Below the pieces are notes generated by a model. That model saw only the letters and a program-made list of their open reading frames with translations. It did not search any database and had not been told where the DNA came from. A stretch of 64,000 nucleotides of DNA from Bacteroides sp. (GTDB taxonomy: Bacteria > Bacteroidota > Bacteroidia > Bacteroidales > Bacteroidaceae). Both the position numbers and the translations under genes were made by a program. Where the stretch lies: assembly GCA_017471925.1 (NCBI GenBank), contig JAFURM010000029.1, forward strand, positions 1 through 64,000, given 5' to 3'. Positions 1 through 64,000 of this stretch are shown piece after piece (position 1 is the stretch's first letter; each line of letters starts with the position of its first letter).

Positions 1-1
1 A

Positions 2-682
2 CAGAACAACAACGAGTATGCCTACTTCCAGCGCATGCTGTTCGGTGTCTCCAAGCTGGTGACCGAGTATATCCGTCGCGGCCAGGGCTACGAGCATATC
101 CGCAAGATATACAGCATCAACATTGTCTACTTTGCCCTTGGTGCGGGTACGGACATTGTCTATCACGGCACCACGGAGTTTCGTGGCCTGCACAACAATG
201 AGGTGCTGAACCTCTCTCCCTTCCAGAAGGAATACTTCAAGGTGGAGACGGTGAGCCAGCTCTATCCTGAGTACTACATCCTGCGTGTGAACGACTTCAA
301 CAAGTGGTCCAAGGTTCCCTTGGAGCAGTGGGTCTACTTCCTGAACACGGGCGAGATTCCCGATGATGCCAATGCTCCCGGTCTGAGCGAGGCCCGCGAG
401 CGTCTGCAGCTGGATCGCCTGACCCGCGACGAGCTGACCGCCTACTATCGCCACTTGGACAACGTGGTCATCCTGCGCGACAACATCCAGACCGAACGTG
501 CTGAGGGTCGTGCTGAGGGTCGTGCCGAGGGTCGTGCCGAAGGTCTGATTGAAGGCATGGAACAAGGCCGTCGTGCAGAGAAACTCAAACTGGCCCAAGG
601 CTTCAAGGCTGCGGGCACACCGGCTGCCGTGATTGCCCAAGTCACCGGCCTGACCTTGGAAGAGATTGCCGCCTTGGAATAG
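2..682 (+). CDS. Rpn/PD-(D/E)XK-type nuclease-transposase, C-terminal part (5' end outside window)
   Basis: The frame is open from base 2, so the N-terminal nuclease core lies upstream of the window. What remains is the C-terminal half typical of the Rpn (recombination-promoting nuclease)/PDDEXK_2 family: a beta-rich stretch (residues like YFALGAGTDIVYHGTTEFRG), then a helical region and a tail with four AEGR-type repeats followed by a helix rich in Ala and Leu. The family is thought to be DNA endonucleases related to Tn7-type TnsA nucleases and often occurs in many copies in Bacteroides. The repeat tail probably forms a helical linker. The catalytic residues are not visible, so activity cannot be judged. 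No flanking transposon ends were seen on this side. Confidence 0.75.
   Translation, partial: QNNNEYAYFQRMLFGVSKLVTEYIRRGQGYEHIRKIYSINIVYFALGAGTDIVYHGTTEFRGLHNNEVLNLSPFQKEYFKVETVSQLYPEYYILRVNDFNKWSKVPLEQWVYFLNTGEIPDDANAPGLSEARERLQLDRLTRDELTAYYRHLDNVVILRDNIQTERAEGRAEGRAEGRAEGLIEGMEQGRRAEKLKLAQGFKAAGTPAAVIAQVTGLTLEEIAALE
497..544 (+). repeat. Four 12-bp tandem repeats inside the Rpn-family gene
   Basis: Four consecutive copies of a unit close to CGTGCTGAGGGT encode the (R)AEG R repeat near the C-terminus. The units differ at only one or two third positions. Repeat number is likely to vary between strains by slippage; a change keeps the frame because the unit is 12 bp. Confidence 0.8.
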
Positions 683-777
683 CCGTACTGCTGCCTCATA
701 AATCCAATCATTGTATTCGTGTCATCCCTGCCTAAATCGGTATTTGTCACACCCACTTGACACACAGAAAAAGAAAA

Positions 778-807
778 GCCCCTCGGAGTCGCTCCGGGGG
801 GCATTTT
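778..807 (-). terminator. Intrinsic terminator at the end of the fimbrial operon
   Basis: An 11-bp stem (778-788 with 792-802, one G-T wobble) closes a 3-nt loop. On the minus strand it is followed by TTTTCTTTTT, so it mainly ends the minus-strand fimbrial transcript; on the plus strand the tail ATTTTCT is weaker but could also stop the Rpn gene. It sits about 100 bp past the stop at 911. Confidence 0.8.
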
Positions 808-910
808 CTAAACAATGCACAAGATCCTATTCTCACGAACCGGACTTTGTAGTTAGGAATCTTAGGTTAACAAATATCTATAAACGATGAAAAATATGCG
901 TTGTTGCTTG

Positions 911-3640
911 TCAGTCGTCTTCTTTGGGGGTGTACATGAGGCGCATTTGCAAGCCATAGTATAGCTCGGTGCGTCCGCCTTGTTCTTCGGTGATGCGGAA
1001 GGTGTTTAGGGAACAACCTTCGTTGTTGAAAAGGTAGTTGTTCCACCAGAAATAGTCTTCTATTTTACTCTCCTCATTATAATCTGTTCCTCCTCGCCAA
1101 TAGTAGCCGCCTTGTTCACCCATGGGGTAGCCGTCGGCCAGTTTCAGGTCATAGCCCACGCCTTCGCCTTCAATCCAGCAATGTCCTTGCAGGTATTTCA
1201 GCAGGGGGAAATATACCTTGAAGCCGTCATTGTAAGAGGTTTTACTACTCTTCAGATAGGGACAATCGTTGTCGAAATCCAGGGAGAGCTCTCCGTTCAG
1301 AATGGTCAGTCTGCCTTCATTGTAGGCATCGCCCAAGATGCTGGGCAGGATGCTTTCTTCTCCGGCATATTTATTATTGCTACCGTCCCAGTTCCATTTC
1401 AATTTCTTGTAGAAGTAGGCTCCTTGGGCATCTCGCTTGTTGCTCTTTGCGCCCAGGTTGCGGTCGAAGATATAAGAAATGCTGTCATGCTTCACCAGCT
1501 CATAGTAGTGCCATCCCTTCACCGGGCCGCTTTCACCGGCCGGCACAATCTGGTTCTTTCCGTTCAGGTTGTGCAGGATGCCACTGACGTAGATGGGGAT
1601 TTCTATCCGGGTGTTTTCTGTAGTAGTGATGACTACTTTCATCTCGCCGTTTTTCATGTTTAGATAGTAATCCAACAGCTCCTTGTTGGATGTTGCTCCA
1701 TTAGCGTTTTTCGTCAAAGCCTGCTGTTTCAGATAGATATAGAAGACACCGCCAAGAGCACCATAGGTGGCATTGATGCCGATATACTCTGAACCTGTGG
1801 GATCACTTTCTTTGAAATCATTTCCGTTATACTTGATTGGTGTGTTGCTTGTCACATTCCAAGTCCAGGTGTCCCCTGTTCCGTCATGCAGGGTGATTTC
1901 GTCCGTTGATTCTTTCTTGATGAAATAGCTCAAGGTGCTGCTGACGAATTCGGTTTTATCTTGACCATCTTGACCATCTTGTTGGTAGGTATAATTGTCG
2001 TGAAACTCGTCTTCAGTATCAATGATGTTGAAGATCAGTCCCTGACGTGATACGCCTTGCATATCTTCGGGCAAGGTGCCGTAGATAGGCGGCACGGTTC
2101 CGCTCGTGTCACCTCCCAAAAGAGATTGGAAATAATTCTCTGTGATGAGACAATTTTTGATAATTCCGTTTTTCTCACCGCTATAGAGCCATACGTTGCG
2201 TTTGCTCAGTGCCATCAGCACGGTGCTGCCCTTCTGCTCCACGGTGATGGTGCGCTCCAGCAGTCCTACCTTGAAGGTAATCTTGGCTGTGCGTGGCGTG
2301 GTGGAGGGGTTGCGATTAGCCGTGAGGGTATAGGTGTACATGTAGCCTGCCGTTCCGTCGTTGTTGGATGCGTAATTATCCTTCAGTGCAACGGTCAGCC
2401 AGTTCGATTCATTCCCTTCGTAGGTTATCTCCGGTGTCTTCATCTGGCTGAAGTCGCTCCCTTCGTAAGAGGTGTTGGTGGGGTCGTAAGTGGTGAACAC
2501 CTTGGTCTCCACCGCAGCGGGGGCGGCATTGTAGTAGCCTTCGGCATGGGCTTCGATGGTTACCGTCTGACCCACACCCAGTTCATCGCTGCCGTTGGCC
2601 ACCATGTCGAAAATATCCACGCGGCGGTCAATAATCTCCACCAGCATGTTGAGCGGCGGGTTCTTCAGGGCTGCGGCAGGGGAGTCATATCCCTTGCCCG
2701 TCACGTCCTTGATGACCAGCTTATATTCATGGTTTGGCAGGATGTTCAGATAGGTTGGGGCAGTGCCCGTCACGTAGCCCTTATCGTCGGTCTCCACCAG
2801 CTCCACGGGGTAGTAGTAAGTCGCTCCGTTGAACCGGCCTTCAATGACGATGCGGGTCTTGGCCGTTTGGCAGGGCGTGGGATAGAGGTAGAGCGGCGTG
2901 GCCGGATTGGTCTCGCTCTCTGAAGTCACGGCCGGCAGTTGCAGCGTGTTGCTTGTCCAGGCATCGGTTGCTGTGCTCGGGCCGAGCAGCACGGCACCGG
3001 AGGGAAGGACGGGAGCACCGCCCTCCGTGATGTTTTCCACGAGGTAGCCCCTGTCGTAGACATTGAATATCTTGGCTTGCGTCAGGCTGAAGGTATTGGT
3101 GGTCGTGGAGGAACTACCCCCATTGTAACACTGGGTTGCATCGATGCTCATCTTGGCCACGGCGCGTTGGAGGCTGACGGTTATCGTCTTGTTGGTGCTG
3201 TCCCAACCGTTGTCCGTGCTGCTCACCTTGCCCCACATCGGCAGTTGGCCCTCGGTTATCGGCAGGCCGTTGACTGTGGCCGTGGCGAGGTCGTCGGGCA
3301 GCGTGCCGTTGTAGTTGGCCACAACCTGCAGACCGTCAACACCCTTGGGCAAGAACAGCTTGACCGTGCCGTTGGTATCCGGTGTGTAGTTTTGGTTGGA
3401 ATAGACCGTTGTGCCCTTCAGGAAGCGGACGTGTATTTGGCCGATGCCGTTCTCGTCTACGGCGCGGGTCATGGAGACCTGCTCCATCTCGGGGACGTGC
3501 AGTTTCAGCATCATGGCCTGCGGTTCGTCGCCGGGCATCTTGATGATTTCCTCGTCGCTACAGCTGCTCCATCCCGTGAGGAGTGCCGCCAGCAGTGCAT
3601 ATAGAACGAAATACTTTAATATGTATAGTTGTCTCTTCAT
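911..3640 (-). CDS. Large fimbrial tip/accessory lipoprotein with BACON-like domain
   Basis: A 909-residue secreted protein. The N-terminus is hydrophobic and ends at a lipobox-like WSSC (Cys27), so it is probably a lipoprotein processed by signal peptidase II. Residues about 40-330 resemble the N-terminal beta domains of Mfa/FimA-type fimbrial subunits. A middle section ending in ERTITVEQKGS looks like a BACON-type immunoglobulin fold. The C-terminal third is rich in Tyr, Trp and Asn, as in carbohydrate- or protein-binding tips. It is the last gene of the fimbrial operon, 15 bp after the previous tip gene, so by position it is an Mfa3/4/5-like minor component. The C-terminal half (about 911-2200) is visibly more AT-rich than the N-terminal half. 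A short 9-bp repeat near 1962-1985 encodes QDG copies. Ligand unknown. Confidence 0.7.
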   Translation of the reverse strand: MKRQLYILKYFVLYALLAALLTGWSSCSDEEIIKMPGDEPQAMMLKLHVPEMEQVSMTRAVDENGIGQIHVRFLKGTTVYSNQNYTPDTNGTVKLFLPKGVDGLQVVANYNGTLPDDLATATVNGLPITEGQLPMWGKVSSTDNGWDSTNKTITVSLQRAVAKMSIDATQCYNGGSSSTTTNTFSLTQAKIFNVYDRGYLVENITEGGAPVLPSGAVLLGPSTATDAWTSNTLQLPAVTSESETNPATPLYLYPTPCQTAKTRIVIEGRFNGATYYYPVELVETDDKGYVTGTAPTYLNILPNHEYKLVIKDVTGKGYDSPAAALKNPPLNMLVEIIDRRVDIFDMVANGSDELGVGQTVTIEAHAEGYYNAAPAAVETKVFTTYDPTNTSYEGSDFSQMKTPEITYEGNESNWLTVALKDNYASNNDGTAGYMYTYTLTANRNPSTTPRTAKITFKVGLLERTITVEQKGSTVLMALSKRNVWLYSGEKNGIIKNCLITENYFQSLLGGDTSGTVPPIYGTLPEDMQGVSRQGLIFNIIDTEDEFHDNYTYQQDGQDGQDKTEFVSSTLSYFIKKESTDEITLHDGTGDTWTWNVTSNTPIKYNGNDFKESDPTGSEYIGINATYGALGGVFYIYLKQQALTKNANGATSNKELLDYYLNMKNGEMKVVITTTENTRIEIPIYVSGILHNLNGKNQIVPAGESGPVKGWHYYELVKHDSISYIFDRNLGAKSNKRDAQGAYFYKKLKWNWDGSNNKYAGEESILPSILGDAYNEGRLTILNGELSLDFDNDCPYLKSSKTSYNDGFKVYFPLLKYLQGHCWIEGEGVGYDLKLADGYPMGEQGGYYWRGGTDYNEESKIEDYFWWNNYLFNNEGCSLNTFRITEEQGGRTELYYGLQMRLMYTPKEDD

Positions 3641-3655
3641 ATCTTGCTTTTGTTT

Positions 3656-6600
3656 TTAGCGTGGACGTGTCTTGAACGCCTTGCGATCCATATAGTGCAG
3701 GGCAGCATTGTTTTGAATGTTTATATATCCAGTTCGCTGATAACCATGTCCATTTACGCGGAAGTCCGCAAAATAGTTATTATAGGCATTGCTCCATGAC
3801 CAGATGTCTGACTTATAGACGTAACCGTTTGTTCCATCCGTCTGATTCTTGTCATCTTCCTCTCTCCACGTGTCGTTGCGGAACATAGCTATAAATTCTC
3901 CATAATTCGATTCAAATTTCCCATCTGTATAACTTTTGTTATGATAGTCCTGGATTTGCGCCGTATTTATTGCGTCTAGATTTTTTTCGTCATAATTTCT
4001 CCAATTCCCATCATTCATGTCAATGAAGTGCCACCGTTCCAACATCTTGTTTTGTGTGATGCTGTTGTTGCGGTAGTTGTAAGGGAGCAGTTTCAGATTC
4101 TTTTTCTTGTCATGGGTATTTGTGTTTCCCCAATCATTGATAGCCATATGTATGTAGACATTGGTAGCATTTCCTCCCATGATATTGTTGTTACTGTCTC
4201 GATAAGGTCCGCCGGTCATGTTCCATGCGGCCGGTTCCATAGGTCGGTAAAAGTAGATGCGGAAGTAGGCACTGTTCTTCTCCAGTTCGGGCAGCGTGAA
4301 GTCGTCGGCCGAAATCTCGCTACCGGATTCTCCTGTTACACCTTGGCTCCACATGCCTGTGTTGCAGTCGTATGTGCCGCTGGCTACTATGCTTACACTC
4401 TCGTTAGAGCCGGTCATCGGGTCGTATGCTCCTTCGTAACTGCCGTTTTGGAAGTCCTGGCCGCCAAAAAGCTTGCCCAGTTCGATGGTGCCTGTGCGGG
4501 TTCTGACCATCAGGCTGATGTCCTTGGCCGTATTCTTTGCTACTGACTCCAGATAGAAGGTGAATCGATAGGTACTTCCATTCACTTTGTAGGCTTTGAT
4601 GTTCTGATAGGCTTTGTTGGTATCCTGTTCCGACTGGATGAGGAACTGTCCCAAGTTGCCGCTTACCTGTCCGTAGTTCAGGTACCAGCGCATGCCGAGT
4701 GCCTCTTCTCCTTCCGGACAAACCACATCCACCACATACTTGACGGTGACGATGGTGGGTTCCTCGGTGAGCCATTCCATTTTCAAGGTTGTGGGGTCGG
4801 CTACAATCCACCCTTCTTTGTTATTATGATGGAAGAGTTTCAGGTTATCGCTTTGATAATAGGGGTAGCGAATAGGGGTATCATCGGAATACAGTACCTT
4901 CCTGTTGGCCTCAAATCCACCGGTATAGAGAAAATAGCTTGTATTATCAGCATCGCTGAAGAATTTCAACGTCGTCGTTCCTGGTGTATTATCAGCTTCT
5001 GTTAAAGCCAAGTCATACCACAAGCGGTTTGTATTCTCACGCAATGTCATCGGCTTCTCATTATTATTATTAATCTTTGCAGTTACTTTAGGAAGCCATG
5101 AATGGTAGTTGGCTATCTTGTATGTAGTACTGCTTGTTGTTTCTAATTGTGCCATGAATGCTTGGCGAGAAACCAATGTTTGTGGGTATTTAACATCGCT
5201 ATTTTTGGTTGCATCCTGTATTGCATCATTAGCTTCCCAACCATCACAGAAAGGCAGTGCGTGGCAGGATTCCTCTTTCAGGATGCTGTTGATGGCGGCA
5301 AAGTGCACCACGTAGCCGCTGGGGAGCAGCGTGACGCTGAGGCTTTCGCTGTTCTTGATGCGGGCGGGGGTATTGCCGGTGGCGGTGAGCGTGAAGTTGT
5401 GGGTGACGCTGGTTTGGGGCATTGTCTCGGCAGTGACAGTGATTTTGTAAGTACCGTCCTTCTGCAGCTCTACGTTGCTCAGGCTGTAGTGGCTCGTCTC
5501 GTCGGTTTCGTCCTCTGCGTTGCTGATGGCGGGAGTGCCCAGGTTGGTGCGGCAGATGTAGGTTCCGGTGGCTCCCGCCGTGTTCAGCGTGATGCTGAGG
5601 GGGGTCACTTCGAAGACTTCATACATGGAGAAGTTCACCCGGATGACTTTCGTGATGTTGTTGGCCTTGATTTGCACGTCGGCGGTGCCCTTGTAGCAGG
5701 TGCGGCCGTTCTCGTAAGCTACGCTATAGTTCTCGTTGTTTGTCACCTGGTCCTCAAAGTTCTGATAGGTCAGGGCGGGGTTGAACTCCAGACGGAGCAC
5801 GGTCTCTCCCTCTGCGTTGTTTCCGAATGTGGGGAGCAGGATGGGCTGTGCGTTGCCATTCTGGTCATTGATGGTGTTCATGCAGACGGCAGAGAGGTGC
5901 GCGGCGTTGGTGGTGTAGCGTATCTCGTCCAGGACGAAGGGGGCGATGACATCGGTGGTCTCGGTCTCTTCCACCCACAGCTCCGTTTCGCGGAAGGCGG
6001 TGTTGAGGGTGCGGGTGTTCCAGGCGTAGGGGGTAACGGTGAGGGTCCACTCCTCGCCGGGGTCGGGGACGTAGGCGGTGAGGTCGTAGTGGGTGCCACG
6101 GACGAGGTTGCCGCCGGGGAATTTGCTCTGGGCGATGAGGCCGTCGGCGTTGCTGCCGGTGTATTCGGTGGTGGCGAGGCCGCCCAGGGGGAGGGTGTAG
6201 AGGGTGCCGTCCACGGTGAGGTGGATCTTGGAGGGGGTGCGCGACGACCCGTTCGCGTCCTTGATGTAGTCCGTGGTGCTGTCGCTGGCCTTCACGTAGT
6301 ATTCGGGGAGGTAGAAGGTGGCGACGAGGGCCTTCTGGGCGTTGGCTGCGGGGATGCTGATGGGGTTAGTGCCGTCCATGAGGGGCACGGCATTGGAGGG
6401 GCGTTGGCTGCCGTTGTCCTCGCTATCGGCAACGGGGGATGCAGGGATGGCGATGCGGTTGGCGGCCAAATAGCCGTTGGGACACTCCTCCTTGCGCTTG
6501 GGGGAGAACTCCTTGTAGTCGGCGTCGTTGGCGAAGACCTTGCCATTGTTGGCCTCGTCCAAGTAGTTCAGGAGGACGACGGGAGAGGTCTGTGCCAGGT

Positions 6601-7342
6601 GGCTGAGGTGGAGCTTCTGCAGGGAGGAAGAGGCGGTGGTGGTGCCGGGTGCCATCTGCATGTTCAGGGTGACCTTGGCGCAGAGGAAGGTGAGGTGCAT
6701 GTCGGCCACGGGGGTGGTGTTGCCCGTCTGGTCGTTGATGGTCACTTCCAAGGGGGCACCGTCGCGAAACATGGGGAGGTTGCCGGCCTTCAGTTCGCCA
6801 CCGTTGCTGCCCACGTAGAGGTGGTTGTTGGTGCCTTGGGTGTAGGCCAGGTAGATTTGCTGGAGGGCCTGCTCGGAGCGCACGTGTTGCAGTCCGGCGA
6901 TGTTGCCTGCCAGGTAGAAGTGGTAGGTGCCGTAGGGCAGGGGGATTTGCAGTTGTCTGTGGTTGTTGCCGTCTGTTTCGGAGAGGCGTGAGAGGATGTC
7001 GGCGCTGTAGAAGTTGTCGGGGTTGTAGTCTGTGTCGTTGTTGCCGTTCTTCACGGGGAAGGCGAAGAACCAGAGGCCTTTCTCGGCGTTGATGGCACCT
7101 TCGTTGGTGCCACCGTTTTCCACGGGGATGTAGGTAGCGCCGTTGTCGTCGGTGTCGGTAGCGGCGCGTGTCAGCACTCCGGGGAGGGAGAGCGTCACCA
7201 TGCCTTGTCGGGGTGCCGGTGCGGCGTCGTCGTAGTCGTCGCTGCAGGCTCCCGCGAGGCAGAGGGTGAGGAGCAAGCAAAGGGAAAGAAAGAGCGTGCT
7301 TGCTGCCCCGTGGTGTGCGTTATAGGCTTCTGTAGATTTCAT
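3656..7342 (-). CDS. Very large fimbrial tip adhesin candidate
   Basis: A 1228-residue lipoprotein candidate with a signal peptide ending in the lipobox LAGAC (Cys33). The first 450 residues resemble Mfa-family fimbrial subunits (beta-sandwich, many Thr/Asn, motif LWFFAFPVKNG). A central Ig-like section lies around residues 600-700, and a long Trp/Tyr/Asn-rich C-terminus would present the binding surface. Its size and its place after the pilin and anchor genes fit an Mfa5-like tip protein that caps or decorates the fimbria. Base composition changes sharply near 5280: the region coding the N-terminal 690 residues is GC-rich and the rest is AT-rich, suggesting exchange of the C-terminal module. 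I see no von Willebrand factor A domain, which P. gingivalis Mfa5 has, so the match is by context rather than by domain. Confidence 0.7.
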   Translation of the reverse strand: MKSTEAYNAHHGAASTLFLSLCLLLTLCLAGACSDDYDDAAPAPRQGMVTLSLPGVLTRAATDTDDNGATYIPVENGGTNEGAINAEKGLWFFAFPVKNGNNDTDYNPDNFYSADILSRLSETDGNNHRQLQIPLPYGTYHFYLAGNIAGLQHVRSEQALQQIYLAYTQGTNNHLYVGSNGGELKAGNLPMFRDGAPLEVTINDQTGNTTPVADMHLTFLCAKVTLNMQMAPGTTTASSSLQKLHLSHLAQTSPVVLLNYLDEANNGKVFANDADYKEFSPKRKEECPNGYLAANRIAIPASPVADSEDNGSQRPSNAVPLMDGTNPISIPAANAQKALVATFYLPEYYVKASDSTTDYIKDANGSSRTPSKIHLTVDGTLYTLPLGGLATTEYTGSNADGLIAQSKFPGGNLVRGTHYDLTAYVPDPGEEWTLTVTPYAWNTRTLNTAFRETELWVEETETTDVIAPFVLDEIRYTTNAAHLSAVCMNTINDQNGNAQPILLPTFGNNAEGETVLRLEFNPALTYQNFEDQVTNNENYSVAYENGRTCYKGTADVQIKANNITKVIRVNFSMYEVFEVTPLSITLNTAGATGTYICRTNLGTPAISNAEDETDETSHYSLSNVELQKDGTYKITVTAETMPQTSVTHNFTLTATGNTPARIKNSESLSVTLLPSGYVVHFAAINSILKEESCHALPFCDGWEANDAIQDATKNSDVKYPQTLVSRQAFMAQLETTSSTTYKIANYHSWLPKVTAKINNNNEKPMTLRENTNRLWYDLALTEADNTPGTTTLKFFSDADNTSYFLYTGGFEANRKVLYSDDTPIRYPYYQSDNLKLFHHNNKEGWIVADPTTLKMEWLTEEPTIVTVKYVVDVVCPEGEEALGMRWYLNYGQVSGNLGQFLIQSEQDTNKAYQNIKAYKVNGSTYRFTFYLESVAKNTAKDISLMVRTRTGTIELGKLFGGQDFQNGSYEGAYDPMTGSNESVSIVASGTYDCNTGMWSQGVTGESGSEISADDFTLPELEKNSAYFRIYFYRPMEPAAWNMTGGPYRDSNNNIMGGNATNVYIHMAINDWGNTNTHDKKKNLKLLPYNYRNNSITQNKMLERWHFIDMNDGNWRNYDEKNLDAINTAQIQDYHNKSYTDGKFESNYGEFIAMFRNDTWREEDDKNQTDGTNGYVYKSDIWSWSNAYNNYFADFRVNGHGYQRTGYINIQNNAALHYMDRKAFKTRPR

Positions 7343-7489
7343 GTCAGGGAGTGGGTTGTTGTTTTCTTGCTATGAAAAAATGAGTTGTAAATAAGAGTTG
7401 TACAATGTAAAATAAGAGTCAGGTCTAACTGTAATATCTTTAATATCTTTATTATCGCTTTTTCATCACACGTGTTGTTGTTATCCTGT

Positions 7490-8521
7490 TTATAGGCTTA
7501 CGTCGTTGAATATGATTCGCCAGGCATTGATTTGCAGGGAGAGCATGACCTTGGTGCCGTCGTTCTTCTGTCCCATGACGAGGATGACCTGCCAGGTGTT
7601 CTCTCTGTCCAGGAACTCCTGCAGCGGCAGGTTGGCGTGTTCAGAGAGGCGCATCTTGTCCAGGTATTCGCGCAGGTTGATGTTGAAGAGGTCGCGTCCC
7701 GTCCGTTCGTTGTGCACGATGAATCGGGGGCTGCGGTCGGCCATGAGCCTCAGGGTGGCCATTTCGGCGGTGATGGCCGAGATGGTGGCCGGGGCGTCGG
7801 CCTCGGCGCGCGAGGCTGCATCGGGCGTGGCTGCGCTGTTGTCTATGGTCACTTCGCGCGTCTGGTAGGGACGGTAGGTGAGGGTGGCCAGGTGGGGCAG
7901 CACGCTGTTGTCGTGGGCATAGGCATGATTGGCGTCGGTGATGGCCAGAGAGTAGTCTTCCATGCCGACGGGCGAGCCGTCCACGCTTTGCAGGAGCACC
8001 TTGATGCGGTTGGTGTTCTTCAGCAGTCGCAGGGTGTCGCTGGTGGGCTGGTTGGCCTGCACGTGGAAGTCCTTCAGCATGCCGTGCCACAGGTCGGCGG
8101 GGTTCTTCCCGTAGTCCTCTTCTCCGGCCTGGCACTGCAGCTTCAGCTTCAGGTCCTGCAGGGTGGAGGTGCCTTCCTTCATGGCGTTTTCATATTGGTA
8201 GCAACCCGCGTCCCCGCTCGTGGCCCAGGCTACGAGGGTGTAGCGTCCCGGTGCCAGTTGCAGGTCCAGCGTGTTGTTGTTCAGTTGCTTGCAGTCTATT
8301 GTCTTTGTGGTGATGAACCTTTCCTGATCGTCGAAGATGAAGAGGGTGGCTTTCTCCACCTGTGAGGCGAAGGCGTCGGCCCACTCCATGTTGTGGTCGT
8401 AGACAAAACGCAGCTTGCAGGGACAGGGCACTTCGTCTTCATAGACGCATGCGCTCATCAGCAGTGCCAGCATGCAGCACAACATTGTTCTAAGTCCTAT
8501 TTTCGTGATTTGGCGGTTCAT
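7490..8521 (-). CDS. mfa2: FimB/Mfa2-family fimbrial anchor/assembly lipoprotein
   Basis: A 343-residue lipoprotein. The signal peptide ends in LMSAC (Cys25), followed by the short Cys-containing stretch VYEDEVPCPC common in Mfa2-type proteins. The domain with APGRYTLVAWA near residues 90-100 is characteristic of the FimB/Mfa2 family. In P. gingivalis Mfa2 anchors the short fimbria in the outer membrane and limits its length, and the same role is inferred here. The gene follows the pilin gene by about 185 bp, a gap that contains a strong hairpin, so it is probably expressed at a lower level than the pilin. It is also more GC-rich than the pilin, fitting a conserved anchor behind a variable shaft. 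Confidence 0.85.
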   Translation of the reverse strand: MNRQITKIGLRTMLCCMLALLMSACVYEDEVPCPCKLRFVYDHNMEWADAFASQVEKATLFIFDDQERFITTKTIDCKQLNNNTLDLQLAPGRYTLVAWATSGDAGCYQYENAMKEGTSTLQDLKLKLQCQAGEEDYGKNPADLWHGMLKDFHVQANQPTSDTLRLLKNTNRIKVLLQSVDGSPVGMEDYSLAITDANHAYAHDNSVLPHLATLTYRPYQTREVTIDNSAATPDAASRAEADAPATISAITAEMATLRLMADRSPRFIVHNERTGRDLFNINLREYLDKMRLSEHANLPLQEFLDRENTWQVILVMGQKNDGTKVMLSLQINAWRIIFNDVSL

Positions 8522-8588
8522 TTCGTTTAACTTAATTTTTTGTCCGTGCGGCAGTAATTTCTCCCGCGTCTGTTATGTGAAAACCTAT

Positions 8589-8658
8589 TGAAAAGAAAGG
8601 AGGCACGCCCTGACTTATGGGCTAAACAATCTCTATGCAAACACAGGAGCGTGCCTCC
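8589..8658 (-). terminator. Hairpin with U-rich tail between mfa1 and mfa2 (partial terminator/attenuator)
   Basis: On the minus strand GGAGGCACGC (8649-8658) pairs perfectly with GCGTGCCTCC (8599-8608) across a 40-nt loop and is followed at once by TTTCTTTTC. It lies about 50 bp after the pilin stop and 68 bp before the anchor start. A leaky terminator or mRNA-stabilising 3' hairpin here would give many pilin subunits per anchor. The long loop makes it weaker than a classical terminator. Confidence 0.65.
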
Positions 8659-8705
8659 GCGAGTAACTAATAAATCAAACTTTAAAAGGGAATTTCTGAA
8701 TGTCT

Positions 8706-10250
8706 TTATTGGCCGAGGATTACGTCTTGCTTAACAAGAACCCACTTCTTGACAGTTGCTTGAACTTGGATTTTTGCTTTCTTCGGGTCGTCGGGGTCAG
8801 TGGCATTTTCATAAGTAGGTTCATAGTGTCCCAAAGCATTGATACCTGTAACTTTCAACTCATACCAGTGGTTGCGTACTGTACCATATTTGCCATGCTC
8901 CATACTAGCTTGAGTCGTAGGATTGTGCTTAATCCATGCAGTATAGTAGCAAACGCCACCCTTGTAGAGGATTACATCTTCCGGTGCGCTGATTGCATAG
9001 CCCTGATACTCAGTGATTACATCAGAACCGTCTTGAGAACTCAGTTTATTATCGATGGCACGATACAGATAAGCGGCCTTCTTGTTTTTGAAAATCAAAC
9101 CCTTGTATACATAGAAAGAACCTTCTGTTACATCGTCGCTTGTTTCCAAATCGCCATCAAAGATAGTCTCTGTAATATCTCCTTTGTTTGCATTGGAAAG
9201 TACTTTGGTAAATACAGTACTGTAGGCATCAGTACCACCGTTAGCCAGCTTTACGTATATTGTATTTTCAGGAGCGAACGCTATTTTGTAAACAACACCT
9301 GTAGTCTGACCATGCAATTGTGCGTTAGCTGCCATTGTGTTCTCCGGACAATAGAATACTGCTTCTGCAGGGGTTGAGAATTCAGCAGCTTCAGCCTGGC
9401 TGAAATTATTCTCTAAGTCGGTAGTACTATTATAGTTCGGGTCTTCTGCATAATACCAACTATTAGTCCAAGAAGGTGTTGTTATACCTGTAGGAGTAAC
9501 CTTATTCTTCACAATATACATTTTCTTATTCAGGTTAATCAAAGAAACGCCCTGCAAAGTTGCTTTGGCAACAACGGTGTTACCGTCTTTTACCTCAAAT
9601 TTAGCATCATTACTATTGTTGAATGTTACCTTGCTGACTACACGCTCAATGTTGGCCTCAACTAGTTTTACTTTTTCTCCATTTGTTACGTCAGTACCAT
9701 CATCATCAACTTCTGTGTCAGTACCATCAACAGTGAAATCTACTTCCTCTACTTTATCAGCATTACTCATGAAGAATTGGTTCGCTGTGCTCAACGTTCC
9801 TGTGATACCGAAAGCTTGTTTCATATTGGTGCTACCGATAATAACGGGAGAGATATTCTCCTTGTTTTTCTCATAGTTGGCCAATACATATACATAGAAC
9901 TTTCCAGGAGTGATATTGAACGGTTCTGTAGCGCGAATTTCTTTGTTGGTCGTAATTTCCGTTTTCATTTCAGGGGTTACAACTTGTTGTGCTACGCCAT
10001 TGGCATCTGCTAATACAATAGTCAATGACTTGATATTATTTTCTGATTCAGTTGCTGCAACTTCATCACCACTATCTCCTGCTGTTTCAGTTCTTGTAGT
10101 TGTGTTTGAAGCAGCAACACTAATCATAATCTGTGCCGTAGCTTTGTCCCCGTCATTGGGATTTACGTTCACGGCTTCATCATCATTTGTGCAAGCCGTC
10201 ATCATTCCGAGGCCCAAGAGGCCCATGACTAAAAAGTTTCTTGTTTTCAT
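8706..10250 (-). CDS. mfa1: Mfa1-type major fimbrial subunit (type V pilin)
   Basis: A 514-residue lipoprotein precursor. I start it at 10250, where the protein begins with a signal peptide ending in the lipobox GMMTAC (Cys20); the open frame extends upstream but that extension is Arg/Gly-rich and lacks pilin features. Type V pilins are lipidated, exported to the surface and cleaved after an Arg or Lys so that a C-terminal or freed strand can complete the next subunit. Arg53 in the segment NTTTRTETAG is a plausible cleavage site. The C-terminus ends in a beta-strand-like VKKWVLVKQDVILGQ. The family match rests on the N-terminal pattern and the locus. The gene is clearly AT-richer than its neighbours, as expected for a variable surface antigen. 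Confidence 0.85.
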   Translation of the reverse strand: MKTRNFLVMGLLGLGMMTACTNDDEAVNVNPNDGDKATAQIMISVAASNTTTRTETAGDSGDEVAATESENNIKSLTIVLADANGVAQQVVTPEMKTEITTNKEIRATEPFNITPGKFYVYVLANYEKNKENISPVIIGSTNMKQAFGITGTLSTANQFFMSNADKVEEVDFTVDGTDTEVDDDGTDVTNGEKVKLVEANIERVVSKVTFNNSNDAKFEVKDGNTVVAKATLQGVSLINLNKKMYIVKNKVTPTGITTPSWTNSWYYAEDPNYNSTTDLENNFSQAEAAEFSTPAEAVFYCPENTMAANAQLHGQTTGVVYKIAFAPENTIYVKLANGGTDAYSTVFTKVLSNANKGDITETIFDGDLETSDDVTEGSFYVYKGLIFKNKKAAYLYRAIDNKLSSQDGSDVITEYQGYAISAPEDVILYKGGVCYYTAWIKHNPTTQASMEHGKYGTVRNHWYELKVTGINALGHYEPTYENATDPDDPKKAKIQVQATVKKWVLVKQDVILGQ

Positions 10251-10309
10251 AATTGATAAATAATTGAGTTGGAATTTAAATTGTTTTGCTTGTTTGCTTG
10301 ATAGGGGGG

Positions 10310-11779
10310 TTAGTAGCCACGCTTTTGCAGTTCGCTGAGGTTGTGGCGGGCCTGCTCGTCGCCTTCGGCGGCGGCCTTCTGCCACCACAGGACGGCCTCC
10401 TCCACTTTGCCCTGCTGCCACAGGAGGCAGGCGCGGTTATTCCAAGTGGCGGGCTCGTTTTGCGTGTTCAGCAGGTAGCGTTCGGCCATCTCTATGTCGC
10501 CTGTCTGCAGGCAGGCCAGGGCGGCGTTGCTGTTGGCAATGGAGTGGCGGGGATAGGTGTCGGCTGCTATGCAGAGCACCTGGGCACGGATGCCGGGCTT
10601 GTCGGCATAGTAGGCGTCTATGACGCGATAGAACTCATGGATGTTCAGCTCGGAGGGGTTGGTGAAGACCAGCTGGCGTGCCTCGTCGGGGGTGCGCTCG
10701 CGGCTGATGTAGGAGATGGTAAAGGTGTTCTTGCGCAGATAGGGGTAGATGGCATGAAGCAGTGTGCGGTAGGGAACACCTTCACCTATTTCCTTGATGC
10801 GGTCTTCGCGGCGATCCAGATTGGGCTCGGCGGCTATGATGTCCAGAATCTCTTGCTTGTGGGGCAGCTCGTAGGTCTGCAACACCTCCACCAGTCCGTC
10901 CCAGTTTTCGGTGCCGGGCTTCACGACGAGGAGCGTGTCGGGCATGGTGTAGTGCTTCAGGATGTGGCTCTTCAGGGCCTCGGCACGGCCTTGTGAAAGC
11001 TCGATGTTGTGGGCCAGCTTGCCTTCGGGGGAGGCGTGGCCGGTAATCTCGATGGTGCGGATTTCGTAGATGGGGTTGCGCTGCACGAAGAGCAGGGCGG
11101 AGTCTATCTTGGCCAGCTCGCTCTGGTTGCCATAGCGGGTGGGATAGAGGATGGTCTGGTCTACGGGGTAGATGAGGTAGGCGTCGCGCTGCAGGCTGTG
11201 AGGCGTGTACTCCACGGGGCACTCGCGCCAGGAGGAGAGCTGAATCTGCGGGGTGTAGAGCAGGGTGGGCTGCAGGTTTTGCAGGTTGTTGCCGCTGCCT
11301 TTGCAGTTACATCCCGTGACCTTTTCGTCCAAAGCCAGCGACGCGCTGTCCATCCAGCTCTCGTAGGGGAGGGAGGCGCGGTAGGCCACGTAGCGGTTTT
11401 CGTCGCGGTTGCCCTTCAGCACGGTGTAGGCATCGGTGGTCTGGATGCCGTCGCGCAGGTCTTTCAGTGCGCGCTTGCGTCCGTTCACCACGATGGGGGG
11501 GAGGGTTTCGGTGTGGTTGCCGTCGTGGCTGCGCAGGATGGGTGTGATGACGCGTTTCTCCTGGCTGCGCACGTTCTTCTCGCCGAGGTCGATGTTCATC
11601 TGCACGGCCACGTTGCCTTTCTCTATGCGCACGTTGCTGTCGGTGGCCGTGGCCTGATAGCGCGGGGCTTCGTCGCGTGACGGCTCCTGTGCGGCGGCAG
11701 CGGCTGGCGTGGCGAGGGCTGCGAGGGCAAGGAGGGTCTTGCAGAGGGTGGCGATTATGTTCTTCTGTAGGCTGTTCAT
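10310..11779 (-). CDS. DUF3868 protein with OmpA-like and TPR-like segments
   Basis: A 489-residue exported protein with a signal peptide ending near AAAAAQE. The middle section (about residues 230-300) carries the OmpA C-terminal pattern GHASPEGKLAHNIELSQGRA, which usually contacts peptidoglycan. The last 110 residues form TPR-like helices (NSNAALACLQTGD, WNNRACLLWQQGK). DUF3868 proteins commonly sit just upstream of Mfa1-type pilin genes in Bacteroides and are thought to link the fimbrial apparatus to the cell wall. It lies 40 bp after the DUF3575 gene and 59 bp before the pilin gene, so it belongs to the same operon. Exact role unproven. Confidence 0.8.
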   Translation of the reverse strand: MNSLQKNIIATLCKTLLALAALATPAAAAAQEPSRDEAPRYQATATDSNVRIEKGNVAVQMNIDLGEKNVRSQEKRVITPILRSHDGNHTETLPPIVVNGRKRALKDLRDGIQTTDAYTVLKGNRDENRYVAYRASLPYESWMDSASLALDEKVTGCNCKGSGNNLQNLQPTLLYTPQIQLSSWRECPVEYTPHSLQRDAYLIYPVDQTILYPTRYGNQSELAKIDSALLFVQRNPIYEIRTIEITGHASPEGKLAHNIELSQGRAEALKSHILKHYTMPDTLLVVKPGTENWDGLVEVLQTYELPHKQEILDIIAAEPNLDRREDRIKEIGEGVPYRTLLHAIYPYLRKNTFTISYISRERTPDEARQLVFTNPSELNIHEFYRVIDAYYADKPGIRAQVLCIAADTYPRHSIANSNAALACLQTGDIEMAERYLLNTQNEPATWNNRACLLWQQGKVEEAVLWWQKAAAEGDEQARHNLSELQKRGY

Positions 11780-11818
11780 TTTTCTATTCGTTTATTTTTC
11801 GTTGAGGCGTTTAAGCGT

Positions 11819-12403
11819 TTATTTAAGTACGTAGACGAGGTTGATGGCTGCTTTGGTGGGGCCTACGTAGTGGCGGTTGGCGTCTTTCTCGGCACTGCCG
11901 CATCCGGGGCAGGGGTATTTCTTGTAGTCGATGTAGAGGTAGCCGAGTCCCAGGGTCAGCTCCAGTCCCCACTTGCGTCCCAGCATCCAGTGGTATCCCC
12001 AGGAGAGTCCTCCGCCTGCGGCCCATCCCTGGTAGCGGTGGTCTTCCAGTTCGGGGAAGGCTCCGAAGGGGAGCTTCAGTCCTCCGGCGTTGAACTGTCC
12101 GCCCAGTGCGTGGAGTCCGAAGAAGTGCCCGTTGAAGGTTTCGCAGGTCCACCATCTGTATTCGGGCTGCACGAGCCAGTGCTTCAGCTTCTTGGTGTCG
12201 GAGTATTCCCAGGGCTGCCATCCTCCTTGCAGTACGAGCGACTGTCTGCCTCCTGTGGCAAACTCCATGGCCAGGTTGGGCGTTGCGGTGGCCAGATAGA
12301 GCAGGTTGCTTTTCACGACCACGTCCTGGGCGCCGGCCTTTCCCGTACACATTATTAATAGGGAGGCGATGAGCAGCATTTTCAATGTAACTAAGAGTTT
12401 CAT
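11819..12403 (-). CDS. DUF3575 outer-membrane beta-barrel-like protein
   Basis: A 194-residue protein with a cleavable signal peptide (hydrophobic residues 4-20, then GKAGAQ). The body alternates aromatic and polar residues as in small beta-barrels, with NLLYLATATPNLAMEFA at the start, the pattern of DUF3575. A cluster with two Cys (CPGCG) lies near the C-terminus. DUF3575 and DUF3868 genes form a recurring pair at the head of Mfa-type fimbrial operons. This is the first gene of the operon, with a leader of about 135 nt after the predicted promoter. Function in fimbrial assembly is inferred from context only. Confidence 0.8.
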   Translation of the reverse strand: MKLLVTLKMLLIASLLIMCTGKAGAQDVVVKSNLLYLATATPNLAMEFATGGRQSLVLQGGWQPWEYSDTKKLKHWLVQPEYRWWTCETFNGHFFGLHALGGQFNAGGLKLPFGAFPELEDHRYQGWAAGGGLSWGYHWMLGRKWGLELTLGLGYLYIDYKKYPCPGCGSAEKDANRHYVGPTKAAINLVYVLK

Positions 12404-12542
12404 CTTTCTAAGTTTGTTTTTCTTCTGTTGTTTTTCGTTTCTCGTTCGTTTTTCTTGCTTGGGCCGATGGGCTTTCCGCTTGTCGGCTTTCGCGCTAAAA
12501 TTTGTTTTTCTTCTGGCTTGCGGCTACTTCTTTTCCGCACTG

Positions 12543-12573
12543 CAAAGGTAGGGCAAACGGCACGTGCCGGAAA
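12543..12573 (-). promoter_or_regulatory. Promoter of the fimbrial operon
   Basis: On the minus strand TTTC, a 19-bp spacer and TACCTTTG match the Bacteroidetes -33/-7 consensus (TTTG, N19-21, TAnnTTTG) with one change. The predicted start near 12538 gives a leader of about 135 nt that contains a GCCGA/TCGGC hairpin around 12470-12494. No inverted repeats of invertible-promoter type flank it. Confidence 0.75.
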
Positions 12574-12912
12574 GGAGTATAACCGTTGTATAAGCAGAAT
12601 TTTGATGATACACCCCGCTCAGGAGTCTTCTGGGTGGGGTTGGAGGGAAAGAAATATTGAGGTTGTATAATTAACGGAAGGATTAAATTAATCGGTTAAT
12701 CGGAATTTTAAGGGGTTTGTTAAGTGACGGCGTCCGCCCGCCCCTTCCGTCCCCTCCGCAAGCAGGCGGAAAGGGAGAGGCGCGGTAAGTTTTTGTAAAG
12801 CGTTCGGTAAGTTTCTGGAGGGCGGAAGGTAAACGAAATCAGCGTGAGAAGGGCCTCTGAGGGTGGGGAGAGGTAAATAGTGAAGGCGTATCAAAAAACA
12901 AATCATTGAGAT
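12574..12912. other. Intergenic stretch without a recognisable gene
   Basis: Between the fimbrial promoter and the inverted repeat at 12913 I see only a 77-codon frame without a convincing start region or domain. No terminator, tRNA or regulatory palindrome was recognised. Confidence 0.5.
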
Positions 12913-13012
12913 TTTAGGCACGGATTACACGGATAATCACTGATTATATCACTATTTTATATCTGATATGGTTATAATCCAACTGTGAAAATCCGTGTAA
13001 TCCGTGCCTAAA
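12913..13012. repeat. Inverted repeat element, 22-bp perfect arms (CACGGATTACACGGAT family)
   Basis: Arms at 12913-12934 and 12991-13012 are exact reverse complements (core GGCACGGATTACACGGAT) around a 56-bp AT-rich centre. Related elements occur at 42941-43003 and 63506-63601, so this is a dispersed intergenic repeat able to form a long hairpin, not a unique regulatory site. Confidence 0.85.
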
Positions 13013-13033
13013 TCGAGATTTGTCCCACCTTCA

Positions 13034-14239
13034 TTATATAGAGGTGAGGCGTTCTGCCTGGATGATGACGTGGCTGTCGTCGGCCAGTGTGGTGGCAAAG
13101 AGGTGATGGTCGCCTCCCTCGGCTATCTTCAGGCGTTTGCGCAGGTCGGCCACGCTCATGGGGAAGTTGCGCACGGTCAGGTTGGCCCGCTTGATGCCGG
13201 CAGTCAGAGCCTTCAGCTCCTTCTTGCCGAAGCCGCTGTGGCCCGTGATGCGGAAGCAACGGCCGGGAAATTCGGGGAGAAGACGGTCGGAGGTGTAGAG
13301 GTGACTGTTGGCATGCAACTTCTCCACCTTATATATATTAGTCAGACTGCGGAAAGCGCCGGCCTTCAGCAAGGTCACGTTGGGCTCGTAGAGGTAAGTG
13401 CCGAGTTGCGTGGCTATGGGGCAGGGGGCTGCCTGCTCCTCGCGTCGGCAGAAACGGAAAGAGGAGGGATGCTGGCCTAAGTTGATGCAGTGGAAGGGTA
13501 TCTCCTCCGGGGCACTTCCCCCTTCCCGCCCGAGCACCAGCAGGAGCTCTTTGCACTCATTGTTCAGTGCCACGACGTGTACCTCCTGCACGTGGCGCAG
13601 TTCGCTGATGGCCAGGCTGAGGTCCAGCATGGGCGACAGCTTCACCAACACATGGGCAGCCTTCTGCAACAACAGCTCCTCTAACCGGCTCACGTCAGGC
13701 TCACAGTCGGTAATGGCCACCGTCTTTCCGCCATGCAGGTCGCGTCGGGCGGGGTCGATGAATATCCAGTCGTTCTCCGGCATCTCCTGCAGATAGTCCG
13801 TGCTGTCCATGTGCCTCACGTCGATATGGCGGAGGCCCAGCAGCGGAAAGTTGTGGCGTGCTGCCTGGCAGAGCACCTCCTGACGCTCCACATAAGTGAC
13901 CTGCGTGAAGTTCGGAGCCAGGAAGGCACAGTCTATGCCGAAGCCCCCCGTGAGGTCCGTCAGCGTGCCACATGGGGCGATCTGCGTCACCAACCTGCCC
14001 TTATAGCGTGCCGTGGCCTCCGACGAACATTGCTCCATGCTGAGGCGGGGCGGATAGATGATGCCCTCAACGGCCGCCCAGGAGGGCAGTTTTTCCCGTG
14101 CCGCCTGCCATCCGGCAATCTGCGTCAGTGCCGCGCCCATCTCCACCAGTGGGTAGCGCGCCGCCTGTAGTGCCAGCTGTCTTACGTCCTGCAGCCTGTG
14201 TTCGCGGATAAACTCTTCAGTCTCTTTGGATAGTATCAT
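13034..14239 (-). CDS. Class I SAM-dependent methyltransferase with THUMP-like C-terminal domain
   Basis: A 401-residue cytosolic protein. I start it at 14239 (MILSKETEEFI) because a TATCTTTG -7 box lies 33 bp upstream, inside the longer open frame. The Rossmann core runs from about residue 95: DLTGGFGIDCAF is the SAM-binding loop, VTYVERQE the acidic end of strand 2, and DWIFIDPARR the DPxR catalytic-type motif, similar to RNA-guanine methyltransferases. The C-terminal 90 residues match the THUMP-like/ferredoxin-like fold described for P. gingivalis PG_1098. The substrate is probably structured RNA, but this is inference. It reads away from the tRNA gene, after a terminator. Confidence 0.8.
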   Translation of the reverse strand: MILSKETEEFIREHRLQDVRQLALQAARYPLVEMGAALTQIAGWQAAREKLPSWAAVEGIIYPPRLSMEQCSSEATARYKGRLVTQIAPCGTLTDLTGGFGIDCAFLAPNFTQVTYVERQEVLCQAARHNFPLLGLRHIDVRHMDSTDYLQEMPENDWIFIDPARRDLHGGKTVAITDCEPDVSRLEELLLQKAAHVLVKLSPMLDLSLAISELRHVQEVHVVALNNECKELLLVLGREGGSAPEEIPFHCINLGQHPSSFRFCRREEQAAPCPIATQLGTYLYEPNVTLLKAGAFRSLTNIYKVEKLHANSHLYTSDRLLPEFPGRCFRITGHSGFGKKELKALTAGIKRANLTVRNFPMSVADLRKRLKIAEGGDHHLFATTLADDSHVIIQAERLTSI

Positions 14240-14271
14240 GGGTAGTGAGGGTGGTTTACATCTACGTGGGG

Positions 14272-14279
14272 CAAAGATA
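14272..14279 (-). promoter_or_regulatory. -7 box (TATCTTTG) for the methyltransferase gene
   Basis: An exact TAnnTTTG match on the minus strand, 33 bp before the chosen start at 14239. No TTTG was found at the usual -33 spacing. It lies just after the tRNA terminator, so the gene is probably transcribed on its own. Confidence 0.55.
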
Positions 14280-14301
14280 GGGCGAATAAATGAAAAACTC
14301 A

Positions 14302-14336
14302 TAAGAAAAAGCACCTACAGAAGTCTGCAAGTGCTT
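14302..14336 (-). terminator. Intrinsic terminator after the tRNA gene
   Basis: On the minus strand AAGCACTTGCAG pairs with CTGTAGGTGCTT (two imperfect pairs) and is followed by TTTCTTA. It begins 12 nt after the tRNA 3' end and would end the lrp-DUF4491-tRNA transcript. Confidence 0.8.
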
Positions 14337-14347
14337 AATTGTCAATG

Positions 14348-14421
14348 TGGACCAGCTTGGGCTTGAACCAAGGACCTCCAGATTATGAGTCTGTTGCTCT
14401 AACCAACTGAGCTACAAGTCC
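14348..14421 (-). tRNA. tRNA with CAU anticodon (Met or lysidine-modified Ile2)
   Basis: A 74-nt cloverleaf on the minus strand: acceptor strand GGACTTG, D arm GCTC...GAGC, anticodon loop CTCATAA, T arm CTTGG/CCAAG around TTCAAGC, and acceptor CTGGTCC with discriminator A. CCA is not encoded. The acceptor has one T-T mismatch and the first anticodon-stem pair is A-G. From sequence alone I cannot decide between elongator Met and Ile(CAU). It lies 75 bp after the DUF4491 gene in the same direction. Confidence 0.9.
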
Positions 14422-14496
14422 GGTGACCCCTTGTGTGGGATGCGGGGACAAAAGTAGTGCTTTCTGCTGAATTATGCAAGTCTTTGGACCGTTTTT

Positions 14497-14808
14497 TCAG
14501 AACTTGTAGGTGCGCTTGGGGTTCTTGGGGAACCAGCCTTTGCGCACGCGCTCTTCCTGGTCGAAGACTTCCTTGATGGTCCAGAAGGAGGAGAAGGCAA
14601 AGACGCCGGCCAACGTGGAAAGCAGGACGTTGTCGGTGCAGAGCGAGAGCGTCACACCGCCTATGCCCAGCAAGAGGAATATCCACCAGCATCGTGTGCC
14701 CCAATGGTATTCGGCCTTGATTACAACAGGGTGGAAGAGGCCGATGATGAGGAATGTGCAGATGCCGATGAATAGTCCCGACAGGTGATAGTCGTTCAGG
14801 ATGTCCAT
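14497..14808 (-). CDS. DUF4491 family small membrane protein
   Basis: A 103-residue protein with three predicted membrane segments (about residues 10-28, 41-57 and 60-76) and a positively charged C-terminal tail (RKGWFPKNPKRTYKF). The layout and the segment GLFHPVVIKAEYHWGT match DUF4491, a family of Bacteroidetes inner-membrane proteins without known function. It follows the Lrp regulator gene by 11 bp, so the two are probably cotranscribed, with the tRNA gene downstream. Confidence 0.8.
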   Translation of the reverse strand: MDILNDYHLSGLFIGICTFLIIGLFHPVVIKAEYHWGTRCWWIFLLLGIGGVTLSLCTDNVLLSTLAGVFAFSSFWTIKEVFDQEERVRKGWFPKNPKRTYKF

Positions 14809-14819
14809 GCGCGATGCCG

Positions 14820-15284
14820 TTACTTCTCGGGACAGATGGGTATTTCCTTCTTGATGCTCTGATCCAGGGAGATGAGGGTCTCGGTGGAGGCTACGCCGGG
14901 AATCTCCTGCATCCTGTTGTTCAGCAGGTCCATCAGGTGTTCGTTGTCACGTGCGTAGACCTTGGTCAGCATGGTGTAGGTGCCGGTGGTGAAGTGGCAC
15001 TCCACGATTTCGGGGATTTTCTCCAGTTCGGCCACGACGGCTTTGTACATGGAGCCTTTCTCCAGTCTGATACCCACGTAGGTACAGGTGCTGTAGCCCA
15101 GCGACTTGGGGTTTACGTGATAGCCCGAGCCGATGATGACTCCCAGGTCGATGAGACGTTGCACCCGTTGGTGGATGGCTGCACGCGATACGCCACACTC
15201 GGCGGCTACGTCTTTGAAGGGGATGCGGGCGTTCTGGGAGATGATTTCCAGAATCTGCAGGTCGAGATTGTCTATTTTTTCCAT
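14820..15284 (-). CDS. Lrp/AsnC family transcriptional regulator
   Basis: A 154-residue DNA-binding regulator. Residues 1-60 form the winged helix-turn-helix (NLDLQILEIISQNARIP, then CGVSRAAIHQRVQRL as recognition helix), and residues 65-150 the RAM/AsnC ligand-binding domain with the beta strand CHFTTGTYTMLTKVYA. Such proteins form octamers that sense amino acids and control amino-acid metabolism genes. The target is not evident from the neighbours. A TATATTTG -7 box lies 43 bp upstream of the start. Confidence 0.92.
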   Translation of the reverse strand: MEKIDNLDLQILEIISQNARIPFKDVAAECGVSRAAIHQRVQRLIDLGVIIGSGYHVNPKSLGYSTCTYVGIRLEKGSMYKAVVAELEKIPEIVECHFTTGTYTMLTKVYARDNEHLMDLLNNRMQEIPGVASTETLISLDQSIKKEIPICPEK

Positions 15285-15326
15285 AAGTAAGAATGTATAT
15301 GTTCTTGTCTGTTATCAAAAAGTAAG

Positions 15327-15334
15327 CAAATATA
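15327..15334 (-). promoter_or_regulatory. -7 box (TATATTTG) for the Lrp gene
   Basis: Exact TAnnTTTG match on the minus strand, 43 bp before the lrp start. The region upstream is AT-rich without a clear TTTG at -33. Confidence 0.5.
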
Positions 15335-15416
15335 GGACTTTATTTTAATTTATCTATGCTTTGAGGAGAAAAAAAATTAAAAGGGAACTGCACGCTGTTT
15401 TTGTGGGGATAAAATG

Positions 15417-15487
15417 AGGCACGGAGTGCGCGATACTTGGCGGAGATGGGGTGTCCATTCCGTTTCGTATTCGTGTGCTCCGTGCCT
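15417..15487. repeat. Long imperfect inverted repeat downstream of the FKBP lipoprotein gene
   Basis: AGGCACGGAG (15417-15426) pairs with CTCCGTGCCT (15478-15487), and the pairing continues imperfectly inward (GCGCGATAC with GTATTCGTG). No T-run follows on either strand, so it is more like the other GGCACGG intergenic elements than a terminator. It lies 49 bp past the FKBP stop. Confidence 0.6.
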
Positions 15488-15535
15488 TGTCAGTCCGGGT
15501 GATGCTTCGCCCGGTGTGTATGGGTCCGGTGGGGA

Positions 15536-16432
15536 TTATTTCTTTTTCTCTTCGTCAATGCCCACCAGTTCCACCTCGAAGATGAGGGCTGAGAAGGGCT
15601 TGATTTGGGCGCCGGTTTCGCGTGAGCCGTATGCCAGCTCTTGCGGGATGTAGAGTTCCCACTTGGAGCCTACGGGCATCAAGGTCAGTGCTTCAGTCCA
15701 GCCTTTGATGACCTGGTTGGCGCGGAAGGTGGCGGGTTGAGAGTTGCCGTCCTTGTCCTTGCGCTTGTAGGAGCTGTCGAACTCGGTGCCGTCAATCAGC
15801 GTGCCGCGATAGTTCACCTTCACCTTGTCGGTCTTTTCGGGGATGGCTCCCTTGCCTTGAGTGATGACCTTGTATTGCAGGCCGCTCGGAGTGGTCACTA
15901 CGCCCTCTTTCTGCTTGTTCTCGGCCAGGAACTTCTCGCCGGCTTCCTTGTTTTCAGCGTATCTTTCCAACAGGGCTTTCTCCTTGATGGATTCAGTCTT
16001 GGCTGTGGAGTATGCCTGAGCCTCGTCCATGTTCATGGTTTTGTGGTCGCCCACTACGCCGGCGATGAAACCGGCCAGCAGGTCTTCGCGGCTGATGGTC
16101 TTGGTGCTGTCGCTACCGAAGATTTGCTGGTTGAAGCCTTCTACCCATTGCTTGCTCACGTTCTGGCCGATTTGCAGACCCATCATGTAGGCCACGTCTT
16201 CGTCGCCCACCATGGCTGCACCTTCCTTGAATCCCTTCAGGAAGTCTGCCATCTGTGTGGAGTCTACGCCTTGCTGGGCCAGGTATTGCTCCAGGCCCTG
16301 TGTGCGTGCCATGCCGATGGCATAGGAGAGTGAGTCTACTTCGTTTTTCAGGTTTGCTTTCGGGCTTTGGGCCGTACAGGAGGCCAGTCCGGCGGCGATT
16401 GCAACGGCCGCGATGAGGATTGTTTTCTTCAT
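15536..16432 (-). CDS. FKBP-type peptidyl-prolyl isomerase, lipoprotein
   Basis: A 298-residue protein. The signal peptide ends in the lipobox GLASC (Cys19), placing it in the periplasm or outer membrane. Residues about 30-150 are the helical dimerisation domain FKBP_N (SLSYAIGMARTQGLEQYL), and residues about 190-295 the FKBP domain (VKVNYRGTLIDGTEFDSS, QVIKGWTEALTLMPVGSKW, IPQELAYG). It would speed proline isomerisation and act as a chaperone for envelope proteins, like Mip/FkpA. A second FKBP gene lies 51 bp upstream in the same direction, so the two form a tandem pair that probably arose by duplication. Confidence 0.93.
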   Translation of the reverse strand: MKKTILIAAVAIAAGLASCTAQSPKANLKNEVDSLSYAIGMARTQGLEQYLAQQGVDSTQMADFLKGFKEGAAMVGDEDVAYMMGLQIGQNVSKQWVEGFNQQIFGSDSTKTISREDLLAGFIAGVVGDHKTMNMDEAQAYSTAKTESIKEKALLERYAENKEAGEKFLAENKQKEGVVTTPSGLQYKVITQGKGAIPEKTDKVKVNYRGTLIDGTEFDSSYKRKDKDGNSQPATFRANQVIKGWTEALTLMPVGSKWELYIPQELAYGSRETGAQIKPFSALIFEVELVGIDEEKKK

Positions 16433-16483
16433 ATTCTTTTTTTAATTGATAGTTGACAGTTGTTAATTGATGATTGGGGGAGT

Positions 16484-17074
16484 CTATCTGATGACTTTCA
16501 GGAGTTCCACTTCGAAGATGAGGGTGCTGTGGGGCGGAATCATCTCGCCGGCTCCTTGTGCGCCATAGCCCAGGTCGCTGGGGATGTAGAGTTTCCACTT
16601 GGCACCTTCGGGCATCAGCTGCAGGGCCTCTACCCATCCGGGGATGACCTGGTTCACTCCAAACGTGGCGGGTTGGCCGCGCTTGATGGAGCTGTCGAAC
16701 AGCGTGCCGTCGATGAGCGTGCCTTCATAGTGGCACTGCACCTTGTCGGTGATTTGGGCATACGTGCCCACGTTGCCTTCGTTGATGACTTCATACTGCA
16801 GGCCGCTGGGCAGGGTCACTACGCCGGGGCGTTTCTTGTTCTCCTCCAGGAACTTGCGGCCGGCCTCTATGTTGGCGGCGCTCATCTGCTGTTCCAGTTC
16901 AGCGAAATACTTGTTCACGATGTCGCGGGCTTCGTTGTGGGTGATGGCGGTGGGATTTCCGTTCAGCACATCGCTGATGGCTTGTGCAAAATCCTCCACG
17001 TTGATGCCCTTGGCACCCATGCCCAGCAGGTTCTGGCCTATTCCCAGGCCGATAGCATAACTGAATTTATCCAT
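16484..17074 (-). CDS. FKBP-type peptidyl-prolyl isomerase, cytosolic (FklB-like)
   Basis: A 196-residue protein without a signal peptide, so cytosolic. A short FKBP_N helical domain (MDKFSYAIGLGIGQNLLGM) precedes the catalytic domain (CHYEGTLIDGTLFDSS, QVIPGWVEALQLMPEGAKW, YIPSDLGYGAQGAG, LIFEVELL). It differs from the downstream paralogue in lacking the lipoprotein signal and about 100 residues of linker. It is the first gene of the pair, with a TACTTTTG -7 box 21 bp upstream of its start. Confidence 0.93.
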   Translation of the reverse strand: MDKFSYAIGLGIGQNLLGMGAKGINVEDFAQAISDVLNGNPTAITHNEARDIVNKYFAELEQQMSAANIEAGRKFLEENKKRPGVVTLPSGLQYEVINEGNVGTYAQITDKVQCHYEGTLIDGTLFDSSIKRGQPATFGVNQVIPGWVEALQLMPEGAKWKLYIPSDLGYGAQGAGEMIPPHSTLIFEVELLKVIR

Positions 17075-17094
17075 TTTCTTTCGATTAAGAGCGA

Positions 17095-17102
17095 CAAAAG
17101 TA
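17095..17102 (-). promoter_or_regulatory. -7 box (TACTTTTG) for the FKBP pair
   Basis: Exact TAnnTTTG match on the minus strand, 21 bp before the start at 17074; no clear -33 element. Confidence 0.5.
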
Positions 17103-17213
17103 AGTCTTTTATTTGAATGATAGCGGTTTTGAGCATTTAAAATTTCTTATTTGTTCAAGTTTCGCAAGCAAAGCTTGCTCAGGAGTTAAAGTCCAAGTTC
17201 GCAAAACTTTTGC

Positions 17214-17221
17214 TATATTTG
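17214..17221 (+). promoter_or_regulatory. -7 box (TATATTTG) for the sirtuin gene
   Basis: Exact TAnnTTTG on the plus strand, 26 bp before the ATG at 17248. A small hairpin GCAAGC-AAA-GCTTGC lies at 17164-17178, about 36 bp upstream of the box. Confidence 0.55.
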
Positions 17222-17247
17222 CGGCTCATCCTCATTACTTGTACATT

Positions 17248-17952
17248 ATGAAGAAGAATTTAGTTGTATTGACCGGAGCCGGCATGAGTGCCGAGAGCGG
17301 AATCAGCACGTTCCGTGATGCCGGCGGCCTGTGGGACAAGTATCCCGTGGAACAGGTGGCTACCCCCGAGGGGTATGCCCGTAATCCCCAGCTGGTGCTG
17401 GACTTCTACAACGAGCGGCGCAGGCAACTGCTCACGGTGGAGCCGAATGAAGGCCATCGCGGCGTGGCCCGATGGGAGGAACACTTCAACGTCAGTGTCG
17501 TCACCCAGAACGTGGACAACCTGCACGAGCGTGCCGGCAGCACCTCTGTGCTCCATCTGCATGGCGAGCTCACCAAGGTCTGCTCCTCCTTCTCGCCCAA
17601 CGACCCGCGCTACATCAAGGAGCTGCGCCCCGAGGAGTACACCGTGAAGATGGGCGACCTGGCCGGTGACGGCAGTCAGCTGCGCCCCTATATCGTCTGG
17701 TTCGGTGAGGCCGTGCCCGCCATAGAGTCTGCCATCAAGCTCGTGGAGCAGGCAGACATCCTGGTCATCATCGGCACTTCGCTCAACGTCTATCCTGCTG
17801 CCGGACTGCTGCACTATGCGCCGGCCGCCGCCCCCGTCTACCTCATTGACCCCAAGCCCGTGAATACCGGCACCGACCGCCCCGTGCGTGCCATCCGTGC
17901 CGGCGCCTCCGAGGGAGTGCGTCTTCTTACGGAAGAGTTGCTGAGGGGATAG
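17248..17952 (+). CDS. cobB: Sirtuin, NAD-dependent protein deacylase (class III, CobB/SIRT5-like)
   Basis: A 234-residue cytosolic enzyme. I start it at 17248, after the promoter box; the frame is open further upstream but has no sirtuin features there. The NAD-binding motif GAGMSAESGISTFRD, the QNVDNLHERAG motif and the catalytic His in HLHGEL are intact. The Tyr-x-x-Arg pair in FYNERRRQL is the signature of class III enzymes that remove succinyl or malonyl groups. The zinc-binding module looks degenerate: between HGELT and WFGEAVP I see one Cys instead of the usual four. It is a single gene facing away from the FKBP pair. Specificity is inferred from motifs. Confidence 0.93.
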   Translation: MKKNLVVLTGAGMSAESGISTFRDAGGLWDKYPVEQVATPEGYARNPQLVLDFYNERRRQLLTVEPNEGHRGVARWEEHFNVSVVTQNVDNLHERAGSTSVLHLHGELTKVCSSFSPNDPRYIKELRPEEYTVKMGDLAGDGSQLRPYIVWFGEAVPAIESAIKLVEQADILVIIGTSLNVYPAAGLLHYAPAAAPVYLIDPKPVNTGTDRPVRAIRAGASEGVRLLTEELLRG

Positions 17953-17954
17953 CA

Positions 17955-17990
17955 CAAAAAACCGTTCCGGCCTTCACAGGTCAGAACGGT
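17955..17990 (-). terminator. Intrinsic terminator of the candidate small RNA
   Basis: On the minus strand ACCGTTCTGACC pairs with GGCCGGAACGGT (one mismatch, one wobble) and is followed by TTTTTTG. It is placed to end a minus-strand transcript and also lies just past the plus-strand sirtuin stop. Confidence 0.85.
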
Positions 17991-18200
17991 CCAAGTCAAT
18001 AATACATGAAAAAACGCTATTTAGAGAGAGTTTCTACTTGTTCCTTTTAATGAGGATTTTTTCACCGGTAAAGGTAAGTCAGACTTGTGACTTCACCAAA
18101 CAGAATCGGCGAACTGCCTCTTTTTGTCGACGAGCCCTTCGGTTCCGACCTCCGACGTCTGTCGTATGCAGGCCAGTGGGGCAGGTAGCATCAACTTTTC
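17955..18200 (-). ncRNA. Candidate small RNA, about 245 nt, with own promoter and terminator
   Basis: The 335-bp gap between the sirtuin and permease genes holds a minus-strand unit with a full promoter (TTTC-N19-TAACTTTG, 18205-18235) and a strong intrinsic terminator (17955-17990). No plausible reading frame lies between. The predicted RNA folds locally: AAGTCA pairs with TGACTT around a 6-nt loop, TTCGCC pairs with GGTGAA, and CTGCC...GGCAG closes an arm holding GTCG/CGAC and GAG/CTC pairs. I checked it by eye against the conserved cores of tmRNA, RNase P RNA and SRP RNA and saw none. It could be a Bacteroidales small RNA already catalogued in Rfam; that needs a covariance search. Confidence 0.6.
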
Positions 18201-18204
18201 GGGG

Positions 18205-18235
18205 CAAAGTTATTGAAAAAATGCAAATAATGAAA
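18205..18235 (-). promoter_or_regulatory. Promoter of the candidate small RNA
   Basis: TTTC, 19-bp spacer and TAACTTTG on the minus strand. It lies downstream of the permease stop (18288) and no minus-strand gene follows before the terminator at 17955-17990. Confidence 0.65.
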
Positions 18236-18287
18236 TAAAAAGAGAGAAAAGTGTGGCGAATGGGACTAAAAAACGTTTTTTTCTGCA

Positions 18288-19514
18288 CTATCGCAACCTT
18301 TTGCAGAGATAGCCCACCGGATAGCGCACGGCAATGAAGCCCACGGCCACCACCGTGGCGAGGACGAGCAGGAGGTCGACGGCATGCACGCTCACGGGGT
18401 AGGCGTCTACCACGAAGGCTCCGTTGCCCCCTCCCAGACTAATCAGGCCGAACTCTTGCTGCAGGAAGCAGAGCAGCAGGCCCAGCAGGATGCCGATGAC
18501 GGCTCCCGAGAGACAGATGAGCCGCCCTTCGTAGAGGAAGATGCGCACAATCAGTTTCTCGTCGGCACCCAGTTTGCGCAGGGTGGCAGTGTCTTCCCGC
18601 TTGTCCAGGATGAGCATGGAGAGCGAGCCGATGACGTTGAAGCAGGCCACGGTCAGGATGAAGGTGAGGAAGAGGTAGGAGATGAGCTTCTCTATCTCCA
18701 TGATGCGGAACACGTCGGCTTGTTGCTCATAGCGGTCCATCACCCTGAAGTCCGCCCCCAACATGTCGGCAATCTTCTCCTTGGTCCGGCCGGTGTCGCT
18801 GCCGGGCTTCAGCTTCAGCTCGATGGCCGTCACCTCGTGTTCATATTCAAAGAGCCGCCGGGCCAGGGAGAGCGGGGCGATGATGTAGCGGGAGTCGTAC
18901 TTCTGCTGGTTCACCACGAACACCACGCCCGGCGAGAAGAGGTATTCCCGATTGAAGGAGGCCGAGGGGTTGGAGAGGTTGACCCGCGCCAGCCGTCTGG
19001 GGGCGTAGACCTGCAGCGGGTCGATGAACTGCAGGCCGGTGCCCAATTCGGATATCAGGTCGATGCCCACAATGCCGTAGTCCACCACCGAGTCGTTCAG
19101 CACATACTTGCCGGCACCATAGAGCAGGCTGTCGATGGAGGCGAGCTGCCTGAAGTTCTCCTCCACCCCCTTGATGACGGCCACGGTCTGTCGGTTTTTG
19201 TACTGCACCATGGCGTTCTCCTCCAGCGTGGCCGACCAGATGGCAATCTCGGGCAGTGCCCTGACCGCTTCGAAGCGTTCCTCCCGAGGGTCGAACACCT
19301 TCCCTTCGCGGGGCAGAATCTTCAGTTCGGGGTCGAAGGCGGTGAAGAATCCGGCCACCATCTCCTGGAAACCGTTGAAGACGGAGAGCGTGCACACCAT
19401 GGCCAGTGTGGCCAGTGCCACTCCGCAGACCGACACGCCCGAGATGATGTTGATGGCGTTGTGCTTCTTCGGTGCGAAGAGGTAGCGGCGGGCGATGTAG
19501 AAGGGGAGGTTCAT
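18288..19514 (-). CDS. LolC/LolE-type ABC transporter permease (FtsX family)
   Basis: A 408-residue inner-membrane protein. The N-terminus NLPFYIARRYLFAPKKHNAINIIS followed by a membrane segment is typical of LolC/E permeases; a large periplasmic domain (about residues 50-270) follows, then three membrane segments with KREDTATLRKLGADEK between the first two. It would work with a LolD-type ATPase to release lipoproteins from the inner membrane. A candidate LolD is encoded at 52837-53490, in another operon. It follows rbfA by 29 bp and probably shares its promoter. Confidence 0.88.
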   Translation of the reverse strand: MNLPFYIARRYLFAPKKHNAINIISGVSVCGVALATLAMVCTLSVFNGFQEMVAGFFTAFDPELKILPREGKVFDPREERFEAVRALPEIAIWSATLEENAMVQYKNRQTVAVIKGVEENFRQLASIDSLLYGAGKYVLNDSVVDYGIVGIDLISELGTGLQFIDPLQVYAPRRLARVNLSNPSASFNREYLFSPGVVFVVNQQKYDSRYIIAPLSLARRLFEYEHEVTAIELKLKPGSDTGRTKEKIADMLGADFRVMDRYEQQADVFRIMEIEKLISYLFLTFILTVACFNVIGSLSMLILDKREDTATLRKLGADEKLIVRIFLYEGRLICLSGAVIGILLGLLLCFLQQEFGLISLGGGNGAFVVDAYPVSVHAVDLLLVLATVVAVGFIAVRYPVGYLCKRLR

Positions 19515-19543
19515 GGACGGGAAGGCAATGGCGTGGGCGTCTC

Positions 19544-19876
19544 TTATTTCAGCAGTTCGTCAATATGCTCCAGGTAGTCTAAGGAGTCGTCCACGAAGAA
19601 CTTCAGTTCGGGGATGATGCGCAGCTGGTGGCGCACCCGGGTGCCCAGTTCGTAGCGTATGGACTTCATGTTGGCGTTGACGTTCTTGATGATTTCTTCC
19701 GACTTGGCGGATGGAAAGACACTGAGGTAGGCGCGTGCCACACTCATGTCGGGGCTGATGCGCACGGCGCTCACCGAAATCAGGGTGCCCGGCATCGCCT
19801 TGGTTTGCAGCAGGAAGATGTCGCTCAGCTCCTTCTGGAGCAGGCGTGCGATTTTGTTCTGGCGGGTAGTTTCCAT
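19544..19876 (-). CDS. rbfA: Ribosome-binding factor A
   Basis: A 110-residue KH-fold protein that binds the 30S subunit and helps mature the 5' end of 16S rRNA and cold-shock adaptation. METTRQNKIARLLQKELSDIF is the usual N-terminus, so I start at 19876; the longer frame upstream runs through tandem repeats. VSAVRISPDMSVARAYLSVF and the C-terminal RHQLRIIPELKFFVDDSLDY match the family. A TACCTTTG box lies 40 bp upstream. First gene of an operon with the LolC/E-type permease. Confidence 0.93.
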   Translation of the reverse strand: METTRQNKIARLLQKELSDIFLLQTKAMPGTLISVSAVRISPDMSVARAYLSVFPSAKSEEIIKNVNANMKSIRYELGTRVRHQLRIIPELKFFVDDSLDYLEHIDELLK

Positions 19877-19915
19877 ATCGTCTGTATCTAATAGATTATC
19901 GTTGTATTCTTCGGG

Positions 19916-19923
19916 CAAAGGTA
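19916..19923 (-). promoter_or_regulatory. -7 box (TACCTTTG) for rbfA
   Basis: Exact TAnnTTTG match on the minus strand, 40 bp before the rbfA start. A partial TTG -33 element lies about 20 bp upstream of the box. Confidence 0.6.
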
Positions 19924-19973
19924 CGAAGTTCACCGCAATCAGGCAACAGAGAGAGGGCTTTTTTGAGGCGTTT

Positions 19974-20061
19974 GGACGGGACATGTGCGGTGCGTGGACG
20001 AGACATGTGTGGTCCGCGGACGAAACATGTGTGGTCCACGCACCACTCATGTATGGTCCAA
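19974..20061. repeat. Four degenerate 22-bp tandem repeats with ACATGT core
   Basis: Units start at 19974, 19996, 20018 and 20040. The consensus is close to GGACGAGACATGTGTGGTCC plus two bases; the fourth unit is most diverged. They fill the gap between the sulfatase stop (20066) and the rbfA promoter. The ACATGT core is palindromic. Confidence 0.8.
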
Positions 20062-20065
20062 ACGG

Positions 20066-21877
20066 CTAAAAGGTCCCCTGTTTCAGGTAGTCCAGACGAA
20101 TGATCTGGTCGGAAATGTCGTAGGCTTTTTTCAGGCGCTCCACCTCGGCGGAGTCGTGGGCTTCGCTGCCTTCGGTGTTCAGCTGCGAGCCTACGGCCAC
20201 ATCCTTCCGGCCGGGATGGAAGAGGCTGGTGCCGAGGCCGGTCCATCGGTAGCTGTCTAACTGCAGCAGGTTCAGCAGGGTGGGATAGAGGTCAATCTGT
20301 CCCAAGACCTGTTCGTAGCGCAGGCCCACGGGAGCGTTCACCACGATGAAGGGTGTGAAGGGCTTGCTTGAGACGATGCCCTGTGCAGCCTTCTCCTTCA
20401 GGAGCGTTTCGCGCTGCGAGGCCAGTCCCTCGTGGTCGCCGGTGATGACGATGAGCGTCTCGTCATAGTCGGGGCGTGACTTCAGGTAGTCAATGAAGCG
20501 TCCGATGGCCCGGTCGGTGTAGTTGGCCACGGTCATGTAGTCGGCCATCAGGGTGGGAATCTCCGGCGGGAAGGAGAGGCGCTTCAGCTCGTCGGGCATC
20601 TTCCAGGGCGCATGGCCGGAGTAGGTGACAAACTGCAGGAGAGCATGTTCGCCCGGTTGCCAGATTTCGCCCCGCTCCATCTTCTGCCGGCATTGGTCGA
20701 AGAAAGCGCCGTCGCCCACCCGCTTGTGGGTGCCGAAGGCTTCGGTCAGCTCAAAGTCCTGATAGGCCAGGATGGTGTCTGTGCCGAAACGCTGTGCAAT
20801 GACTCCCTGGTTCCAGGTGGAGAGTTTGTCTATGGTGAGCAGGTAGTTGCGCGAGCCTTTCTGTTCGTGCATGGCCTTCTGCAGCGTGAGGTAGGTGTGG
20901 TCGGGATATTGGCTGCTGTAGGTCCCGCTGTTCACGGGCAGCAGTCCGGCCAACACGAGCAGCTGTGCGTCGATGCTTCGTCCGCCCTTCACCTGTGTCA
21001 GTACGTTGGGCGCGTAGAGCGTGCTCTCCTCCCTGAGCAAGCGGTTCAGGCAAGGGGTGATTTCCTGTCCCTCCACCTCCCGTTCCAGCACCCAGCTCTC
21101 TAATGACTCGGCCAGGATGAGGACGAGACTGTTGCGCGTGGCCGACGGCGGCAGGCTGTCTATGGGCAGATGTTCGGGAATGGCTTCCAGGTGTTGTTCA
21201 ATCTCTTGCCGGGCTTCGGGCGTCAGCGTCTCGTCGCTGCTGATGAGGTCATAGTAGAGCGAACCGAAGAGTGTGTATATCGTGCTGCCAGCGGAACTGG
21301 TGTAGGCCCCTTGCCTCACCCGGTCATAGGCGTTGCGGAAGCCGCCCTTCACGCTGTTCATCAGGCAGAGCACCGCAATGGCTGCCGTCAGCGTGCCCCA
21401 GTAGCAGACACCCGGCCTCTGCCAGCGCGGCAGTTGCCGGCTGTAGCCTCCTTCCGTCTTGCCCGCACGGTCTGAGTAGGGAGAGACGCGGAGACGGTAG
21501 AGCAGGGCCGTAACGATGGTGGAGAGCGGGAACAAGAGGTCGCACCAGCGCAGGGAGTCCCACACGCTGCCCGTGAAGTCGGCCAGATTGCCCGACAGGG
21601 CATAGCTGCTCAGGGGAATGGCACTGTAGTAGGTGCGGAAGTACATCAGGTTGGCCACCAACAGGGCATCCAGCAGCAACATCACCACCACCTCCGTCTT
21701 CCACAGGCGGAACAGGCAGACGGGTGCCGCCAGTAGCAGTGCGGCAATCAGCTTGGTGACCCAGAACTCCACGGTGGAGAACGAGGTGAAAGTCGTGGGG
21801 ATGGCCCAGATGACATCAAAGATGAGAAACTTCAGAAACAGTGCAGAGGTGAACAGCAGGAGGGTCTCTTTCTTCAT
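20066..21877 (-). CDS. LTA synthase family sulfatase-like membrane transferase
   Basis: A 603-residue protein with five predicted membrane segments in the first 190 residues, then a soluble alkaline-phosphatase-superfamily domain facing the periplasm. Within it NSLVLILAESLESWVLE holds the first metal-binding Glu, QVKGGRSIDAQLL the Ser/Thr-type nucleophile region, and IVITGDHEG the late Asp-His metal ligands. The family includes lipoteichoic acid synthase and phosphoethanolamine or phosphoglycerol transferases; here a Gram-negative envelope glycan or lipid is the likely acceptor, such as periplasmic glucans or lipid A. Single gene with its own -7 box at 21911-21918. Confidence 0.88.
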   Translation of the reverse strand: MKKETLLLFTSALFLKFLIFDVIWAIPTTFTSFSTVEFWVTKLIAALLLAAPVCLFRLWKTEVVVMLLLDALLVANLMYFRTYYSAIPLSSYALSGNLADFTGSVWDSLRWCDLLFPLSTIVTALLYRLRVSPYSDRAGKTEGGYSRQLPRWQRPGVCYWGTLTAAIAVLCLMNSVKGGFRNAYDRVRQGAYTSSAGSTIYTLFGSLYYDLISSDETLTPEARQEIEQHLEAIPEHLPIDSLPPSATRNSLVLILAESLESWVLEREVEGQEITPCLNRLLREESTLYAPNVLTQVKGGRSIDAQLLVLAGLLPVNSGTYSSQYPDHTYLTLQKAMHEQKGSRNYLLTIDKLSTWNQGVIAQRFGTDTILAYQDFELTEAFGTHKRVGDGAFFDQCRQKMERGEIWQPGEHALLQFVTYSGHAPWKMPDELKRLSFPPEIPTLMADYMTVANYTDRAIGRFIDYLKSRPDYDETLIVITGDHEGLASQRETLLKEKAAQGIVSSKPFTPFIVVNAPVGLRYEQVLGQIDLYPTLLNLLQLDSYRWTGLGTSLFHPGRKDVAVGSQLNTEGSEAHDSAEVERLKKAYDISDQIIRLDYLKQGTF

Positions 21878-21910
21878 GAGTGTACAGGATGGATGGTTTG
21901 TTTACAGGCG

Positions 21911-21918
21911 CAAAGGTA
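21911..21918 (-). promoter_or_regulatory. -7 box (TACCTTTG) for the sulfatase gene
   Basis: Exact TAnnTTTG match on the minus strand, 34 bp before the start. It begins only 3 bp after the T-run of the upstream terminator, so the -33 region lies inside the terminator stem. Confidence 0.55.
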
Positions 21919-21921
21919 GGC

Positions 21922-21996
21922 AAAAAAAGGTACGGATGGCATGGAAGTTCACAAAGAAAATGATTTTGTGTGCAGTCCATGCATCCGTACCTTTTT
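21922..21996 (-). terminator. Terminator after the GH3 gene, T-runs on both sides
   Basis: Arms GGTACGGATGCATGGA and TCCATGCCATCCGTACC (minus strand, one bulged base) pair over about 16 bp and are followed by TTTTTTTG. The left side also carries a T-run on the plus strand (CCTTTTT), so it can work in both directions. It lies 25 bp past the glucosidase stop. Confidence 0.85.
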
Positions 21997-22020
21997 AATA
22001 ATACGCTGTTGGGGCGGTGT

Positions 22021-24348
22021 TTACTTGTTGGGAGTGTCCCACTTCTTGCCGGCGGTGCAGGTGACGGTGAGCGTCTGGTTGCCCGCCTGCATGCGGAAGT
22101 CGCCGGGTTCCAGTACCCACTTGGCATCGTTGCCCACGAAGGCGAGGTCACTGCCCTTGATGGTCAGGGAGACACTCTTGGTCTCACCCGGTTGCAGTTC
22201 CACCTTGGTGAAGGCGCGAAGGCGGCGTGAGTCGGGCGTGAGCGAAGCCAGCAGGTCGCTGCTGAAGAGCAGGACAGCCTCCTTGCCCACACGGTTGCCG
22301 GTGTTCTTCACGTCTACGGTGAAGGTCAGGTCATCGTTGGCGGTGAAGTCGGTCTTGTCGGCCTTCAGGTTGCTGTATTCGAAGGTGGTGTAGCTGAGGC
22401 CGTAACCGAAGGCCCACTGTACGTCCACCACGGCGTTGTAGTCGTAGGCTCCGGCCATGGTGCCCACCTGTTCGCTGACCTTGTAGTCATACGTGGTGAG
22501 TGCGCCGTTGTCCTTGGGATAGGTGACGGGCAGCTTGCCGCTGAAGTTGGCCTCGCCGGCCAGCAGGTTGGCCAGGGCATCGCCGCCATAGTTGCCCGGC
22601 AGGATGATGTCCACCACAGCCTGTGCCAGCGGTTCGATGTCGCTGATGAGGCGCGGACGACCTTCGCTGAGGATGAGCACGATGGGCTTGCCGGTCTTGG
22701 CCAGAGCCTTCACCAGGTCGCGCTGGTTGGCCGACAGGGTGAGGTCGCTCAGGTTGCCCGGAGTCTCACAGTAGGAGTTCTCGCCGATGCAGGCCACGAT
22801 GATATCCACACCGCGTGCGGCAGCCACCGCCTTGGCAATCTGCGGCTCGTTCTCTTCCCAGTAGGCACCCTTCTCGTTATAGGTCACGCCCGGTTCGTAG
22901 ACGATGTTTGACGCACCGAACTTCTGTTGCATGGCCTCGAGGATGGTGTTGTGCTGGGCCGTGAACTCATCCGTGCGGTGTCCTTGCCAGGTGTAGCTCC
23001 AACCGCCGTTCAGGCAGCGCATGGAGTTGGCGTTGGGACCGGTGATGAGCAGTCTCTTGCCTTGTGCCAGCGGCAGGATGTTCTCCTTGTTCTTCAGGAG
23101 AATCATGGTCTCCTCGGCAGCCTTGGTGGCCATGTCGGCAGCTTCGGCATCGGCAAACTTGGGATAGTCCTTGTAGCAGGTGTTGGGCTGGTCGAAGAGA
23201 CCGAGGCGATACTTCAGGCGCAGCACGCGGCGGGTAGCGTCGTCGATGCGGCTCATGGGCACTTCACCCTCCTCTACCAGTTGCTTCAGCAATACGCAGA
23301 AGTCCCAGCTGTAGGGGTCCATGCTCATGTCTATACCGGCATTGATGGCCAGCTTGATGGCTTCCTTCTTGTCCTTGGCCACCTTTTCGCGCTGGTAGAG
23401 GTTGTTGATGTCGGCCCAGTCGGTGACAATCATACCGTCCCAGTTCAGTCCCTCCTTCAGCCACTCGGTGAGCAGCTCATAGCTGGCATGAACGGGCATG
23501 CCGTTGATGGAGCCGGAGTTTACCATGACGGTCAGCGCGCCGGCCTCGATGGCAGCCTTGTAGGGGGCGAAGTGCTTTTCGCGCAGGTCTTGCGGAGAGA
23601 TGTAGGCGGGAGTGCGGTCCTTGCCCGTGCGGGGTACGCCGTAGCCCATGTAGTGCTTCACGGAGACAGCGATATTGTTGGGACCGATGTGGTTGGGGTC
23701 TTCACCCTGGAAGCCCTTCACGGCGGCTTCACCCATCTTGGCGTTTACCAGACAGTCTTCGCCATAGTTCTCCCACATGCGCGGCCAGCGCGGGTCGCGG
23801 CTCAGGTCCAGTGTGGGCGAGTAGGTCCAGGGGCAGTTGCTGGCGCGGGTCTCATAGGCCGTGACGCGTGCGGCTTCGCGGGCCAGCTCGGTGTTGAAGG
23901 AGGCAGCCACGTTCAGGTTCTGGGGGAAGAGCGTACCGCCCATGGTGTAGGTGGTGCCGTGATTTTGGTCCAAGCCATAGATGCAGGGAATGCCCATCAC
24001 CTCCATGGACTTCTCCTGGATGCGGGTGATGACCTCTTCCCAACGCTCGGGAGTGAGGGCCAGCGTGCGCGGTGCATTCAGAATGGAACCTACCTTATAC
24101 TTGCCGATGACGCTGTCCAACAGGGCCTCGTCAATCTCAAACTCGGGTGTGTTCTGCTTGCCCAGCACATCGGCGGTCAGTTCGGTCATCTGGCCGATCT
24201 TCTCCTCCAGCGTCATGCGCTGCAGCGTGGCTTCTACTTTCTTTTCAATCTCGGGGTCTTGCGGAATGGCCGGTTCTACCGTGGCCTTCTGCGTACAGGC
24301 AGCAAAGGTCAGACTTAGTGCCAACAATGGAAACAGTTTCTTGTTCAT
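22021..24348 (-). CDS. bglX: Glycoside hydrolase family 3 beta-glucosidase, lipoprotein (BglX-like)
   Basis: A 775-residue enzyme. The signal peptide ends in FAAC (Cys18), so it is a lipoprotein. The GH3 N-terminal barrel spans about residues 45-380; nucleophile Asp lies in [11 protein letters not shown]. The alpha/beta sandwich domain (about 420-640) contains [14 protein letters not shown], and the fibronectin-III-like domain closes the C-terminus ([14 protein letters not shown]). It would release glucose or xylose from beta-linked oligosaccharides. There is no SusC/SusD pair nearby, so it is not part of a visible polysaccharide utilisation locus; the esterase gene 105 bp upstream in the same direction may act on the same plant polymers. 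Confidence 0.93.
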
Positions 24349-24453
24349 GGTGTTAATTATGGGTTTCTTTCATGGTGCAAAGAAAAGAATAATTTATGGA
24401 ATATTAGTCATGTAGCAGTCTTTTTATGCTTAAGGTCTGCCACTTGCCCGATG

Positions 24454-25710
<1,257 letters not shown>

Positions 25711-25736
25711 TCATGACTTGTCAGGCATTTGTGTGG

Positions 25737-25768
25737 CAAAAGTACGATTCCTTGTCCGAAGAAACAAA
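25737..25768 (-). promoter_or_regulatory. Promoter of the esterase gene
   Basis: TTTG, 20-bp spacer and TACTTTTG on the minus strand, matching the Bacteroidetes consensus in both boxes. It lies 87 bp before the esterase start, back to back with a plus-strand box at 25811. Confidence 0.75.
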
Positions 25769-25810
25769 CGATGTGGGGAAAAGCTTGCTGCGTTTCTCAA
25801 ATAAATTCAC

Positions 25811-25818
25811 TACATTTG
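25811..25818 (+). promoter_or_regulatory. -7 box (TACATTTG) for the small membrane protein gene
   Basis: Exact TAnnTTTG on the plus strand, 27 bp before the ATG at 25846; a TTG lies about 23 bp upstream. Confidence 0.5.
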
Positions 25819-25845
25819 TCGGCAAAACCAATAAAGCGTCGTGAT

Positions 25846-26250
25846 ATGGCACATCGTCTGAATACCAACAAACAGTTTATGGTGGGCAATGGCTTGCTGG
25901 CCTTTGCCGTGATTTTTGTAGTGGTCATCTTTGTCTATATGAGCATGAGACTGCAGCGGCAACAGGCGCAGGACGCAGGACGCGCCTTTCCCGAAACCTA
26001 TACCATCACCTTGCAGAGAGGGTTTGCGGGCGATTCCATTTCCCTCTCCATCAACAACGACAGCCTGCTGCTGAACCGTTGCATCGTGGAAGAACCCGTC
26101 AGCATCACCCTGAACCGCTTTGCCAAGGAGAACCAACTCTTTATTATAAATAATGTGACCGAGGAATTTGACCTCTTCGAACTGAGTGAACGTGGAGGGG
26201 AATATACCTTTGAGAAACAGGACGGGCGAGTGGTATTGCTGGGAAAATAA
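25846..26250 (+). CDS. Single-pass membrane protein of unknown function
   Basis: A 134-residue protein that I do not recognise. I start it at 25846, downstream of the TACATTTG box; the frame is open further upstream but overlaps the promoter. Residues about 13-33 (NGLLAFAVIFVVVIFVYMSM) form one membrane helix with a short cytoplasmic N-terminus. The remaining 100 residues look like a small beta-rich domain (ETYTITLQRGFAGDSISLSI, EEFDLFELSERGGEYTF) outside the membrane. It is alone between the esterase and HepT genes and faces HepT convergently with 11 bp between stops. Confidence 0.75.
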   Translation: MAHRLNTNKQFMVGNGLLAFAVIFVVVIFVYMSMRLQRQQAQDAGRAFPETYTITLQRGFAGDSISLSINNDSLLLNRCIVEEPVSITLNRFAKENQLFIINNVTEEFDLFELSERGGEYTFEKQDGRVVLLGK

Positions 26251-26261
26251 GAGAAAGGAAC

Positions 26262-26633
26262 TTAATAGGCAAGTAACATCTCCCTAACAGCTTTCTGCAT
26301 TCGAGGCAAATCTTCCTTAATCACATCAAATACAATCTCTTCATCAATATTGGCATATTCATGGGAGATGAAGTTCCGCATATCGTATGCTGCGAGCCAA
26401 GGTATTTCCGGATACTTGTCAAGAGGAGAGTCTTCTTCTCTTAGGATTTTGCCAATCTGTTCGCCAATGGCTTGAAGCCGCATTACGCAAGAATCGAATC
26501 TCGTCATGTTGTCAGGTGATAGCAGGAATTCGCGGGATGTGTGTATGTTTGCACATCTTGAGATGACCAGTTCGATAGATTCTGCTATTTGTTCTAACCT
26601 GTCTTTGATTGTGTAATGTGATTTTTTAAACAT
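26262..26633 (-). CDS. hepT: HepT-like ribonuclease toxin (DUF86/HEPN)
   Basis: A 123-residue all-helical HEPN protein. The active-site motif R-x4-H-x-Y is seen as RNFISHEY near residue 90. HepT cleaves RNA when free; its partner MntA silences it by adding AMP to the Tyr of this motif. The start overlaps the end of mntA by 8 bp, as usual for this pair, so both come from one promoter at 26939-26969. The length is normal and all key residues are present, so the toxin is probably functional. Located among housekeeping genes without mobile-element signs. Confidence 0.92.
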   Translation of the reverse strand: MFKKSHYTIKDRLEQIAESIELVISRCANIHTSREFLLSPDNMTRFDSCVMRLQAIGEQIGKILREEDSPLDKYPEIPWLAAYDMRNFISHEYANIDEEIVFDVIKEDLPRMQKAVREMLLAY

Positions 26634-26919
26634 ATATGGCTTCGTTTTGAATATTGTTCTTCAACATTGGGCGTAATGAATCTCTGAATCTCACCAAGTC
26701 TACCTCACATTCGAATAGCTTCTTCAGATTCTCTTTCAAATCGTACATTAAATATAAGGAAGGCTTCTCTAATTCTACAACGATGTCTATATCGCTATTG
26801 TCCGTATTCTCTTTTCTTGCAACAGAACCGAATATCCCAATGCGAATAAGGCCATATTTCAACCCTAAATCATGTTTGAACTTAGCCAGTTTATTTCTGC
26901 AATCATCCAATTGAAGCAT
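26626..26919 (-). CDS. mntA: MntA-like nucleotidyltransferase antitoxin
   Basis: A 97-residue minimal nucleotidyltransferase. The motif GS-x10-DxD appears intact in GSVARKENTDNSDID around residues 31-45, which is what MntA antitoxins use to transfer AMP groups to HepT. It is the promoter-proximal gene of the pair. Length and motif spacing match the family, and the Asp residues that bind metal are present. The gene pair is clearly more AT-rich than most of its neighbours, hinting at acquisition by transfer. Confidence 0.92.
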   Translation of the reverse strand: MLQLDDCRNKLAKFKHDLGLKYGLIRIGIFGSVARKENTDNSDIDIVVELEKPSLYLMYDLKENLKKLFECEVDLVRFRDSLRPMLKNNIQNEAIYV

Positions 26920-26938
26920 AACTATATCATTGATTCAG

Positions 26939-26969
26939 CAAAGATAATATAAACTCATAAAACCACAAA
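26939..26969 (-). promoter_or_regulatory. Promoter of mntA-hepT
   Basis: TTTG, 19-bp spacer and TATCTTTG on the minus strand: a perfect consensus match, 20 bp before the mntA start. A short inverted repeat AAACC-N6-GGTTT overlaps the -33 box and could be an operator. Confidence 0.8.
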
Positions 26970-27018
26970 AGGTTTATTTGCTTTTTATATTAATGCAGGC
27001 AGATGCATGGGCATGAAG

Positions 27019-27723
27019 CTATAATGCCGCCCGATAGTGGCGCAGCTCGTTGCGAAGGGCGTGGGCTTGGCCGTCGGTCATGCCGTTGAGCACCTCCCAG
27101 AAACGTGGGCCGTGGTTCATCTCGCGTGTGTGGGCCAGTTCGTGAAGCAATACGTAGTCCACCAGATGGGAGGGTAGCAGCAGAAGGAAGTAGGAGAGAT
27201 TGATGTTGCCCTGTTGCGAACAGCTGCCCCAGCGGCTCTTGCTGGAATTGACCTTTACACTCTTGTAGACCATTCCGTATTTCCTTGCCAGGGCCTCGAG
27301 ACGAGGCGGGAGTAACGCTTTGCCCTGTCGTCTCAGTCCCTCTTCCACCACCTTGTGCAACCAACTCTGCAGGGCAGCGTCTCCGAAGTCCGTATCGGGC
27401 GGACAGATGATTTCCATGCTTCCGGGTTGTGAACGGGAAAAGAAGTTGCGCTCCCTGCCTTGGAGCAGTGTCAGCTTGAAGAGTTCAGCGTCAATCCGGA
27501 AGTTGAGGTCAATCAGGGTATGCTTTTGTGATTGCTTCTGTTGCAGCAGGCGCGGACGCAACTCTTCCAAAGCCTTGGTCACACGGTTCATGGGGAATCC
27601 CGGTGGCATCGTGATGCGCACCCCCTCCTCCGTTACGCGGAAGATGAGCGAGCGGGCACGTACATTCTCCCTTAGCTGAATGGTTCCCAGTTCTATGTCC
27701 TTTATGCTCTGTCCTTTCTTCAT
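27019..27723 (-). CDS. YgjP-like metallopeptidase (DUF45/M48-related)
   Basis: A 234-residue cytosolic protein. The zinc motif HELAH with the downstream His in MNHGPRFWEVL (about residues 180-200) is that of the YgjP/WSS1-like peptidase fold, preceded by SKSRWGSCSQQGNINLSYFL, the characteristic strand of PF01863. The N-terminal 90 residues are a beta-rich domain (RARSLIFRVTEEGVRITMPPG). Family members are thought to cleave protein crosslinked or attached to DNA or to act in stress, but the bacterial substrate is unknown. It stands alone and diverges from the head-GIN lipoprotein gene. Confidence 0.88.
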   Translation of the reverse strand: MKKGQSIKDIELGTIQLRENVRARSLIFRVTEEGVRITMPPGFPMNRVTKALEELRPRLLQQKQSQKHTLIDLNFRIDAELFKLTLLQGRERNFFSRSQPGSMEIICPPDTDFGDAALQSWLHKVVEEGLRRQGKALLPPRLEALARKYGMVYKSVKVNSSKSRWGSCSQQGNINLSYFLLLLPSHLVDYVLLHELAHTREMNHGPRFWEVLNGMTDGQAHALRNELRHYRAAL

Positions 27724-27897
27724 CTCTGTGGTGGCGCGGGCCGTCTTAGGGCGGGCGCATCGTTCTCTTCAATGTTCGGCAAAAGAACGAAGAATCGGCA
27801 AAAGGTGCAAGAAAATGAAGAAAAAAGAGTCTCCCGTGCAACTTTTTCCGACCACCTCTCGTCTAATCAGTATAGAACATTAAAGACGAACAGAATT

Positions 27898-28749
27898 ATG
27901 AAAGCATTAGCAACCATCGTAGCCATGACATTCATGGTGCTCAACGTACACTCATGTACCATCAACAACGCCTTTGGTAATAAGCGCGTGAAGGGTAGCA
28001 AAAACTATGTCACCAAGGAGGTGCGCGTAGAGGACTTCAACCGGCTGAAAGTAGCCGGCAGCATGGACGTGGACTATACGCAGAAGGCCGGGAAACCCGG
28101 TGTGGAAATCTATGGACCTGACAACATTGTGCCACTCGTTGAAGTCATTGTGGACAACGGAGTGCTGAACATCCGCTTCAAGAAAGGGTATAGTGTCTCT
28201 TACGACAAACTCACTATACAGGTCTCCTCGGAGAAGATAAATGCCATCACGCTGGCCGGCAGTGGTGACATCAGCCTGAAGAGTAGCCTGAAGACCGACT
28301 GCCTGAAGCTGACGTTGGCCGGCAGTGGCGACATTGAGACCGGACGTATTGATTGCAGCGGTGACGTGGAGATAGATTTGGCCGGTAGTGGCAATGTGGA
28401 CAGTAGGAATATCCGCTGCAGCGGACTCAAGGCCAGTGTGGCCGGCAGTGGTGAGGTGGAGATGAAACAGGTGGATGCCGAAGGCGTGGCCATTTCCGTG
28501 GCCGGTTCGGGCGAAGTGAGCGTCAGCGGCCGTGCCGATAAGGCCAATTACAGAGTGGCCGGTTCGGGCGATCTTAATGCCGATGCTCTGGAAGTGAAGC
28601 ATGTATCGGCCAGTGTGGCCGGCAGTGGTGACGTGCGTTGCCATGCCACCGAGACACTCAACGCTGCAGTGAGTGGCAGTGGCGACATCGGCTACAAGGG
28701 CAATCCGCAGATAGAAAACCGTCCCAAGAAGGGACTCTACAGACTCTGA
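27898..28749 (+). CDS. Head-GIN domain (DUF2807) lipoprotein
   Basis: A 283-residue protein with a short signal peptide ending NVHSC (Cys20), so probably a surface or periplasmic lipoprotein. I start at 27898 for this reason; the frame is open further upstream without a signal. From residue 110 on, the sequence repeats AGSGD/AGSGE about every 15-20 residues, each marking a turn of a right-handed beta-helix, as in DUF2807 (putative auto-transporter adhesin, head GIN). The family is widespread in Bacteroidetes and its function is unknown; it may be a sensor or adhesive. The repeats are visible in the DNA as GGCCGGCAGTGGTGA-like blocks. Confidence 0.9.
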   Translation: MKALATIVAMTFMVLNVHSCTINNAFGNKRVKGSKNYVTKEVRVEDFNRLKVAGSMDVDYTQKAGKPGVEIYGPDNIVPLVEVIVDNGVLNIRFKKGYSVSYDKLTIQVSSEKINAITLAGSGDISLKSSLKTDCLKLTLAGSGDIETGRIDCSGDVEIDLAGSGNVDSRNIRCSGLKASVAGSGEVEMKQVDAEGVAISVAGSGEVSVSGRADKANYRVAGSGDLNADALEVKHVSASVAGSGDVRCHATETLNAAVSGSGDIGYKGNPQIENRPKKGLYRL

Positions 28750-28782
28750 ACCTCCCTTTCGCAGGTATAATTCTCTCTAACA

Positions 28783-28961
28783 TTAGAACCTGTTTTTTAA
28801 TTTATTCCTTTCTTTTATTATTCACTTTTGCTGAGTTTCTTTTCGGCTCTTTTATCCGTTCTTTCTTGTCACATAGCCCGCTACGTTCCTTGAAAGAACA
28901 ACTCAAATAGCTCGGAAAGACTCCTCATGAAGAAGCAGAATTAATTCAAAACAGGTTCTTA
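28783..28961. mobile_element. MITE-like element with about 17-bp terminal inverted repeats
   Basis: TTAGAACCTGTTTTTTAATT at the left end (from 28783) and AATTCAAAACAGGTTCTTA at the right end (to 28961) are near-perfect reverse complements and enclose about 140 bp with no reading frame. Size and ends fit a miniature inverted-repeat transposable element; a TA-type target duplication is possible but not clear. It lies in the 3' gap between two convergent genes. Confidence 0.55.
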
Positions 28962-28970
28962 CTCTAATAA

Positions 28971-29000
28971 AAAAGGGACGCTGCTCACGCGGTGTCCCTT
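28971..29000. terminator. Bidirectional terminator between convergent genes
   Basis: AAGGGAC (28973-28979) pairs with GTCCCTT (28994-29000), extended by inner GC pairs, with an A-run before and a T-rich stretch after. It would stop both the plus-strand head-GIN gene and, in reverse, the sigma/anti-sigma operon. Confidence 0.75.
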
Positions 29001-29124
29001 CTTAGTTCTTAGTTAGTTTTTACTACTTTGAGAGAATTGAAACTTCACAGTCTCTTCGTTTGATTGTTTTAATAAGCACACTAACTAAACTCAATGTATA
29101 TATAAAGCAAATGAAAAATGCTTG

Positions 29125-29598
29125 TCAGTTGGCCTCCTTCCTTTTGGCGGGCAGGGTGTCGGCAAGCTGTACGTCGCGCACCTTGTTGCCTTCGGCAGAG
29201 AGCGTACCCGATGGAGTCGTTATCTGCCTCTCTGTACCCTCGGGGGCCATCATCTCGTTGTCTGCAAAGATGGAATGACGCATCAGGCTGCCCAATGCTA
29301 CTACCACAGCCACCACAGCCACTGCCCTGAATAGCGGGAGCAGGCGCGAGGTGAACGACAGACGATGGGCCTTGACCGTGGGCGCACTTACCTGTGCCAG
29401 CATCCGTGCATCAAACTCCTCGTCCAGCCCCTCTTCCCGTTGCTCGGCCTGATAGGTGAACAGAGCCTTGTAGCGTAACAGGTGTGGAGGCAGTTTCTCC
29501 TCTTCCATGAAGCAGGTGCGCAGGCGCGCTTCCTCCTCGGGTGAGGTTTCACACCGCCAATAGCGGTCCAGGAGTATCTTGATGTCGTCAGAGACCAT
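29125..29598 (-). CDS. Candidate anti-sigma factor, single-pass membrane protein
   Basis: A 157-residue protein. The first 85 residues are soluble, helical and acidic (SDDIKILLDRYWRCETSPEEEA), followed by one membrane helix (about residues 89-108, FRAVAVVAVVVALGSLM) and a short periplasmic tail. This layout, together with its position right after an ECF sigma gene with an 11-bp overlap (ATG at 29598, sigma stop at 29588), suggests an anti-sigma factor that holds the sigma factor at the membrane. I do not see the HxxxCxxC zinc motif of ZAS-type anti-sigmas, so this is inference from context. Confidence 0.65.
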   Translation of the reverse strand: MVSDDIKILLDRYWRCETSPEEEARLRTCFMEEEKLPPHLLRYKALFTYQAEQREEGLDEEFDARMLAQVSAPTVKAHRLSFTSRLLPLFRAVAVVAVVVALGSLMRHSIFADNEMMAPEGTERQITTPSGTLSAEGNKVRDVQLADTLPAKRKEAN

Positions 29599-30097
29599 AG
29601 TTGTCAATGTCTATAAATTGTTTCTTTATCTTCTGTCGGGCCTTGAAGAGGTGTGCCTTTACCTGTTCTTCGGTCATCCCTGTTGCGCAGGCCACTTCCC
29701 GATAGGTCATCCCTTCGATGTCTCTCAGCTGTACCAGGGTACGTTGCTGTTCGGGCAGGGCGGCTATCAGGCGGTGAAGCAGTGTGCGGTAATCGTTTCC
29801 TGTCAGCTCGTCATAGGGCGTGGAGGTGTCGGGAGTCTGTTCCGCTTCGGGCGGCAATACCACCGTGCGGGCATCCATTCGTTCGCTGCGGTCAATGGCC
29901 AGGTTACGTACTACCGTCAGACAAAAGGCCTCTATCGAACTGTAAGCCGACCATTCGTCACGTCTGTTCCACACCCGCATCATGGTGTCCTGCACCACGT
30001 CTTCGGCCTCCATCCTGTTGCAGGTTATGCGGAGTGCCAGGCGGAAGAGCTTGTCTCTTAGCGGGAGTATGTCCCGATGGAAACTGATTTCTTGCAT
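29588..30097 (-). CDS. ECF-type RNA polymerase sigma factor
   Basis: A 169-residue sigma-70 family protein with only regions 2 and 4. Region 2 includes ITCNRMEAEDVVQDTMMRVW, which binds core polymerase and the -10-type element; region 4 includes LPEQQRTLVQLRDIEGMTYREVACATGMTEEQVKAHLFKARQKI with the helix-turn-helix. Region 1 is absent, as in ECF factors. The gene downstream is a candidate anti-sigma. No strong -7 box was seen upstream, which fits an autoregulated promoter of another type. Regulon unknown. Confidence 0.9.
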   Translation of the reverse strand: MQEISFHRDILPLRDKLFRLALRITCNRMEAEDVVQDTMMRVWNRRDEWSAYSSIEAFCLTVVRNLAIDRSERMDARTVVLPPEAEQTPDTSTPYDELTGNDYRTLLHRLIAALPEQQRTLVQLRDIEGMTYREVACATGMTEEQVKAHLFKARQKIKKQFIDIDNYGL

Positions 30098-30260
30098 CGC
30101 TTCTATACGGAATGACGGTTAAACATGAATAAAGTTGTTCGCTTGCCCTCTCTTTTAACATTGTTTGATGAATCGCCCGTGCCTAAATCCAATCTTTGAC
30201 AGGGCACAGCGGCTTCGGGCGATAGACGATAGGGCAGGGCGTGGCCGCAGGTTCGTAAGG

Positions 30261-31040
30261 CTATGCCTTGACTATCCTGCTGCCCTCATCGGTCTGTCCG
30301 ATGGCTGAGGCCAGGGTGATGACCACTTGGGAAACACCGGCATTGATGGCTTGGAAGGCGTTCTCCAACTTGGGAATCATGCCGCCCTGAATCGTTCCGT
30401 CGGCCACTAACTGTTGGAACTCTGCTTCGTTGATGCAGGGAATCACGCTGTCGTCATCATTCTCGTCGCGCAGAACGCCCCGTTTCTCGAAGCAGAAGAC
30501 GAGAGTCACGTCGAACAGAGCGGCTAAGGCCTTGGCGGTCTCTCCCGCTATGGTGTCGGCATTGGTGTTCAGCAGGTGTCCCTCGCCGTCGTGGGTCAGG
30601 GGAGCCATGACGGGTACGATGCCTTTCCGGATGAGGTCACCGAGCAGGCTGCCGTCGGCTTGCTTCACGTCGCCCACAAAGCCGTAGTCCACCTCCTTCA
30701 CGGGACGCTTCACGCTGCGGATAACGTTCATGTCGGCTCCCGTCAGCCCCAGTGCGTTCACCCCACGGGCCTGCAGGCCGGCCACGATGTTCTTGTTCAC
30801 CAGGCCGCCATAGACCATCGTTACCACCTTCAGTGTCTCGGCGTCGGTGATGCGGCGTCCGTTCACCATGCGGCTTTCGATGCCCAGTTGTGCAGCCAGT
30901 CTGGTGGCCGAGCGTCCGCCGCCATGTACCAGCACCTTGTAGCCCTCGATGGTTGCGAAGTCGTCCAATAGTTTCTGCAGGGTGGCCTCTTCTTCTACAA
31001 TCTTGCCGCCCACCTTGATTACTGTGAGTTTCTCTTTCAT
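30261..31040 (-). CDS. argB: Acetylglutamate kinase
   Basis: A 259-residue amino-acid kinase that phosphorylates N-acetylglutamate in arginine synthesis. LTVIKVGGKIVEEE starts the nucleotide-binding core, KVLVHGGGRSATRLA binds substrate, and GLTGADMNVI and the C-terminal QVVITLASAIG complete the fold. I start at 31040 (MKEKLTVIKVGG); an alternative ATG at 31070 overlaps the speA stop as ATGA and would add ten polar residues. It follows speA directly. In Bacteroides the true substrate may be N-succinylglutamate, which the sequence does not decide. Confidence 0.93.
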   Translation of the reverse strand: MKEKLTVIKVGGKIVEEEATLQKLLDDFATIEGYKVLVHGGGRSATRLAAQLGIESRMVNGRRITDAETLKVVTMVYGGLVNKNIVAGLQARGVNALGLTGADMNVIRSVKRPVKEVDYGFVGDVKQADGSLLGDLIRKGIVPVMAPLTHDGEGHLLNTNADTIAGETAKALAALFDVTLVFCFEKRGVLRDENDDDSVIPCINEAEFQQLVADGTIQGGMIPKLENAFQAINAGVSQVVITLASAIGQTDEGSRIVKA

Positions 31041-31066
31041 ATGATGTTGTCGTTTTTGTTTGTCAT

Positions 31067-32959
31067 TCATTCCAGGTAAGTGTATCCATAAAGGCCGGAG
31101 CGGTAGTTGCTCAGGAACTCCTTTCCCTCTTCGGGCGAGATGCGTCCCTCCTTGACGGACTGTGACACCCAGGTCTCCAGTGTGCGCACCAGCTTCTTGG
31201 GGCTGTATTGCACATAGTCCAGCACCTCGGCCACCGTCTCGCCGTCTATCAGCTGGTCGATGGTGTAGCCTTTGGAGGTGACGGATATGTGTACCACATT
31301 GGTGTCGCCGAAGAGGTTGTGCATGTCGCCCAAAATCTCCTGATAGGCTCCCACGAGGAAGACGGCCAGGTAGTAAGGCTCCTTGTGCCGCAGGGTGTGC
31401 AGGGGCAGGGTGCCGGCATCGGAGCGTGAGCTGACGAAGCAGGCTATCTTGCCGTCAGAGTCACAGGTCATGTCCTGCAGCGTGGCTTCGCGGTCGGGCT
31501 TTTCGTCCAGGCGCTGGATGGGCATGATGGGGAACATCTGGTCAATGGCCCAGGAATCGGGCAGGGATTGGAACAGGGAGAAGTTGCAGAAGTATTTGTC
31601 GGCCAGCAGTCTGCTCAGCTTGCGGAATTCCTCGGGACAATGCTTCATCTGGCCGGCAATGGCATTGATTTCGCGGCAGATGCTCCAGTAGAGTTTCTCT
31701 ATCTGTGCCCGCGTGTTCAGGTCCACGATGCCGTGACTGAAGAGGTCCAACGCCTCCTCACGTATCTGTTGTGCATCATGCCAAGGCTCCAGCATGCTGC
31801 GCTGGTTCAGGTTGTCCCAGATGGTGTACAGCTCCTTCACCAGTTCGTGGGCGTCTTCGTCAGGCTCCCAAGCCTCGTCCATCTGAGGCAGGGAGGCCGT
31901 TTCCAATACTTCGAAGACGAGCACCGAGTGGTGGGCCGTCAGGCTGCGTCCCGTTTCGCTGATGATGTTGGGATGGGGCAGGCCGTGCTTGTCGGCGGCA
32001 TCCACGAAGGTGGAGACCACGTCGTTCACGTATTCCTGTATGGAGTAGTTCACGGAGCTCTCGCTGTTGGAAGAGCGTGTGCCGTCATAGTCCACGCCCA
32101 TGCCTCCGCCAGTATCTACAAATTGGATAGGAAAGCCCATCTTGTGCAGCTGTACGTAGAACTGCGAGGCTTCGCGCAGGGCATTCTTGATGCGTCGTAT
32201 CTTGGTAATCTGGCTGCCTATATGGAAATGAATCAGCTTCAGGCACTCCTTCATCTCCTGCTTCTCCAGGAAGTCCAGAGCCTCCAACAATTCGCTGGAG
32301 GTCAGGCCGAACTTGCTGGCGTCGCCTCCGCTCTCTTCCCACTTGCCGCTACCGTTGGAGGCCAGCTTGATGCGGATGCCGATGTTGGGGCGTACCTTCA
32401 GCTGTCCGGCCACCTTGGCGATGAGTGTCAGCTCGTTCAGCTTTTCCACGACGAGGAAGATGCGCTTGCCCATCTTCTGTGCCAGCAGGGCCAGTTCGAT
32501 GAAGCTCTCGTCCTTGTAGCCGTTGCACACTACCAGCGAGTCGGGGTCGGTATTCACGCCTATCACGGCATGAAGTTCCGGCTTGGAGCCGGCCTCCAGA
32601 CCCAGGTTGAACTTCTTCCCGTGGTTGATCATCTCTTCCACTACGGGACGCATCTGGTTCACCTTGATGGGATAGATGATGAAGTTCTCGGCCTTGTAGC
32701 CATACTCTTGGGCAGCCTGCTTGAAGCAACAGGAGACCTTCTCGATGCGGTTGTCCAGGATGTCGGTGAATCTCAGTAGCATGGGCGCCGTGACGTCCCT
32801 TAGCTGGAGTTCGTCCACCAGCTCTTTCAGGTCCACGGCCACGCCATCCTTGCGTGGAGTCACCACGACATGTCCTTTACTGTTGATACCAAAGTAGGAA
32901 GTGCCCCAACCGGTGATGTTGTAGAGCTCTTCGGAGTCTTCAATACGCCATTTTCTCAT
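31067..32959 (-). CDS. speA: Biosynthetic arginine decarboxylase
   Basis: A 630-residue PLP enzyme of the fold-type III family that makes agmatine from arginine for polyamines. The PLP Lys is in IIYPIKVNQMRPV, the PLP-phosphate site around IHFHIGSQI and the substrate region QFVDTGGGMGVDYDG. Length is normal for SpeA. It is the first gene of the operon with argB, which is odd as one makes and the other consumes arginine, so their balance may be controlled together. Upstream lies a TACTTTTG box and a 20-bp perfect palindrome at 32995-33014, within the leader. Confidence 0.95.
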   Translation of the reverse strand: MRKWRIEDSEELYNITGWGTSYFGINSKGHVVVTPRKDGVAVDLKELVDELQLRDVTAPMLLRFTDILDNRIEKVSCCFKQAAQEYGYKAENFIIYPIKVNQMRPVVEEMINHGKKFNLGLEAGSKPELHAVIGVNTDPDSLVVCNGYKDESFIELALLAQKMGKRIFLVVEKLNELTLIAKVAGQLKVRPNIGIRIKLASNGSGKWEESGGDASKFGLTSSELLEALDFLEKQEMKECLKLIHFHIGSQITKIRRIKNALREASQFYVQLHKMGFPIQFVDTGGGMGVDYDGTRSSNSESSVNYSIQEYVNDVVSTFVDAADKHGLPHPNIISETGRSLTAHHSVLVFEVLETASLPQMDEAWEPDEDAHELVKELYTIWDNLNQRSMLEPWHDAQQIREEALDLFSHGIVDLNTRAQIEKLYWSICREINAIAGQMKHCPEEFRKLSRLLADKYFCNFSLFQSLPDSWAIDQMFPIMPIQRLDEKPDREATLQDMTCDSDGKIACFVSSRSDAGTLPLHTLRHKEPYYLAVFLVGAYQEILGDMHNLFGDTNVVHISVTSKGYTIDQLIDGETVAEVLDYVQYSPKKLVRTLETWVSQSVKEGRISPEEGKEFLSNYRSGLYGYTYLE

Positions 32960-32994
32960 CGGCTCACGTTTGCATTTATAGTGTTAATCCTTAT

Positions 32995-33014
32995 CTCCCG
33001 CATCGATGCGGGAG
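32995..33014. promoter_or_regulatory. 20-bp perfect palindrome at the speA transcription start
   Basis: CTCCCGCATCGATGCGGGAG reads the same on both strands. It lies between the -7 box (33017-33024) and the speA start, so it sits on or just after the expected start site. It could be a repressor operator or a 5' hairpin that stabilises the mRNA. Confidence 0.6.
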
Positions 33015-33016
33015 GA

Positions 33017-33024
33017 CAAAAGTA
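33017..33024 (-). promoter_or_regulatory. -7 box (TACTTTTG) for speA-argB
   Basis: Exact TAnnTTTG on the minus strand, 57 bp before the speA start; no TTTG at -33. The 20-bp palindrome lies 2 bp downstream. Confidence 0.55.
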
Positions 33025-33078
33025 CACAAAATTCTCTTATTCCCGTGCATTCCGTTGAAAAATAAGCAGAAATAGCTG

Positions 33079-33606
33079 TCAGAGTTGTAGCAGCAGGCGC
33101 AGTTTCTCCACCGAATTGTCTATCTGCTCATGGCTCTCCAACGACTCGCCGTTAAAGGTGTAGCGAGCCTGGCGATAGTGTGGAAGGCGTTTCTCCAAGG
33201 CGTCAGCGATGAATGCCCGCAGTTCGTCATCGCTCTTGCCCTGCAGGATGGGGCGTTGCTGCGTGGCGGCTTTCAAGCGGCGATAGAGCACGTCGGGGTG
33301 CACCTCCAGGAAGACCGTCTGCCCCTGTGCGTTCATATACTCCATGTTGTCGTAGAAGCAGGGCGTACCGCCTCCGGTGGAAATCAGCACATCTTCAAAC
33401 TCGCCCACCTCGTGCAGCATGCTACGCTCCAGCCGGCGGAAGCCCTCTTCGCCCCGCTCGGCAAAGATTTGTGAGACCGATTTGCAGAAACGCTCTTCGA
33501 TGTACCAGTCCAGGTCAATGAAGGAGAGCTTAAGGGCGCGGGCGAAAGCCTTTCCCAGGGTTGTTTTCCCGGCCCCCATGTAGCCGGTGAGGAATACACG
33601 TATCAT
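33079..33606 (-). CDS. aroK: Shikimate kinase
   Basis: A 175-residue P-loop kinase that phosphorylates shikimate in aromatic amino-acid synthesis. I start at 33606 (MIRVFLTGYMGAGKTT); an in-frame extension upstream overlaps the promoter. Walker A is GYMGAGKT, the substrate-binding Asp and Arg are in DLDWYIEERF and EGFRRLE, and STGGGTPC is the second Gly loop. Arg of the lid domain lies in RRLKAATQQRPIL. A -7 box TATCTTTG lies 22 bp upstream. The gene diverges from rnhA; aroE lies far away at 59313. Confidence 0.95.
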   Translation of the reverse strand: MIRVFLTGYMGAGKTTLGKAFARALKLSFIDLDWYIEERFCKSVSQIFAERGEEGFRRLERSMLHEVGEFEDVLISTGGGTPCFYDNMEYMNAQGQTVFLEVHPDVLYRRLKAATQQRPILQGKSDDELRAFIADALEKRLPHYRQARYTFNGESLESHEQIDNSVEKLRLLLQL

Positions 33607-33628
33607 AATGATTATTGTTAGATACGCG

Positions 33629-33636
33629 CAAAGATA
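33629..33636 (-). promoter_or_regulatory. -7 box (TATCTTTG) for aroK
   Basis: Exact TAnnTTTG on the minus strand, 22 bp before the aroK start. It faces the rnhA box 15 bp away, so the two promoters overlap back to back. Confidence 0.6.
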
Positions 33637-33651
33637 CGAGAAATTATTTAT

Positions 33652-33659
33652 TACCTTTG
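33652..33659 (+). promoter_or_regulatory. -7 box (TACCTTTG) for rnhA, implying a leaderless mRNA
   Basis: Exact TAnnTTTG on the plus strand, ending only 5 bp before the first ATG (33665). Transcription would start at or next to the start codon. Confidence 0.6.
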
Positions 33660-33664
33660 CCGCC

Positions 33665-34312
33665 ATGATGAAAAAACAGAAATACTACGTCGTTTGGGCC
33701 GGTGTGACCCCGGGCATCTACACCACATGGACCGACTGCCAGCTGCAGACCAAGGGGTATGCAGGGGCCAGGTATAAGTCTTTCGATACGCGCGAAGAGG
33801 CCGAGGAGGCATTTGCCGCCTCACCCGAAGCCTACATTGTCCGTGGGGAACGGAAGCGTCCGGCCGAGGCGCGTGCCGCCGCCTTGCCCGACGGAGAGCT
33901 GCCGCCCGATGTGATGGGGAACAGCTTGGCCGTAGATGCGGCCTGCAGCGGCAATCCCGGTGCCATGGAGTATCGGGGCGTACACGTGGCCAGCCGGCAG
34001 CAGGTGTTCCACTTCGGCCCGATGTATGGTACCAACAATATCGGTGAGTTCCTGGCCATCGTCCACGGGCTGGCCCTGTTGAAACAGAAAGGCTATGAGA
34101 TGCCCGTCTATAGCGACAGCGTGAATGCCATCAGTTGGGTGCGCCAGAAGAAGTGCAAGACCAAGCTGGAGCGCAATGCCAAGAGTGAGCCCCTCTTCCA
34201 ATTGATAGAGCGGGCCGAGAACTGGTTGCGCAACAACACCTATACCACTCCCGTCCTGAAGTGGGAAACGAAGCGATGGGGAGAGATTCCTGCCGACTTC
34301 GGCCGGAAGTGA
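33665..34312 (+). CDS. rnhA: Ribonuclease HI with N-terminal viroplasmin domain
   Basis: A 215-residue enzyme that removes RNA from RNA-DNA hybrids. Residues 5-50 form the caulimovirus viroplasmin/hybrid-binding domain (YYVVWAGVTPGIYTTWTDC, YKSFDTREEAEEAF), and residues about 80-210 the RNase H fold with acidic residues in AVDAACSGNPG, NNIGEFLAIVHGL and VYSDSVNAISW. This two-domain form is common in Bacteroidetes. I start at the ATG at 33665; a second ATG follows directly. The promoter box sits 5 bp upstream, so the message is probably leaderless. Confidence 0.93.
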   Translation: MMKKQKYYVVWAGVTPGIYTTWTDCQLQTKGYAGARYKSFDTREEAEEAFAASPEAYIVRGERKRPAEARAAALPDGELPPDVMGNSLAVDAACSGNPGAMEYRGVHVASRQQVFHFGPMYGTNNIGEFLAIVHGLALLKQKGYEMPVYSDSVNAISWVRQKKCKTKLERNAKSEPLFQLIERAENWLRNNTYTTPVLKWETKRWGEIPADFGRK

Positions 34313-34320
34313 CGAGGCTT

Positions 34321-36159
34321 TCAGCCCAGCGACTGCATGTCGTTCAGCCGTTTGTAATAGCCGTTCCGGGCCAGCAACTCTTCGTGCTTGCCGCGTTCCA
34401 CGATACGTCCTTCGTGGAGCACGCATATCTCATCGGCATTCCTGATGGTGCTCAGGCGGTGGGCGATGGCTATGGTGGTGCGGGTCTTCATCAGGCGTTC
34501 CAGGGCCTCCTGCACTAAGCGTTCGCTCTCGGTGTCTAACGCCGAGGTGGCTTCGTCCAGAATCAGGATGGGCGGGTTCTTCAGGATGGCGCGGGCAATG
34601 CTGATGCGCTGTCGCTGTCCTCCGCTGAGCTTGCCGCCCCGGTCTCCGATGTTGGTGTCGTAGCCGTTCTCGGTCTCCATGATGAAGTCGTGGGCGTTGG
34701 CTATCTTGGCCGCTTCCATCACCTGCTCCATGGTGGCATTCTCCACGCCGAAGGCAATGTTGTTGAAGAAGGTGTCATTGAATAGGATGGCCTCCTGGTT
34801 CACGTTGCCGATAAGGGCACGCAGGTCGCGGATGCGCATCTCCTTCACATTGATGCCGTCGATGCATATCTCGCCCGACTGCACGTCGTGATAGCGTGGA
34901 AGCAGATCCACCAGCGTGGACTTGCCCGAGCCCGACTGTCCCACCAGGGCGATGGTCTGTCCCTTGGGCACCGTGAGGCTGACGTGTTCCAGCACCTGAC
35001 GGGTGCCGTCGTAGCTGAAGCATACATCCTTGAAGGCTATCTCTTGCTTCAGTCCCTCCAACGGACGGGGCAGGGCCGGCTCCTTGATGGGGTTCTCGGC
35101 CTTCAGTATCTTGTCCACACGCTCCATGGATGCCAGTCCTTTGGGAATGTTGTAACCGGCCTTGGAGAAGTCCTTCAGGGGGTTGATGATGCTGTATAGA
35201 ATCACCATGTAGAAGATGAAGGTAGGCGCTTCGATGGAGGAGGCTTCGCCCAGAATCAGCAGACCGCCGAACCAGAGCACCAGCACGATGAGCAGGGTGC
35301 CCAGAAATTCGCTCATGGGGTGGGCCAGGGCCTGACGCATGGCCACCTTGTTGGTTGCGGTGCGCACGTCGTTGCTTCCTTTCACGAACCGGCCTGTCAT
35401 CTTGTCTTCGGCAATGAATGCCTTGATGATGCGCAGGCCGCCCAGGGTCTCTTCCAGCTGCGCCATGGTGTCGCTCCACTTGGATTGGGCGTCGAGCGAC
35501 TGACGTTTTAGTTTCTTGCCCACCTTGCCCATCAGCCAGCCCATGCCGGGCAATACCAGGATGGTGAACAGCGTCAGTTGCCAGCTGGTGATGATCAGGG
35601 TGGAGAAATAGAAGAGTATAAGGATGGGGTTCTTCAGCAGCATGTCCAAGGAGCTGGTCACGGAGTTCTCTATCTCGTTCACGTCACCGCTCATGCGGGC
35701 TATGATGTCGCCCTTGCGCTCTTCGGAAAAGAAGGCCAGGGGCAGGCTCATTATTTTGGAGTAGACCTCCACGCGGATGTCGCGCACCACGCCTGTACGG
35801 AGCGGAATCATCACGGCCGAGGAGGCAAAGTAGCAGGAAGTCTTCAGCATGGTCATGAAGGCCAGGAAGAGCCCCAGGAAGAGCAGCGTGGTGGCCGGTC
35901 CGTAACTGGCTATCAGCTGCGTGATGTAGTAGTAGAAGTTGTTCACGGCCACCTCCTTCAGCCCTCCGCTTCCCCAGGCCATGTAGTGGTACACCTGTTC
36001 GTGTGCCCCGGTCTTGAAGAGGATGTTCAGGATGGGTATCAGTATGGTGAACGAGAAGACATTGAATACGGCAGAAAGGATGTTGAGCACCACGGCCCAA
36101 TAGATAAACTTCTTGTAGGGCGACACGAAGCGTCGCATCAGTTGCAGGAATTCCTTCAT
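34321..36159 (-). CDS. ABC exporter, fused permease and ATPase (MsbA-like)
   Basis: A 612-residue half-transporter. Six membrane helices lie in residues 15-310, followed by the nucleotide-binding domain: Walker A GQSGSGKSTLVDLL, signature LSGGQRQRISIARAIL, Walker B ILILDEATSALD and the switch His in IAIAHRLSTI. It acts as a homodimer in the inner membrane. Similarity to MsbA suggests lipid A-core flipping, but multidrug exporters look alike. Single gene with a full promoter at 36200-36231; its stop lies 8 bp from the stop of rnhA on the other strand. Confidence 0.92.
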   Translation of the reverse strand: MKEFLQLMRRFVSPYKKFIYWAVVLNILSAVFNVFSFTILIPILNILFKTGAHEQVYHYMAWGSGGLKEVAVNNFYYYITQLIASYGPATTLLFLGLFLAFMTMLKTSCYFASSAVMIPLRTGVVRDIRVEVYSKIMSLPLAFFSEERKGDIIARMSGDVNEIENSVTSSLDMLLKNPILILFYFSTLIITSWQLTLFTILVLPGMGWLMGKVGKKLKRQSLDAQSKWSDTMAQLEETLGGLRIIKAFIAEDKMTGRFVKGSNDVRTATNKVAMRQALAHPMSEFLGTLLIVLVLWFGGLLILGEASSIEAPTFIFYMVILYSIINPLKDFSKAGYNIPKGLASMERVDKILKAENPIKEPALPRPLEGLKQEIAFKDVCFSYDGTRQVLEHVSLTVPKGQTIALVGQSGSGKSTLVDLLPRYHDVQSGEICIDGINVKEMRIRDLRALIGNVNQEAILFNDTFFNNIAFGVENATMEQVMEAAKIANAHDFIMETENGYDTNIGDRGGKLSGGQRQRISIARAILKNPPILILDEATSALDTESERLVQEALERLMKTRTTIAIAHRLSTIRNADEICVLHEGRIVERGKHEELLARNGYYKRLNDMQSLG

Positions 36160-36199
36160 TGGTTGCTACACATTATATGATAGAGTAATTAAGCGGCTA

Positions 36200-36231
36200 C
36201 AAAGATAGTGCAAACCGAGCGTAGTAGCAAA
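36200..36231 (-). promoter_or_regulatory. Promoter of the ABC exporter gene
   Basis: TTTG, 20-bp spacer and TATCTTTG on the minus strand, a full consensus match, 40 bp before the start at 36159. Confidence 0.75.
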
Positions 36232-36374
36232 TAAATCTGGTCGAAGGTGGGCCGCCGGGTATCGTAAGGTGCGGAAATGAGCGTCTGGGCGAAAGAATGT
36301 TGGCCTTCCTATAGGAATATTTCGGCAAAATGTCGTAATTTGCGCCCCAATCTAATTCATAACTGAACATGTGT

Positions 36375-38222
36375 ATGAGAAAACAATTTTTTCCCTGCCT
36401 CTGCCGACTCTTCCTGTTGGCATCCATCTGTTGTTACATGCCGGCCTGCTCGGGCGATGACCCGGTAGAAGACCCCGAGGTCGTAGTGCCCGAACCGGAA
36501 CCCGAACCTGAGCCTGAACCCGAACCTGAGCCGGAGCCTGAACCCGTGCCCGATGACGGACGGCTGACGGGCACCATAATCGGTACGCAATGGTCCGTAG
36601 ACTACAATAACGGCAGCAGCAAGACCGATAAGGTAAACACCAAGGAGGCTGTCTTCGACCGTGACTATACCACCTTCTTCGCCTCCTATGAACGCAGCAA
36701 CACCTGGGTGGGGCTGGACCTCGGCCAGAAGCATGTCATCAACCGTGTGGCCTATTCGCCCCGCATCAGCCAGCCCGCCCGTGTGCAGCTGGCCCTTATA
36801 GAGGGAGCCAACAAGGCGGACTTCAGCGACGCCATGCCCATCCATCTCATTGCCGAACCGGGTAAGGAGAACGAGATGAACTATGCCGACGTGACCTGCT
36901 CAAGAGGCTTCCGCTACGTGCGTTACGTTACGCCCAACGACGTGCGCTGCAACCTGGCCGAGCTGGCCTTCTATGGTACGCCCGGCGAGGGAGATGACTC
37001 ACAGCTCTATCAGATTACCAATTTGCCGCTCGTCGTCATCAATACCCAGGGTGCCAAGGACATCACTTCCAAGGAGACCGAGATTCCCAGCACGGTCTAC
37101 ATCATCTCCGGAGAGGGCAAGCAGCTGCTCGCTACCGAGGAGACCGGCGTGCGCGGACGCGGCAACGCCAGCTGGGAGTTCCCCAAGAAGCCCTATCGCC
37201 TGAAGTTCGACAAGAAGCAGAACGTGCTGGACGCTCCGGCCGAGGCCAAGAAGTGGACACTGATTAACAACTATGGCGACAAGACCCTGATGCGCAACAT
37301 CCTGGCCTTCGAAATCAGTCGCCGACTCGGTATGGCCTATACCCCCTATTGCCAGCCCGTGGACGTGGTGCTGAACGGTGAATACCGGGGATGCTACCAG
37401 CTCTGCGACCAGGTGGAAGTAAACAAGAACCGCGTGAACATCACCGAGATGGAGCCTACGGACGTGGCACTGCCCGAGCTGAGCGGCGGCTACCTGGTGG
37501 AGATAGATGCCTATGCCTATGGCGAGGTCTCCTATTTCTATTCGGCCAAGGGCATGCCGGTCACCATCAAGTCGCCCGACGATGATGAAATCGTGCCGGC
37601 ACAGACGAACTACATCACCGACTACTTCAATCAGATGGAAGCGGCCGTCTTCTCGGACGACTTTACCGACGAAGAGAAGGGCTACCGCAAGTACCTCGAC
37701 CTGGACAGTTTCCTGAAGCACTTCATCGTAGGCGAGCTGAGCGGCAACACCGATACCTACTGGAGCGTCTATATGGCCAAGGAGCGCAACAGCGACAAGT
37801 TCGTCACCGGTCCCGTGTGGGATTTCGACCTGGCCTTCGACAATGACAACCGCACCTATCCCGTAGACCACCTGACCGACTACATCTATGCCACCAACGG
37901 CTCGGTGGCCGCGGAGGCTGTGCGCAACATGGTGAACCGCATCGTGAAGGAAGACCCGGCTGCCCGCCAACGCCTGGCCGAGCTGTGGAACACGGCCCGC
38001 ACCACGCAGGGCATCACCGAAGAGTCGCTCCTGCAATATGTGGACGAGACGGCCGCCCTGCTCGACCGTTCCCAGGCTCTGAACTTCAAGCGGTGGAACA
38101 TCCTGAATCAGTGGGTGCATCAGAATCCGCAGGCAAGCGGTTCCTATAGCGGCGAGGTGCAGGTGGTGAAGAACTACCTGAAGAAGCGTCTTCCCCGCCT
38201 GGACGGCTTCATCCAACAGTAG
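36375..38222 (+). CDS. CotH kinase family surface lipoprotein
   Basis: A 615-residue lipoprotein (lipobox MPAC). The mature N-terminus is a stretch of Pro-Glu repeats that would reach away from the membrane, then a galactose-binding-like domain (about residues 65-190: NTWVGLDLGQKHVINRVAYS, RGFRYVRYVTPNDVRCNLAELAFYG) and the CotH domain (RGRGNASWEFPKKPYRLKF, KKWTLINNYGDKTLMRN, GPVWDFDLAFDND). CotH proteins are atypical protein kinases in spore formers and fungi; in Bacteroidetes they are surface proteins of unknown target. An ATG at 36369 is an alternative start two residues upstream. Single gene followed by a terminator. Confidence 0.9.
   Translation: MRKQFFPCLCRLFLLASICCYMPACSGDDPVEDPEVVVPEPEPEPEPEPEPEPEPEPVPDDGRLTGTIIGTQWSVDYNNGSSKTDKVNTKEAVFDRDYTTFFASYERSNTWVGLDLGQKHVINRVAYSPRISQPARVQLALIEGANKADFSDAMPIHLIAEPGKENEMNYADVTCSRGFRYVRYVTPNDVRCNLAELAFYGTPGEGDDSQLYQITNLPLVVINTQGAKDITSKETEIPSTVYIISGEGKQLLATEETGVRGRGNASWEFPKKPYRLKFDKKQNVLDAPAEAKKWTLINNYGDKTLMRNILAFEISRRLGMAYTPYCQPVDVVLNGEYRGCYQLCDQVEVNKNRVNITEMEPTDVALPELSGGYLVEIDAYAYGEVSYFYSAKGMPVTIKSPDDDEIVPAQTNYITDYFNQMEAAVFSDDFTDEEKGYRKYLDLDSFLKHFIVGELSGNTDTYWSVYMAKERNSDKFVTGPVWDFDLAFDNDNRTYPVDHLTDYIYATNGSVAAEAVRNMVNRIVKEDPAARQRLAELWNTARTTQGITEESLLQYVDETAALLDRSQALNFKRWNILNQWVHQNPQASGSYSGEVQVVKNYLKKRLPRLDGFIQQ
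36487..36549 (+). repeat. Pro-Glu coding repeat tract in the CotH gene
   Basis: About ten GAACCC/GAGCCT-type 6-bp units encode alternating Glu-Pro next to the lipid anchor. Such tracts change length by slippage and act as rigid spacers. Confidence 0.8.
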
Positions 38223-38270
38223 GCGCATGGCCTGTCGCCTTATACAGGCTTCCCCCTTCGCATTATACAC

Positions 38271-38312
38271 GCATTCCCCGGTGTCTTATACAGGCATTGG
38301 GGAATGCTTTTA
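38271..38312 (+). terminator. Terminator after the CotH gene
   Basis: GCATTCCCC (38271-38279) pairs with GGGGAATGC (38299-38307) and is followed by TTTTAT. It lies 48 bp past the stop. Four TTATAC(A/G)-type motifs (about 38240-38318) are spread through and around it. Confidence 0.75.
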
Positions 38313-38347
38313 TACGCGTGTTCCGTTGCTTCGGGGCGCGCTCCGTG

Positions 38348-39409
38348 TCAGACGTATTCCTTCACCTCCAGCTCTCCGCGCAGTGCGCCGAGCCCGTTGA
38401 GGGCCAGGGCCTCCATCTCGTCCTCGCCGGGGTAGACCCGCACGGGGGCCAGGAAGGAGACGCGCTCGGCCAGGCGTGAGGTGATGTAGGTGGAGTGGGC
38501 CATGCCTCCCGTGAGCAGGATGGCATCCACCCGGCCATAGAGGGCCACGGCCGCACCGCCGATGCTCTTGGCCACCTGATAAATCATGGCATTCAGCACC
38601 AGTTCGGCATGAGTGTCCCCTTGGGCAATGTGCTGTTCGATGGCAGGAATGTCCGTGGTGCCCAAGTGGGCGGCCAGTCCTGCCCGTCCGCAGATGCGCT
38701 TCTTCAGCTCGCTCTGCGTGAAGCGTCCCGAGAAGCAGAGGTCTATCAGGTCACCGGCCGGCAGCGTGCCTGCCCGCTCGGGCGAGAAGGGGCCTTCACC
38801 GTCCAGGGCGTTGGGCACGTCAATCGCTCTCCCCTTCAGATGGGCACCCACCGAGATGCCTCCGCCGAGGTGGCAGACGATGAGATTCAGGGCTTCGTAG
38901 GTCGTGCCCTGCTCCTTGGCATAGCGTCGGGCAATGGCCCGCTGGTTCAGGGCGTGCCAGATGGTGATGCGCGGCATGAGGGGCGAGCCGTTGATTCGGG
39001 CCAGCTCGTCCAGTTCGTCTACCACTCCGGGGTCGGCGATGAAGGCGCGGCACCCCTCCAGTTCCTGTGCCAGTTCGTTGGCGATGAGGCACCCCAGGTT
39101 GCAGGCATGGGGGCGCATGGCGTGCATGATGTCGTTCAGCATGGCATCGTTCACGGCATACACGCCTCCGGCAATAGGTTTCAGCAGGCCGCCCCGCCCC
39201 ACGATGGCATCGAAGCGAAAGGGGATGCCCTCCTCGCGCAGTGCCTGCAGCACCAGCTCCTTGCGGAACTCGAACTGGTCGATGATGCGGGGATAGTGGG
39301 AAAGCTCCTCGATGGGGTGGCGGATGGTACGTACCAGGAGGGGGTGTTCGTCTTCATAGACGGCAATCTTGGTGGAGGTGGAACCGGGGTTGATGATGAG
39401 CAGTTTCAT
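38348..39409 (-). CDS. buk: Butyrate kinase
   Basis: A 353-residue acetokinase-superfamily enzyme that makes ATP from butyryl phosphate (or related branched acyl phosphates). LIINPGSTSTKIAVYEDE is the phosphate-binding N-terminus, VGRGGLLKPIAGGVYAVND binds substrate, CHLGGGISVGAHLKGRAIDV is the adenosine region and ILLTGGMAHSTYIT closes the ATP site. It follows ptb by 24 bp and both are transcribed together. Bacteroides is not known for making much butyrate, so the pair may serve isobutyrate or other short acids, or run in reverse to activate them. Confidence 0.94.
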   Translation of the reverse strand: MKLLIINPGSTSTKIAVYEDEHPLLVRTIRHPIEELSHYPRIIDQFEFRKELVLQALREEGIPFRFDAIVGRGGLLKPIAGGVYAVNDAMLNDIMHAMRPHACNLGCLIANELAQELEGCRAFIADPGVVDELDELARINGSPLMPRITIWHALNQRAIARRYAKEQGTTYEALNLIVCHLGGGISVGAHLKGRAIDVPNALDGEGPFSPERAGTLPAGDLIDLCFSGRFTQSELKKRICGRAGLAAHLGTTDIPAIEQHIAQGDTHAELVLNAMIYQVAKSIGGAAVALYGRVDAILLTGGMAHSTYITSRLAERVSFLAPVRVYPGEDEMEALALNGLGALRGELEVKEYV

Positions 39410-39433
39410 GCGTAGGTGTGTAGGGGTGAGGGT

Positions 39434-40339
39434 TCAACAGGTCAGGCAGGCCATGGCCAGGCTGTAATACTTGGAGAGTCCCGAGTCGCTGCGCGAGGGG
39501 AGCACCACGGGACAGACGGGGCCTTGCAGCACTCCGGCCATGTCGGCGTGGCAGAAGAGGGAGACGGTCTTGTAAAAGGCGTTGCCCGACTCGATGTTAG
39601 GGAATATCAGCACGTCGGCCTCGCCGTTGATGGGCGATGCGATGCCTTTGATGTCGCCGCTGCTCTTTTCGCAGGAGGTCTTCACGTCCAAGGGTCCGTC
39701 TATGATGGTATTGCCAAACTCGCCCGCCTCGGCCAGTTCCACGATGTTCACGTAGTCTAACGAGTGGGGGAACTTGGCACTCACCTTCTCCGTGCAGTGT
39801 ATCAGGGCGATGCGGGGTTGCGTGATGCCGAAGTGGCGGCAGGTGCGTATGGCGTAGCCAATCATCTCTATGCGCTGTTGCAGGGTGGGGCGGGGGATGA
39901 CGGCCGCGTCCGAGAAGAAGAGCAACTTGTCATAGGTGGGAATCTTCACGGCGGCCAGGTGGGTCAGCACACGTCCTTTGGGCAGCAGCCCCTGCTCCTT
40001 GTCCAGGATGACGCGCAGCAGGTTATCGGTATTGATGAGTCCCTTCATCAGCACGTCGGCTTCGCCCCGGCGAACGCGGGCCACAGCCTCACGGGCCGCC
40101 TCGTCAGGCTCCGTCAGGTGGATGGTCGCTACGTGTCCGGGATGTGCCTGCAGCTGCGGGTAGTGCTCCAGGACGCCCCTGTCGCCTATCAGCAGGAAGT
40201 CGGCGATGCCCTCGTCCAAGGCCCGCGTGATGGCATACACCGTGTGAGGGTCGTTGGCACAGACCACGGCGATGCGCCTACGCCTGCCTGAAGTCTTGAG
40301 GTGCTGCGTGAGTTGGTCGAAGTCTCGGATTGCTTTCAT
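39434..40339 (-). CDS. ptb: Phosphate butyryltransferase
   Basis: A 301-residue member of the phosphate acyltransferase family converting butyryl-CoA and phosphate to butyryl phosphate. KTSGRRRRIAVVCANDPHTV opens the first Rossmann-like domain, ADVLMKGLINTDNLLRVIL and RVLTHLAAVKIPTYDKLLFF are typical, and ADVLIFPNIESGNAFYKTV plus CPVVLPSRSDSG near the end contact CoA and phosphate. First gene of the ptb-buk pair. No exact -7 box was found, only a weaker GATATTTG about 25 bp before the start. Confidence 0.93.
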   Translation of the reverse strand: MKAIRDFDQLTQHLKTSGRRRRIAVVCANDPHTVYAITRALDEGIADFLLIGDRGVLEHYPQLQAHPGHVATIHLTEPDEAAREAVARVRRGEADVLMKGLINTDNLLRVILDKEQGLLPKGRVLTHLAAVKIPTYDKLLFFSDAAVIPRPTLQQRIEMIGYAIRTCRHFGITQPRIALIHCTEKVSAKFPHSLDYVNIVELAEAGEFGNTIIDGPLDVKTSCEKSSGDIKGIASPINGEADVLIFPNIESGNAFYKTVSLFCHADMAGVLQGPVCPVVLPSRSDSGLSKYYSLAMACLTC

Positions 40340-40406
40340 GATGTTAGATTTTCAGCAAATATCTGAAAAAATGACGAGAGGAGAAAGATTTCTGTGCCGA
40401 ATTACG

Positions 40407-40414
40407 TACTTTTG
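40407..40414 (+). promoter_or_regulatory. -7 box (TACTTTTG) for the LD-carboxypeptidase operon
   Basis: Exact TAnnTTTG on the plus strand, 21 bp before the ATG at 40436; no clear -33. Confidence 0.55.
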
Positions 40415-40435
40415 CAAAAAATATAAGAGAAATAT

Positions 40436-41476
40436 ATGAACCATCCCATCCTTCCTCCTTTCCTGCAAGCGGGCGACAAGGTCATCATCGTTTCGCCGTC
40501 GGGCAAAATAGACCGTTCTTTCCTGGAGGGCGCCAAGACGCGCCTGGCCGGGTGGGGGCTGAAGGTGGCGATGGGGCGTCATGCCGCCGGCTCCCACGCC
40601 AGCTATGCGGGCACCATCGCCCAACGGCTGAAGGACCTGCAGGCGGCGATGGACGACGAGCAGGCCAAGGTCATCCTCTGCAGCAGGGGCGGATATGGAG
40701 CCGTACACCTCGTAGGGAAGCTGGACTTCACCAAGTTTCGTGCACACCCCAAGTGGCTGATCGGCTTCAGCGACATCACCGCGCTGCACAACCTCTTCCT
40801 GCATGAGGGCTTCGCCACGCTCCATGCACCCATGGCCCGTCACCTGACGGTGGAGCCGGAGGAGGATTACTGCACCCAGGCCTTGCGCGATATTCTCTTC
40901 GGCCGTTTCTCTCCCGACACGGCCGGGGCGCTGCTGACCGGCAACCGTCCCCTCCTTCCTGCCGTTCCGGCTGCTGCACCTGCCACCTTCACCTATGTGG
41001 CCCCGACCCACAAGTTGAACCGCAAGGGCGTGGCCCACGGTCTGCTGTGTGGCGGCAACCTGGCGGTCTTCTATGGCCTGCGCGGCACGCCCTATGACCT
41101 GCCGGCCGAGGGCAGCGTGCTCTTCATTGAGGATGTGGGCGAACGTCCCCATGCCGTGGAGCGCATGATGTACAACCTGAAGATAGGCGGCGTATTAGAG
41201 AAACTGTCGGGCATCATCATCGGACACTTCACCGAGTACGAAGAAAACCGTTCCTTGGGCAAGGAACTCTATGGCGCGCTGGCCGACCTGCTGAAGGAGT
41301 ATGACTATCCCGTCTGCTTCGGTTTCCCCGTGGGCCATGTCACCATGAACCTGCCGCTGATAAGCGGAGCGCCCGTCACCTTGGAGGTGGACAAGCGGGA
41401 AGTAAGGCTGCACTTCCATCTCCCGGCCTCCTCCGACCCCGTTTCCGACACGCTTCCGGAAACGTCTGACCCTTAG
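40436..41476 (+). CDS. LD-carboxypeptidase (peptidase family S66)
   Basis: A 346-residue serine peptidase that trims the terminal D-Ala from muropeptide tetrapeptides during peptidoglycan recycling. GDKVIIVSPSGKID opens the N-terminal domain, VILCSRGGYGAVHL is the conserved turn near residue 85, and IGFSDITALHN holds the nucleophile Ser (about residue 112). The Glu and His of the triad lie in the C-terminal half (LFIEDVGERPHAVERMM and GFPVGHVTMNLPL). No signal peptide, so it acts in the cytosol. First of three plus-strand genes, with the glutaminyl cyclase gene 24 bp downstream. Confidence 0.93.
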   Translation: MNHPILPPFLQAGDKVIIVSPSGKIDRSFLEGAKTRLAGWGLKVAMGRHAAGSHASYAGTIAQRLKDLQAAMDDEQAKVILCSRGGYGAVHLVGKLDFTKFRAHPKWLIGFSDITALHNLFLHEGFATLHAPMARHLTVEPEEDYCTQALRDILFGRFSPDTAGALLTGNRPLLPAVPAAAPATFTYVAPTHKLNRKGVAHGLLCGGNLAVFYGLRGTPYDLPAEGSVLFIEDVGERPHAVERMMYNLKIGGVLEKLSGIIIGHFTEYEENRSLGKELYGALADLLKEYDYPVCFGFPVGHVTMNLPLISGAPVTLEVDKREVRLHFHLPASSDPVSDTLPETSDP

Positions 41477-41500
41477 TTTGTAACCCTATCATCATCCGTA

Positions 41501-42502
41501 ATGAAACATATCTATACCTTCTCCCCTCTGCTCCTGCTGCTGGCCTTTGCCGTGGTGGCTTGCAGCAGCAACAAGAAAGCAACCGTCATGGAGAGCGACG
41601 CTACAGACGTGAAACGCATCGTGAACGTGCCGCAGTTTGATGCCGACAGTGCCTACAGCTATGTGAAAGCACAGGTGGACTTCGGCCCGCGTGTGCCCAA
41701 CTCGCCGGCCCATAAGGCGTGTGGCGACTACCTGGCACAGGCCCTGGAACGCTTCGGGGCCAAGGTGTATAACCAATATGCCGACCTCGTGGCCTACGAC
41801 GGCAAGACCCTGAAGGCACGCAACATCATCGGTGCCTTCAAGCCCGAAGCCAAGAAGCGTATCGTCATCTTCTCCCACTGGGACAGCCGCCCGTGGGCCG
41901 ACCAGGACCCCGACAAGAAGAACCGTTACACTCCTATCCTGGGAGCCAACGACGGTGCAAGCGGGGTGGGCGTGATGCTGGAGATTGCACGCAACCTGCA
42001 ACAACAGCCTGCCGAACTGGGTGTGGACCTCATCTTCCTGGATGCAGAGGACTATGGGGCGCACAGCGAATACAAGGGCGCACACAAAGAGGAGTTCTGG
42101 TGCCTCGGCTCGCAATATTGGGGACGCCATCCCCATGTGCAGGGCTACAACGCACGCTTTGGCATCCTGCTGGACATGGTAGGAGGCAAGGATGCCGTCT
42201 ACCGTTACGAATACTTCTCCGAACAGTATGCCCACAGCGTCAACCGTAAGGTGTGGAAGGCTGCCGACAGGCTGGGCTATGGGCAGTACTTCGTGAAGGA
42301 GGAGGGCAATGCGGCTACCGACGACCACCTCTTCGTGAACCGCTATGCACGCATCCCCACCATCGACATCATCCCCTACAGCGAAACCCATGACTTCTTT
42401 GAATATTGGCACACGGTGAAGGATGATATGGACGCCATAGACCGCAACACGATGAAGGCCGTGGGCCAGACCGTGATGGAGGTCATCTATACCGAACATT
42501 AA
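41501..42502 (+). CDS. Type II glutaminyl-peptide cyclotransferase-like lipoprotein (M28 fold)
   Basis: A 333-residue lipoprotein (lipobox VVAC, Cys21). It has the M28 aminopeptidase fold with a single-zinc layout as in glutaminyl cyclases: HWDSRPWADQD, GANDGASGVGVMLEIARN, DLIFLDAEDYG and the late His in TIDIIPYSETHDFFEYWH. In Bacteroidales many envelope proteins begin with Gln after signal-peptide removal and are converted to pyroglutamate by this enzyme, which is essential in P. gingivalis. Proteins in this window such as OmpA (AMA-QQ) and the esterase would be natural substrates. An aminopeptidase activity is the alternative. It lies between the carboxypeptidase and sufE genes. Confidence 0.88.
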   Translation: MKHIYTFSPLLLLLAFAVVACSSNKKATVMESDATDVKRIVNVPQFDADSAYSYVKAQVDFGPRVPNSPAHKACGDYLAQALERFGAKVYNQYADLVAYDGKTLKARNIIGAFKPEAKKRIVIFSHWDSRPWADQDPDKKNRYTPILGANDGASGVGVMLEIARNLQQQPAELGVDLIFLDAEDYGAHSEYKGAHKEEFWCLGSQYWGRHPHVQGYNARFGILLDMVGGKDAVYRYEYFSEQYAHSVNRKVWKAADRLGYGQYFVKEEGNAATDDHLFVNRYARIPTIDIIPYSETHDFFEYWHTVKDDMDAIDRNTMKAVGQTVMEVIYTEH

Positions 42503-42517
42503 AACAATACGACGAAT

Positions 42518-42970
42518 ATGAGTATAAACGAACTACAGGAAGAAGTCATTGCCGAGTTCAGTGACTTCGACGATTGGATGGACAGATACCAGCTCCTCAT
42601 AGACTTGGGCAACGAGCAAGAGCCGCTGGAGGAACAGTATAAGACTGAGCAGAACCTGATAGAGGGCTGCCAGAGCCGTGTGTGGCTGCAAGCCGACGAA
42701 GTGGACGGCAAGCTTGTCTTCAAGGCCGAAAGTGATGCACTCATTGTGAAGGGCATCATTGCCCTGCTCATCAAGGTCGTCTCGGGACACACCCCCGATG
42801 AAATCTTGGATAGCGAACTCTACTTCATTGACCGCATAGGCTTGCGCGAGCACCTCTCGCCCACCCGCAGCAACGGCCTCCTCTCCATGGTCAAGCAGAT
42901 GCGCATGTATGCCCTGGCCTATAAGGCGAAAGGCATGGGACACGGATTATGCGGAAGGAACGGTTGTTAG
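42518..42970 (+). CDS. sufE: SufE family sulfur acceptor
   Basis: A 150-residue protein that takes sulfur from a cysteine desulfurase (SufS) for iron-sulfur cluster assembly. The acceptor Cys is in LIEGCQSRVWL (Cys51), with GKLVFKAESDALIVKGI and LREHLSPTRSNGLLSMVKQM typical of the fold. No suf operon is adjacent. The last residues (about GHGLCGRNGC) are encoded by an intergenic repeat arm (42941-42955), so the natural C-terminus has been replaced or extended. It follows the glutaminyl cyclase gene by 15 bp. Confidence 0.92.
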   Translation: MSINELQEEVIAEFSDFDDWMDRYQLLIDLGNEQEPLEEQYKTEQNLIEGCQSRVWLQADEVDGKLVFKAESDALIVKGIIALLIKVVSGHTPDEILDSELYFIDRIGLREHLSPTRSNGLLSMVKQMRMYALAYKAKGMGHGLCGRNGC

Positions 42971-43003
42971 AGATACAATCCGTATAAATCCGCGTAATCC
43001 GTG
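42941..43003. repeat. Inverted repeat of the CACGGATTA family overlapping the sufE end
   Basis: CACGGATTATGCGGA (42941-42955) and TCCGCGTAATCCGTG (42989-43003) are reverse complements with one G-T pair. The right side continues GCCTAAA as in the copies at 12913 and 63506. The left arm lies inside the sufE reading frame. Confidence 0.75.
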
Positions 43004-43014
43004 CCTAAACTATA

Positions 43015-43031
43015 TTCAGGTAGTGCCTGAA
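43015..43031 (-). other. Hairpin directly after the XRE gene stop
   Basis: TTCAGG-TAGTG-CCTGAA forms a perfect 6-bp stem 1 bp past the stop at 43033. No T-run follows, so it may only protect the mRNA end. Confidence 0.5.
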
Positions 43032-43032
43032 C

Positions 43033-43248
43033 TTATATTCCGGCACTTTCTTCTCTATATTCCAATATGTCTCCGGGCTGGCATTCCAATATCTTGCAGA
43101 TGGCCTCCAGCGTGGAGAAACGGATGGCCTTGGCCTTTCCTGTCTTCAGGATGGAGAGATTGGCCGGCGTGATGTCTATCTTCTCGGCCAGTTCACCCAA
43201 GGAAATCTTCCTGCGGGCCATCATGATGTCAAGGTTTACTATAATCAT
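43033..43248 (-). CDS. XRE-type transcriptional regulator, short HTH_26 form
   Basis: A 71-residue protein that is almost only a helix-turn-helix: ARRKISLGELAEKIDITPANLSILKTGKAKAIRFSTL, then ICKILECQPGDILEY. This is the YozG/HTH_26 type that usually accompanies DUF2975 membrane proteins. It is the last gene of a four-gene operon and probably represses it, with the palindromes at 45061-45077 and 45126-45142 as candidate sites. It follows DUF2975 after 116 bp. Confidence 0.9.
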   Translation of the reverse strand: MIIVNLDIMMARRKISLGELAEKIDITPANLSILKTGKAKAIRFSTLEAICKILECQPGDILEYREESAGI

Positions 43249-43364
43249 ACGTGTCTTTCCTTTTTCATTCTTTCGTTCTCTTTCTATTTTTCATCTGTCT
43301 GTTGAGAGCCGGGGCTGGAAATCTTCCGTTACACACGATGTGAAGTCTTCTCTCCGACCCCTTG

Positions 43365-44018
43365 TCATATCGTCAGATCCTGCTCTTCCTGCATCCGCAG
43401 TCCTACGGCGAAGACCTCACCCACGATGAGCACGGAGAGTCCCAATATCAGGTTGGTGATGTCCACCATTTCGCTCATGTCCAACGAGTAGTGCTGTATG
43501 GCGAAAACCTCCTTCACATTGCAGAACTGCAGGTAGTCCGATAGCAGGGAGAGCCCGAAGAGTAGTAGCAGGGCTATACCCAGTTTGCGCAGCCGGCGCA
43601 CGTTCTTCCAGTTGAATATGTTCGAGCGATTGACATCCACAATCAGTCGGATAAAGAGCACGAAGGCCCAGATGCCCAGACCGACCAGGACAAAGCCCGA
43701 CAAGCCTACGACCAAGGCACTGGCCACGGACTGGGGAGCGTGTACGCTCACCAACAGGTTGCTGTAGGCGACGGGGACATACGTCCCGCTCTTGGCGTTC
43801 AGGATGGAGTCGGGGAAGAGGCACTTCTCTTCAGCCGTGAGGTTGTCGGGAATCACACTGATGTACTTCAGGTTGGACATGCGTTCCATCTCCTGCTGGC
43901 TGTCTACGGAGGCGATGCCTGCCTGTGCGCCCAGCAGGAAGTAGTAGCCGGTGGTCACGATGGAATAGCTCAGGGCGAGCAATACTAATACGCAGAGGAT
44001 ATTCAGTTTGGTCTTCAT
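43365..44018 (-). CDS. DUF2975 membrane protein
   Basis: A 217-residue protein with four predicted membrane helices (about residues 8-28, 100-125, 145-165 and 185-205) and a periplasmic loop between the first two. The segment WAFVLFIRLIVDVNRSNIFNWKNVRRLRKLG is typical of DUF2975, whose members pair with an XRE regulator, as here. The pair may sense a membrane or envelope signal, but no function is established. It sits between the CPBP protease and the regulator. Confidence 0.85.
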   Translation of the reverse strand: MKTKLNILCVLVLLALSYSIVTTGYYFLLGAQAGIASVDSQQEMERMSNLKYISVIPDNLTAEEKCLFPDSILNAKSGTYVPVAYSNLLVSVHAPQSVASALVVGLSGFVLVGLGIWAFVLFIRLIVDVNRSNIFNWKNVRRLRKLGIALLLLFGLSLLSDYLQFCNVKEVFAIQHYSLDMSEMVDITNLILGLSVLIVGEVFAVGLRMQEEQDLTI

Positions 44019-44030
44019 TGACGGTAGGTA

Positions 44031-44843
44031 TTAGGGTTGGACGGAGGTCGTATCGTCAGAGGGGCAGGTCGCCACAGGTCGTGTGCCGGCCTTTATCTTC
44101 TTGATGGCCAGCAGGAACAGGAGCAGTGCCACGGCCGTAAGGGCCAGTTGGGCAGGCAGCCCTATCAGGTCGGTGGTCGTCGCGTCCTTTAGCTCGGGGT
44201 AGCTCACGCTGAGGTAGGTGGAGAGCGAGTTGTTCAGGATGTGTATCAGGATGCCTGGGATGAGGCTTCGGGTGCGCCAATAGAGCCAGGCAAAGAGAAA
44301 GCCCGAGAAGCAGGCTGCGACTATTTGTGGCGGGTTGAGGTGGAAGACACCGAATATCAGGCCGGAGAAGAGGATGGCCTTGGTCGGTGTATAGCGTTTC
44401 AGCAGCTCCTTGGTGATGGCTCCGCGAAACAGGTATTCCTCCAGTATGGGACCCAGTAGGGCAATGCTGAGGATGCCTGCCCATCCCGACTGCAGTATGT
44501 CGAAGGTATTCTCCATCAGGTCAGGCAGTTTCACGAAGGACATGATGAAGTCTATCAGGACGATGCAGCAGACTCCGGCCAACAGCGCCCAAAGGGTGAC
44601 ACTTGCGGGCTTCCAGCTGTAGAGCAGTCCGTCGTTTTTCAGATACCCCTTCTTCCACAGGTAGATTCCCATGAAGAGGAATCCCAACAGCATGGCGAGT
44701 GGTAGTATCACATCCTGTGCGGCTACGGGGTCCAGTTTGCCCGAAGTGATATATGTATAGGCTATGCCTATCGGTGCGGCGGCTATGGCCGCCAGGAACT
44801 GCATCAGAAAATAGAGCAGCACTAACTTGATTGATGTTCTCAT
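44031..44843 (-). CDS. CPBP family intramembrane metalloprotease (Abi)
   Basis: A 270-residue membrane protein with about eight helices. The active-site motifs are complete: LEEYLFRGAIT (EExxxR), FSGLIFGVFHLNP (FxxxH) and LIHILNNSL (HxxxN/D). CPBP proteins include CAAX-processing enzymes, bacteriocin immunity proteins and regulators of membrane proteins. Its place after a tiny membrane protein gene (7 bp apart) and before DUF2975 and an XRE gene suggests self-immunity or signalling at the membrane; this is inference. Confidence 0.9.
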   Translation of the reverse strand: MRTSIKLVLLYFLMQFLAAIAAAPIGIAYTYITSGKLDPVAAQDVILPLAMLLGFLFMGIYLWKKGYLKNDGLLYSWKPASVTLWALLAGVCCIVLIDFIMSFVKLPDLMENTFDILQSGWAGILSIALLGPILEEYLFRGAITKELLKRYTPTKAILFSGLIFGVFHLNPPQIVAACFSGFLFAWLYWRTRSLIPGILIHILNNSLSTYLSVSYPELKDATTTDLIGLPAQLALTAVALLLFLLAIKKIKAGTRPVATCPSDDTTSVQP

Positions 44844-44850
44844 ATGCTTG

Positions 44851-45000
44851 TCATTTGATGTTCTTGTCTATACTTCCTTCAGGGAGACAGAGGGAGGGGC
44901 TGATACCCCACTCCCGCTCTCCCTCCTTTTGTGAGAGTCCGACCGATACGACCACAACGGTGGTCAGTACGATTATCAGTGTCATCACCAGGCTTTTCAT
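44851..45000 (-). CDS. 49-residue single-pass membrane peptide
   Basis: A small frame starting at an ATG at 45000, preceded by AAAGGAG six bases upstream, a strong ribosome-binding site for this genome. The peptide has one hydrophobic helix (residues 4-22, LVMTLIIVLTTVVVVSVGL) followed by a polar tail with one Cys. It begins the operon right after the promoter and operators and ends 7 bp before the CPBP gene. It could be a signal peptide-like pheromone or bacteriocin precursor, a substrate of the CPBP protease, or a membrane partner. No family recognised. Confidence 0.6.
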   Translation of the reverse strand: MKSLVMTLIIVLTTVVVVSVGLSQKEGEREWGISPSLCLPEGSIDKNIK

Positions 45001-45060
45001 CTTTACTCCTTTACCTTATTTATTGATTATCTTATATTGTTTCTGTTCTTCGATGATTAT

Positions 45061-45077
45061 TTATCGTTTTTCGATAT
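45061..45077 (-). promoter_or_regulatory. Operator candidate 1 (TATCG-N5-CGATA) at the transcription start
   Basis: TTATCG-TTTTT-CGATAT is a near-perfect palindrome. It lies just downstream of the -7 box and so covers the expected start site. Read on the other strand it matches candidate 2 at 16 of 17 positions. Confidence 0.65.
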
Positions 45078-45078
45078 G

Positions 45079-45110
45079 CAAAGGAACGGCTTATTTTTCA
45101 TATATACAAG
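45079..45110 (-). promoter_or_regulatory. Promoter of the sORF-CPBP-DUF2975-XRE operon
   Basis: TTG, 20-bp spacer and TTCCTTTG on the minus strand; the -7 box differs from TAnnTTTG at one position. It lies between the two operator palindromes, 79 bp before the small ORF. Confidence 0.55.
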
Positions 45111-45125
45111 AGAAACAATAAAAAA

Positions 45126-45142
45126 TTATCGAAAAACGATAA
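45126..45142 (-). promoter_or_regulatory. Operator candidate 2 (TTATCG-N5-CGATAA) upstream of -33
   Basis: A perfect palindrome with 6-bp arms and an AAAAA centre. Its centre is 65 bp (about six helix turns) from that of candidate 1, placing both on the same DNA face and allowing looping or cooperative binding. Confidence 0.7.
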
Positions 45143-45198
45143 AACGAGGTCGTGAATGGATTCAGACAGGGTCGTGAATGGCCACGGATGGGCATGAA

Positions 45199-45268
45199 AA
45201 ACGCGGATTGACGCAGATACACGCGAAGGAGCCTGCCCTTCTGCGATTATCTGCGTCAATCCGCGTTT
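45199..45268. repeat. Inverted repeat, 20-bp perfect arms (GCGGATTGACGCAGAT)
   Basis: AAACGCGGATTGACGCAGAT (45199-45218) and its exact reverse complement (45249-45268) enclose 30 bp. It resembles the CACGGATTA family in style but differs in sequence. It lies 34 bp past the ispG stop and may end that operon as a non-canonical hairpin. Confidence 0.8.
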
Positions 45269-45301
45269 CAACAGTTGTCCGTATCTACCCTGTGGCTGGA
45301 A

Positions 45302-47149
45302 TCAGGTCTCCACGGTGTAGTCTCCGTTTGCCCGGATCAGTTCAATCAGTTTGTCTACGGCCTCTTCCTCGGGGATGTTCTTCTCTACGCATACTTTCTG
45401 CTTGTAGAGACTGATTCGGCCACGACCGGCACCCACGTAGCCATAGTCGGCATCGGCCATCTCGCCGGGACCGTTCACGATACAGCCCATGATGCCTATC
45501 TTCAGCCCCTTCAGGTGGGAGGTTGCTGCCTTGATGCGGGCAATGGTGCTTTGCAGGTCGTAGAGTGTGCGGCCACAGCCGGGGCAGGAGATATACTCCG
45601 TCTTGCTGGTGCGCAGGCGACCGGCCTGCAGGATGCCGAAGGCGGTCGTGTCCACCACTTGCGGCGCGATGGCCGTCGTCTGGTTGAACAGGAAGATGCC
45701 ATCCACCAATCCGTCATAGACCAGGGCACCCATGTCCGCAGCCGCCTTAATCTGGAACTCCTCGGCCTCTTCCTCGGCATAGTGCTGGAAGAAGACCACG
45801 GGATTCTTCAATCCTTCGCACGTCAGTTGGTGTACCAGTGCACGCTGCTCACCCAAACGGTTGGGATGGTTGCTTTGGGCAATCACGACCACCTCGGGAT
45901 GCAGTTTCAGGCAGGCCACGGCCTCGTCGGTCAGCCCCATATAGGTAAGGAACAGGAACTTCAGCGAAGCCTTGCAAGCCCCCATGAAGGGCAGTTGGTC
46001 TCCCTTGAAGACCGGCCAGGTGCGCTCCTCTCCCTTCCACATGTCGGCATCCACGATACACGCTATCCCTTCGGGCAACGTTGCGGGAACGCAGCGTCCC
46101 GTATAGACATAGTCGGGACGGAACTGAGGATGGAACTCCATCGTGCCGTCCAGGCGGGCCGCCACCACTACCGGCAACTGTCCGCCGCCAATGCGGTCTA
46201 CGGCCACCGTTTCGCGGCGCACCGGTGCGGTGTAGTTAAAGTCCGGTGCCACCATGCCGGGGATATAAGGATGTCCCTGGCGGGCAAGAACATAATCCAA
46301 CAGTTTGCGGGCCACGGGTATCTCGGCTTCGGGCGCTTCGCTCAGTGACACGCGGATGGTGTCGCCCAGTCCGTCGGCCAGCAGCGCACCGATACCCAGT
46401 GCCGACTTGATGCGTCCGTCTTCGCCGTCTCCGGCTTCGGTCACGCCGAGGTGTAGCGGGAAGTGCATCCCCTCGCGCTCCATGACATCGACCAACAGAC
46501 GGACCGTGCGCACCATGACTACCGTATTGGAAGCCTTGATGGAGATGACGACATCCGTGAACTGTTCGTCCACGCAGATGCGCAGGAACTCCATGCACGA
46601 CTCCACCATGCCTTCGGGCGTGTCGCCATAGCGGGACATGATGCGGTCGCTGAGGGAACCGTGGTTCACACCGATGCGGATGGCCGTGTGATGAGCCTTA
46701 CAGATGTTCAGGAAAGGAACGAAGCGGTCTCTGATTTTCTGCAGTTCGCGGGCATACTCCTCATCGGTATATTCCAGGTGCTTGAAGGTGCGTGCGGCAT
46801 CCACATAGTTGCCGGGATTGATGCGCACCTTCTCCACGTGAGGGGCGGCGGCATCGGCCACGCGGGGGTTGAAATGCACGTCGGCCACTAAGGGCACCTC
46901 GCAACCTTCGCTGCGGAGCAGGGCACTGATTTCCTTCAGCGCCTCTGCCTCCTTCACTCCTTGCGCCGTGAGGCGCACATACTCACCGCCGGCTTCCACG
47001 ATACGCAGGGCTTGGGCGGCACTGCCGGCCACGTCCTGTGTGGCCGTGTTGGTCATGCTTTGCACACGGATGGGATGTTCTCCTCCTAAGGGCGTATGGC
47101 CCACGTGTACCTCGGATGTCTCCCGACGGGAATAATTGAACAGGTCCAT
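45302..47149 (-). CDS. ispG: 4-hydroxy-3-methylbut-2-enyl diphosphate synthase, long form
   Basis: A 615-residue iron-sulfur enzyme of the MEP isoprenoid pathway. The N-terminal TIM barrel (VQSMTNTATQDV, VADVHFNPRVADAA, RIGVNHGSLSDRIM) is followed by an insertion domain of about 200 residues found in Bacteroidetes, Chlamydiae and plants, then the cluster domain with three Cys: ISCPGCGRTL and GIMGCIVNGPGEMADADYG. The length separates it from the 370-residue E. coli form. Last gene of the operon starting at argS, 6 bp after purE. Confidence 0.96.
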   Translation of the reverse strand: MDLFNYSRRETSEVHVGHTPLGGEHPIRVQSMTNTATQDVAGSAAQALRIVEAGGEYVRLTAQGVKEAEALKEISALLRSEGCEVPLVADVHFNPRVADAAAPHVEKVRINPGNYVDAARTFKHLEYTDEEYARELQKIRDRFVPFLNICKAHHTAIRIGVNHGSLSDRIMSRYGDTPEGMVESCMEFLRICVDEQFTDVVISIKASNTVVMVRTVRLLVDVMEREGMHFPLHLGVTEAGDGEDGRIKSALGIGALLADGLGDTIRVSLSEAPEAEIPVARKLLDYVLARQGHPYIPGMVAPDFNYTAPVRRETVAVDRIGGGQLPVVVAARLDGTMEFHPQFRPDYVYTGRCVPATLPEGIACIVDADMWKGEERTWPVFKGDQLPFMGACKASLKFLFLTYMGLTDEAVACLKLHPEVVVIAQSNHPNRLGEQRALVHQLTCEGLKNPVVFFQHYAEEEAEEFQIKAAADMGALVYDGLVDGIFLFNQTTAIAPQVVDTTAFGILQAGRLRTSKTEYISCPGCGRTLYDLQSTIARIKAATSHLKGLKIGIMGCIVNGPGEMADADYGYVGAGRGRISLYKQKVCVEKNIPEEEAVDKLIELIRANGDYTVET

Positions 47150-47155
47150 GTCGAA

Positions 47156-47665
47156 TCAATTGGTCTTATAAGTGTACTTCACCTCTTTGAGCTCTTCGTT
47201 GGCTTTCACAATCTTCTGCTTCAGCCCCTCCTTGTAGGAGGCAAACCTGGCCGCCAAAGTCTCATCACCCAACGCCAGCATCTGCACGGCCAGAATGGCG
47301 GCATTCATGGCCCCGTTGATGGCCACCGTAGCTACGGGGATGCCCGGAGGCATCTGCAGGATGGAGTAGAGCGCATCCATACCGTCGAGCACGGAACCCT
47401 TGACGGGCACGCCGATGACCGGCAGTGTGGTGCTGGCGGCAATCACGCCGGGCAATGCGGCGGCCATGCCGGCCGCTGCAATGATTACTTTGATGCCACG
47501 CGATGCGGCACCCTTGGCAAACTCTTCCACTGCTTCCGGAGTGCGGTGGGCCGAAAGGGCATTCATCTCAAAGGGCACCTGCATGTCGTTCAGCATTTGT
47601 GCCGCTTTCTCCATGACCGGCAGGTCGGAGGTGCTGCCCATGATGATACTTACTATTGGTTTCAT
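47156..47665 (-). CDS. purE: N5-carboxyaminoimidazole ribonucleotide mutase
   Basis: A 169-residue enzyme of purine synthesis. I start at 47665 (MKPIVSIIMGSTSDLPVM), as family members begin there; an upstream ATG at 47698 would overlap gcvH. SAHRTPEAVEEFAKGA and AAAGMAAALPGVIAASTTLPVIGVPV form the active site with the catalytic His. It is class I (used with PurK). It lies 25 bp after gcvH and 6 bp before ispG. Confidence 0.95.
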   Translation of the reverse strand: MKPIVSIIMGSTSDLPVMEKAAQMLNDMQVPFEMNALSAHRTPEAVEEFAKGAASRGIKVIIAAAGMAAALPGVIAASTTLPVIGVPVKGSVLDGMDALYSILQMPPGIPVATVAINGAMNAAILAVQMLALGDETLAARFASYKEGLKQKIVKANEELKEVKYTYKTN

Positions 47666-47690
47666 CGCTATCTTTTCTCTATGGTTATTG

Positions 47691-48068
47691 TCACTCAATC
47701 ACCGCTTTGTAGCCTTCGGCATCCAGCAGGCTCTCAAAGTCGGCATCGGCGGCAGGCTTCACCTTGATGAGCCATCCTTCGCCGTAGGGGTCTTGGTTCA
47801 CCAGTTCGGGCTGGTCGGCCAGGGCCTCGTTCTGCTCCAGCACCTCGGCCGCTACCGGCATGAAGAGGTCGGAGACGGTCTTCACCACTTCGATTGTTCC
47901 GAATGCTTCGCCTGCTGCCAGGGTTTCGCCTTCGGTCTGGATGTCTACAAAGACAATGTCACCCAGCTGTTCCTGGGCATAGTCGGTAATGCCTACATAG
48001 GCCACGTCGCCTTCTACACGAATCCACTCGTGTTCTTTCGTGTACTTCACATTGTTTGGAATGTTCAT
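47691..48068 (-). CDS. gcvH: Glycine cleavage system H protein
   Basis: A 125-residue lipoyl carrier that shuttles the aminomethyl group between P, T and L proteins. The lipoyl-lysine is in GTIEVVKTVSDLF (about residue 65). The other gcv genes are not in the window. No glycine riboswitch is visible in the 50-bp gap upstream. Located inside the argS operon, after the PAP2 gene. Confidence 0.96.
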   Translation of the reverse strand: MNIPNNVKYTKEHEWIRVEGDVAYVGITDYAQEQLGDIVFVDIQTEGETLAAGEAFGTIEVVKTVSDLFMPVAAEVLEQNEALADQPELVNQDPYGEGWLIKVKPAADADFESLLDAEGYKAVIE

Positions 48069-48118
48069 GATAATCAGTTTTTAAGGGTTAATAAATAATG
48101 TATATGTAAAGTCATTGT

Positions 48119-48784
48119 TCAAAACAGGAATACGCGGAACAGCATGTTGCTCGCCGGATGAAGCACCAGCAGGACCGACAGCACTCCCACGATGACCCCT
48201 CCGGTCACTTCGCCCAGGGTGTGGTGGCGCAGGGTGATGCGTGCCGTGCCCAATACTCCTGCCGTGAGGATGAACAGGCAGAGCCAACCCACCGGGTTGT
48301 AGCCAAAGAGGTTGCTGAAGGCCACCAGCCCGCCGATGATGGCACCTGCACCGGCCATGTGCTCGCTCAGCTTCCACCAGAAGTTCAGGACGACGCAGAC
48401 CGTCATCATCAGCAGGGCGGCCAGGATGATGCCGGTCATGTACCACGGCATGTTCATGCGCTGCATCAACAGCAGGCAGAAGAGGTAGGAGATGATGGTG
48501 AGCAGGAAGGGCACGTAGCGCCGTTTGCGCTGGCCCATCTCCTGTGCCGTCAGGCGGTTGACGATGCGGAACAGGAAGATGGAGAGTGCCGGTATCAGGA
48601 TGGTGAAGGTGAACACGATGCCCAGCACAATCAGCTTGTAGAGCAAGGGCAGCATGCTCAGGTAGGAGAAGAGGAACAGAATCAGGAAGGCCAGGAAGGG
48701 GATGGAGAAGGGGGTGAACAATGCAGACACCACCTTGGCGCCCCGGGTCAGGTTCCTTTCTGTCTTGATGTAACTTGCTTCCAC
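48119..48784 (-). CDS. PAP2-type phosphatase family membrane protein
   Basis: A 221-residue protein with six predicted helices. The PAP2 signature is only partly kept: WKLSEHMAGAGAIIGGL resembles the PSGH motif and ARITLRHHTLGEVTGG the SRxxxxxHxxxD motif with Glu in place of the last Asp; KxxxxxxRP is not evident. It may be a lipid phosphatase acting on undecaprenyl or phosphatidyl phosphates, or a degenerate member. The start codon is GTG at 48784; no ATG is available nearby. It lies 66 bp after rpoN. Confidence 0.75.
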   Translation of the reverse strand: MEASYIKTERNLTRGAKVVSALFTPFSIPFLAFLILFLFSYLSMLPLLYKLIVLGIVFTFTILIPALSIFLFRIVNRLTAQEMGQRKRRYVPFLLTIISYLFCLLLMQRMNMPWYMTGIILAALLMMTVCVVLNFWWKLSEHMAGAGAIIGGLVAFSNLFGYNPVGWLCLFILTAGVLGTARITLRHHTLGEVTGGVIVGVLSVLLVLHPASNMLFRVFLF

Positions 48785-48850
48785 TGTTCTTTCAACTTAA
48801 TATGATGTCAGACATTATAATATATATATAAGGTGGGAATGGCGAAACGG

Positions 48851-50335
48851 CTATTTGCGCAGGCGGGCCACCGGGATGTTCATCTGTTGCCTGTACTTGG
48901 CCACTGTGCGGCGGGCCATGGGGAAGCCTTTCTCTTTCATCATGCCGGCCAGCTCGTCATCGGTCAGGGGTGAAGCCTTGTCTTCGTGGTCGATGAACTC
49001 CTTCAGCAGGTTGCGTATTTTGTGCACGGATATCTCTTCGCCATCGTCGTTCACGTAGCTTTCGTTGAAGAAGAACTTCAGGGGATAGATGCCGAAATTG
49101 GTCTGCACATACTTCCTGTTGGTTACACGCGACACGGTGGAGATGTCCAGTTTGGCTCTCTCGGCCACGTCTTTCAGAATCATGGGCTTCAGCAGGGTTT
49201 CGTCTCCTTCCCGGAAGAAGGGGAGCTGCAGGTCTATGATGGCCTGCATGGTGCTCATCAGGGTGTTCTGTCGTTGCTTTATGGCATTGATGAAGCCTTG
49301 TGCGGCATCCAGCTTCTGCTTCAGGAAGGTCATGGCTTGTTGTGACTCCTTCGACTGGTTGGCTCGGTTCTTGGTGTGCTCTTCCAGGAGTGTGGTGTAG
49401 TTGCGGCTTATGCGCAGTTCGGGCACATTGCGGTTGTTCAGTGTCAGGCTGATGGTTCCGTCGTCATCGGTCTCCACGATGAAGTCGGGCACAATCTGTT
49501 GCATATTCTTGCCGATGGCTTCGCCCAGTGCGGAGCCGGGACGTGGGTTCAGGCGGCAAATCTCCTTGATGGCCTCCTGACAGGTCTCTTCGTCCAGTTC
49601 CAGCTTCTGGCCTATCTTGTCCCAATGCTTGTGGGTGAATTCGTCGTAGCAGTCGGTCAGGATGGCCGTTTCCGCCTCCAGCAAGGGGGTGGGGGCTTCG
49701 TTCTGCTTGCGCTGGATTTGCAGCAGCAGGCATTCCTGGAGGTTGCGTGCTCCCAGTCCGGCCGGGTCGAAGTCCTGAATCACGTGCAGCGCCTCTTCCA
49801 GTTCCTGCGGGGTGGCCTCAATGCCCATGTAGATGGCCAACTCGTCACCGATGCTTTCCAGGGACTTCCGCAACAGACCGTCATTGTCCAACGAGCCAAT
49901 CAGATAGTTGGCCAGTTCGCGCTGATGCTCCGTCAGGTTGCGTTCGCCCAGCTGCTCTTTCAGGGTTTCATAGAAGGATGTGGCCTCGGAGAATGGAATT
50001 TCTTCGGGCTGCTCTCCACGGGAACGGTTGTTTTCCTGCAGTTTGTAGTCGGGGATGTCGTCTTCGTTCAGGTAATCACTCAGGGAGTCGTAGGCGGTGT
50101 CACCACCATCTTCCTGGCTGGTCTCGGAGGTCGAGGCATCGGTATACTCTTCGTTGGAAGTCTCTTCGTCATGCCCCTCCTCCAAAGCCGGATTTTCCAA
50201 TACTTCGCTTCGCACACGGTCTTCCAACTCCAGAATGGGCTGCTCCAGCAATCTGACTACCAGTATCTGCTGGGGCGACAGCGTCTGTATCTGTTGCTGT
50301 GCCTGGGTCTGTATCTGTTTGGAAGCCTGTGCCAT
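48851..50335 (-). CDS. rpoN: RNA polymerase sigma-54 factor
   Basis: A 494-residue sigma factor for enhancer-dependent promoters. Region I is Gln-rich (QIQTQAQQQIQTLSPQQILVVRLLEQP), an acidic linker follows (residues 45-110), then the core-binding domain and the DNA-binding end with the RpoN box ARRTVAKYRQQMNIP near the C-terminus. No enhancer-binding activator is encoded in this window. It follows argS by 15 bp, so its level is linked to a housekeeping operon. Confidence 0.96.
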   Translation of the reverse strand: MAQASKQIQTQAQQQIQTLSPQQILVVRLLEQPILELEDRVRSEVLENPALEEGHDEETSNEEYTDASTSETSQEDGGDTAYDSLSDYLNEDDIPDYKLQENNRSRGEQPEEIPFSEATSFYETLKEQLGERNLTEHQRELANYLIGSLDNDGLLRKSLESIGDELAIYMGIEATPQELEEALHVIQDFDPAGLGARNLQECLLLQIQRKQNEAPTPLLEAETAILTDCYDEFTHKHWDKIGQKLELDEETCQEAIKEICRLNPRPGSALGEAIGKNMQQIVPDFIVETDDDGTISLTLNNRNVPELRISRNYTTLLEEHTKNRANQSKESQQAMTFLKQKLDAAQGFINAIKQRQNTLMSTMQAIIDLQLPFFREGDETLLKPMILKDVAERAKLDISTVSRVTNRKYVQTNFGIYPLKFFFNESYVNDDGEEISVHKIRNLLKEFIDHEDKASPLTDDELAGMMKEKGFPMARRTVAKYRQQMNIPVARLRK

Positions 50336-50350
50336 AGCGTGTCGTTTCTT

Positions 50351-52168
50351 TTACATTCTTTCGGGTACTTCGATGCCCAGCAGACCCATGCCGAGGCGCA
50401 CAATCTTGGCCACGTTCTGAGACAAAGCCAAGCGGAACACCTTGACCTCCTCTTTCTCTTCGCGCAGAATGCTGAAGTCGTGGTAGAACTGGTTGTACTC
50501 CTTCACCAGGTCGTAGCAGTAGTTGGCTATGCCTGAAGGGCTATAGGTGGTTCCGGCTTCCTTTACCACGGCGGCAAAGTCGGCCAGCATCTGAATCAGT
50601 CCCTCCTCCTTCTCGCTCAGTTCGATGCCTGTGGGCAGTTGGGCGGGTATGGCGATGCCCTGTTCTGCGGCCTTGCGAAGGACGGAGCGGATACGGGCAT
50701 AGGTGTATTGGATGAAGGGACCCGTATTGCCGTTGAAGTCAATGGATTCCTTGGGGTTGAAGGTCATGTTCTTGCGGGCGTCCACCTTCAGGATGAAGTA
50801 CTTCAGGGCACCCAGTCCCACAATGCGTGCGATGTCATCGGCCTCCTCCTGGCTCAGGCCGTCCAGCTTGCCCAACTCGCCGCTGGTCTCCTTGGCGGTG
50901 GCAATCATTTCGGCCATCAGGTCGTCGGCATCCACCACGGTGCCTTCGCGGCTCTTCATCTTGCCTTCGGGCAGTTCCACCATGCCGTAGGAGAAGTGCA
51001 CCAGCCCCTTGCCCCACTCGAAGCCCAGCTTGTCTAACAGGATGGAGAGCACCTGGAAGTGATAGTTCTGTTCGTTGCCCACCACGTATATCATCTTGTC
51101 AATGGGATAGTCGGCAAAGCGAAGTTTGGCCGTACCGATGTCCTGCGTCATGTAGACCGATGTACCGTCGGCACGCAGCAGCAGCTTGTGGTCCAATCCT
51201 TCACCGGTCAGGTCGGCCCATACGGAACCGTCCTCCTTGCGGTAGAAGAAACCTTTCTCCAGCCCTTCCATCACTTTCTCTTTTCCTTCGAGGTAAGTGT
51301 TTGATTCGTAGTATATCTTGTCGAAGGTGACACCCATCATTTTGTAGGTCTCGTCGAAACCGGCGTAAACCCAGTCGTTCATCTTCTTCCAGAGTGCGCG
51401 CACTTCGGGGTCTCCGGCCTCCCACTTCACCAGCATTTCGCGTGCTTCCTTCATCAGGGGGCTTTCGGCTTCAGCCTTGGCCTTGGCCTCTTCTTCGCTC
51501 AGTCCGTCGGCCATGAACTTGGCGGTCAGCTCCTTCACCTCGGCCTTGTAGTGCTTGTCGAAGGCCACGTAGTAGTCGCCAATCAGGTGGTCGCCCTTCT
51601 TGCCGCTCGATTCCGGTGTCTCTCCCTCGCCATATTTCAGCCAGGCCAGCATGGACTTGCAGATGTGTATGCCACGGTCGTTCACGATGTTGGTCTTCAC
51701 CACCCGGTTGCCGTTGGCTGCCACGATGTTGGCCAAGGCGTTGCCCAGCAGGTTGTTGCGCACGTGTCCCAGGTGGAGCGGCTTGTTGGTGTTGGGCGAG
51801 GAGTATTCTATCATCACTAAGGGGGAGCTTTCCGTGGCTGTCGTCAGGCCATACTGTTCGTCGGCCTGAATGCCGTTCAGCAGTTCAATCCAGGCCGATG
51901 AGGCCACTGTCAGGTTCAGGAATCCCTTGATGACGTTGAATCCGGCCACCATCGGTTCGTTGGCTTTCAGGTATTCGCCAATCTCCTGTGCCGTCTGCTC
52001 GGGACCTTTCCTTGAGAGGCGGAGGAAGGGGAATACCACCAGCGTGAGGTGTCCTTCAAACTCTTTCTTTGTCTTTTGCAACTGCACCAGTCCGGCCGCT
52101 ACTTCCTGGCCGTAAAGTGCTTTCAGTCCGTTGATTACGGAGACTACCAGTTTCTGTTCTATATCCAT
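50351..52168 (-). CDS. argS: Arginyl-tRNA synthetase
   Basis: A 605-residue class I synthetase. The N-terminal Add-1 domain (about residues 1-110) is followed by the HIGH variant in SSPNTNKPLHLGHVRNN, the KMSKS-like KMKSREGTVVDADDL (about residue 385), and the helical anticodon domain with DARKNMTFNPKESIDF. First gene of the argS-rpoN-PAP2-gcvH-purE-ispG operon with a perfect promoter at 52246-52276, about 80 bp upstream. Confidence 0.96.
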   Translation of the reverse strand: MDIEQKLVVSVINGLKALYGQEVAAGLVQLQKTKKEFEGHLTLVVFPFLRLSRKGPEQTAQEIGEYLKANEPMVAGFNVIKGFLNLTVASSAWIELLNGIQADEQYGLTTATESSPLVMIEYSSPNTNKPLHLGHVRNNLLGNALANIVAANGNRVVKTNIVNDRGIHICKSMLAWLKYGEGETPESSGKKGDHLIGDYYVAFDKHYKAEVKELTAKFMADGLSEEEAKAKAEAESPLMKEAREMLVKWEAGDPEVRALWKKMNDWVYAGFDETYKMMGVTFDKIYYESNTYLEGKEKVMEGLEKGFFYRKEDGSVWADLTGEGLDHKLLLRADGTSVYMTQDIGTAKLRFADYPIDKMIYVVGNEQNYHFQVLSILLDKLGFEWGKGLVHFSYGMVELPEGKMKSREGTVVDADDLMAEMIATAKETSGELGKLDGLSQEEADDIARIVGLGALKYFILKVDARKNMTFNPKESIDFNGNTGPFIQYTYARIRSVLRKAAEQGIAIPAQLPTGIELSEKEEGLIQMLADFAAVVKEAGTTYSPSGIANYCYDLVKEYNQFYHDFSILREEKEEVKVFRLALSQNVAKIVRLGMGLLGIEVPERM

Positions 52169-52245
52169 GATGCACTTAGTTATTCTATGTTGGAACCTGC
52201 TTTCTTAAAATGGTTCAGGATAGCCTTTGTTCTTGCTTTCCGTGG

Positions 52246-52276
52246 CAAAGATAGTGCAAATTGAGTTAATTGCAAA
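52246..52276 (-). promoter_or_regulatory. Promoter of the argS operon
   Basis: TTTG, 19-bp spacer and TATCTTTG on the minus strand: perfect consensus. Transcription would start near 52241, giving a leader of about 70 nt. Confidence 0.8.
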
Positions 52277-52440
52277 GCTGCAACCTGTAACATTTGTTGT
52301 TCCGTCGGGCATACTTGCGGGCTGCATCCGGTTCGCTCTGCCTCTTTTGTTGTTTATTTTATATATGTTTAAGGCGGCTTTAGAAGAAAGTCTGTTTCCG
52401 CTTTGTTTACATTGTATAGAATGCCTATGGCAATCGCTCC

Positions 52441-52501
52441 GTTTCTCACTGGCAATCGGGTGGTTTCTCACTGGCAATCGACCCGATTGCCAGTGAGAAA
52501 C
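52441..52501. repeat. 18-bp repeat in direct-direct-inverted order
   Basis: GTTTCTCACTGGCAATCG occurs at 52441-52458 and 52463-52480, and its exact reverse complement at 52484-52501. Either direct copy can pair with the inverted one, giving a hairpin with a 3-nt or a 25-nt loop. No T-run follows. Confidence 0.85.
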
Positions 52502-52836
52502 TGAACGTTCATCAAGTAGATTTTTAATGTTTTGATGGTCGAATTGTTACGAAATCTTCGTTTTATAGAAAAGACTGTGCATTATTTCTTTCTGGTGATG
52601 ATAAGATGTAAATCGAATGTGCGTAATAATTACTCTATTCATGAATGCTTCATCCATTGTTGTGCAGCAGAATCTTGGCCGCAGGATGTGCCGTATCGGA
52701 ATGGAAAACGCCCGTAGACCGACATATTACTACCGATTTTATACTTCGCTGATATTCATTGTGTTAGTAATAATAAGGCTTTGTGCGGGTTGTAAATGTT
52801 AGCACTTAGGTGTTCGTGGGCGTTGCGCTTGGGTGT
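52502..52836. other. AT-rich intergenic stretch without a recognisable gene
   Basis: The rest of the 668-bp gap between argS and the LolD gene holds short frames up to 61 codons without a domain or convincing ribosome-binding site. I see no clear promoter box, tRNA or terminator. Confidence 0.5.
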
Positions 52837-53490
52837 TTAACCCACCACCTCGCCATCCTTCAGGTGGATGGTGCGGTCGGTGGTGCGGGCAAGGGTTTCG
52901 TCGTGGGTGACGATGACGAAGGTTTGCCCCAGGCGGTTGCGCAGGTCAAAGAAGAGTTGGTGAAGTTCCTCCTTGTTGTGGCTGTCCAAACTGCCCGAAG
53001 GCTCGTCGGCCAGCACTACGGCCGGGCGGTTGATGAGGGCACGGGCCACGGCCACACGCTGCTTCTCGCCGCCCGACAGCTCGCTCGGCTTATGCGCCTC
53101 GCGGTCGCCAAGCCCCATGAGTTGCAGCATCTGACGGGCTTCTTCCTGTGCCTCGCTTCTGCCCTTGCCGGCGATGAAGGCGGGAATCATGACATTCTCC
53201 AAGGCCGTGAACTCAGGCAGCAGCTGATGAAACTGGAAGACAAAGCCGATGTGACGGTTGCGGAAGGCGGAGAGTTCCCTCTCCTTCAGGCGGGAGACCT
53301 CCACACCGTCAATCTGCACTGTCCCTGAATCGGGCCTGTCCAGCGTGCCTATGATTTGAAGCAATGTGGTCTTCCCGGCACCGCTGGGGCCTACGATGCT
53401 CACTACTTCGCCCTGACCTATCTCCAGGTCTATTCCGCGCAATACTTGCAGTGTGCCGAAACTCTTGGTGATTCCCTCTATTCGTATCAT
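52837..53490 (-). CDS. lolD: LolD-like ABC transporter ATPase
   Basis: A 217-residue ATPase. Walker A is [16 protein letters not shown], the signature [16 protein letters not shown], Walker [14 protein letters not shown], switch His in IVTHDETLA. The LolD/MacB group works with FtsX-type permeases. The permease at 18288-19514 is a candidate partner for lipoprotein release, though genes are 34 kb apart. Last gene of the purM operon, 28 bp after pyrF. Confidence 0.88.
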
Positions 53491-53518
53491 ATACGTTCTC
53501 CGCCGTTGTCCGTTTCTG

Positions 53519-54343
53519 TCACAGGATAGCTTTCAACTGTTCGGCCATCTGGGCCTGGACCTCTTGTGCGGCCTTGCGTGCGGCTGCAGCGAAGTTCTCG
53601 CTCTTGTCCACGTAGATGATGCCACGGCTGGAGTTCACGATGAGACCGCAAGTGCTGTTCATGCCATACTTGCATACCTCTTCCAATGAGCCGCCTTGTG
53701 CACCTACGCCGGGCACCAGCAGGAAGTGGTCGGGCACAATCTTGCGGATGTCCTCAAACGCACGGCCTTGGGTGGCACCTACCACATACATCATCTGCTC
53801 GTCGCCGGCCCACTCCTGGCTCTTGCGCAACACCTTTTCGAAGAGGCGTTCGCCCTGCGGGTCTTCCGTCAGCTGGAAGTCGTGCGAGCCCTTGTTGCTG
53901 GTCAGCGCCAGCAGGATGACCCATTTGCCTTCGTAGGTAAGGAACGGAGTCACCGAGTCTTCGCCCATGTAGGGGGCCACGGTCACGGAGTCAATGTTCA
54001 TCTCCTCGAAGAAGGTGCGGGCATACATGGCCGATGTGTTGCCGATGTCACCGCGCTTGGCGTCGGCAATGATGAACTGGTCGGGGTAGTTCTGCTTGAT
54101 GTATTCCACGGTCTTCTCGAAAGCAATCCATCCCTTCACACCCATGCTCTCATAGAAAGCCAGGTTGGGCTTGTAGGCAATGCAGAGGTCGGCCGTTGCG
54201 TCGATAATGGCCTTGTTGAATGCAAAGATGGGGTCTTCTTCCTTCAGCAGATGTTCGGGAATCTTCTTGATGTCGGTGTCAAGACCTACGCAGAGGAAGG
54301 ATTGCTTGCGTTTGATGTTTTCGAAGAGTTCTTGCTTATTCAT
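53519..54343 (-). CDS. pyrF: Orotidine 5'-phosphate decarboxylase, type 2
   Basis: A 274-residue enzyme for the last step of UMP synthesis. [36 protein letters not shown] and the catalytic [19 protein letters not shown] (Lys and Asp) are present, followed by [17 protein letters not shown] and [11 protein letters not shown] binding phosphate. The length and GNTSAMYA place it in the longer type 2 group. It lies between prfA (30 bp) and lolD (28 bp). Confidence 0.96.
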
Positions 54344-54373
54344 AGCTTCTTTGATTTTTTATGTTTGATTGAT

Positions 54374-55486
54374 TTATAACTCGCTTTCTTTCAGTCGCTC
54401 CGCATTTTCGGCTACGATGAGGTGGTCGATGCAGTCCTGTATTTCACCGTCCATGAAGGCGGCCAGGTTGTAGATGGTGTAGTTGATGCGATGGTCGGTG
54501 ATGCGTCCCTGCGGATAGTTGTAGGTGCGGATTTTGGCCGAGCGGTCACCGGTGCTCACCATGGTCTTGCGCTTGGAGGCGATGTCGTCGATGTACTTCT
54601 GATGCTCCTTGTCGTAGATGAAGGTGCGCAGTCGGCTCAATGCCCGCTCCTTGTTCTTCGGCTGGTCACGCGTTTCAGTACACTCGATGAGTATCTCCTC
54701 TACCGTGCCGGTCAGGGGATTCTTCCAGTTGTAGCGCAGGCGCACGCCGGACTCCACCTTGTTCACGTTCTGTCCGCCGGCACCACCGCTTCGGAAGGTG
54801 TCCCACTTTATTTCGCCTTCGTTGATGACCACATCGAACTCTTCGGCTTCGGGCAACACGGCTACCGAGGCGGCCGAGGTATGTACGCGGCCTTGCGTCT
54901 CCGTGGCGGGCACACGCTGTACGCGGTGTACGCCCGACTCATATTTCAGGATGCCATAGACGCCTTCGCCCGTAACGGAGCAGATGATTTCCTTGAAACC
55001 GCCGGCTGCCCCCTCGTTGGCACTCGACACCTCTATCTTCCATCCTTTGATGTCGCAATACTTGGAGTACATGCGGAACAGGTCGCCGGCGAAGATGGCG
55101 GCTTCGTCACCGCCCGTGCCACCGCGTATTTCGAGGATGGCGTTGCGGCTGTCCTGCGGGTCGGCGGGTACGAGCAGCAGTTTGATTTGCTCTTCCAGCT
55201 CGGGCAGACGACTCTGGCAGGTGTCCAGCTCTTCGCGTGCCATGTCGCGCATTTCGGCATCATCTTCGTTGGCAATGATTTCCTTGGCCTCCTCAATGCC
55301 GTTCAGCACCTGTATGTATTCCTTGCGGGCTTCCATCAGGTCGCCCAGCTCCTTATATTCTTTCGTCAGCTTCACGTAACGCTTCTGGTCGGCAATCACA
55401 GCCGGGTCGGTAATCAGGGTAGATACCTCCTCAAAGCGTGCCACGAGACCGTCGAGCTTCTCCAATATGGTGTTGTTTTCTGCCAT
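54374..55486 (-). CDS. prfA: Peptide chain release factor 1
   Basis: A 370-residue release factor for UAA and UAG stops. The stop-reading tripeptide PAT is in RVPATETQGRVHTSAA and the GGQ motif in GGAGGQNVNKVESGVRL; the N-terminal coiled coil spans about residues 1-100. The usual partner gene prmC, which methylates the GGQ, is not adjacent. It lies 5 bp after purM. Confidence 0.96.
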   Translation of the reverse strand: MAENNTILEKLDGLVARFEEVSTLITDPAVIADQKRYVKLTKEYKELGDLMEARKEYIQVLNGIEEAKEIIANEDDAEMRDMAREELDTCQSRLPELEEQIKLLLVPADPQDSRNAILEIRGGTGGDEAAIFAGDLFRMYSKYCDIKGWKIEVSSANEGAAGGFKEIICSVTGEGVYGILKYESGVHRVQRVPATETQGRVHTSAASVAVLPEAEEFDVVINEGEIKWDTFRSGGAGGQNVNKVESGVRLRYNWKNPLTGTVEEILIECTETRDQPKNKERALSRLRTFIYDKEHQKYIDDIASKRKTMVSTGDRSAKIRTYNYPQGRITDHRINYTIYNLAAFMDGEIQDCIDHLIVAENAERLKESEL

Positions 55487-55491
55487 TCTTA

Positions 55492-56664
55492 TCAGTACTT
55501 GAACTCCCCAAACTCGCTCTTGATAATCAGTTCTTTCTGGCCTTCGCTCTCTTCGATGCGGCCGATGACCTGGGCATCGATGCCGAAGCTCTGGGAGATG
55601 GAGATGACCTCCTCGGCGTGCTCGGGAGAGAGGTAGACCTCCAAGCGGTGACCCATGTTGAACACCTTGTACATCTCTGCCCAGTCGGTGTTGCTCTGCT
55701 CCTTGATGGTCTTGAAGAGGGGAGGCACGGGGAAGAGATTGTCCTTCACCACGCGGCAGTTGTCGCCCACGAAGTGCAGCACCTTGGTTTGCGCACCGCC
55801 GGAGCAGTGCACCATGCCGTGAATATTTTTTCTCAGGTTATCCAATAATTTTTTCACTACGGGGGCGTAAGTACGCGTGGGTGAAAGCACCAGTTTGCCT
55901 GCATCCAGCGGGCTGCCTTCCACGCTGTCGGTCAGCTTCAGTCCACCGCTGTACACCAGCTCTTCGGGCACTCCTGCGTCATAGCTTTCGGGGTATTTCT
56001 CTGCCAGATACTTGCTGAACACGTCGTGGCGGGCCGAGGTCAGGCCATTGCTGCCCATACCGCCGTTGTATTCCTTCTCATAAGTGGCCTGTCCGTAAGA
56101 AGCGAGACCCACAATCACATCGCCCGGACGGATGTTGGCGTTGTTGATGACATCGCTGCGCTTCATGCGGCAGGTGACGGTGCTGTCCACGATGATGGTG
56201 CGCACCAGGTCGCCCACGTCGGCCGTCTCGCCACCGGTGGCATAGACACCGACTCCCATCTCGCGCAGTTCGGCCAGCAGTTCGTCCGTACCGTTGATGA
56301 TGGCGCTGATGACCTCGCCCGGCACCAACAGTTTGTTGCGTCCGATGGTGCTGCTGACCAGTATGTTGTCTACGGCTCCCACGCAGAGCAGGTCGTCAAT
56401 GTTCATGATGAGTGCGTCCTGTGCAATGCCTTTCCAGACGGAGAGGTCGCCCGTCTCCTTCCAGTACATATAGGCCAGCGAAGACTTGGTGCCCGCACCA
56501 TCGGCGTGCATGATGTTGCAATACTCGGGGTCTCCGCCCAGGATGTCGGGGATTATCTTACAGAAGGCTTGTGGATAAAGTCCTTTGTCGATGTTCTTGA
56601 TGGCATTGTGCACATCTTCTTTCGATGCGCTTACGCCACGCATCATGTATCGTTGGTTATTCAT
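55492..56664 (-). CDS. purM: Phosphoribosylformylglycinamidine cyclo-ligase (AIR synthase)
   Basis: A 390-residue enzyme of purine synthesis. IMHADGAGTKSSLAYMYWKE, ALIMNIDDLLCVGAVDNIL and GVYATGGETADVGDLVRTI are the ATP- and substrate-binding segments of the PurM fold, and RPGDVIVGLASYG opens the C-terminal domain. The family in Bacteroidetes is slightly longer than in E. coli (345). First gene of the purM-prfA-pyrF-lolD operon, with a TATCTTTG box 26 bp upstream. Confidence 0.94.
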   Translation of the reverse strand: MNNQRYMMRGVSASKEDVHNAIKNIDKGLYPQAFCKIIPDILGGDPEYCNIMHADGAGTKSSLAYMYWKETGDLSVWKGIAQDALIMNIDDLLCVGAVDNILVSSTIGRNKLLVPGEVISAIINGTDELLAELREMGVGVYATGGETADVGDLVRTIIVDSTVTCRMKRSDVINNANIRPGDVIVGLASYGQATYEKEYNGGMGSNGLTSARHDVFSKYLAEKYPESYDAGVPEELVYSGGLKLTDSVEGSPLDAGKLVLSPTRTYAPVVKKLLDNLRKNIHGMVHCSGGAQTKVLHFVGDNCRVVKDNLFPVPPLFKTIKEQSNTDWAEMYKVFNMGHRLEVYLSPEHAEEVISISQSFGIDAQVIGRIEESEGQKELIIKSEFGEFKY

Positions 56665-56689
56665 GAGTAAGTTGTTTTATTAAGCGTTG

Positions 56690-56697
56690 CAAAGATA
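56690..56697 (-). promoter_or_regulatory. -7 box (TATCTTTG) for the purM operon
   Basis: Exact TAnnTTTG on the minus strand, 26 bp before the start. A partial GTTG at about 21 bp upstream may serve as -33. Confidence 0.6.
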
Positions 56698-56751
56698 GCA
56701 AAGTTTATTCGTTCTCGCCAACAGGAAGGAGGGTAATCAGGTGTCGGGGCC

Positions 56752-57333
56752 TTAGAATTCCACGACCGGTGCCTTGTCGGCCCCCTCTTGAGCGGCAAAA
56801 TAGGGACGCTTGTCGAAGCCGAAGATGGCGGCCAGGATGTTCTTGGGGAAGCGGCGGATGGCGGTGTTATAGGCTTGTGCCGTATCGTTGAACTGTTTGC
56901 GGGCCACTGTGATGCGGTTTTCGGTTCCCTCCAGCTGGGCCTGCAGCTCCAGGAAGTTCTGGTTGGCTTTCAGGTCGGGATAGTTCTCTGTCAGAGCGAG
57001 GAGTTTGCCCAAGGCGCTGGTAACCTGGCCTTGTGCCTGCTGGTACTCGGCCAACTTCTCAGGCGTGAGGTCTTCCGCATTGACGGTGATTTGCGTAGCC
57101 TTGCTGCGGGCTTCGATGACACCTTCCAGGGTCTCCTTTTCGTGGGCGGCATAGCCCTTCACGGTATTCACGAGGTTGGGGATGAGGTCGGCACGGCGTT
57201 GATACTGTGTCTCCACGTTGCTCCATTGACCGCTGACTCCTTCTTCCATACTTACCAGGCCGTTATATCCACTGATGGCCCAAATGGCAACGACGGCCAC
57301 TGCTACAATCCAAATGATGGTTGACTTTTTCAT
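56752..57333 (-). CDS. LemA family membrane protein
   Basis: A 193-residue protein with one N-terminal membrane helix (residues 5-22) and a helical bundle facing the periplasm. YNGLVSMEEGVSGQWSNVETQYQRRADLIPNLVN is the family signature. Function unknown; LemA genes usually neighbour TPM-domain proteins, as here (29 bp downstream of one). Last gene of the phoH operon. Confidence 0.93.
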   Translation of the reverse strand: MKKSTIIWIVAVAVVAIWAISGYNGLVSMEEGVSGQWSNVETQYQRRADLIPNLVNTVKGYAAHEKETLEGVIEARSKATQITVNAEDLTPEKLAEYQQAQGQVTSALGKLLALTENYPDLKANQNFLELQAQLEGTENRITVARKQFNDTAQAYNTAIRRFPKNILAAIFGFDKRPYFAAQEGADKAPVVEF

Positions 57334-57362
57334 TCTTTTTAATTGATAGTTGATAATTGGGC

Positions 57363-58274
57363 TTAGAAGCGGCTTCCAGCTCCGCCGCCACCGGACATGC
57401 CTCCCCCAAAGCTGCCGCCGCTGAAACCTCCTCCTCCGAAGCCACCGCCAAAGCCACGACCTCCGAAGATGACGGGGCCTGCACCGCTGCCGCCACGGTA
57501 GTTTTCGTCATAGGAGTTTTGCCGCCGGGTCACTACATGGCCGCATGAACGGCAGACGTAGGTCACGTCCTCGGCTTTCACCCCGCCCCGGCGATAGACC
57601 AGCTGACTGGCTGTGCGCTGCAGTTCGTGCTTGCCGCAGTTGGGACACTTGTTGGCACTTCTCACGGCCAGCCAGACGATGACGCATCCCACTGCAATGA
57701 AGCCCAAAAACATGCAAAGCGCAATCCACAGACTTTCATCTTCCTCTGCTGCCGTGTCGTTCTCCATGGAGCCGTCCAGGCGGGCACATACGGCACGCAC
57801 TCCGGCCACCATGCCCTCGTCCCAACGGTTGTCCCGCAGATAGGGAATCATGGCTTGTGTCTGGATGCGCTTGCAGATGGCGTCGGGCAGGATGCCTTCC
57901 AGCCCGTAGCCTGTGACAAACTGGATGCAGCGTTGGTCGGTGACCAACAGGATGACCAGCCCGTTGTCCTTCCCTTTCTTGCCCACACCCCAACTGTTGA
58001 ACAGCCTGTGGGCGAAGTCGAAGCACTCCTCCTGACCGATGCTTGGCAACACGGCCACTACGGTTTCAATCCCCGTCTGCTGCTCAAGGGCATAGAGCAT
58101 ACGGTCAATGCTGTCGCAGGCGGCAGTCGAAAGAATGCCGGCCGGGTTGCAGGCATAACGCCGTGCATCCTGCAGGTGTACCTTGGGAATATTCTCTGTG
58201 GTATAGACCTCTTGCGTATGTCCCCATGCTAGCATTATGCCCAGCATGCAAAGGAGAAGTGCCATCCGTTTCAT
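57363..58274 (-). CDS. TPM-domain membrane protein with zinc ribbon (YgcG-like)
   Basis: A 303-residue protein: signal peptide, TPM domain (about residues 40-165: ALEQQTGIETVVAVLPSIG, SWGVGKKGKDNGLVILLVTD, QFVTGYGLEGILPD), a membrane helix near 185-205, a zinc ribbon with two CxxC pairs (CPNCG, CRSCG), and a Gly-rich tail with a GGGFSGGSFGGG-like repeat. TPM proteins are linked to membrane-protein or photosystem repair in plants; the bacterial role is unknown. Partner of LemA by position. Confidence 0.92.
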   Translation of the reverse strand: MKRMALLLCMLGIMLAWGHTQEVYTTENIPKVHLQDARRYACNPAGILSTAACDSIDRMLYALEQQTGIETVVAVLPSIGQEECFDFAHRLFNSWGVGKKGKDNGLVILLVTDQRCIQFVTGYGLEGILPDAICKRIQTQAMIPYLRDNRWDEGMVAGVRAVCARLDGSMENDTAAEEDESLWIALCMFLGFIAVGCVIVWLAVRSANKCPNCGKHELQRTASQLVYRRGGVKAEDVTYVCRSCGHVVTRRQNSYDENYRGGSGAGPVIFGGRGFGGGFGGGGFSGGSFGGGMSGGGGAGSRF

Positions 58275-58302
58275 AAGCCTTATCTCTGTTTTTGATTGAT
58301 GT

Positions 58303-59316
58303 TCAGTCCATATATTTCTCTACAAACGCACGCACCCGTTGTGCATACTCTTCGGGATAGTCCTTGCAGGCATGGGCGTGGCCCACACCGGGTACCACCC
58401 ATAGCTCCTTGTCACCCGCCTTGGTGTCATAGAGCGGATAGACCATGCGGGTGGGGACGAAGTCGTCCTTGTCGCCATGAATGAAGAGCATGGGACGGGT
58501 GGACTTCTTCAGCTGCTTCAGGGCCGAGGCTTCGCTGAAGCTCCAGCCATACTCCAGCCGGCACAATAGGTTAGTGACGTGCATCAGGGGAAAAGCGGGC
58601 AGGGAAAAGCGGGCCTTCAGCTCGGAGGCAAACTCGTCCCACACCGAGGTGTAGCCACAGTCCTCCACAAAGCATTTCACGTAGGGCATCTGCCACAGGC
58701 CATGCTCCACCTCTCCGGCCACCATCATTGTCGTGGCGGCTCCCATGGAGATGCCGTGTACCACCATCTGCGTACCGGTGCTGCGATAGGTCGTGCTGTC
58801 GCCCTCTCCCACCTCCTCGTTGTGGCGGCCAAAGAGTTCGTCGGCCCTTTCCATCCATTGCAGCACGTCTATGCGGTCTTTCCATCCCATCCGTATGGCA
58901 TCGCCTCCGCTCTGCCCGTGGGCATAGAGGTCGGGCAGCAGCACGTTGAATCCCATCATCTTATTATATATATAGGCCACCATCAGCATACGGATGGCAT
59001 TGTCGGTGTAGCCGTGCACGATGACGGCTGTGCGGCGTGTGGGTACGGCACCGGCTATGTAGAGCGCATGCAGATTCACCCCTTCATGGCTTTCCATGTA
59101 AAGCTCGCCCAAGGCTCCCGCCTGTTGCAGGCTGTCCACCCACTCCACGAGATGGGGATAGGTCGTGAACATATACTCCAGCGACCCCTGCACATCGCGG
59201 CTGCGGGCCAGGCCCTCAGGTCTTAGTGAGTAGCCCAGCATGTAGTAGCCACCGCCCGTCAGCAACAGGGCCAGGAGGATTACCGTCCATAAGGTGTATC
59301 TGATGCCTTTCTTCAT
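58303..59316 (-). CDS. Alpha/beta hydrolase, membrane-anchored
   Basis: A 337-residue protein. I start at 59316 because the ATG overlaps the aroE stop as ATGA; an earlier in-frame start would lie within aroE. One N-terminal helix (about residues 5-27) anchors it. The hydrolase fold shows the oxyanion HGYTDNA, nucleophile Ser in VVHGISMGAATT, Asp region FIHGDKDDFVP and His in VPGVGHAHACKD. It resembles BAAT/DUF2920-like and BD-FAE-type esterases; substrate unknown. Cotranscribed with aroE upstream and TPM downstream (28 bp). Confidence 0.9.
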   Translation of the reverse strand: MKKGIRYTLWTVILLALLLTGGGYYMLGYSLRPEGLARSRDVQGSLEYMFTTYPHLVEWVDSLQQAGALGELYMESHEGVNLHALYIAGAVPTRRTAVIVHGYTDNAIRMLMVAYIYNKMMGFNVLLPDLYAHGQSGGDAIRMGWKDRIDVLQWMERADELFGRHNEEVGEGDSTTYRSTGTQMVVHGISMGAATTMMVAGEVEHGLWQMPYVKCFVEDCGYTSVWDEFASELKARFSLPAFPLMHVTNLLCRLEYGWSFSEASALKQLKKSTRPMLFIHGDKDDFVPTRMVYPLYDTKAGDKELWVVPGVGHAHACKDYPEEYAQRVRAFVEKYMD

Positions 59317-60056
59317 TGTTGCCAAATCTCCCATGCGGCAAAGGCCTGCAGCAACAGCATCTCCAGTCCGTTCTTCACCACTGCGCCATGCTCCATGCCC
59401 TTCTTCATGAAGAGGGTCTCGTTGGGATTGTACAACAAGTCATAAAGCAGATGGTTCGGTGTGAGACATTCGTAGAGAATGCCGGGGCAATAGTCCACCT
59501 TGGGATACATGCCCAGCGGCGTGGTGTTTACGATGACCGTGTGTTCGGCCATGATTTCAGGGGTCAGCTCTTCGTAGGTCAGCATCCCCTTCTTCTTGGT
59601 GCGTGACACGAAGGTGGAGGAGATATCCAGATTCTCCAGTCCTCGCCATACGGCCTTGGAGGCACCGCCCGTACCCAGGATAAGTGCCTTTTTGTGATGA
59701 GGCTGCAGCAACGGCTCAATGCTTTGCGTGAAACCGATGATGTCCGAGTTATAGCCCACCAACTTCACTTTTCCCCTGGGCGAGCGCACTATCTTGATGA
59801 CGTTCACTGCCCCAATCTTGGCGGCATCCTTGTCCAGCTCATCTAAGAAGGGTATCACCTGCTCCTTATAGGGAATGGTCACGTTCAATCCGCACAGGTT
59901 GGGATTTTCGCCTATCACCTGCATGAAGTCATTGATGGAGGGAATCTCGAAGTTCACGTATTCCGCATCAATGCCTTCCGCTGCAAATTTCTCATTGAAA
60001 TATCCGATGGAGAACGAGTGCTTCAACGGATAGCCTATCAAGCCGTATTTGTCCAT
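59313..60056 (-). CDS. aroE: Shikimate dehydrogenase
   Basis: A 247-residue NADPH-dependent enzyme reducing 3-dehydroshikimate. YGLIGYPLKHSFSIGYF binds shikimate, the catalytic Lys is in NVTIPYKEQVIPFLDE, and ILGTGGASKAVW is the cofactor-binding Gly loop. At 247 residues it is about 25 shorter than E. coli AroE, normal for Bacteroidetes. It lies 7 bp after purC and overlaps the hydrolase start by 4 bp. Confidence 0.95.
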   Translation of the reverse strand: MDKYGLIGYPLKHSFSIGYFNEKFAAEGIDAEYVNFEIPSINDFMQVIGENPNLCGLNVTIPYKEQVIPFLDELDKDAAKIGAVNVIKIVRSPRGKVKLVGYNSDIIGFTQSIEPLLQPHHKKALILGTGGASKAVWRGLENLDISSTFVSRTKKKGMLTYEELTPEIMAEHTVIVNTTPLGMYPKVDYCPGILYECLTPNHLLYDLLYNPNETLFMKKGMEHGAVVKNGLEMLLLQAFAAWEIWQQ

Positions 60057-60063
60057 GCTGTTT

Positions 60064-61002
60064 TTACTTCAAATAGTCCGTTACGTTCTTCTCGATGCGT
60101 GTGGCGATGTCTTCGCACTCTTCGCGCACGAACTTCTCGCCGGTGATGTGCTCGTACAGTTCGATGTAGCGTTCGCTGATGCTGTTCACGATTTCGTCGG
60201 TCATTTCGGGCACCTGCTGTCCCTCCTTGCCTTGGAATCCGTTGTCCATCAGCCACTCGCGCACGAATTCCTTGCTGAGCTGCTTCTGCGGCTCACCCTT
60301 GGCAAAACGCTCTTCGTAGCCTTCGCTGTAGAAGTAGCGGCTGCTGTCGGGGGTGTGTATTTCGTCCATCAGGTAGATGGTGCCGTTGTGCTTGCCGAAC
60401 TCATACTTGGTGTCTACCAGGATGAGGCCACGCTCGGCGGCAATCTCCGTGCCACGCTTGAAGAGTGCCAGGGTGTATTGCTCTAACAGGGCATACTCTT
60501 CGGGAGTGGCCAGGCCCTTGGCCAGGATTTCCTCCTTGCTGATGTCGGCATCGTGCTCACCGATTTCGGCCTTGGTTGTCGGGGTGATGATGGGCTCGGG
60601 GAACTTCTGGTTCTCCTTCATGCCTTCGGGCAGACGGACACCGCATATCTCGCGCACGCCGCTCTTGTAGGCACGCCAAGCCGAACCGCAGAGGTAGCCG
60701 CGTACAATCATCTCCACCGGGAAACCCTCGCACATCACGCCTACCGTCACCATCGGGTCGGGCGTAGCCAGTTTCCAGTTGGGGCAGATGTCAGTCGTGG
60801 CATCCAGGAACTTGGCGGCAATCTGATTCAGCATCTGTCCCTTGAAGGGAATGCCCTTGGGCAGGATTACATCGAAGGCCGAAATGCGGTCGGTTGCTAC
60901 CATCACGAGCTTGTCGCCCATGTTATACACGTCACGAACCTTGCCGTGATAAACTCCCACCTGTCCGGGGAAGTTGAACTCTGTTGCTGTTAATGCGTTC
61001 AT
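60064..61002 (-). CDS. purC: SAICAR synthase
   Basis: A 312-residue purine enzyme joining aspartate to [29 protein letters not shown] is split across the ATP loop (the GKVRDVY motif), [22 protein letters not shown] and [11 protein letters not shown] are typical. The length matches the longer form seen in yeast and Bacteroidetes, not the 240-residue E. coli one. It lies 79 bp after phoH, a gap filled by a GC-rich repeat, and 7 bp before aroE. Confidence 0.95.
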
Positions 61003-61020
61003 ATTGTTTGATTATTAGAA

Positions 61021-61140
61021 GCCCCCCTCTAACTCCCCCCGGAGGGGGGGAGGACTTGGTTGTTACATATTATATTTATTACTATTCTTGTGGTATGGAG
61101 TTTTCCTCCTCTCCCCCTCTGGGGGAGTCGGAGGGGGCTC
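61021..61140. repeat. GC-rich inverted pair at the phoH 3' end
   Basis: A C-run/G-run element with the core CTCCCCCCGGAGGGGGGG (61021-61054) has an inverted, imperfect copy at 61105-61140, separated by an AT-rich 50 bp. The second copy lies within the last codons of phoH. Each copy also folds on itself. Confidence 0.75.
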
Positions 61141-62092
61141 TTAGTGCGTCGGAGGGGACCCTCTCATACTTCTCATACGCTTCCACGATGCGGGTCACCA
61201 GTTTGTGGCGCACGATATCCTTCTTGTTCAGCTCGATGAAACTGATGCCTTTCACCCCTTTCAGGATGTGCAGGGCTTGCACAAGGCCTGACTTCTGTGA
61301 GGAGGGCAGGTCTATCTGTGTCATGTCGCCCGTCACAATCATCTTGGTGTTCATGCCCATGCGGGTGAGGAACATCTTGATTTGTGCCGAAGTGGTGTTC
61401 TGCGCTTCGTCCAGGATGACCACGGCGTCGTTCAGCGTGCGGCCGCGCATAAAGGCCAGGGGTGCAATCTGAATGATGTTCAGCTCCATGTACTCCTTCA
61501 GCTTGGCGGCGGGAATCATGTCTTGCAGGGCGTCATAGAGGGGCTGCAGATAGGGGTCTATCTTGTCCTTCATGTCACCGGGCAGGAAGCCCAGCTTCTC
61601 GCCGGCCTCCACGGCCGGGCGGCTTAGGATGATTTTCTTGATTTCCTTATTCTTCAGGGCGCGTACGGCCAGGGCAATGGCGGTGTAGGTCTTACCCGAA
61701 CCGGCAGGACCGATGGCAAACACCATGTCGTTCTTATTGAAGGCCTCTACCAGCTTCTGCTGGTTTTCGCTGCGGGGAATGATGGGCTTGCCGGTCACGC
61801 TGAACACGATGACGTCACCGCTCTTCTCGGCCTGCGGCTTGTTGCCCTTTATGATGTCTATGATGACCTCCTCTTTCAGGGAGTTGTACTCGGCACAATA
61901 CTTCTCTATCTTCGTGATGTTTTCCTCGAAGGCACACATCTCTTCCTCATCGCCCAATACCTTGATGACATTGCCGCGTGCCACGATGCGCAGCTTGGGA
62001 TACAGGGCTTTGATCAACTGCATGTTGGCATTGTTCACGCCGTAGAAGATGACGGGATCAATGTCTTCCAGAACAATCAGTTTCTCTATCAT
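61082..62092 (-). CDS. phoH: PhoH-like ATPase
   Basis: A 336-residue P-loop protein. An N-terminal KH-like segment (about residues 20-80) precedes the ATPase: Walker A IGPAGSGKTYTAIAL, Walker B AVVILDEAQNTT, then TRMGMNTKMIVTGDMTQIDLP. PhoH proteins are linked to RNA handling and phosphate stress; some act as RNA helicases or with the YbeZ-YbeY pair. The last 20 or so residues (SDALRAPSDSPRGGEEE and on) are encoded by an intergenic repeat and are probably not conserved. First gene of a six-gene operon with a TAACTTTG box 28 bp upstream. Confidence 0.93.
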   Translation of the reverse strand: MIEKLIVLEDIDPVIFYGVNNANMQLIKALYPKLRIVARGNVIKVLGDEEEMCAFEENITKIEKYCAEYNSLKEEVIIDIIKGNKPQAEKSGDVIVFSVTGKPIIPRSENQQKLVEAFNKNDMVFAIGPAGSGKTYTAIALAVRALKNKEIKKIILSRPAVEAGEKLGFLPGDMKDKIDPYLQPLYDALQDMIPAAKLKEYMELNIIQIAPLAFMRGRTLNDAVVILDEAQNTTSAQIKMFLTRMGMNTKMIVTGDMTQIDLPSSQKSGLVQALHILKGVKGISFIELNKKDIVRHKLVTRIVEAYEKYERVPSDALRAPSDSPRGGEEENSIPQE

Positions 62093-62119
62093 TCACTCCT
62101 TATTAGTTTTTAGAAGTCG

Positions 62120-62127
62120 CAAAGTTA
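62120..62127 (-). promoter_or_regulatory. -7 box (TAACTTTG) for the phoH operon
   Basis: Exact TAnnTTTG on the minus strand, 28 bp before the phoH start; no clear -33. Confidence 0.55.
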
Positions 62128-62295
62128 GTGAAAGGTTTTGAATACTTGCACGACCTGTCGGGCTATTTTTGTGCTTTTCCTGCAAAATTCTCCCGCGAGA
62201 GCAGCAGTTTCGTCTAAACTTTTTGCAGACGGGCTTGTTTATTAAGTCAGATTGAGTGAAAAAGATAACTAACCAACTAAACTGTTTTAGAGAAT

Positions 62296-63486
62296 ATGAA
62301 AAAAGGATTCATGCTACTGGCCTTGGCCGGTTTGTCTACTGTCGCCATGGCGCAGCAAAAGACGCAGATTGTAGAAGAGATTGACATCATCCAAGTGGAA
62401 GACAAGTATCAGGTCATCACCAACCCCTTCTGGAGCAACTGGTTCTTCAGCATCGGCGGAGGCGCATCGGTGCTGCTGGGCGATGAGGACCAGCACGGCA
62501 AGTTCGGCGACCGCATCAGCCCCACGCTGAACGTGGCGGTGGGCAAGTGGTTCACGCCGGGATTGGGATTGCGCCTGCAATACAGCGGCCTGCAGGCCAG
62601 GGGATTCACCTATGATGCCGGGGCACCCTACGTGCGTGGCACCCAGTTAGGCGACGGCTATTACAAGCAACGCTTCGACTATATGAACCTGCATGGCGAC
62701 GTGATGTTCAACCTGAACGCGCTCTTCGGCGGCTACAACCCCTATCGTGTCTATGAGGTCATCCCCTATCTCGGTGCGGGATTCACTTATAACTACACCA
62801 AGCCCCACCGCAAGTCTTTGGCTCTGAACGGCGGCATCATCAACCGTTTCCGCCTCTCCAATGCCGTAGACATCAATCTGGAGCTGAGCTTCATGGGCGT
62901 GGAAGACGACTTTGACGGCCAGGTGGGCGGCAGCCGTGGCTATGACGGCATGGTGAGCGCCAGCATCGGACTGACCTACCGCTTCCCCCGACGCGGATTC
63001 AGTCGTCCCACCCCGCAGATTATCTCACAGGTGGAACTGGCTGCCATGCAGGCCCAACTGGCCGAGATGGCTGCCGAGAACGCCCAGTTGCAGAGTGCCC
63101 TGAAGCAGGCCGAGAGCCAGCCGGTGGAGGAGATTACCGAAACGACCTATATCGTGCCGATGGACATTGCCACGCGCACCGTCTTCTTCAATATCGGTTC
63201 GGCCGAAATCTCTCCGCGCGAAGCCATGAACCTCTCCTATCTGGCTGAGGTGATGCAGAAGTATCCCGAGGCAACCTACACCGTGAACGGCTATGCCGAC
63301 TCGGCTACGGGCACACCGGAGTTCAACCAGGAACTGAGCCAGAAACGTGCCCAAGCCGTGGTGGATGTGCTGGTCAACCAATACGGCATCAGCGCCGACC
63401 GTCTCTCCATCGATGCCAATGGTGGCGTGGACAAGTTCGGTCAGCCCATCCTGAACCGTGTGGTACTGGTGGATTCTACAGAGTGA
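62296..63486 (+). CDS. OmpA family outer-membrane porin
   Basis: A 396-residue protein with a signal peptide ending AMA-QQ (19 residues). A beta-barrel domain covers about residues 45-235 (SIGGGASVLLGDEDQHG, GLRLQYSGLQARGFTYD, SIGLTYRFPRRGF), a short helical linker with AAMQAQLAEMAAENAQLQSA follows, and the OmpA/peptidoglycan-binding domain ends the protein (VFFNIGSAEISPREAMNLSY, NGYADSATGTPEFNQELSQK, VDVLVNQYGISADRL). It fixes the outer membrane to the wall and is likely abundant. Upstream, a TATTTTTG box at 62164 is possible but far (about 130 bp). The mature N-terminal Gln suits glutaminyl cyclase. Confidence 0.94.
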   Translation: MKKGFMLLALAGLSTVAMAQQKTQIVEEIDIIQVEDKYQVITNPFWSNWFFSIGGGASVLLGDEDQHGKFGDRISPTLNVAVGKWFTPGLGLRLQYSGLQARGFTYDAGAPYVRGTQLGDGYYKQRFDYMNLHGDVMFNLNALFGGYNPYRVYEVIPYLGAGFTYNYTKPHRKSLALNGGIINRFRLSNAVDINLELSFMGVEDDFDGQVGGSRGYDGMVSASIGLTYRFPRRGFSRPTPQIISQVELAAMQAQLAEMAAENAQLQSALKQAESQPVEEITETTYIVPMDIATRTVFFNIGSAEISPREAMNLSYLAEVMQKYPEATYTVNGYADSATGTPEFNQELSQKRAQAVVDVLVNQYGISADRLSIDANGGVDKFGQPILNRVVLVDSTE

Positions 63487-63505
63487 GTAAAGCCGAGTCA
63501 TTGAA

Positions 63506-63601
63506 TTTAGGCACGGATTACACGGATAAGCACGGTTAGATGATGACTGTTTGATATAAATAACAGATAATCAGTGCTTATCCGTGTAATCCGTGCCTAA
63601 A
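63506..63601. repeat. Inverted repeat element, 28-bp perfect arms (CACGGATTACACGGAT family)
   Basis: Arms 63506-63533 and 63574-63601 are exact reverse complements around 40 bp. The outer 22 bp equal those of the copy at 12913-13012. It lies between the convergent ompA and trpS genes. Confidence 0.88.
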
Positions 63602-63611
63602 AAACAATGAT

Positions 63612-64000
63612 TTAACAACTGAAACGCTTGGCCTGTTCGGCGATGAGTTCGGCGTCATCGAAGTAGTTTATCTTCATGGCGCGGCGCACCTCGTCGAGCG
63701 TGGCGGCGGCGGCTTCACGAGCCGTGTCACATCCCTTCTTCAGCATGTCGTAGATGGCGGGAATGTCCTTCTCGAACTCCTTGCGGCGGTTGCGGATGGG
63801 TTCCAGTTCCTCCTGCATGATGGCGGTGAGGAACTTTTTCACTTTCATGTCGCCCAGGCCGCCGCGTTGGTAGTGGGCCTTCAGCTCGGCCAGGTTGGGA
63901 TAGTCGGGCCAGTAGCGTTCAAAGTGTTCGGGACGGCAGAAGGCATCCAGATAGGTGAAGACGGTGTTGCCCTCTATCTGACCGGGGTCTTCCACGCGCA
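63612..64000 (-). CDS. trpS: Tryptophanyl-tRNA synthetase, C-terminal part (cut by window end)
   Basis: The frame continues past the right edge, so only about the last 129 residues are seen. VEDPGQIEGNTVFTYLDAF, FERYWPDYPNLAELKAHYQRGGLGDMKVKKFL and the helical end with PIRNRRKEFEKDI match the C-terminal anticodon-binding domain of class I TrpRS of the Bacteroidetes type. HIGH and KMSKS motifs lie outside the window. The stop is 10 bp from the inverted repeat. The GTG at 63995 is an internal Val, not a start. Confidence 0.92.
   Translation of the reverse strand, partial: RVEDPGQIEGNTVFTYLDAFCRPEHFERYWPDYPNLAELKAHYQRGGLGDMKVKKFLTAIMQEELEPIRNRRKEFEKDIPAIYDMLKKGCDTAREAAAATLDEVRRAMKINYFDDAELIAEQAKRFSC

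Follow-up and report, generated by a model that had tools for sequence, protein, structure and literature searches.

The stretch of DNA analyzed here, called the window, is 64,000 nucleotides of a Bacteroides genome. It contains a gap of 335 bp between two protein genes (17953-18287, as had been stated in a preliminary description), and on the minus strand of this gap lies a free-standing sRNA gene. The gene has a nearly invariant core, a terminator with covarying pairs, and a conserved promoter and operator. Comparison between genomes strongly supports this reading, which upholds the earlier proposal of a free-standing minus-strand RNA gene. The features are collected in Table 1.

The gap is flanked by a gene which we take, from its sequence, to encode a sirtuin-type NAD-dependent deacetylase, and by one presumably encoding a LolC/E-type permease. 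Because the former is on the plus strand and the latter on the minus strand, the flanking genes are convergent. The permease gene and the adjoining rbfA-like gene are neighbors of the sRNA in many relatives. The placement of the sRNA at this pair varies, which suggests past local rearrangement: it either follows the permease gene in the same orientation (the window's case) or is divergent from rbfA. At the upstream end of the rbfA-like frame, the window also carries an imperfect palindrome of 136 bp (19949-20084), with two 68-nt arms that are 75% complementary and no loop.

A scan of the window for tRNA and tmRNA genes found nothing at the gap and a single tRNA-Met elsewhere. A search of Rfam with covariance models, which had been recommended, matched no family at the gathering score to the gap, nor to the window locus together with seven further sRNA loci, in release 15, which may not include a FopS model.

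Table 1. Coordinates of the predicted sRNA gene, its control elements, and the neighboring genes.
Feature	Position	Strand	Remarks
sRNA gene	17956..18064, about 109 nt	-	Ends predicted from the -7 box (5') and the U-run (3')
Variable 5' leader, short hairpin-forming stretch (UCCU...AGGA)	18032..18064	-	
Nearly invariant core ACTCTCTCTAAATAGCGTTTTTTCATGTATTATTGAC, putative seed and putative protein-binding region	17995..18031	-	
Intrinsic terminator hairpin and U-run (six T)	17956..17992	-	Compensatory changes, fold
-7 element TACCTTTA, near-perfect, conserved (proximal) promoter	18069..18076	-	End of top matrix match
-33 element TTTG	18097..18100	-	N20 spacing also seen by eye in several relatives
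Operator repeat 2 GCCGATTCT, 21 bp from repeat 1	18102..18110	-	Diverged from GTMGATTT consensus
Operator repeat 1 GTCGACAAA, LytTR-type direct repeat (predicted)	18123..18131	-	-55 from -7 box start, position as in relatives
Distal promoter-like sequence TTTC-N19-TAACTTTG, preliminary description	18205..18235	-	Matrix score -7.9
Sirtuin-type NAD-dependent deacetylase gene (presumed)	17113..17952, provisional start	+	Convergent neighbor
LolC/E-type permease gene (presumed)	18288..19514, stop at 18288	-	sRNA directly downstream

Promoter and Operator

Boxes of the form TAnnTTTG are common in the window, where they occur 33 times (15 on the plus strand and 18 on the minus strand). The promoter of the RNA can be recognized by comparing loci. 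A search with up to six mismatches to the core gave 59 rows, from which two chance matches (L173 and L189) were removed, leaving 57 distinct loci with the window included. A perfect box lies within 260 nt of the core in 48 of the 57, mostly 20-80 nt away. The perfect box of the window is 180 nt from the core. The near-perfect TACCTTTA is 44 nt from it, as part of a proximal promoter TTTG-N20-TACCTTTA at 18100-18069.

When 47 loci are aligned on the box, two direct repeats appear, GTCGAT-AAA and GTMGATTT. They are 21 bp apart, and the -33 element follows right after them; of the 47 loci, 30 have the first word and 27 the second. The half-sites were also scored in 45 loci (without the window) whose perfect box is located 18-115 nt from the core: both are at most one letter off the consensus in 30, as compared with a mean of 0.007 and a maximum of 1 in single-letter shuffles, a contrast that is inflated by related loci and uses a consensus read off the same loci. 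A matrix of promoter and operator was then built from 22 of the 45, again without the window. Its top match in the 64 kb is at 18069-18134 on the minus strand, with a score of 34.4, and the next match scores 8.3. The second half-site and the -7 box of the window deviate from the consensus.

In published LytTR sites, direct repeats of 9 bp, separated in most cases by 12 bp, immediately precede the -35 (here -33) element of the regulated promoter, and the letters of the repeats usually differ between systems (PMC6193735). The two repeats described above share this geometry in length (9 bp), spacer (12 bp), direct orientation, and position right before the promoter; repeat 2 is diverged in the window. 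Their sequence differs from that of the published sites, and LytTR binding is predicted here from the geometry.

The promoter originally proposed, TTTC-N19-TAACTTTG, is present at 18235-18205, but it is not the conserved one, scoring -7.9 as compared with 34.4. Because the top matrix match lies at 18069-18134 and the distal box reaches only this low score, the promoter is placed there, with a predicted start near 18064. The conserved promoter is thus 136 nt downstream of the proposed one, and the expected size of the RNA shrinks from about 245 nt to about 109 nt. A structured RNA of about 245-250 nt could still start near 18200, from a distal promoter, and be made instead of the short form or together with it. 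Such an RNA would begin behind a good TAnnTTTG box (18205-18212), its 251-nt sequence folds modestly better than shuffles (z = -2.3), and in four relatives (L067, L071, L080, and L081) the nearest perfect box is 101-201 nt from the core. However, the distal box has no operator, and the region 18045-18200 shows no conservation by blastn beyond short scattered matches. We therefore consider the long RNA unlikely.

Self-complementary blocks had also been named as part of the structure. All of them exist (AAGTCA/TGACTT at 18093/18081, TTCGCC/GGTGAA at 18113/18097, and CTGCC/GGCAG at 18184/18118), and TGACTT and GGTGAA have second copies in the gap, at 17998 and 18066. All the pairs are located upstream of the predicted start, and they were not confirmed as conserved structure. 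The predicted 109-nt RNA folds into a 5' stem against the U-tract plus the terminator (z = -2.5).

Distribution and Conservation of the RNA

When the whole gap was compared by blastn with 61 related genomes, 15 had matches, the window's own included. In 12 of the other matching genomes, the similarity covers the 3' end of the gap as read on the minus strand, and all other places matched over 25-46 bases. A 96-nt query from this 3' end matches 61 of 158 genomes of the genus, at one place each. A covariance model of 55 distinct sequences finds the same 61 genomes at E 5.2e-9 or better. The next place is at 1.6e-5; of the weak matches that follow, 32 were examined, and most proved to be other terminators whose loop is similar. 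Among 301 genomes of the family, representing 30 genera, just five match at E 1e-5, all in the RNA's own genus and none in the 29 others.

Scanning one genome per species for an exact 32-nt match gave 50 loci, labeled Bacteroides, Mediterranea, Caecibacteroides, and Bacteroidaceae or Prevotellaceae bacterium. The same exact scan found none in viral contigs. Loci L044-L093 are uninformative on invariance because they were picked by an exact match to the core. An unbiased count is provided by searching all 158 genus genomes with the 34-nt 3' part of the core (17995-18028), allowing up to three mismatches. This part is exact in 55 of the 61 carriers and has one mismatch in one more (G123), and the reversed sequence has no match in the same genomes under the same threshold. 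Five carriers are missed (G025, G097, G118, G142, and G168). The core of G025 has an inserted base, and G142 and G097 have diverged or partial copies, which are strong matches of the covariance model (L143 and L144, respectively).

Outside the core, sequences vary. The flanking sequence is diverged in the alignment of the 55 distinct sequences, and leader sequences differ between loci. A leader hairpin of at least 5 bp is possible in 22 of 41 leaders, several of them near-copies of each other, as compared with a mean of 3.1 and a maximum of 8 in shuffles. The window's leader is among the 41 and not among the 22, having a shorter hairpin.

The hairpin with six T that the preliminary description reported is found at 17992-17956, although a generic terminator scan did not call it. 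Compensatory changes in relatives, proposed as a check, occur in this hairpin, where all 13 of 13 pairs have changes on both sides, and not in or just before the core, where the pairs given by RNAalifold have zero double changes. In the terminator, 93.7% of cells are paired, against 76.9% when shuffled, and sliding the partners abolishes the signal; because related rows inflate the contrast with shuffles, reliance is placed on the 131 double-changed cells and the sliding control. The RNA had been called structured. Its conserved part consists of a core without covarying pairs and one terminator hairpin.

The conserved block can also be read as a small protein on the plus strand, beginning MKKRYLER, with the terminator being incidental: the complement of the core reads ATGAAAAAACGCTATTTAGAGAGAG. 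Such a protein is hardly credible, as the third positions of its codons are invariant too, indels within the core of L013 and L143 break the frame, and promoter, operator, and terminator are all oriented the opposite way. Read-through from the permease gene, which is on the same strand and directly upstream, might make the RNA merely a trailer or terminator of that gene. In many relatives, however, the RNA is located divergently upstream of the rbfA-like gene or has no permease match near it, and it keeps its own promoter there, so that this reading is very improbable as well.

Probable Parent Gene and Second Core

At several loci, the core is preceded, at a distance of no more than about 35 nt, by the end of a reading frame for a small secreted protein. 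The protein is DUF4890: PF16231 is above its cut-off in three of four proteins and just below it in the fourth. DUF4890 may be Spy/CpxP-like, as judged by sub-threshold matches. Against LTXXQ, the proteins score 15.3-17.2 bits, where the cut-off is 24.3; the match to Spy is also below threshold, and the structure model is weak. The start of DUF4890 is preceded by two repeats and a box as in the sRNA promoter. In relatives with such an intact frame in front, the conserved RNA lies close behind the stop codon and ends in a terminator, which is the arrangement of a 3' UTR-derived sRNA.

Different stages of this arrangement can be found. Intact DUF4890 frames precede the core in L045, L054, L053, L073, L082, L013, and G134. 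The frame is frameshifted in L057 (B. oleiciplenus) and partly deleted in L080 (B. stercorirosoris) and L067. In L086 and L158 it is gone, yet the operator, box, and core are kept. Culturable carriers include B. cellulosilyticus, with the frame in front, and B. clarus and Mediterranea massiliensis, without it. Overall, a trace of DUF4890 directly upstream is seen in 10 of 57 loci and is absent in 47, three of which had under 600 nt upstream to inspect. The window has no DUF4890 frame before the RNA, and its genome has no DUF4890 match at E 1e-6. In a tree of the LytTR gene described below, comprising 20 of the 24 genomes searched for the operator, branches with good support require the label "frame absent" to have changed at least twice; G084, without the frame, groups with G134 and G064, in which it is intact.

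A diverged core, AACAGCGTTTGTTTTTCATAATTTTTTAGTGAATG, is found at the 3' end of DUF4890, before its own terminator, in genomes outside the 61. This core is called type II, and that of the window type I. Type II occurs once each in 16 of the 158 genomes, none of them among the 61 carriers. DUF4890 precedes it in 10 of the 16 (intact in eight, with stops in G001, and with the last part in another frame in G096), and the other six lack it in front and have no DUF4890 match in the genome. Two weak matches of the type I model, L149 and L154, are type II RNAs. Sequence resembling AGCGTTT...TTTTCAT aligns between the two types, and because of this alignment, their common operator, and their gene context, they appear to be homologous. 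Rfam had no fitting family for eight type II loci at E 0.1. In L227 and L238, a type II RNA without a frame in front has a terminator that seems damaged, and the RNA may be decaying there too.

DUF4890 was found in 49 of the 158 genomes. In 12 of the 61 carriers (G007, G061, G078, G079, G082, G094, G120, G143, G145, G147, G164, and G168), it matches away from the RNA, so separation or duplication, and not loss alone, must be allowed. Six of these loci were fetched (G007, G061, G079, G094, G120, and G164); the core is behind the frame in none, and the operator is in front in five. Among 30 DUF4890 loci, the best of the places listed, 29 have the operator within 200 nt upstream at up to three mismatches (13 exact, nine with one mismatch), so that the operator is tied to the DUF4890 gene no less firmly than to the RNA. 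Behind the frame, the 30 loci have a type I core in seven cases (one with an inserted base), a type II core in nine, and neither in 14. These counts include the five loci that gave no parse in the survey of 3' ends in which type II was recognized.

Judging by these sequences, then, the protein and the RNA stand apart in some carriers, each under its own copy of the operator. Splitting is a likely route besides loss of the reading frame, and duplication with complementary loss would explain the separation. The survey of DUF4890 loci strengthens the case that the operator is shared and makes it less likely that plain loss was the sole route.

Another conserved element was observed at 3' ends. 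It consists of ACTTTGTTTAGTTGTATTTGTATTTGTGGTT and a terminator, mostly after a frame whose end resembles ATGATGGGNCARGG (L126, L127, L129, L130, L133-L135, L138, L139, L141, L142, L147, L148, and L150-L152). It is a candidate for a second family of 3' UTR-derived sRNAs, and Rfam has no match for L126 and L134. A conserved block like TATAGCCCTCTTAAAAGGCTATTATAAATTTTGTCGTTTTCCCGTC, also with a terminator, is present in several species (L123-L125 and L128, the last diverged); Rfam has no match for L123 and L128.

Possible Regulator, Function, and Origin

A candidate regulator is suggested by other occurrences of the operator. Its pattern, allowing at most one mismatch, has matches in all of the 24 genomes searched. 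Only exact matches are used, because the reversed control also gives many. They are found at the DUF4890/sRNA locus in 12 genomes and at four places elsewhere. Three of the four (in G071, G074, and G178) occupy the same orthologous position: they immediately follow a LytTR response-regulator gene and precede a second sRNA. This sRNA is BTnc049 (Rfam RF04179; scored in G071 and G178), and a histidine kinase is encoded beside the LytTR gene in the same two genomes. The fourth precedes a 115-aa protein (L241) that is above the LTXXQ cut-off, at 26.3 bits.

With up to three mismatches, the operator is present in 24 of 37 distinct BTnc049 promoters among the loci retrieved, as compared with 0.2 in shuffles, and 13 of the 37 are without it. 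By blastn, 107 of the 158 genomes contain sequence resembling BTnc049, in some cases matched over a short length only. The window's genome has the LytTR regulator, at 87% identity (G000:C34), and a BTnc049 of 102.4 bits, before which the operator is not recognizable (seven mismatches). BTnc049 lies on contig C34 of this genome (L289 and L312) about 140 bases from the RNase P RNA. In BTnc049 promoters (L270-L319), recognizable operators start mostly 55-56 or 65-66 bp before the -7 box, so that the offset between lineages corresponds to a shift of about one helical turn.

BTnc049 is, like the new RNA, an sRNA that has a primary-sigma promoter and that carries this operator in many species. Unlike it, BTnc049 has another RNA sequence, is encoded beside the LytTR regulator, and is not linked to DUF4890. 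A LytTR two-component system, BTnc049, the new sRNA, and Spy-like proteins form a candidate regulon. To our knowledge, few Bacteroides sRNAs have a known regulator.

The nearest parallel in organization is CpxQ of Enterobacterales, an sRNA that originates in the cpxP 3' UTR and reduces Skp as well as inner-membrane proteins (PMC4817254, PMC9438474). In both cases, an RNA is located at the 3' end of the mRNA of a small secreted stress-type protein, has a two-component-type operator, and has an exceptionally conserved 3' end. The likeness drawn here is one of organization. There are differences: in Bacteroides the site is LytTR-type, not CpxR, and the protein is DUF4890, not CpxP. Here, moreover, 47 of 57 loci have no reading frame in front. 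Among the Bacteroides sRNAs FopS and GibS, FopS resembles the new RNA in having a single-stranded 5' part and a terminator, and it is described as repressing at start codons (PMC11697453). FopS has 12-15 copies per genome, whereas the window's sRNA has one. An identity with FopS was set aside on this copy number and not on sequence (one place per genome in the 61 genomes and in the 16 with type II).

Taken together, the RNA is probably under a LytTR system and involved in envelope stress. We find it fairly probable, as a whole explanation, that it is a single-copy, free-standing sRNA which came from the 3' UTR of the DUF4890 gene, is controlled by LytTR, and acts by base-pairing like CpxQ. The best reading is a stress-induced sRNA, CpxQ-like in action, that would work independently of its parent protein. 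The ancestral unit would have consisted of the tandem operator, a primary-sigma promoter, the DUF4890 frame, the RNA core, and the terminator. Since the frame is gone in the window's genome, the ancestral operator and promoter would drive the RNA alone.

The mechanism can be divided into four inferred steps, given in order of falling confidence. First, and with most confidence, transcription would run from about 18064 to 17956. Second, the LytTR two-component regulator, encoded beside BTnc049 in the window's genome, would act through the two direct repeats. Third, the core would pair with mRNAs, most likely at the start codons of envelope proteins, and repress them; the sensing of envelope stress would thereby be coupled to lower synthesis of envelope proteins, as with CpxQ in E. 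coli. Fourth, and with least confidence, cleavage near the stop codon would release the RNA where the frame persists in front.

The start codons of the third step are a guess from complementarity, because the target tests are negative. The core contains UUUUUUCAU, the complement of AUGAAAAAA, which is a frequent start of signal peptides. Near-complements of TACATGAAAAAACGCT (up to two mismatches, 14 genomes) are found at 77 places, of which 14 are the RNA gene itself; the other 63 compare with 66 in the reversed control. For AATACATGAAAAAACGCTAT (up to three mismatches, 158 genomes), the RNA gene is the only place in the window's genome among the matches listed. When the type I core is paired with 49 start regions of the window, 70 of 200 shuffled cores are as strong, and the start regions pair more weakly than mid-gene stretches (-10.9 vs -11.5). 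The type II core, tested against the same 49 regions of a genome that itself has no type II RNA, is equaled by 5 of 200 shuffles.

The negative tests leave room for a role in protein binding or as a sponge. The partner of the core may be another sRNA or an RNA-binding protein, for example RbpB, and the RNA would then titrate this partner. The invariant stretch exceeds what a seed needs, and in B. thetaiotaomicron, RbpB is described as binding noncoding RNAs preferentially where they are single-stranded (PMC11697453). On the other hand, CpxQ, the best known analogue, has an exceptionally conserved 3' end as well and yet pairs with mRNAs (PMC9438474). A sponge is possible but doubtful, and base-pairing with mRNAs is the action we prefer.

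We lean slightly towards a broader reading, in which Bacteroides independently evolved a two-armed envelope-stress gene, with a protein and an RNA arm like cpxP/cpxQ, under the control of LytTR, and the two arms came apart more than once. In several lineages, the frame would have decayed, been cut out, or stayed elsewhere under its own copy of the operator, and the operator, promoter, core, and terminator of the RNA would have stayed under strong selection.

If this is true, sRNA genes can be born from mRNAs by losing or splitting off the coding half. The stages from gene to sRNA (frame intact, frameshifted, partly deleted, and gone) are available in sequenced species, including B. cellulosilyticus, B. 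oleiciplenus, B. stercorirosoris, and B. clarus. In those species, the birth of intergenic sRNA genes from 3' UTRs by loss of the reading frame would be directly testable.
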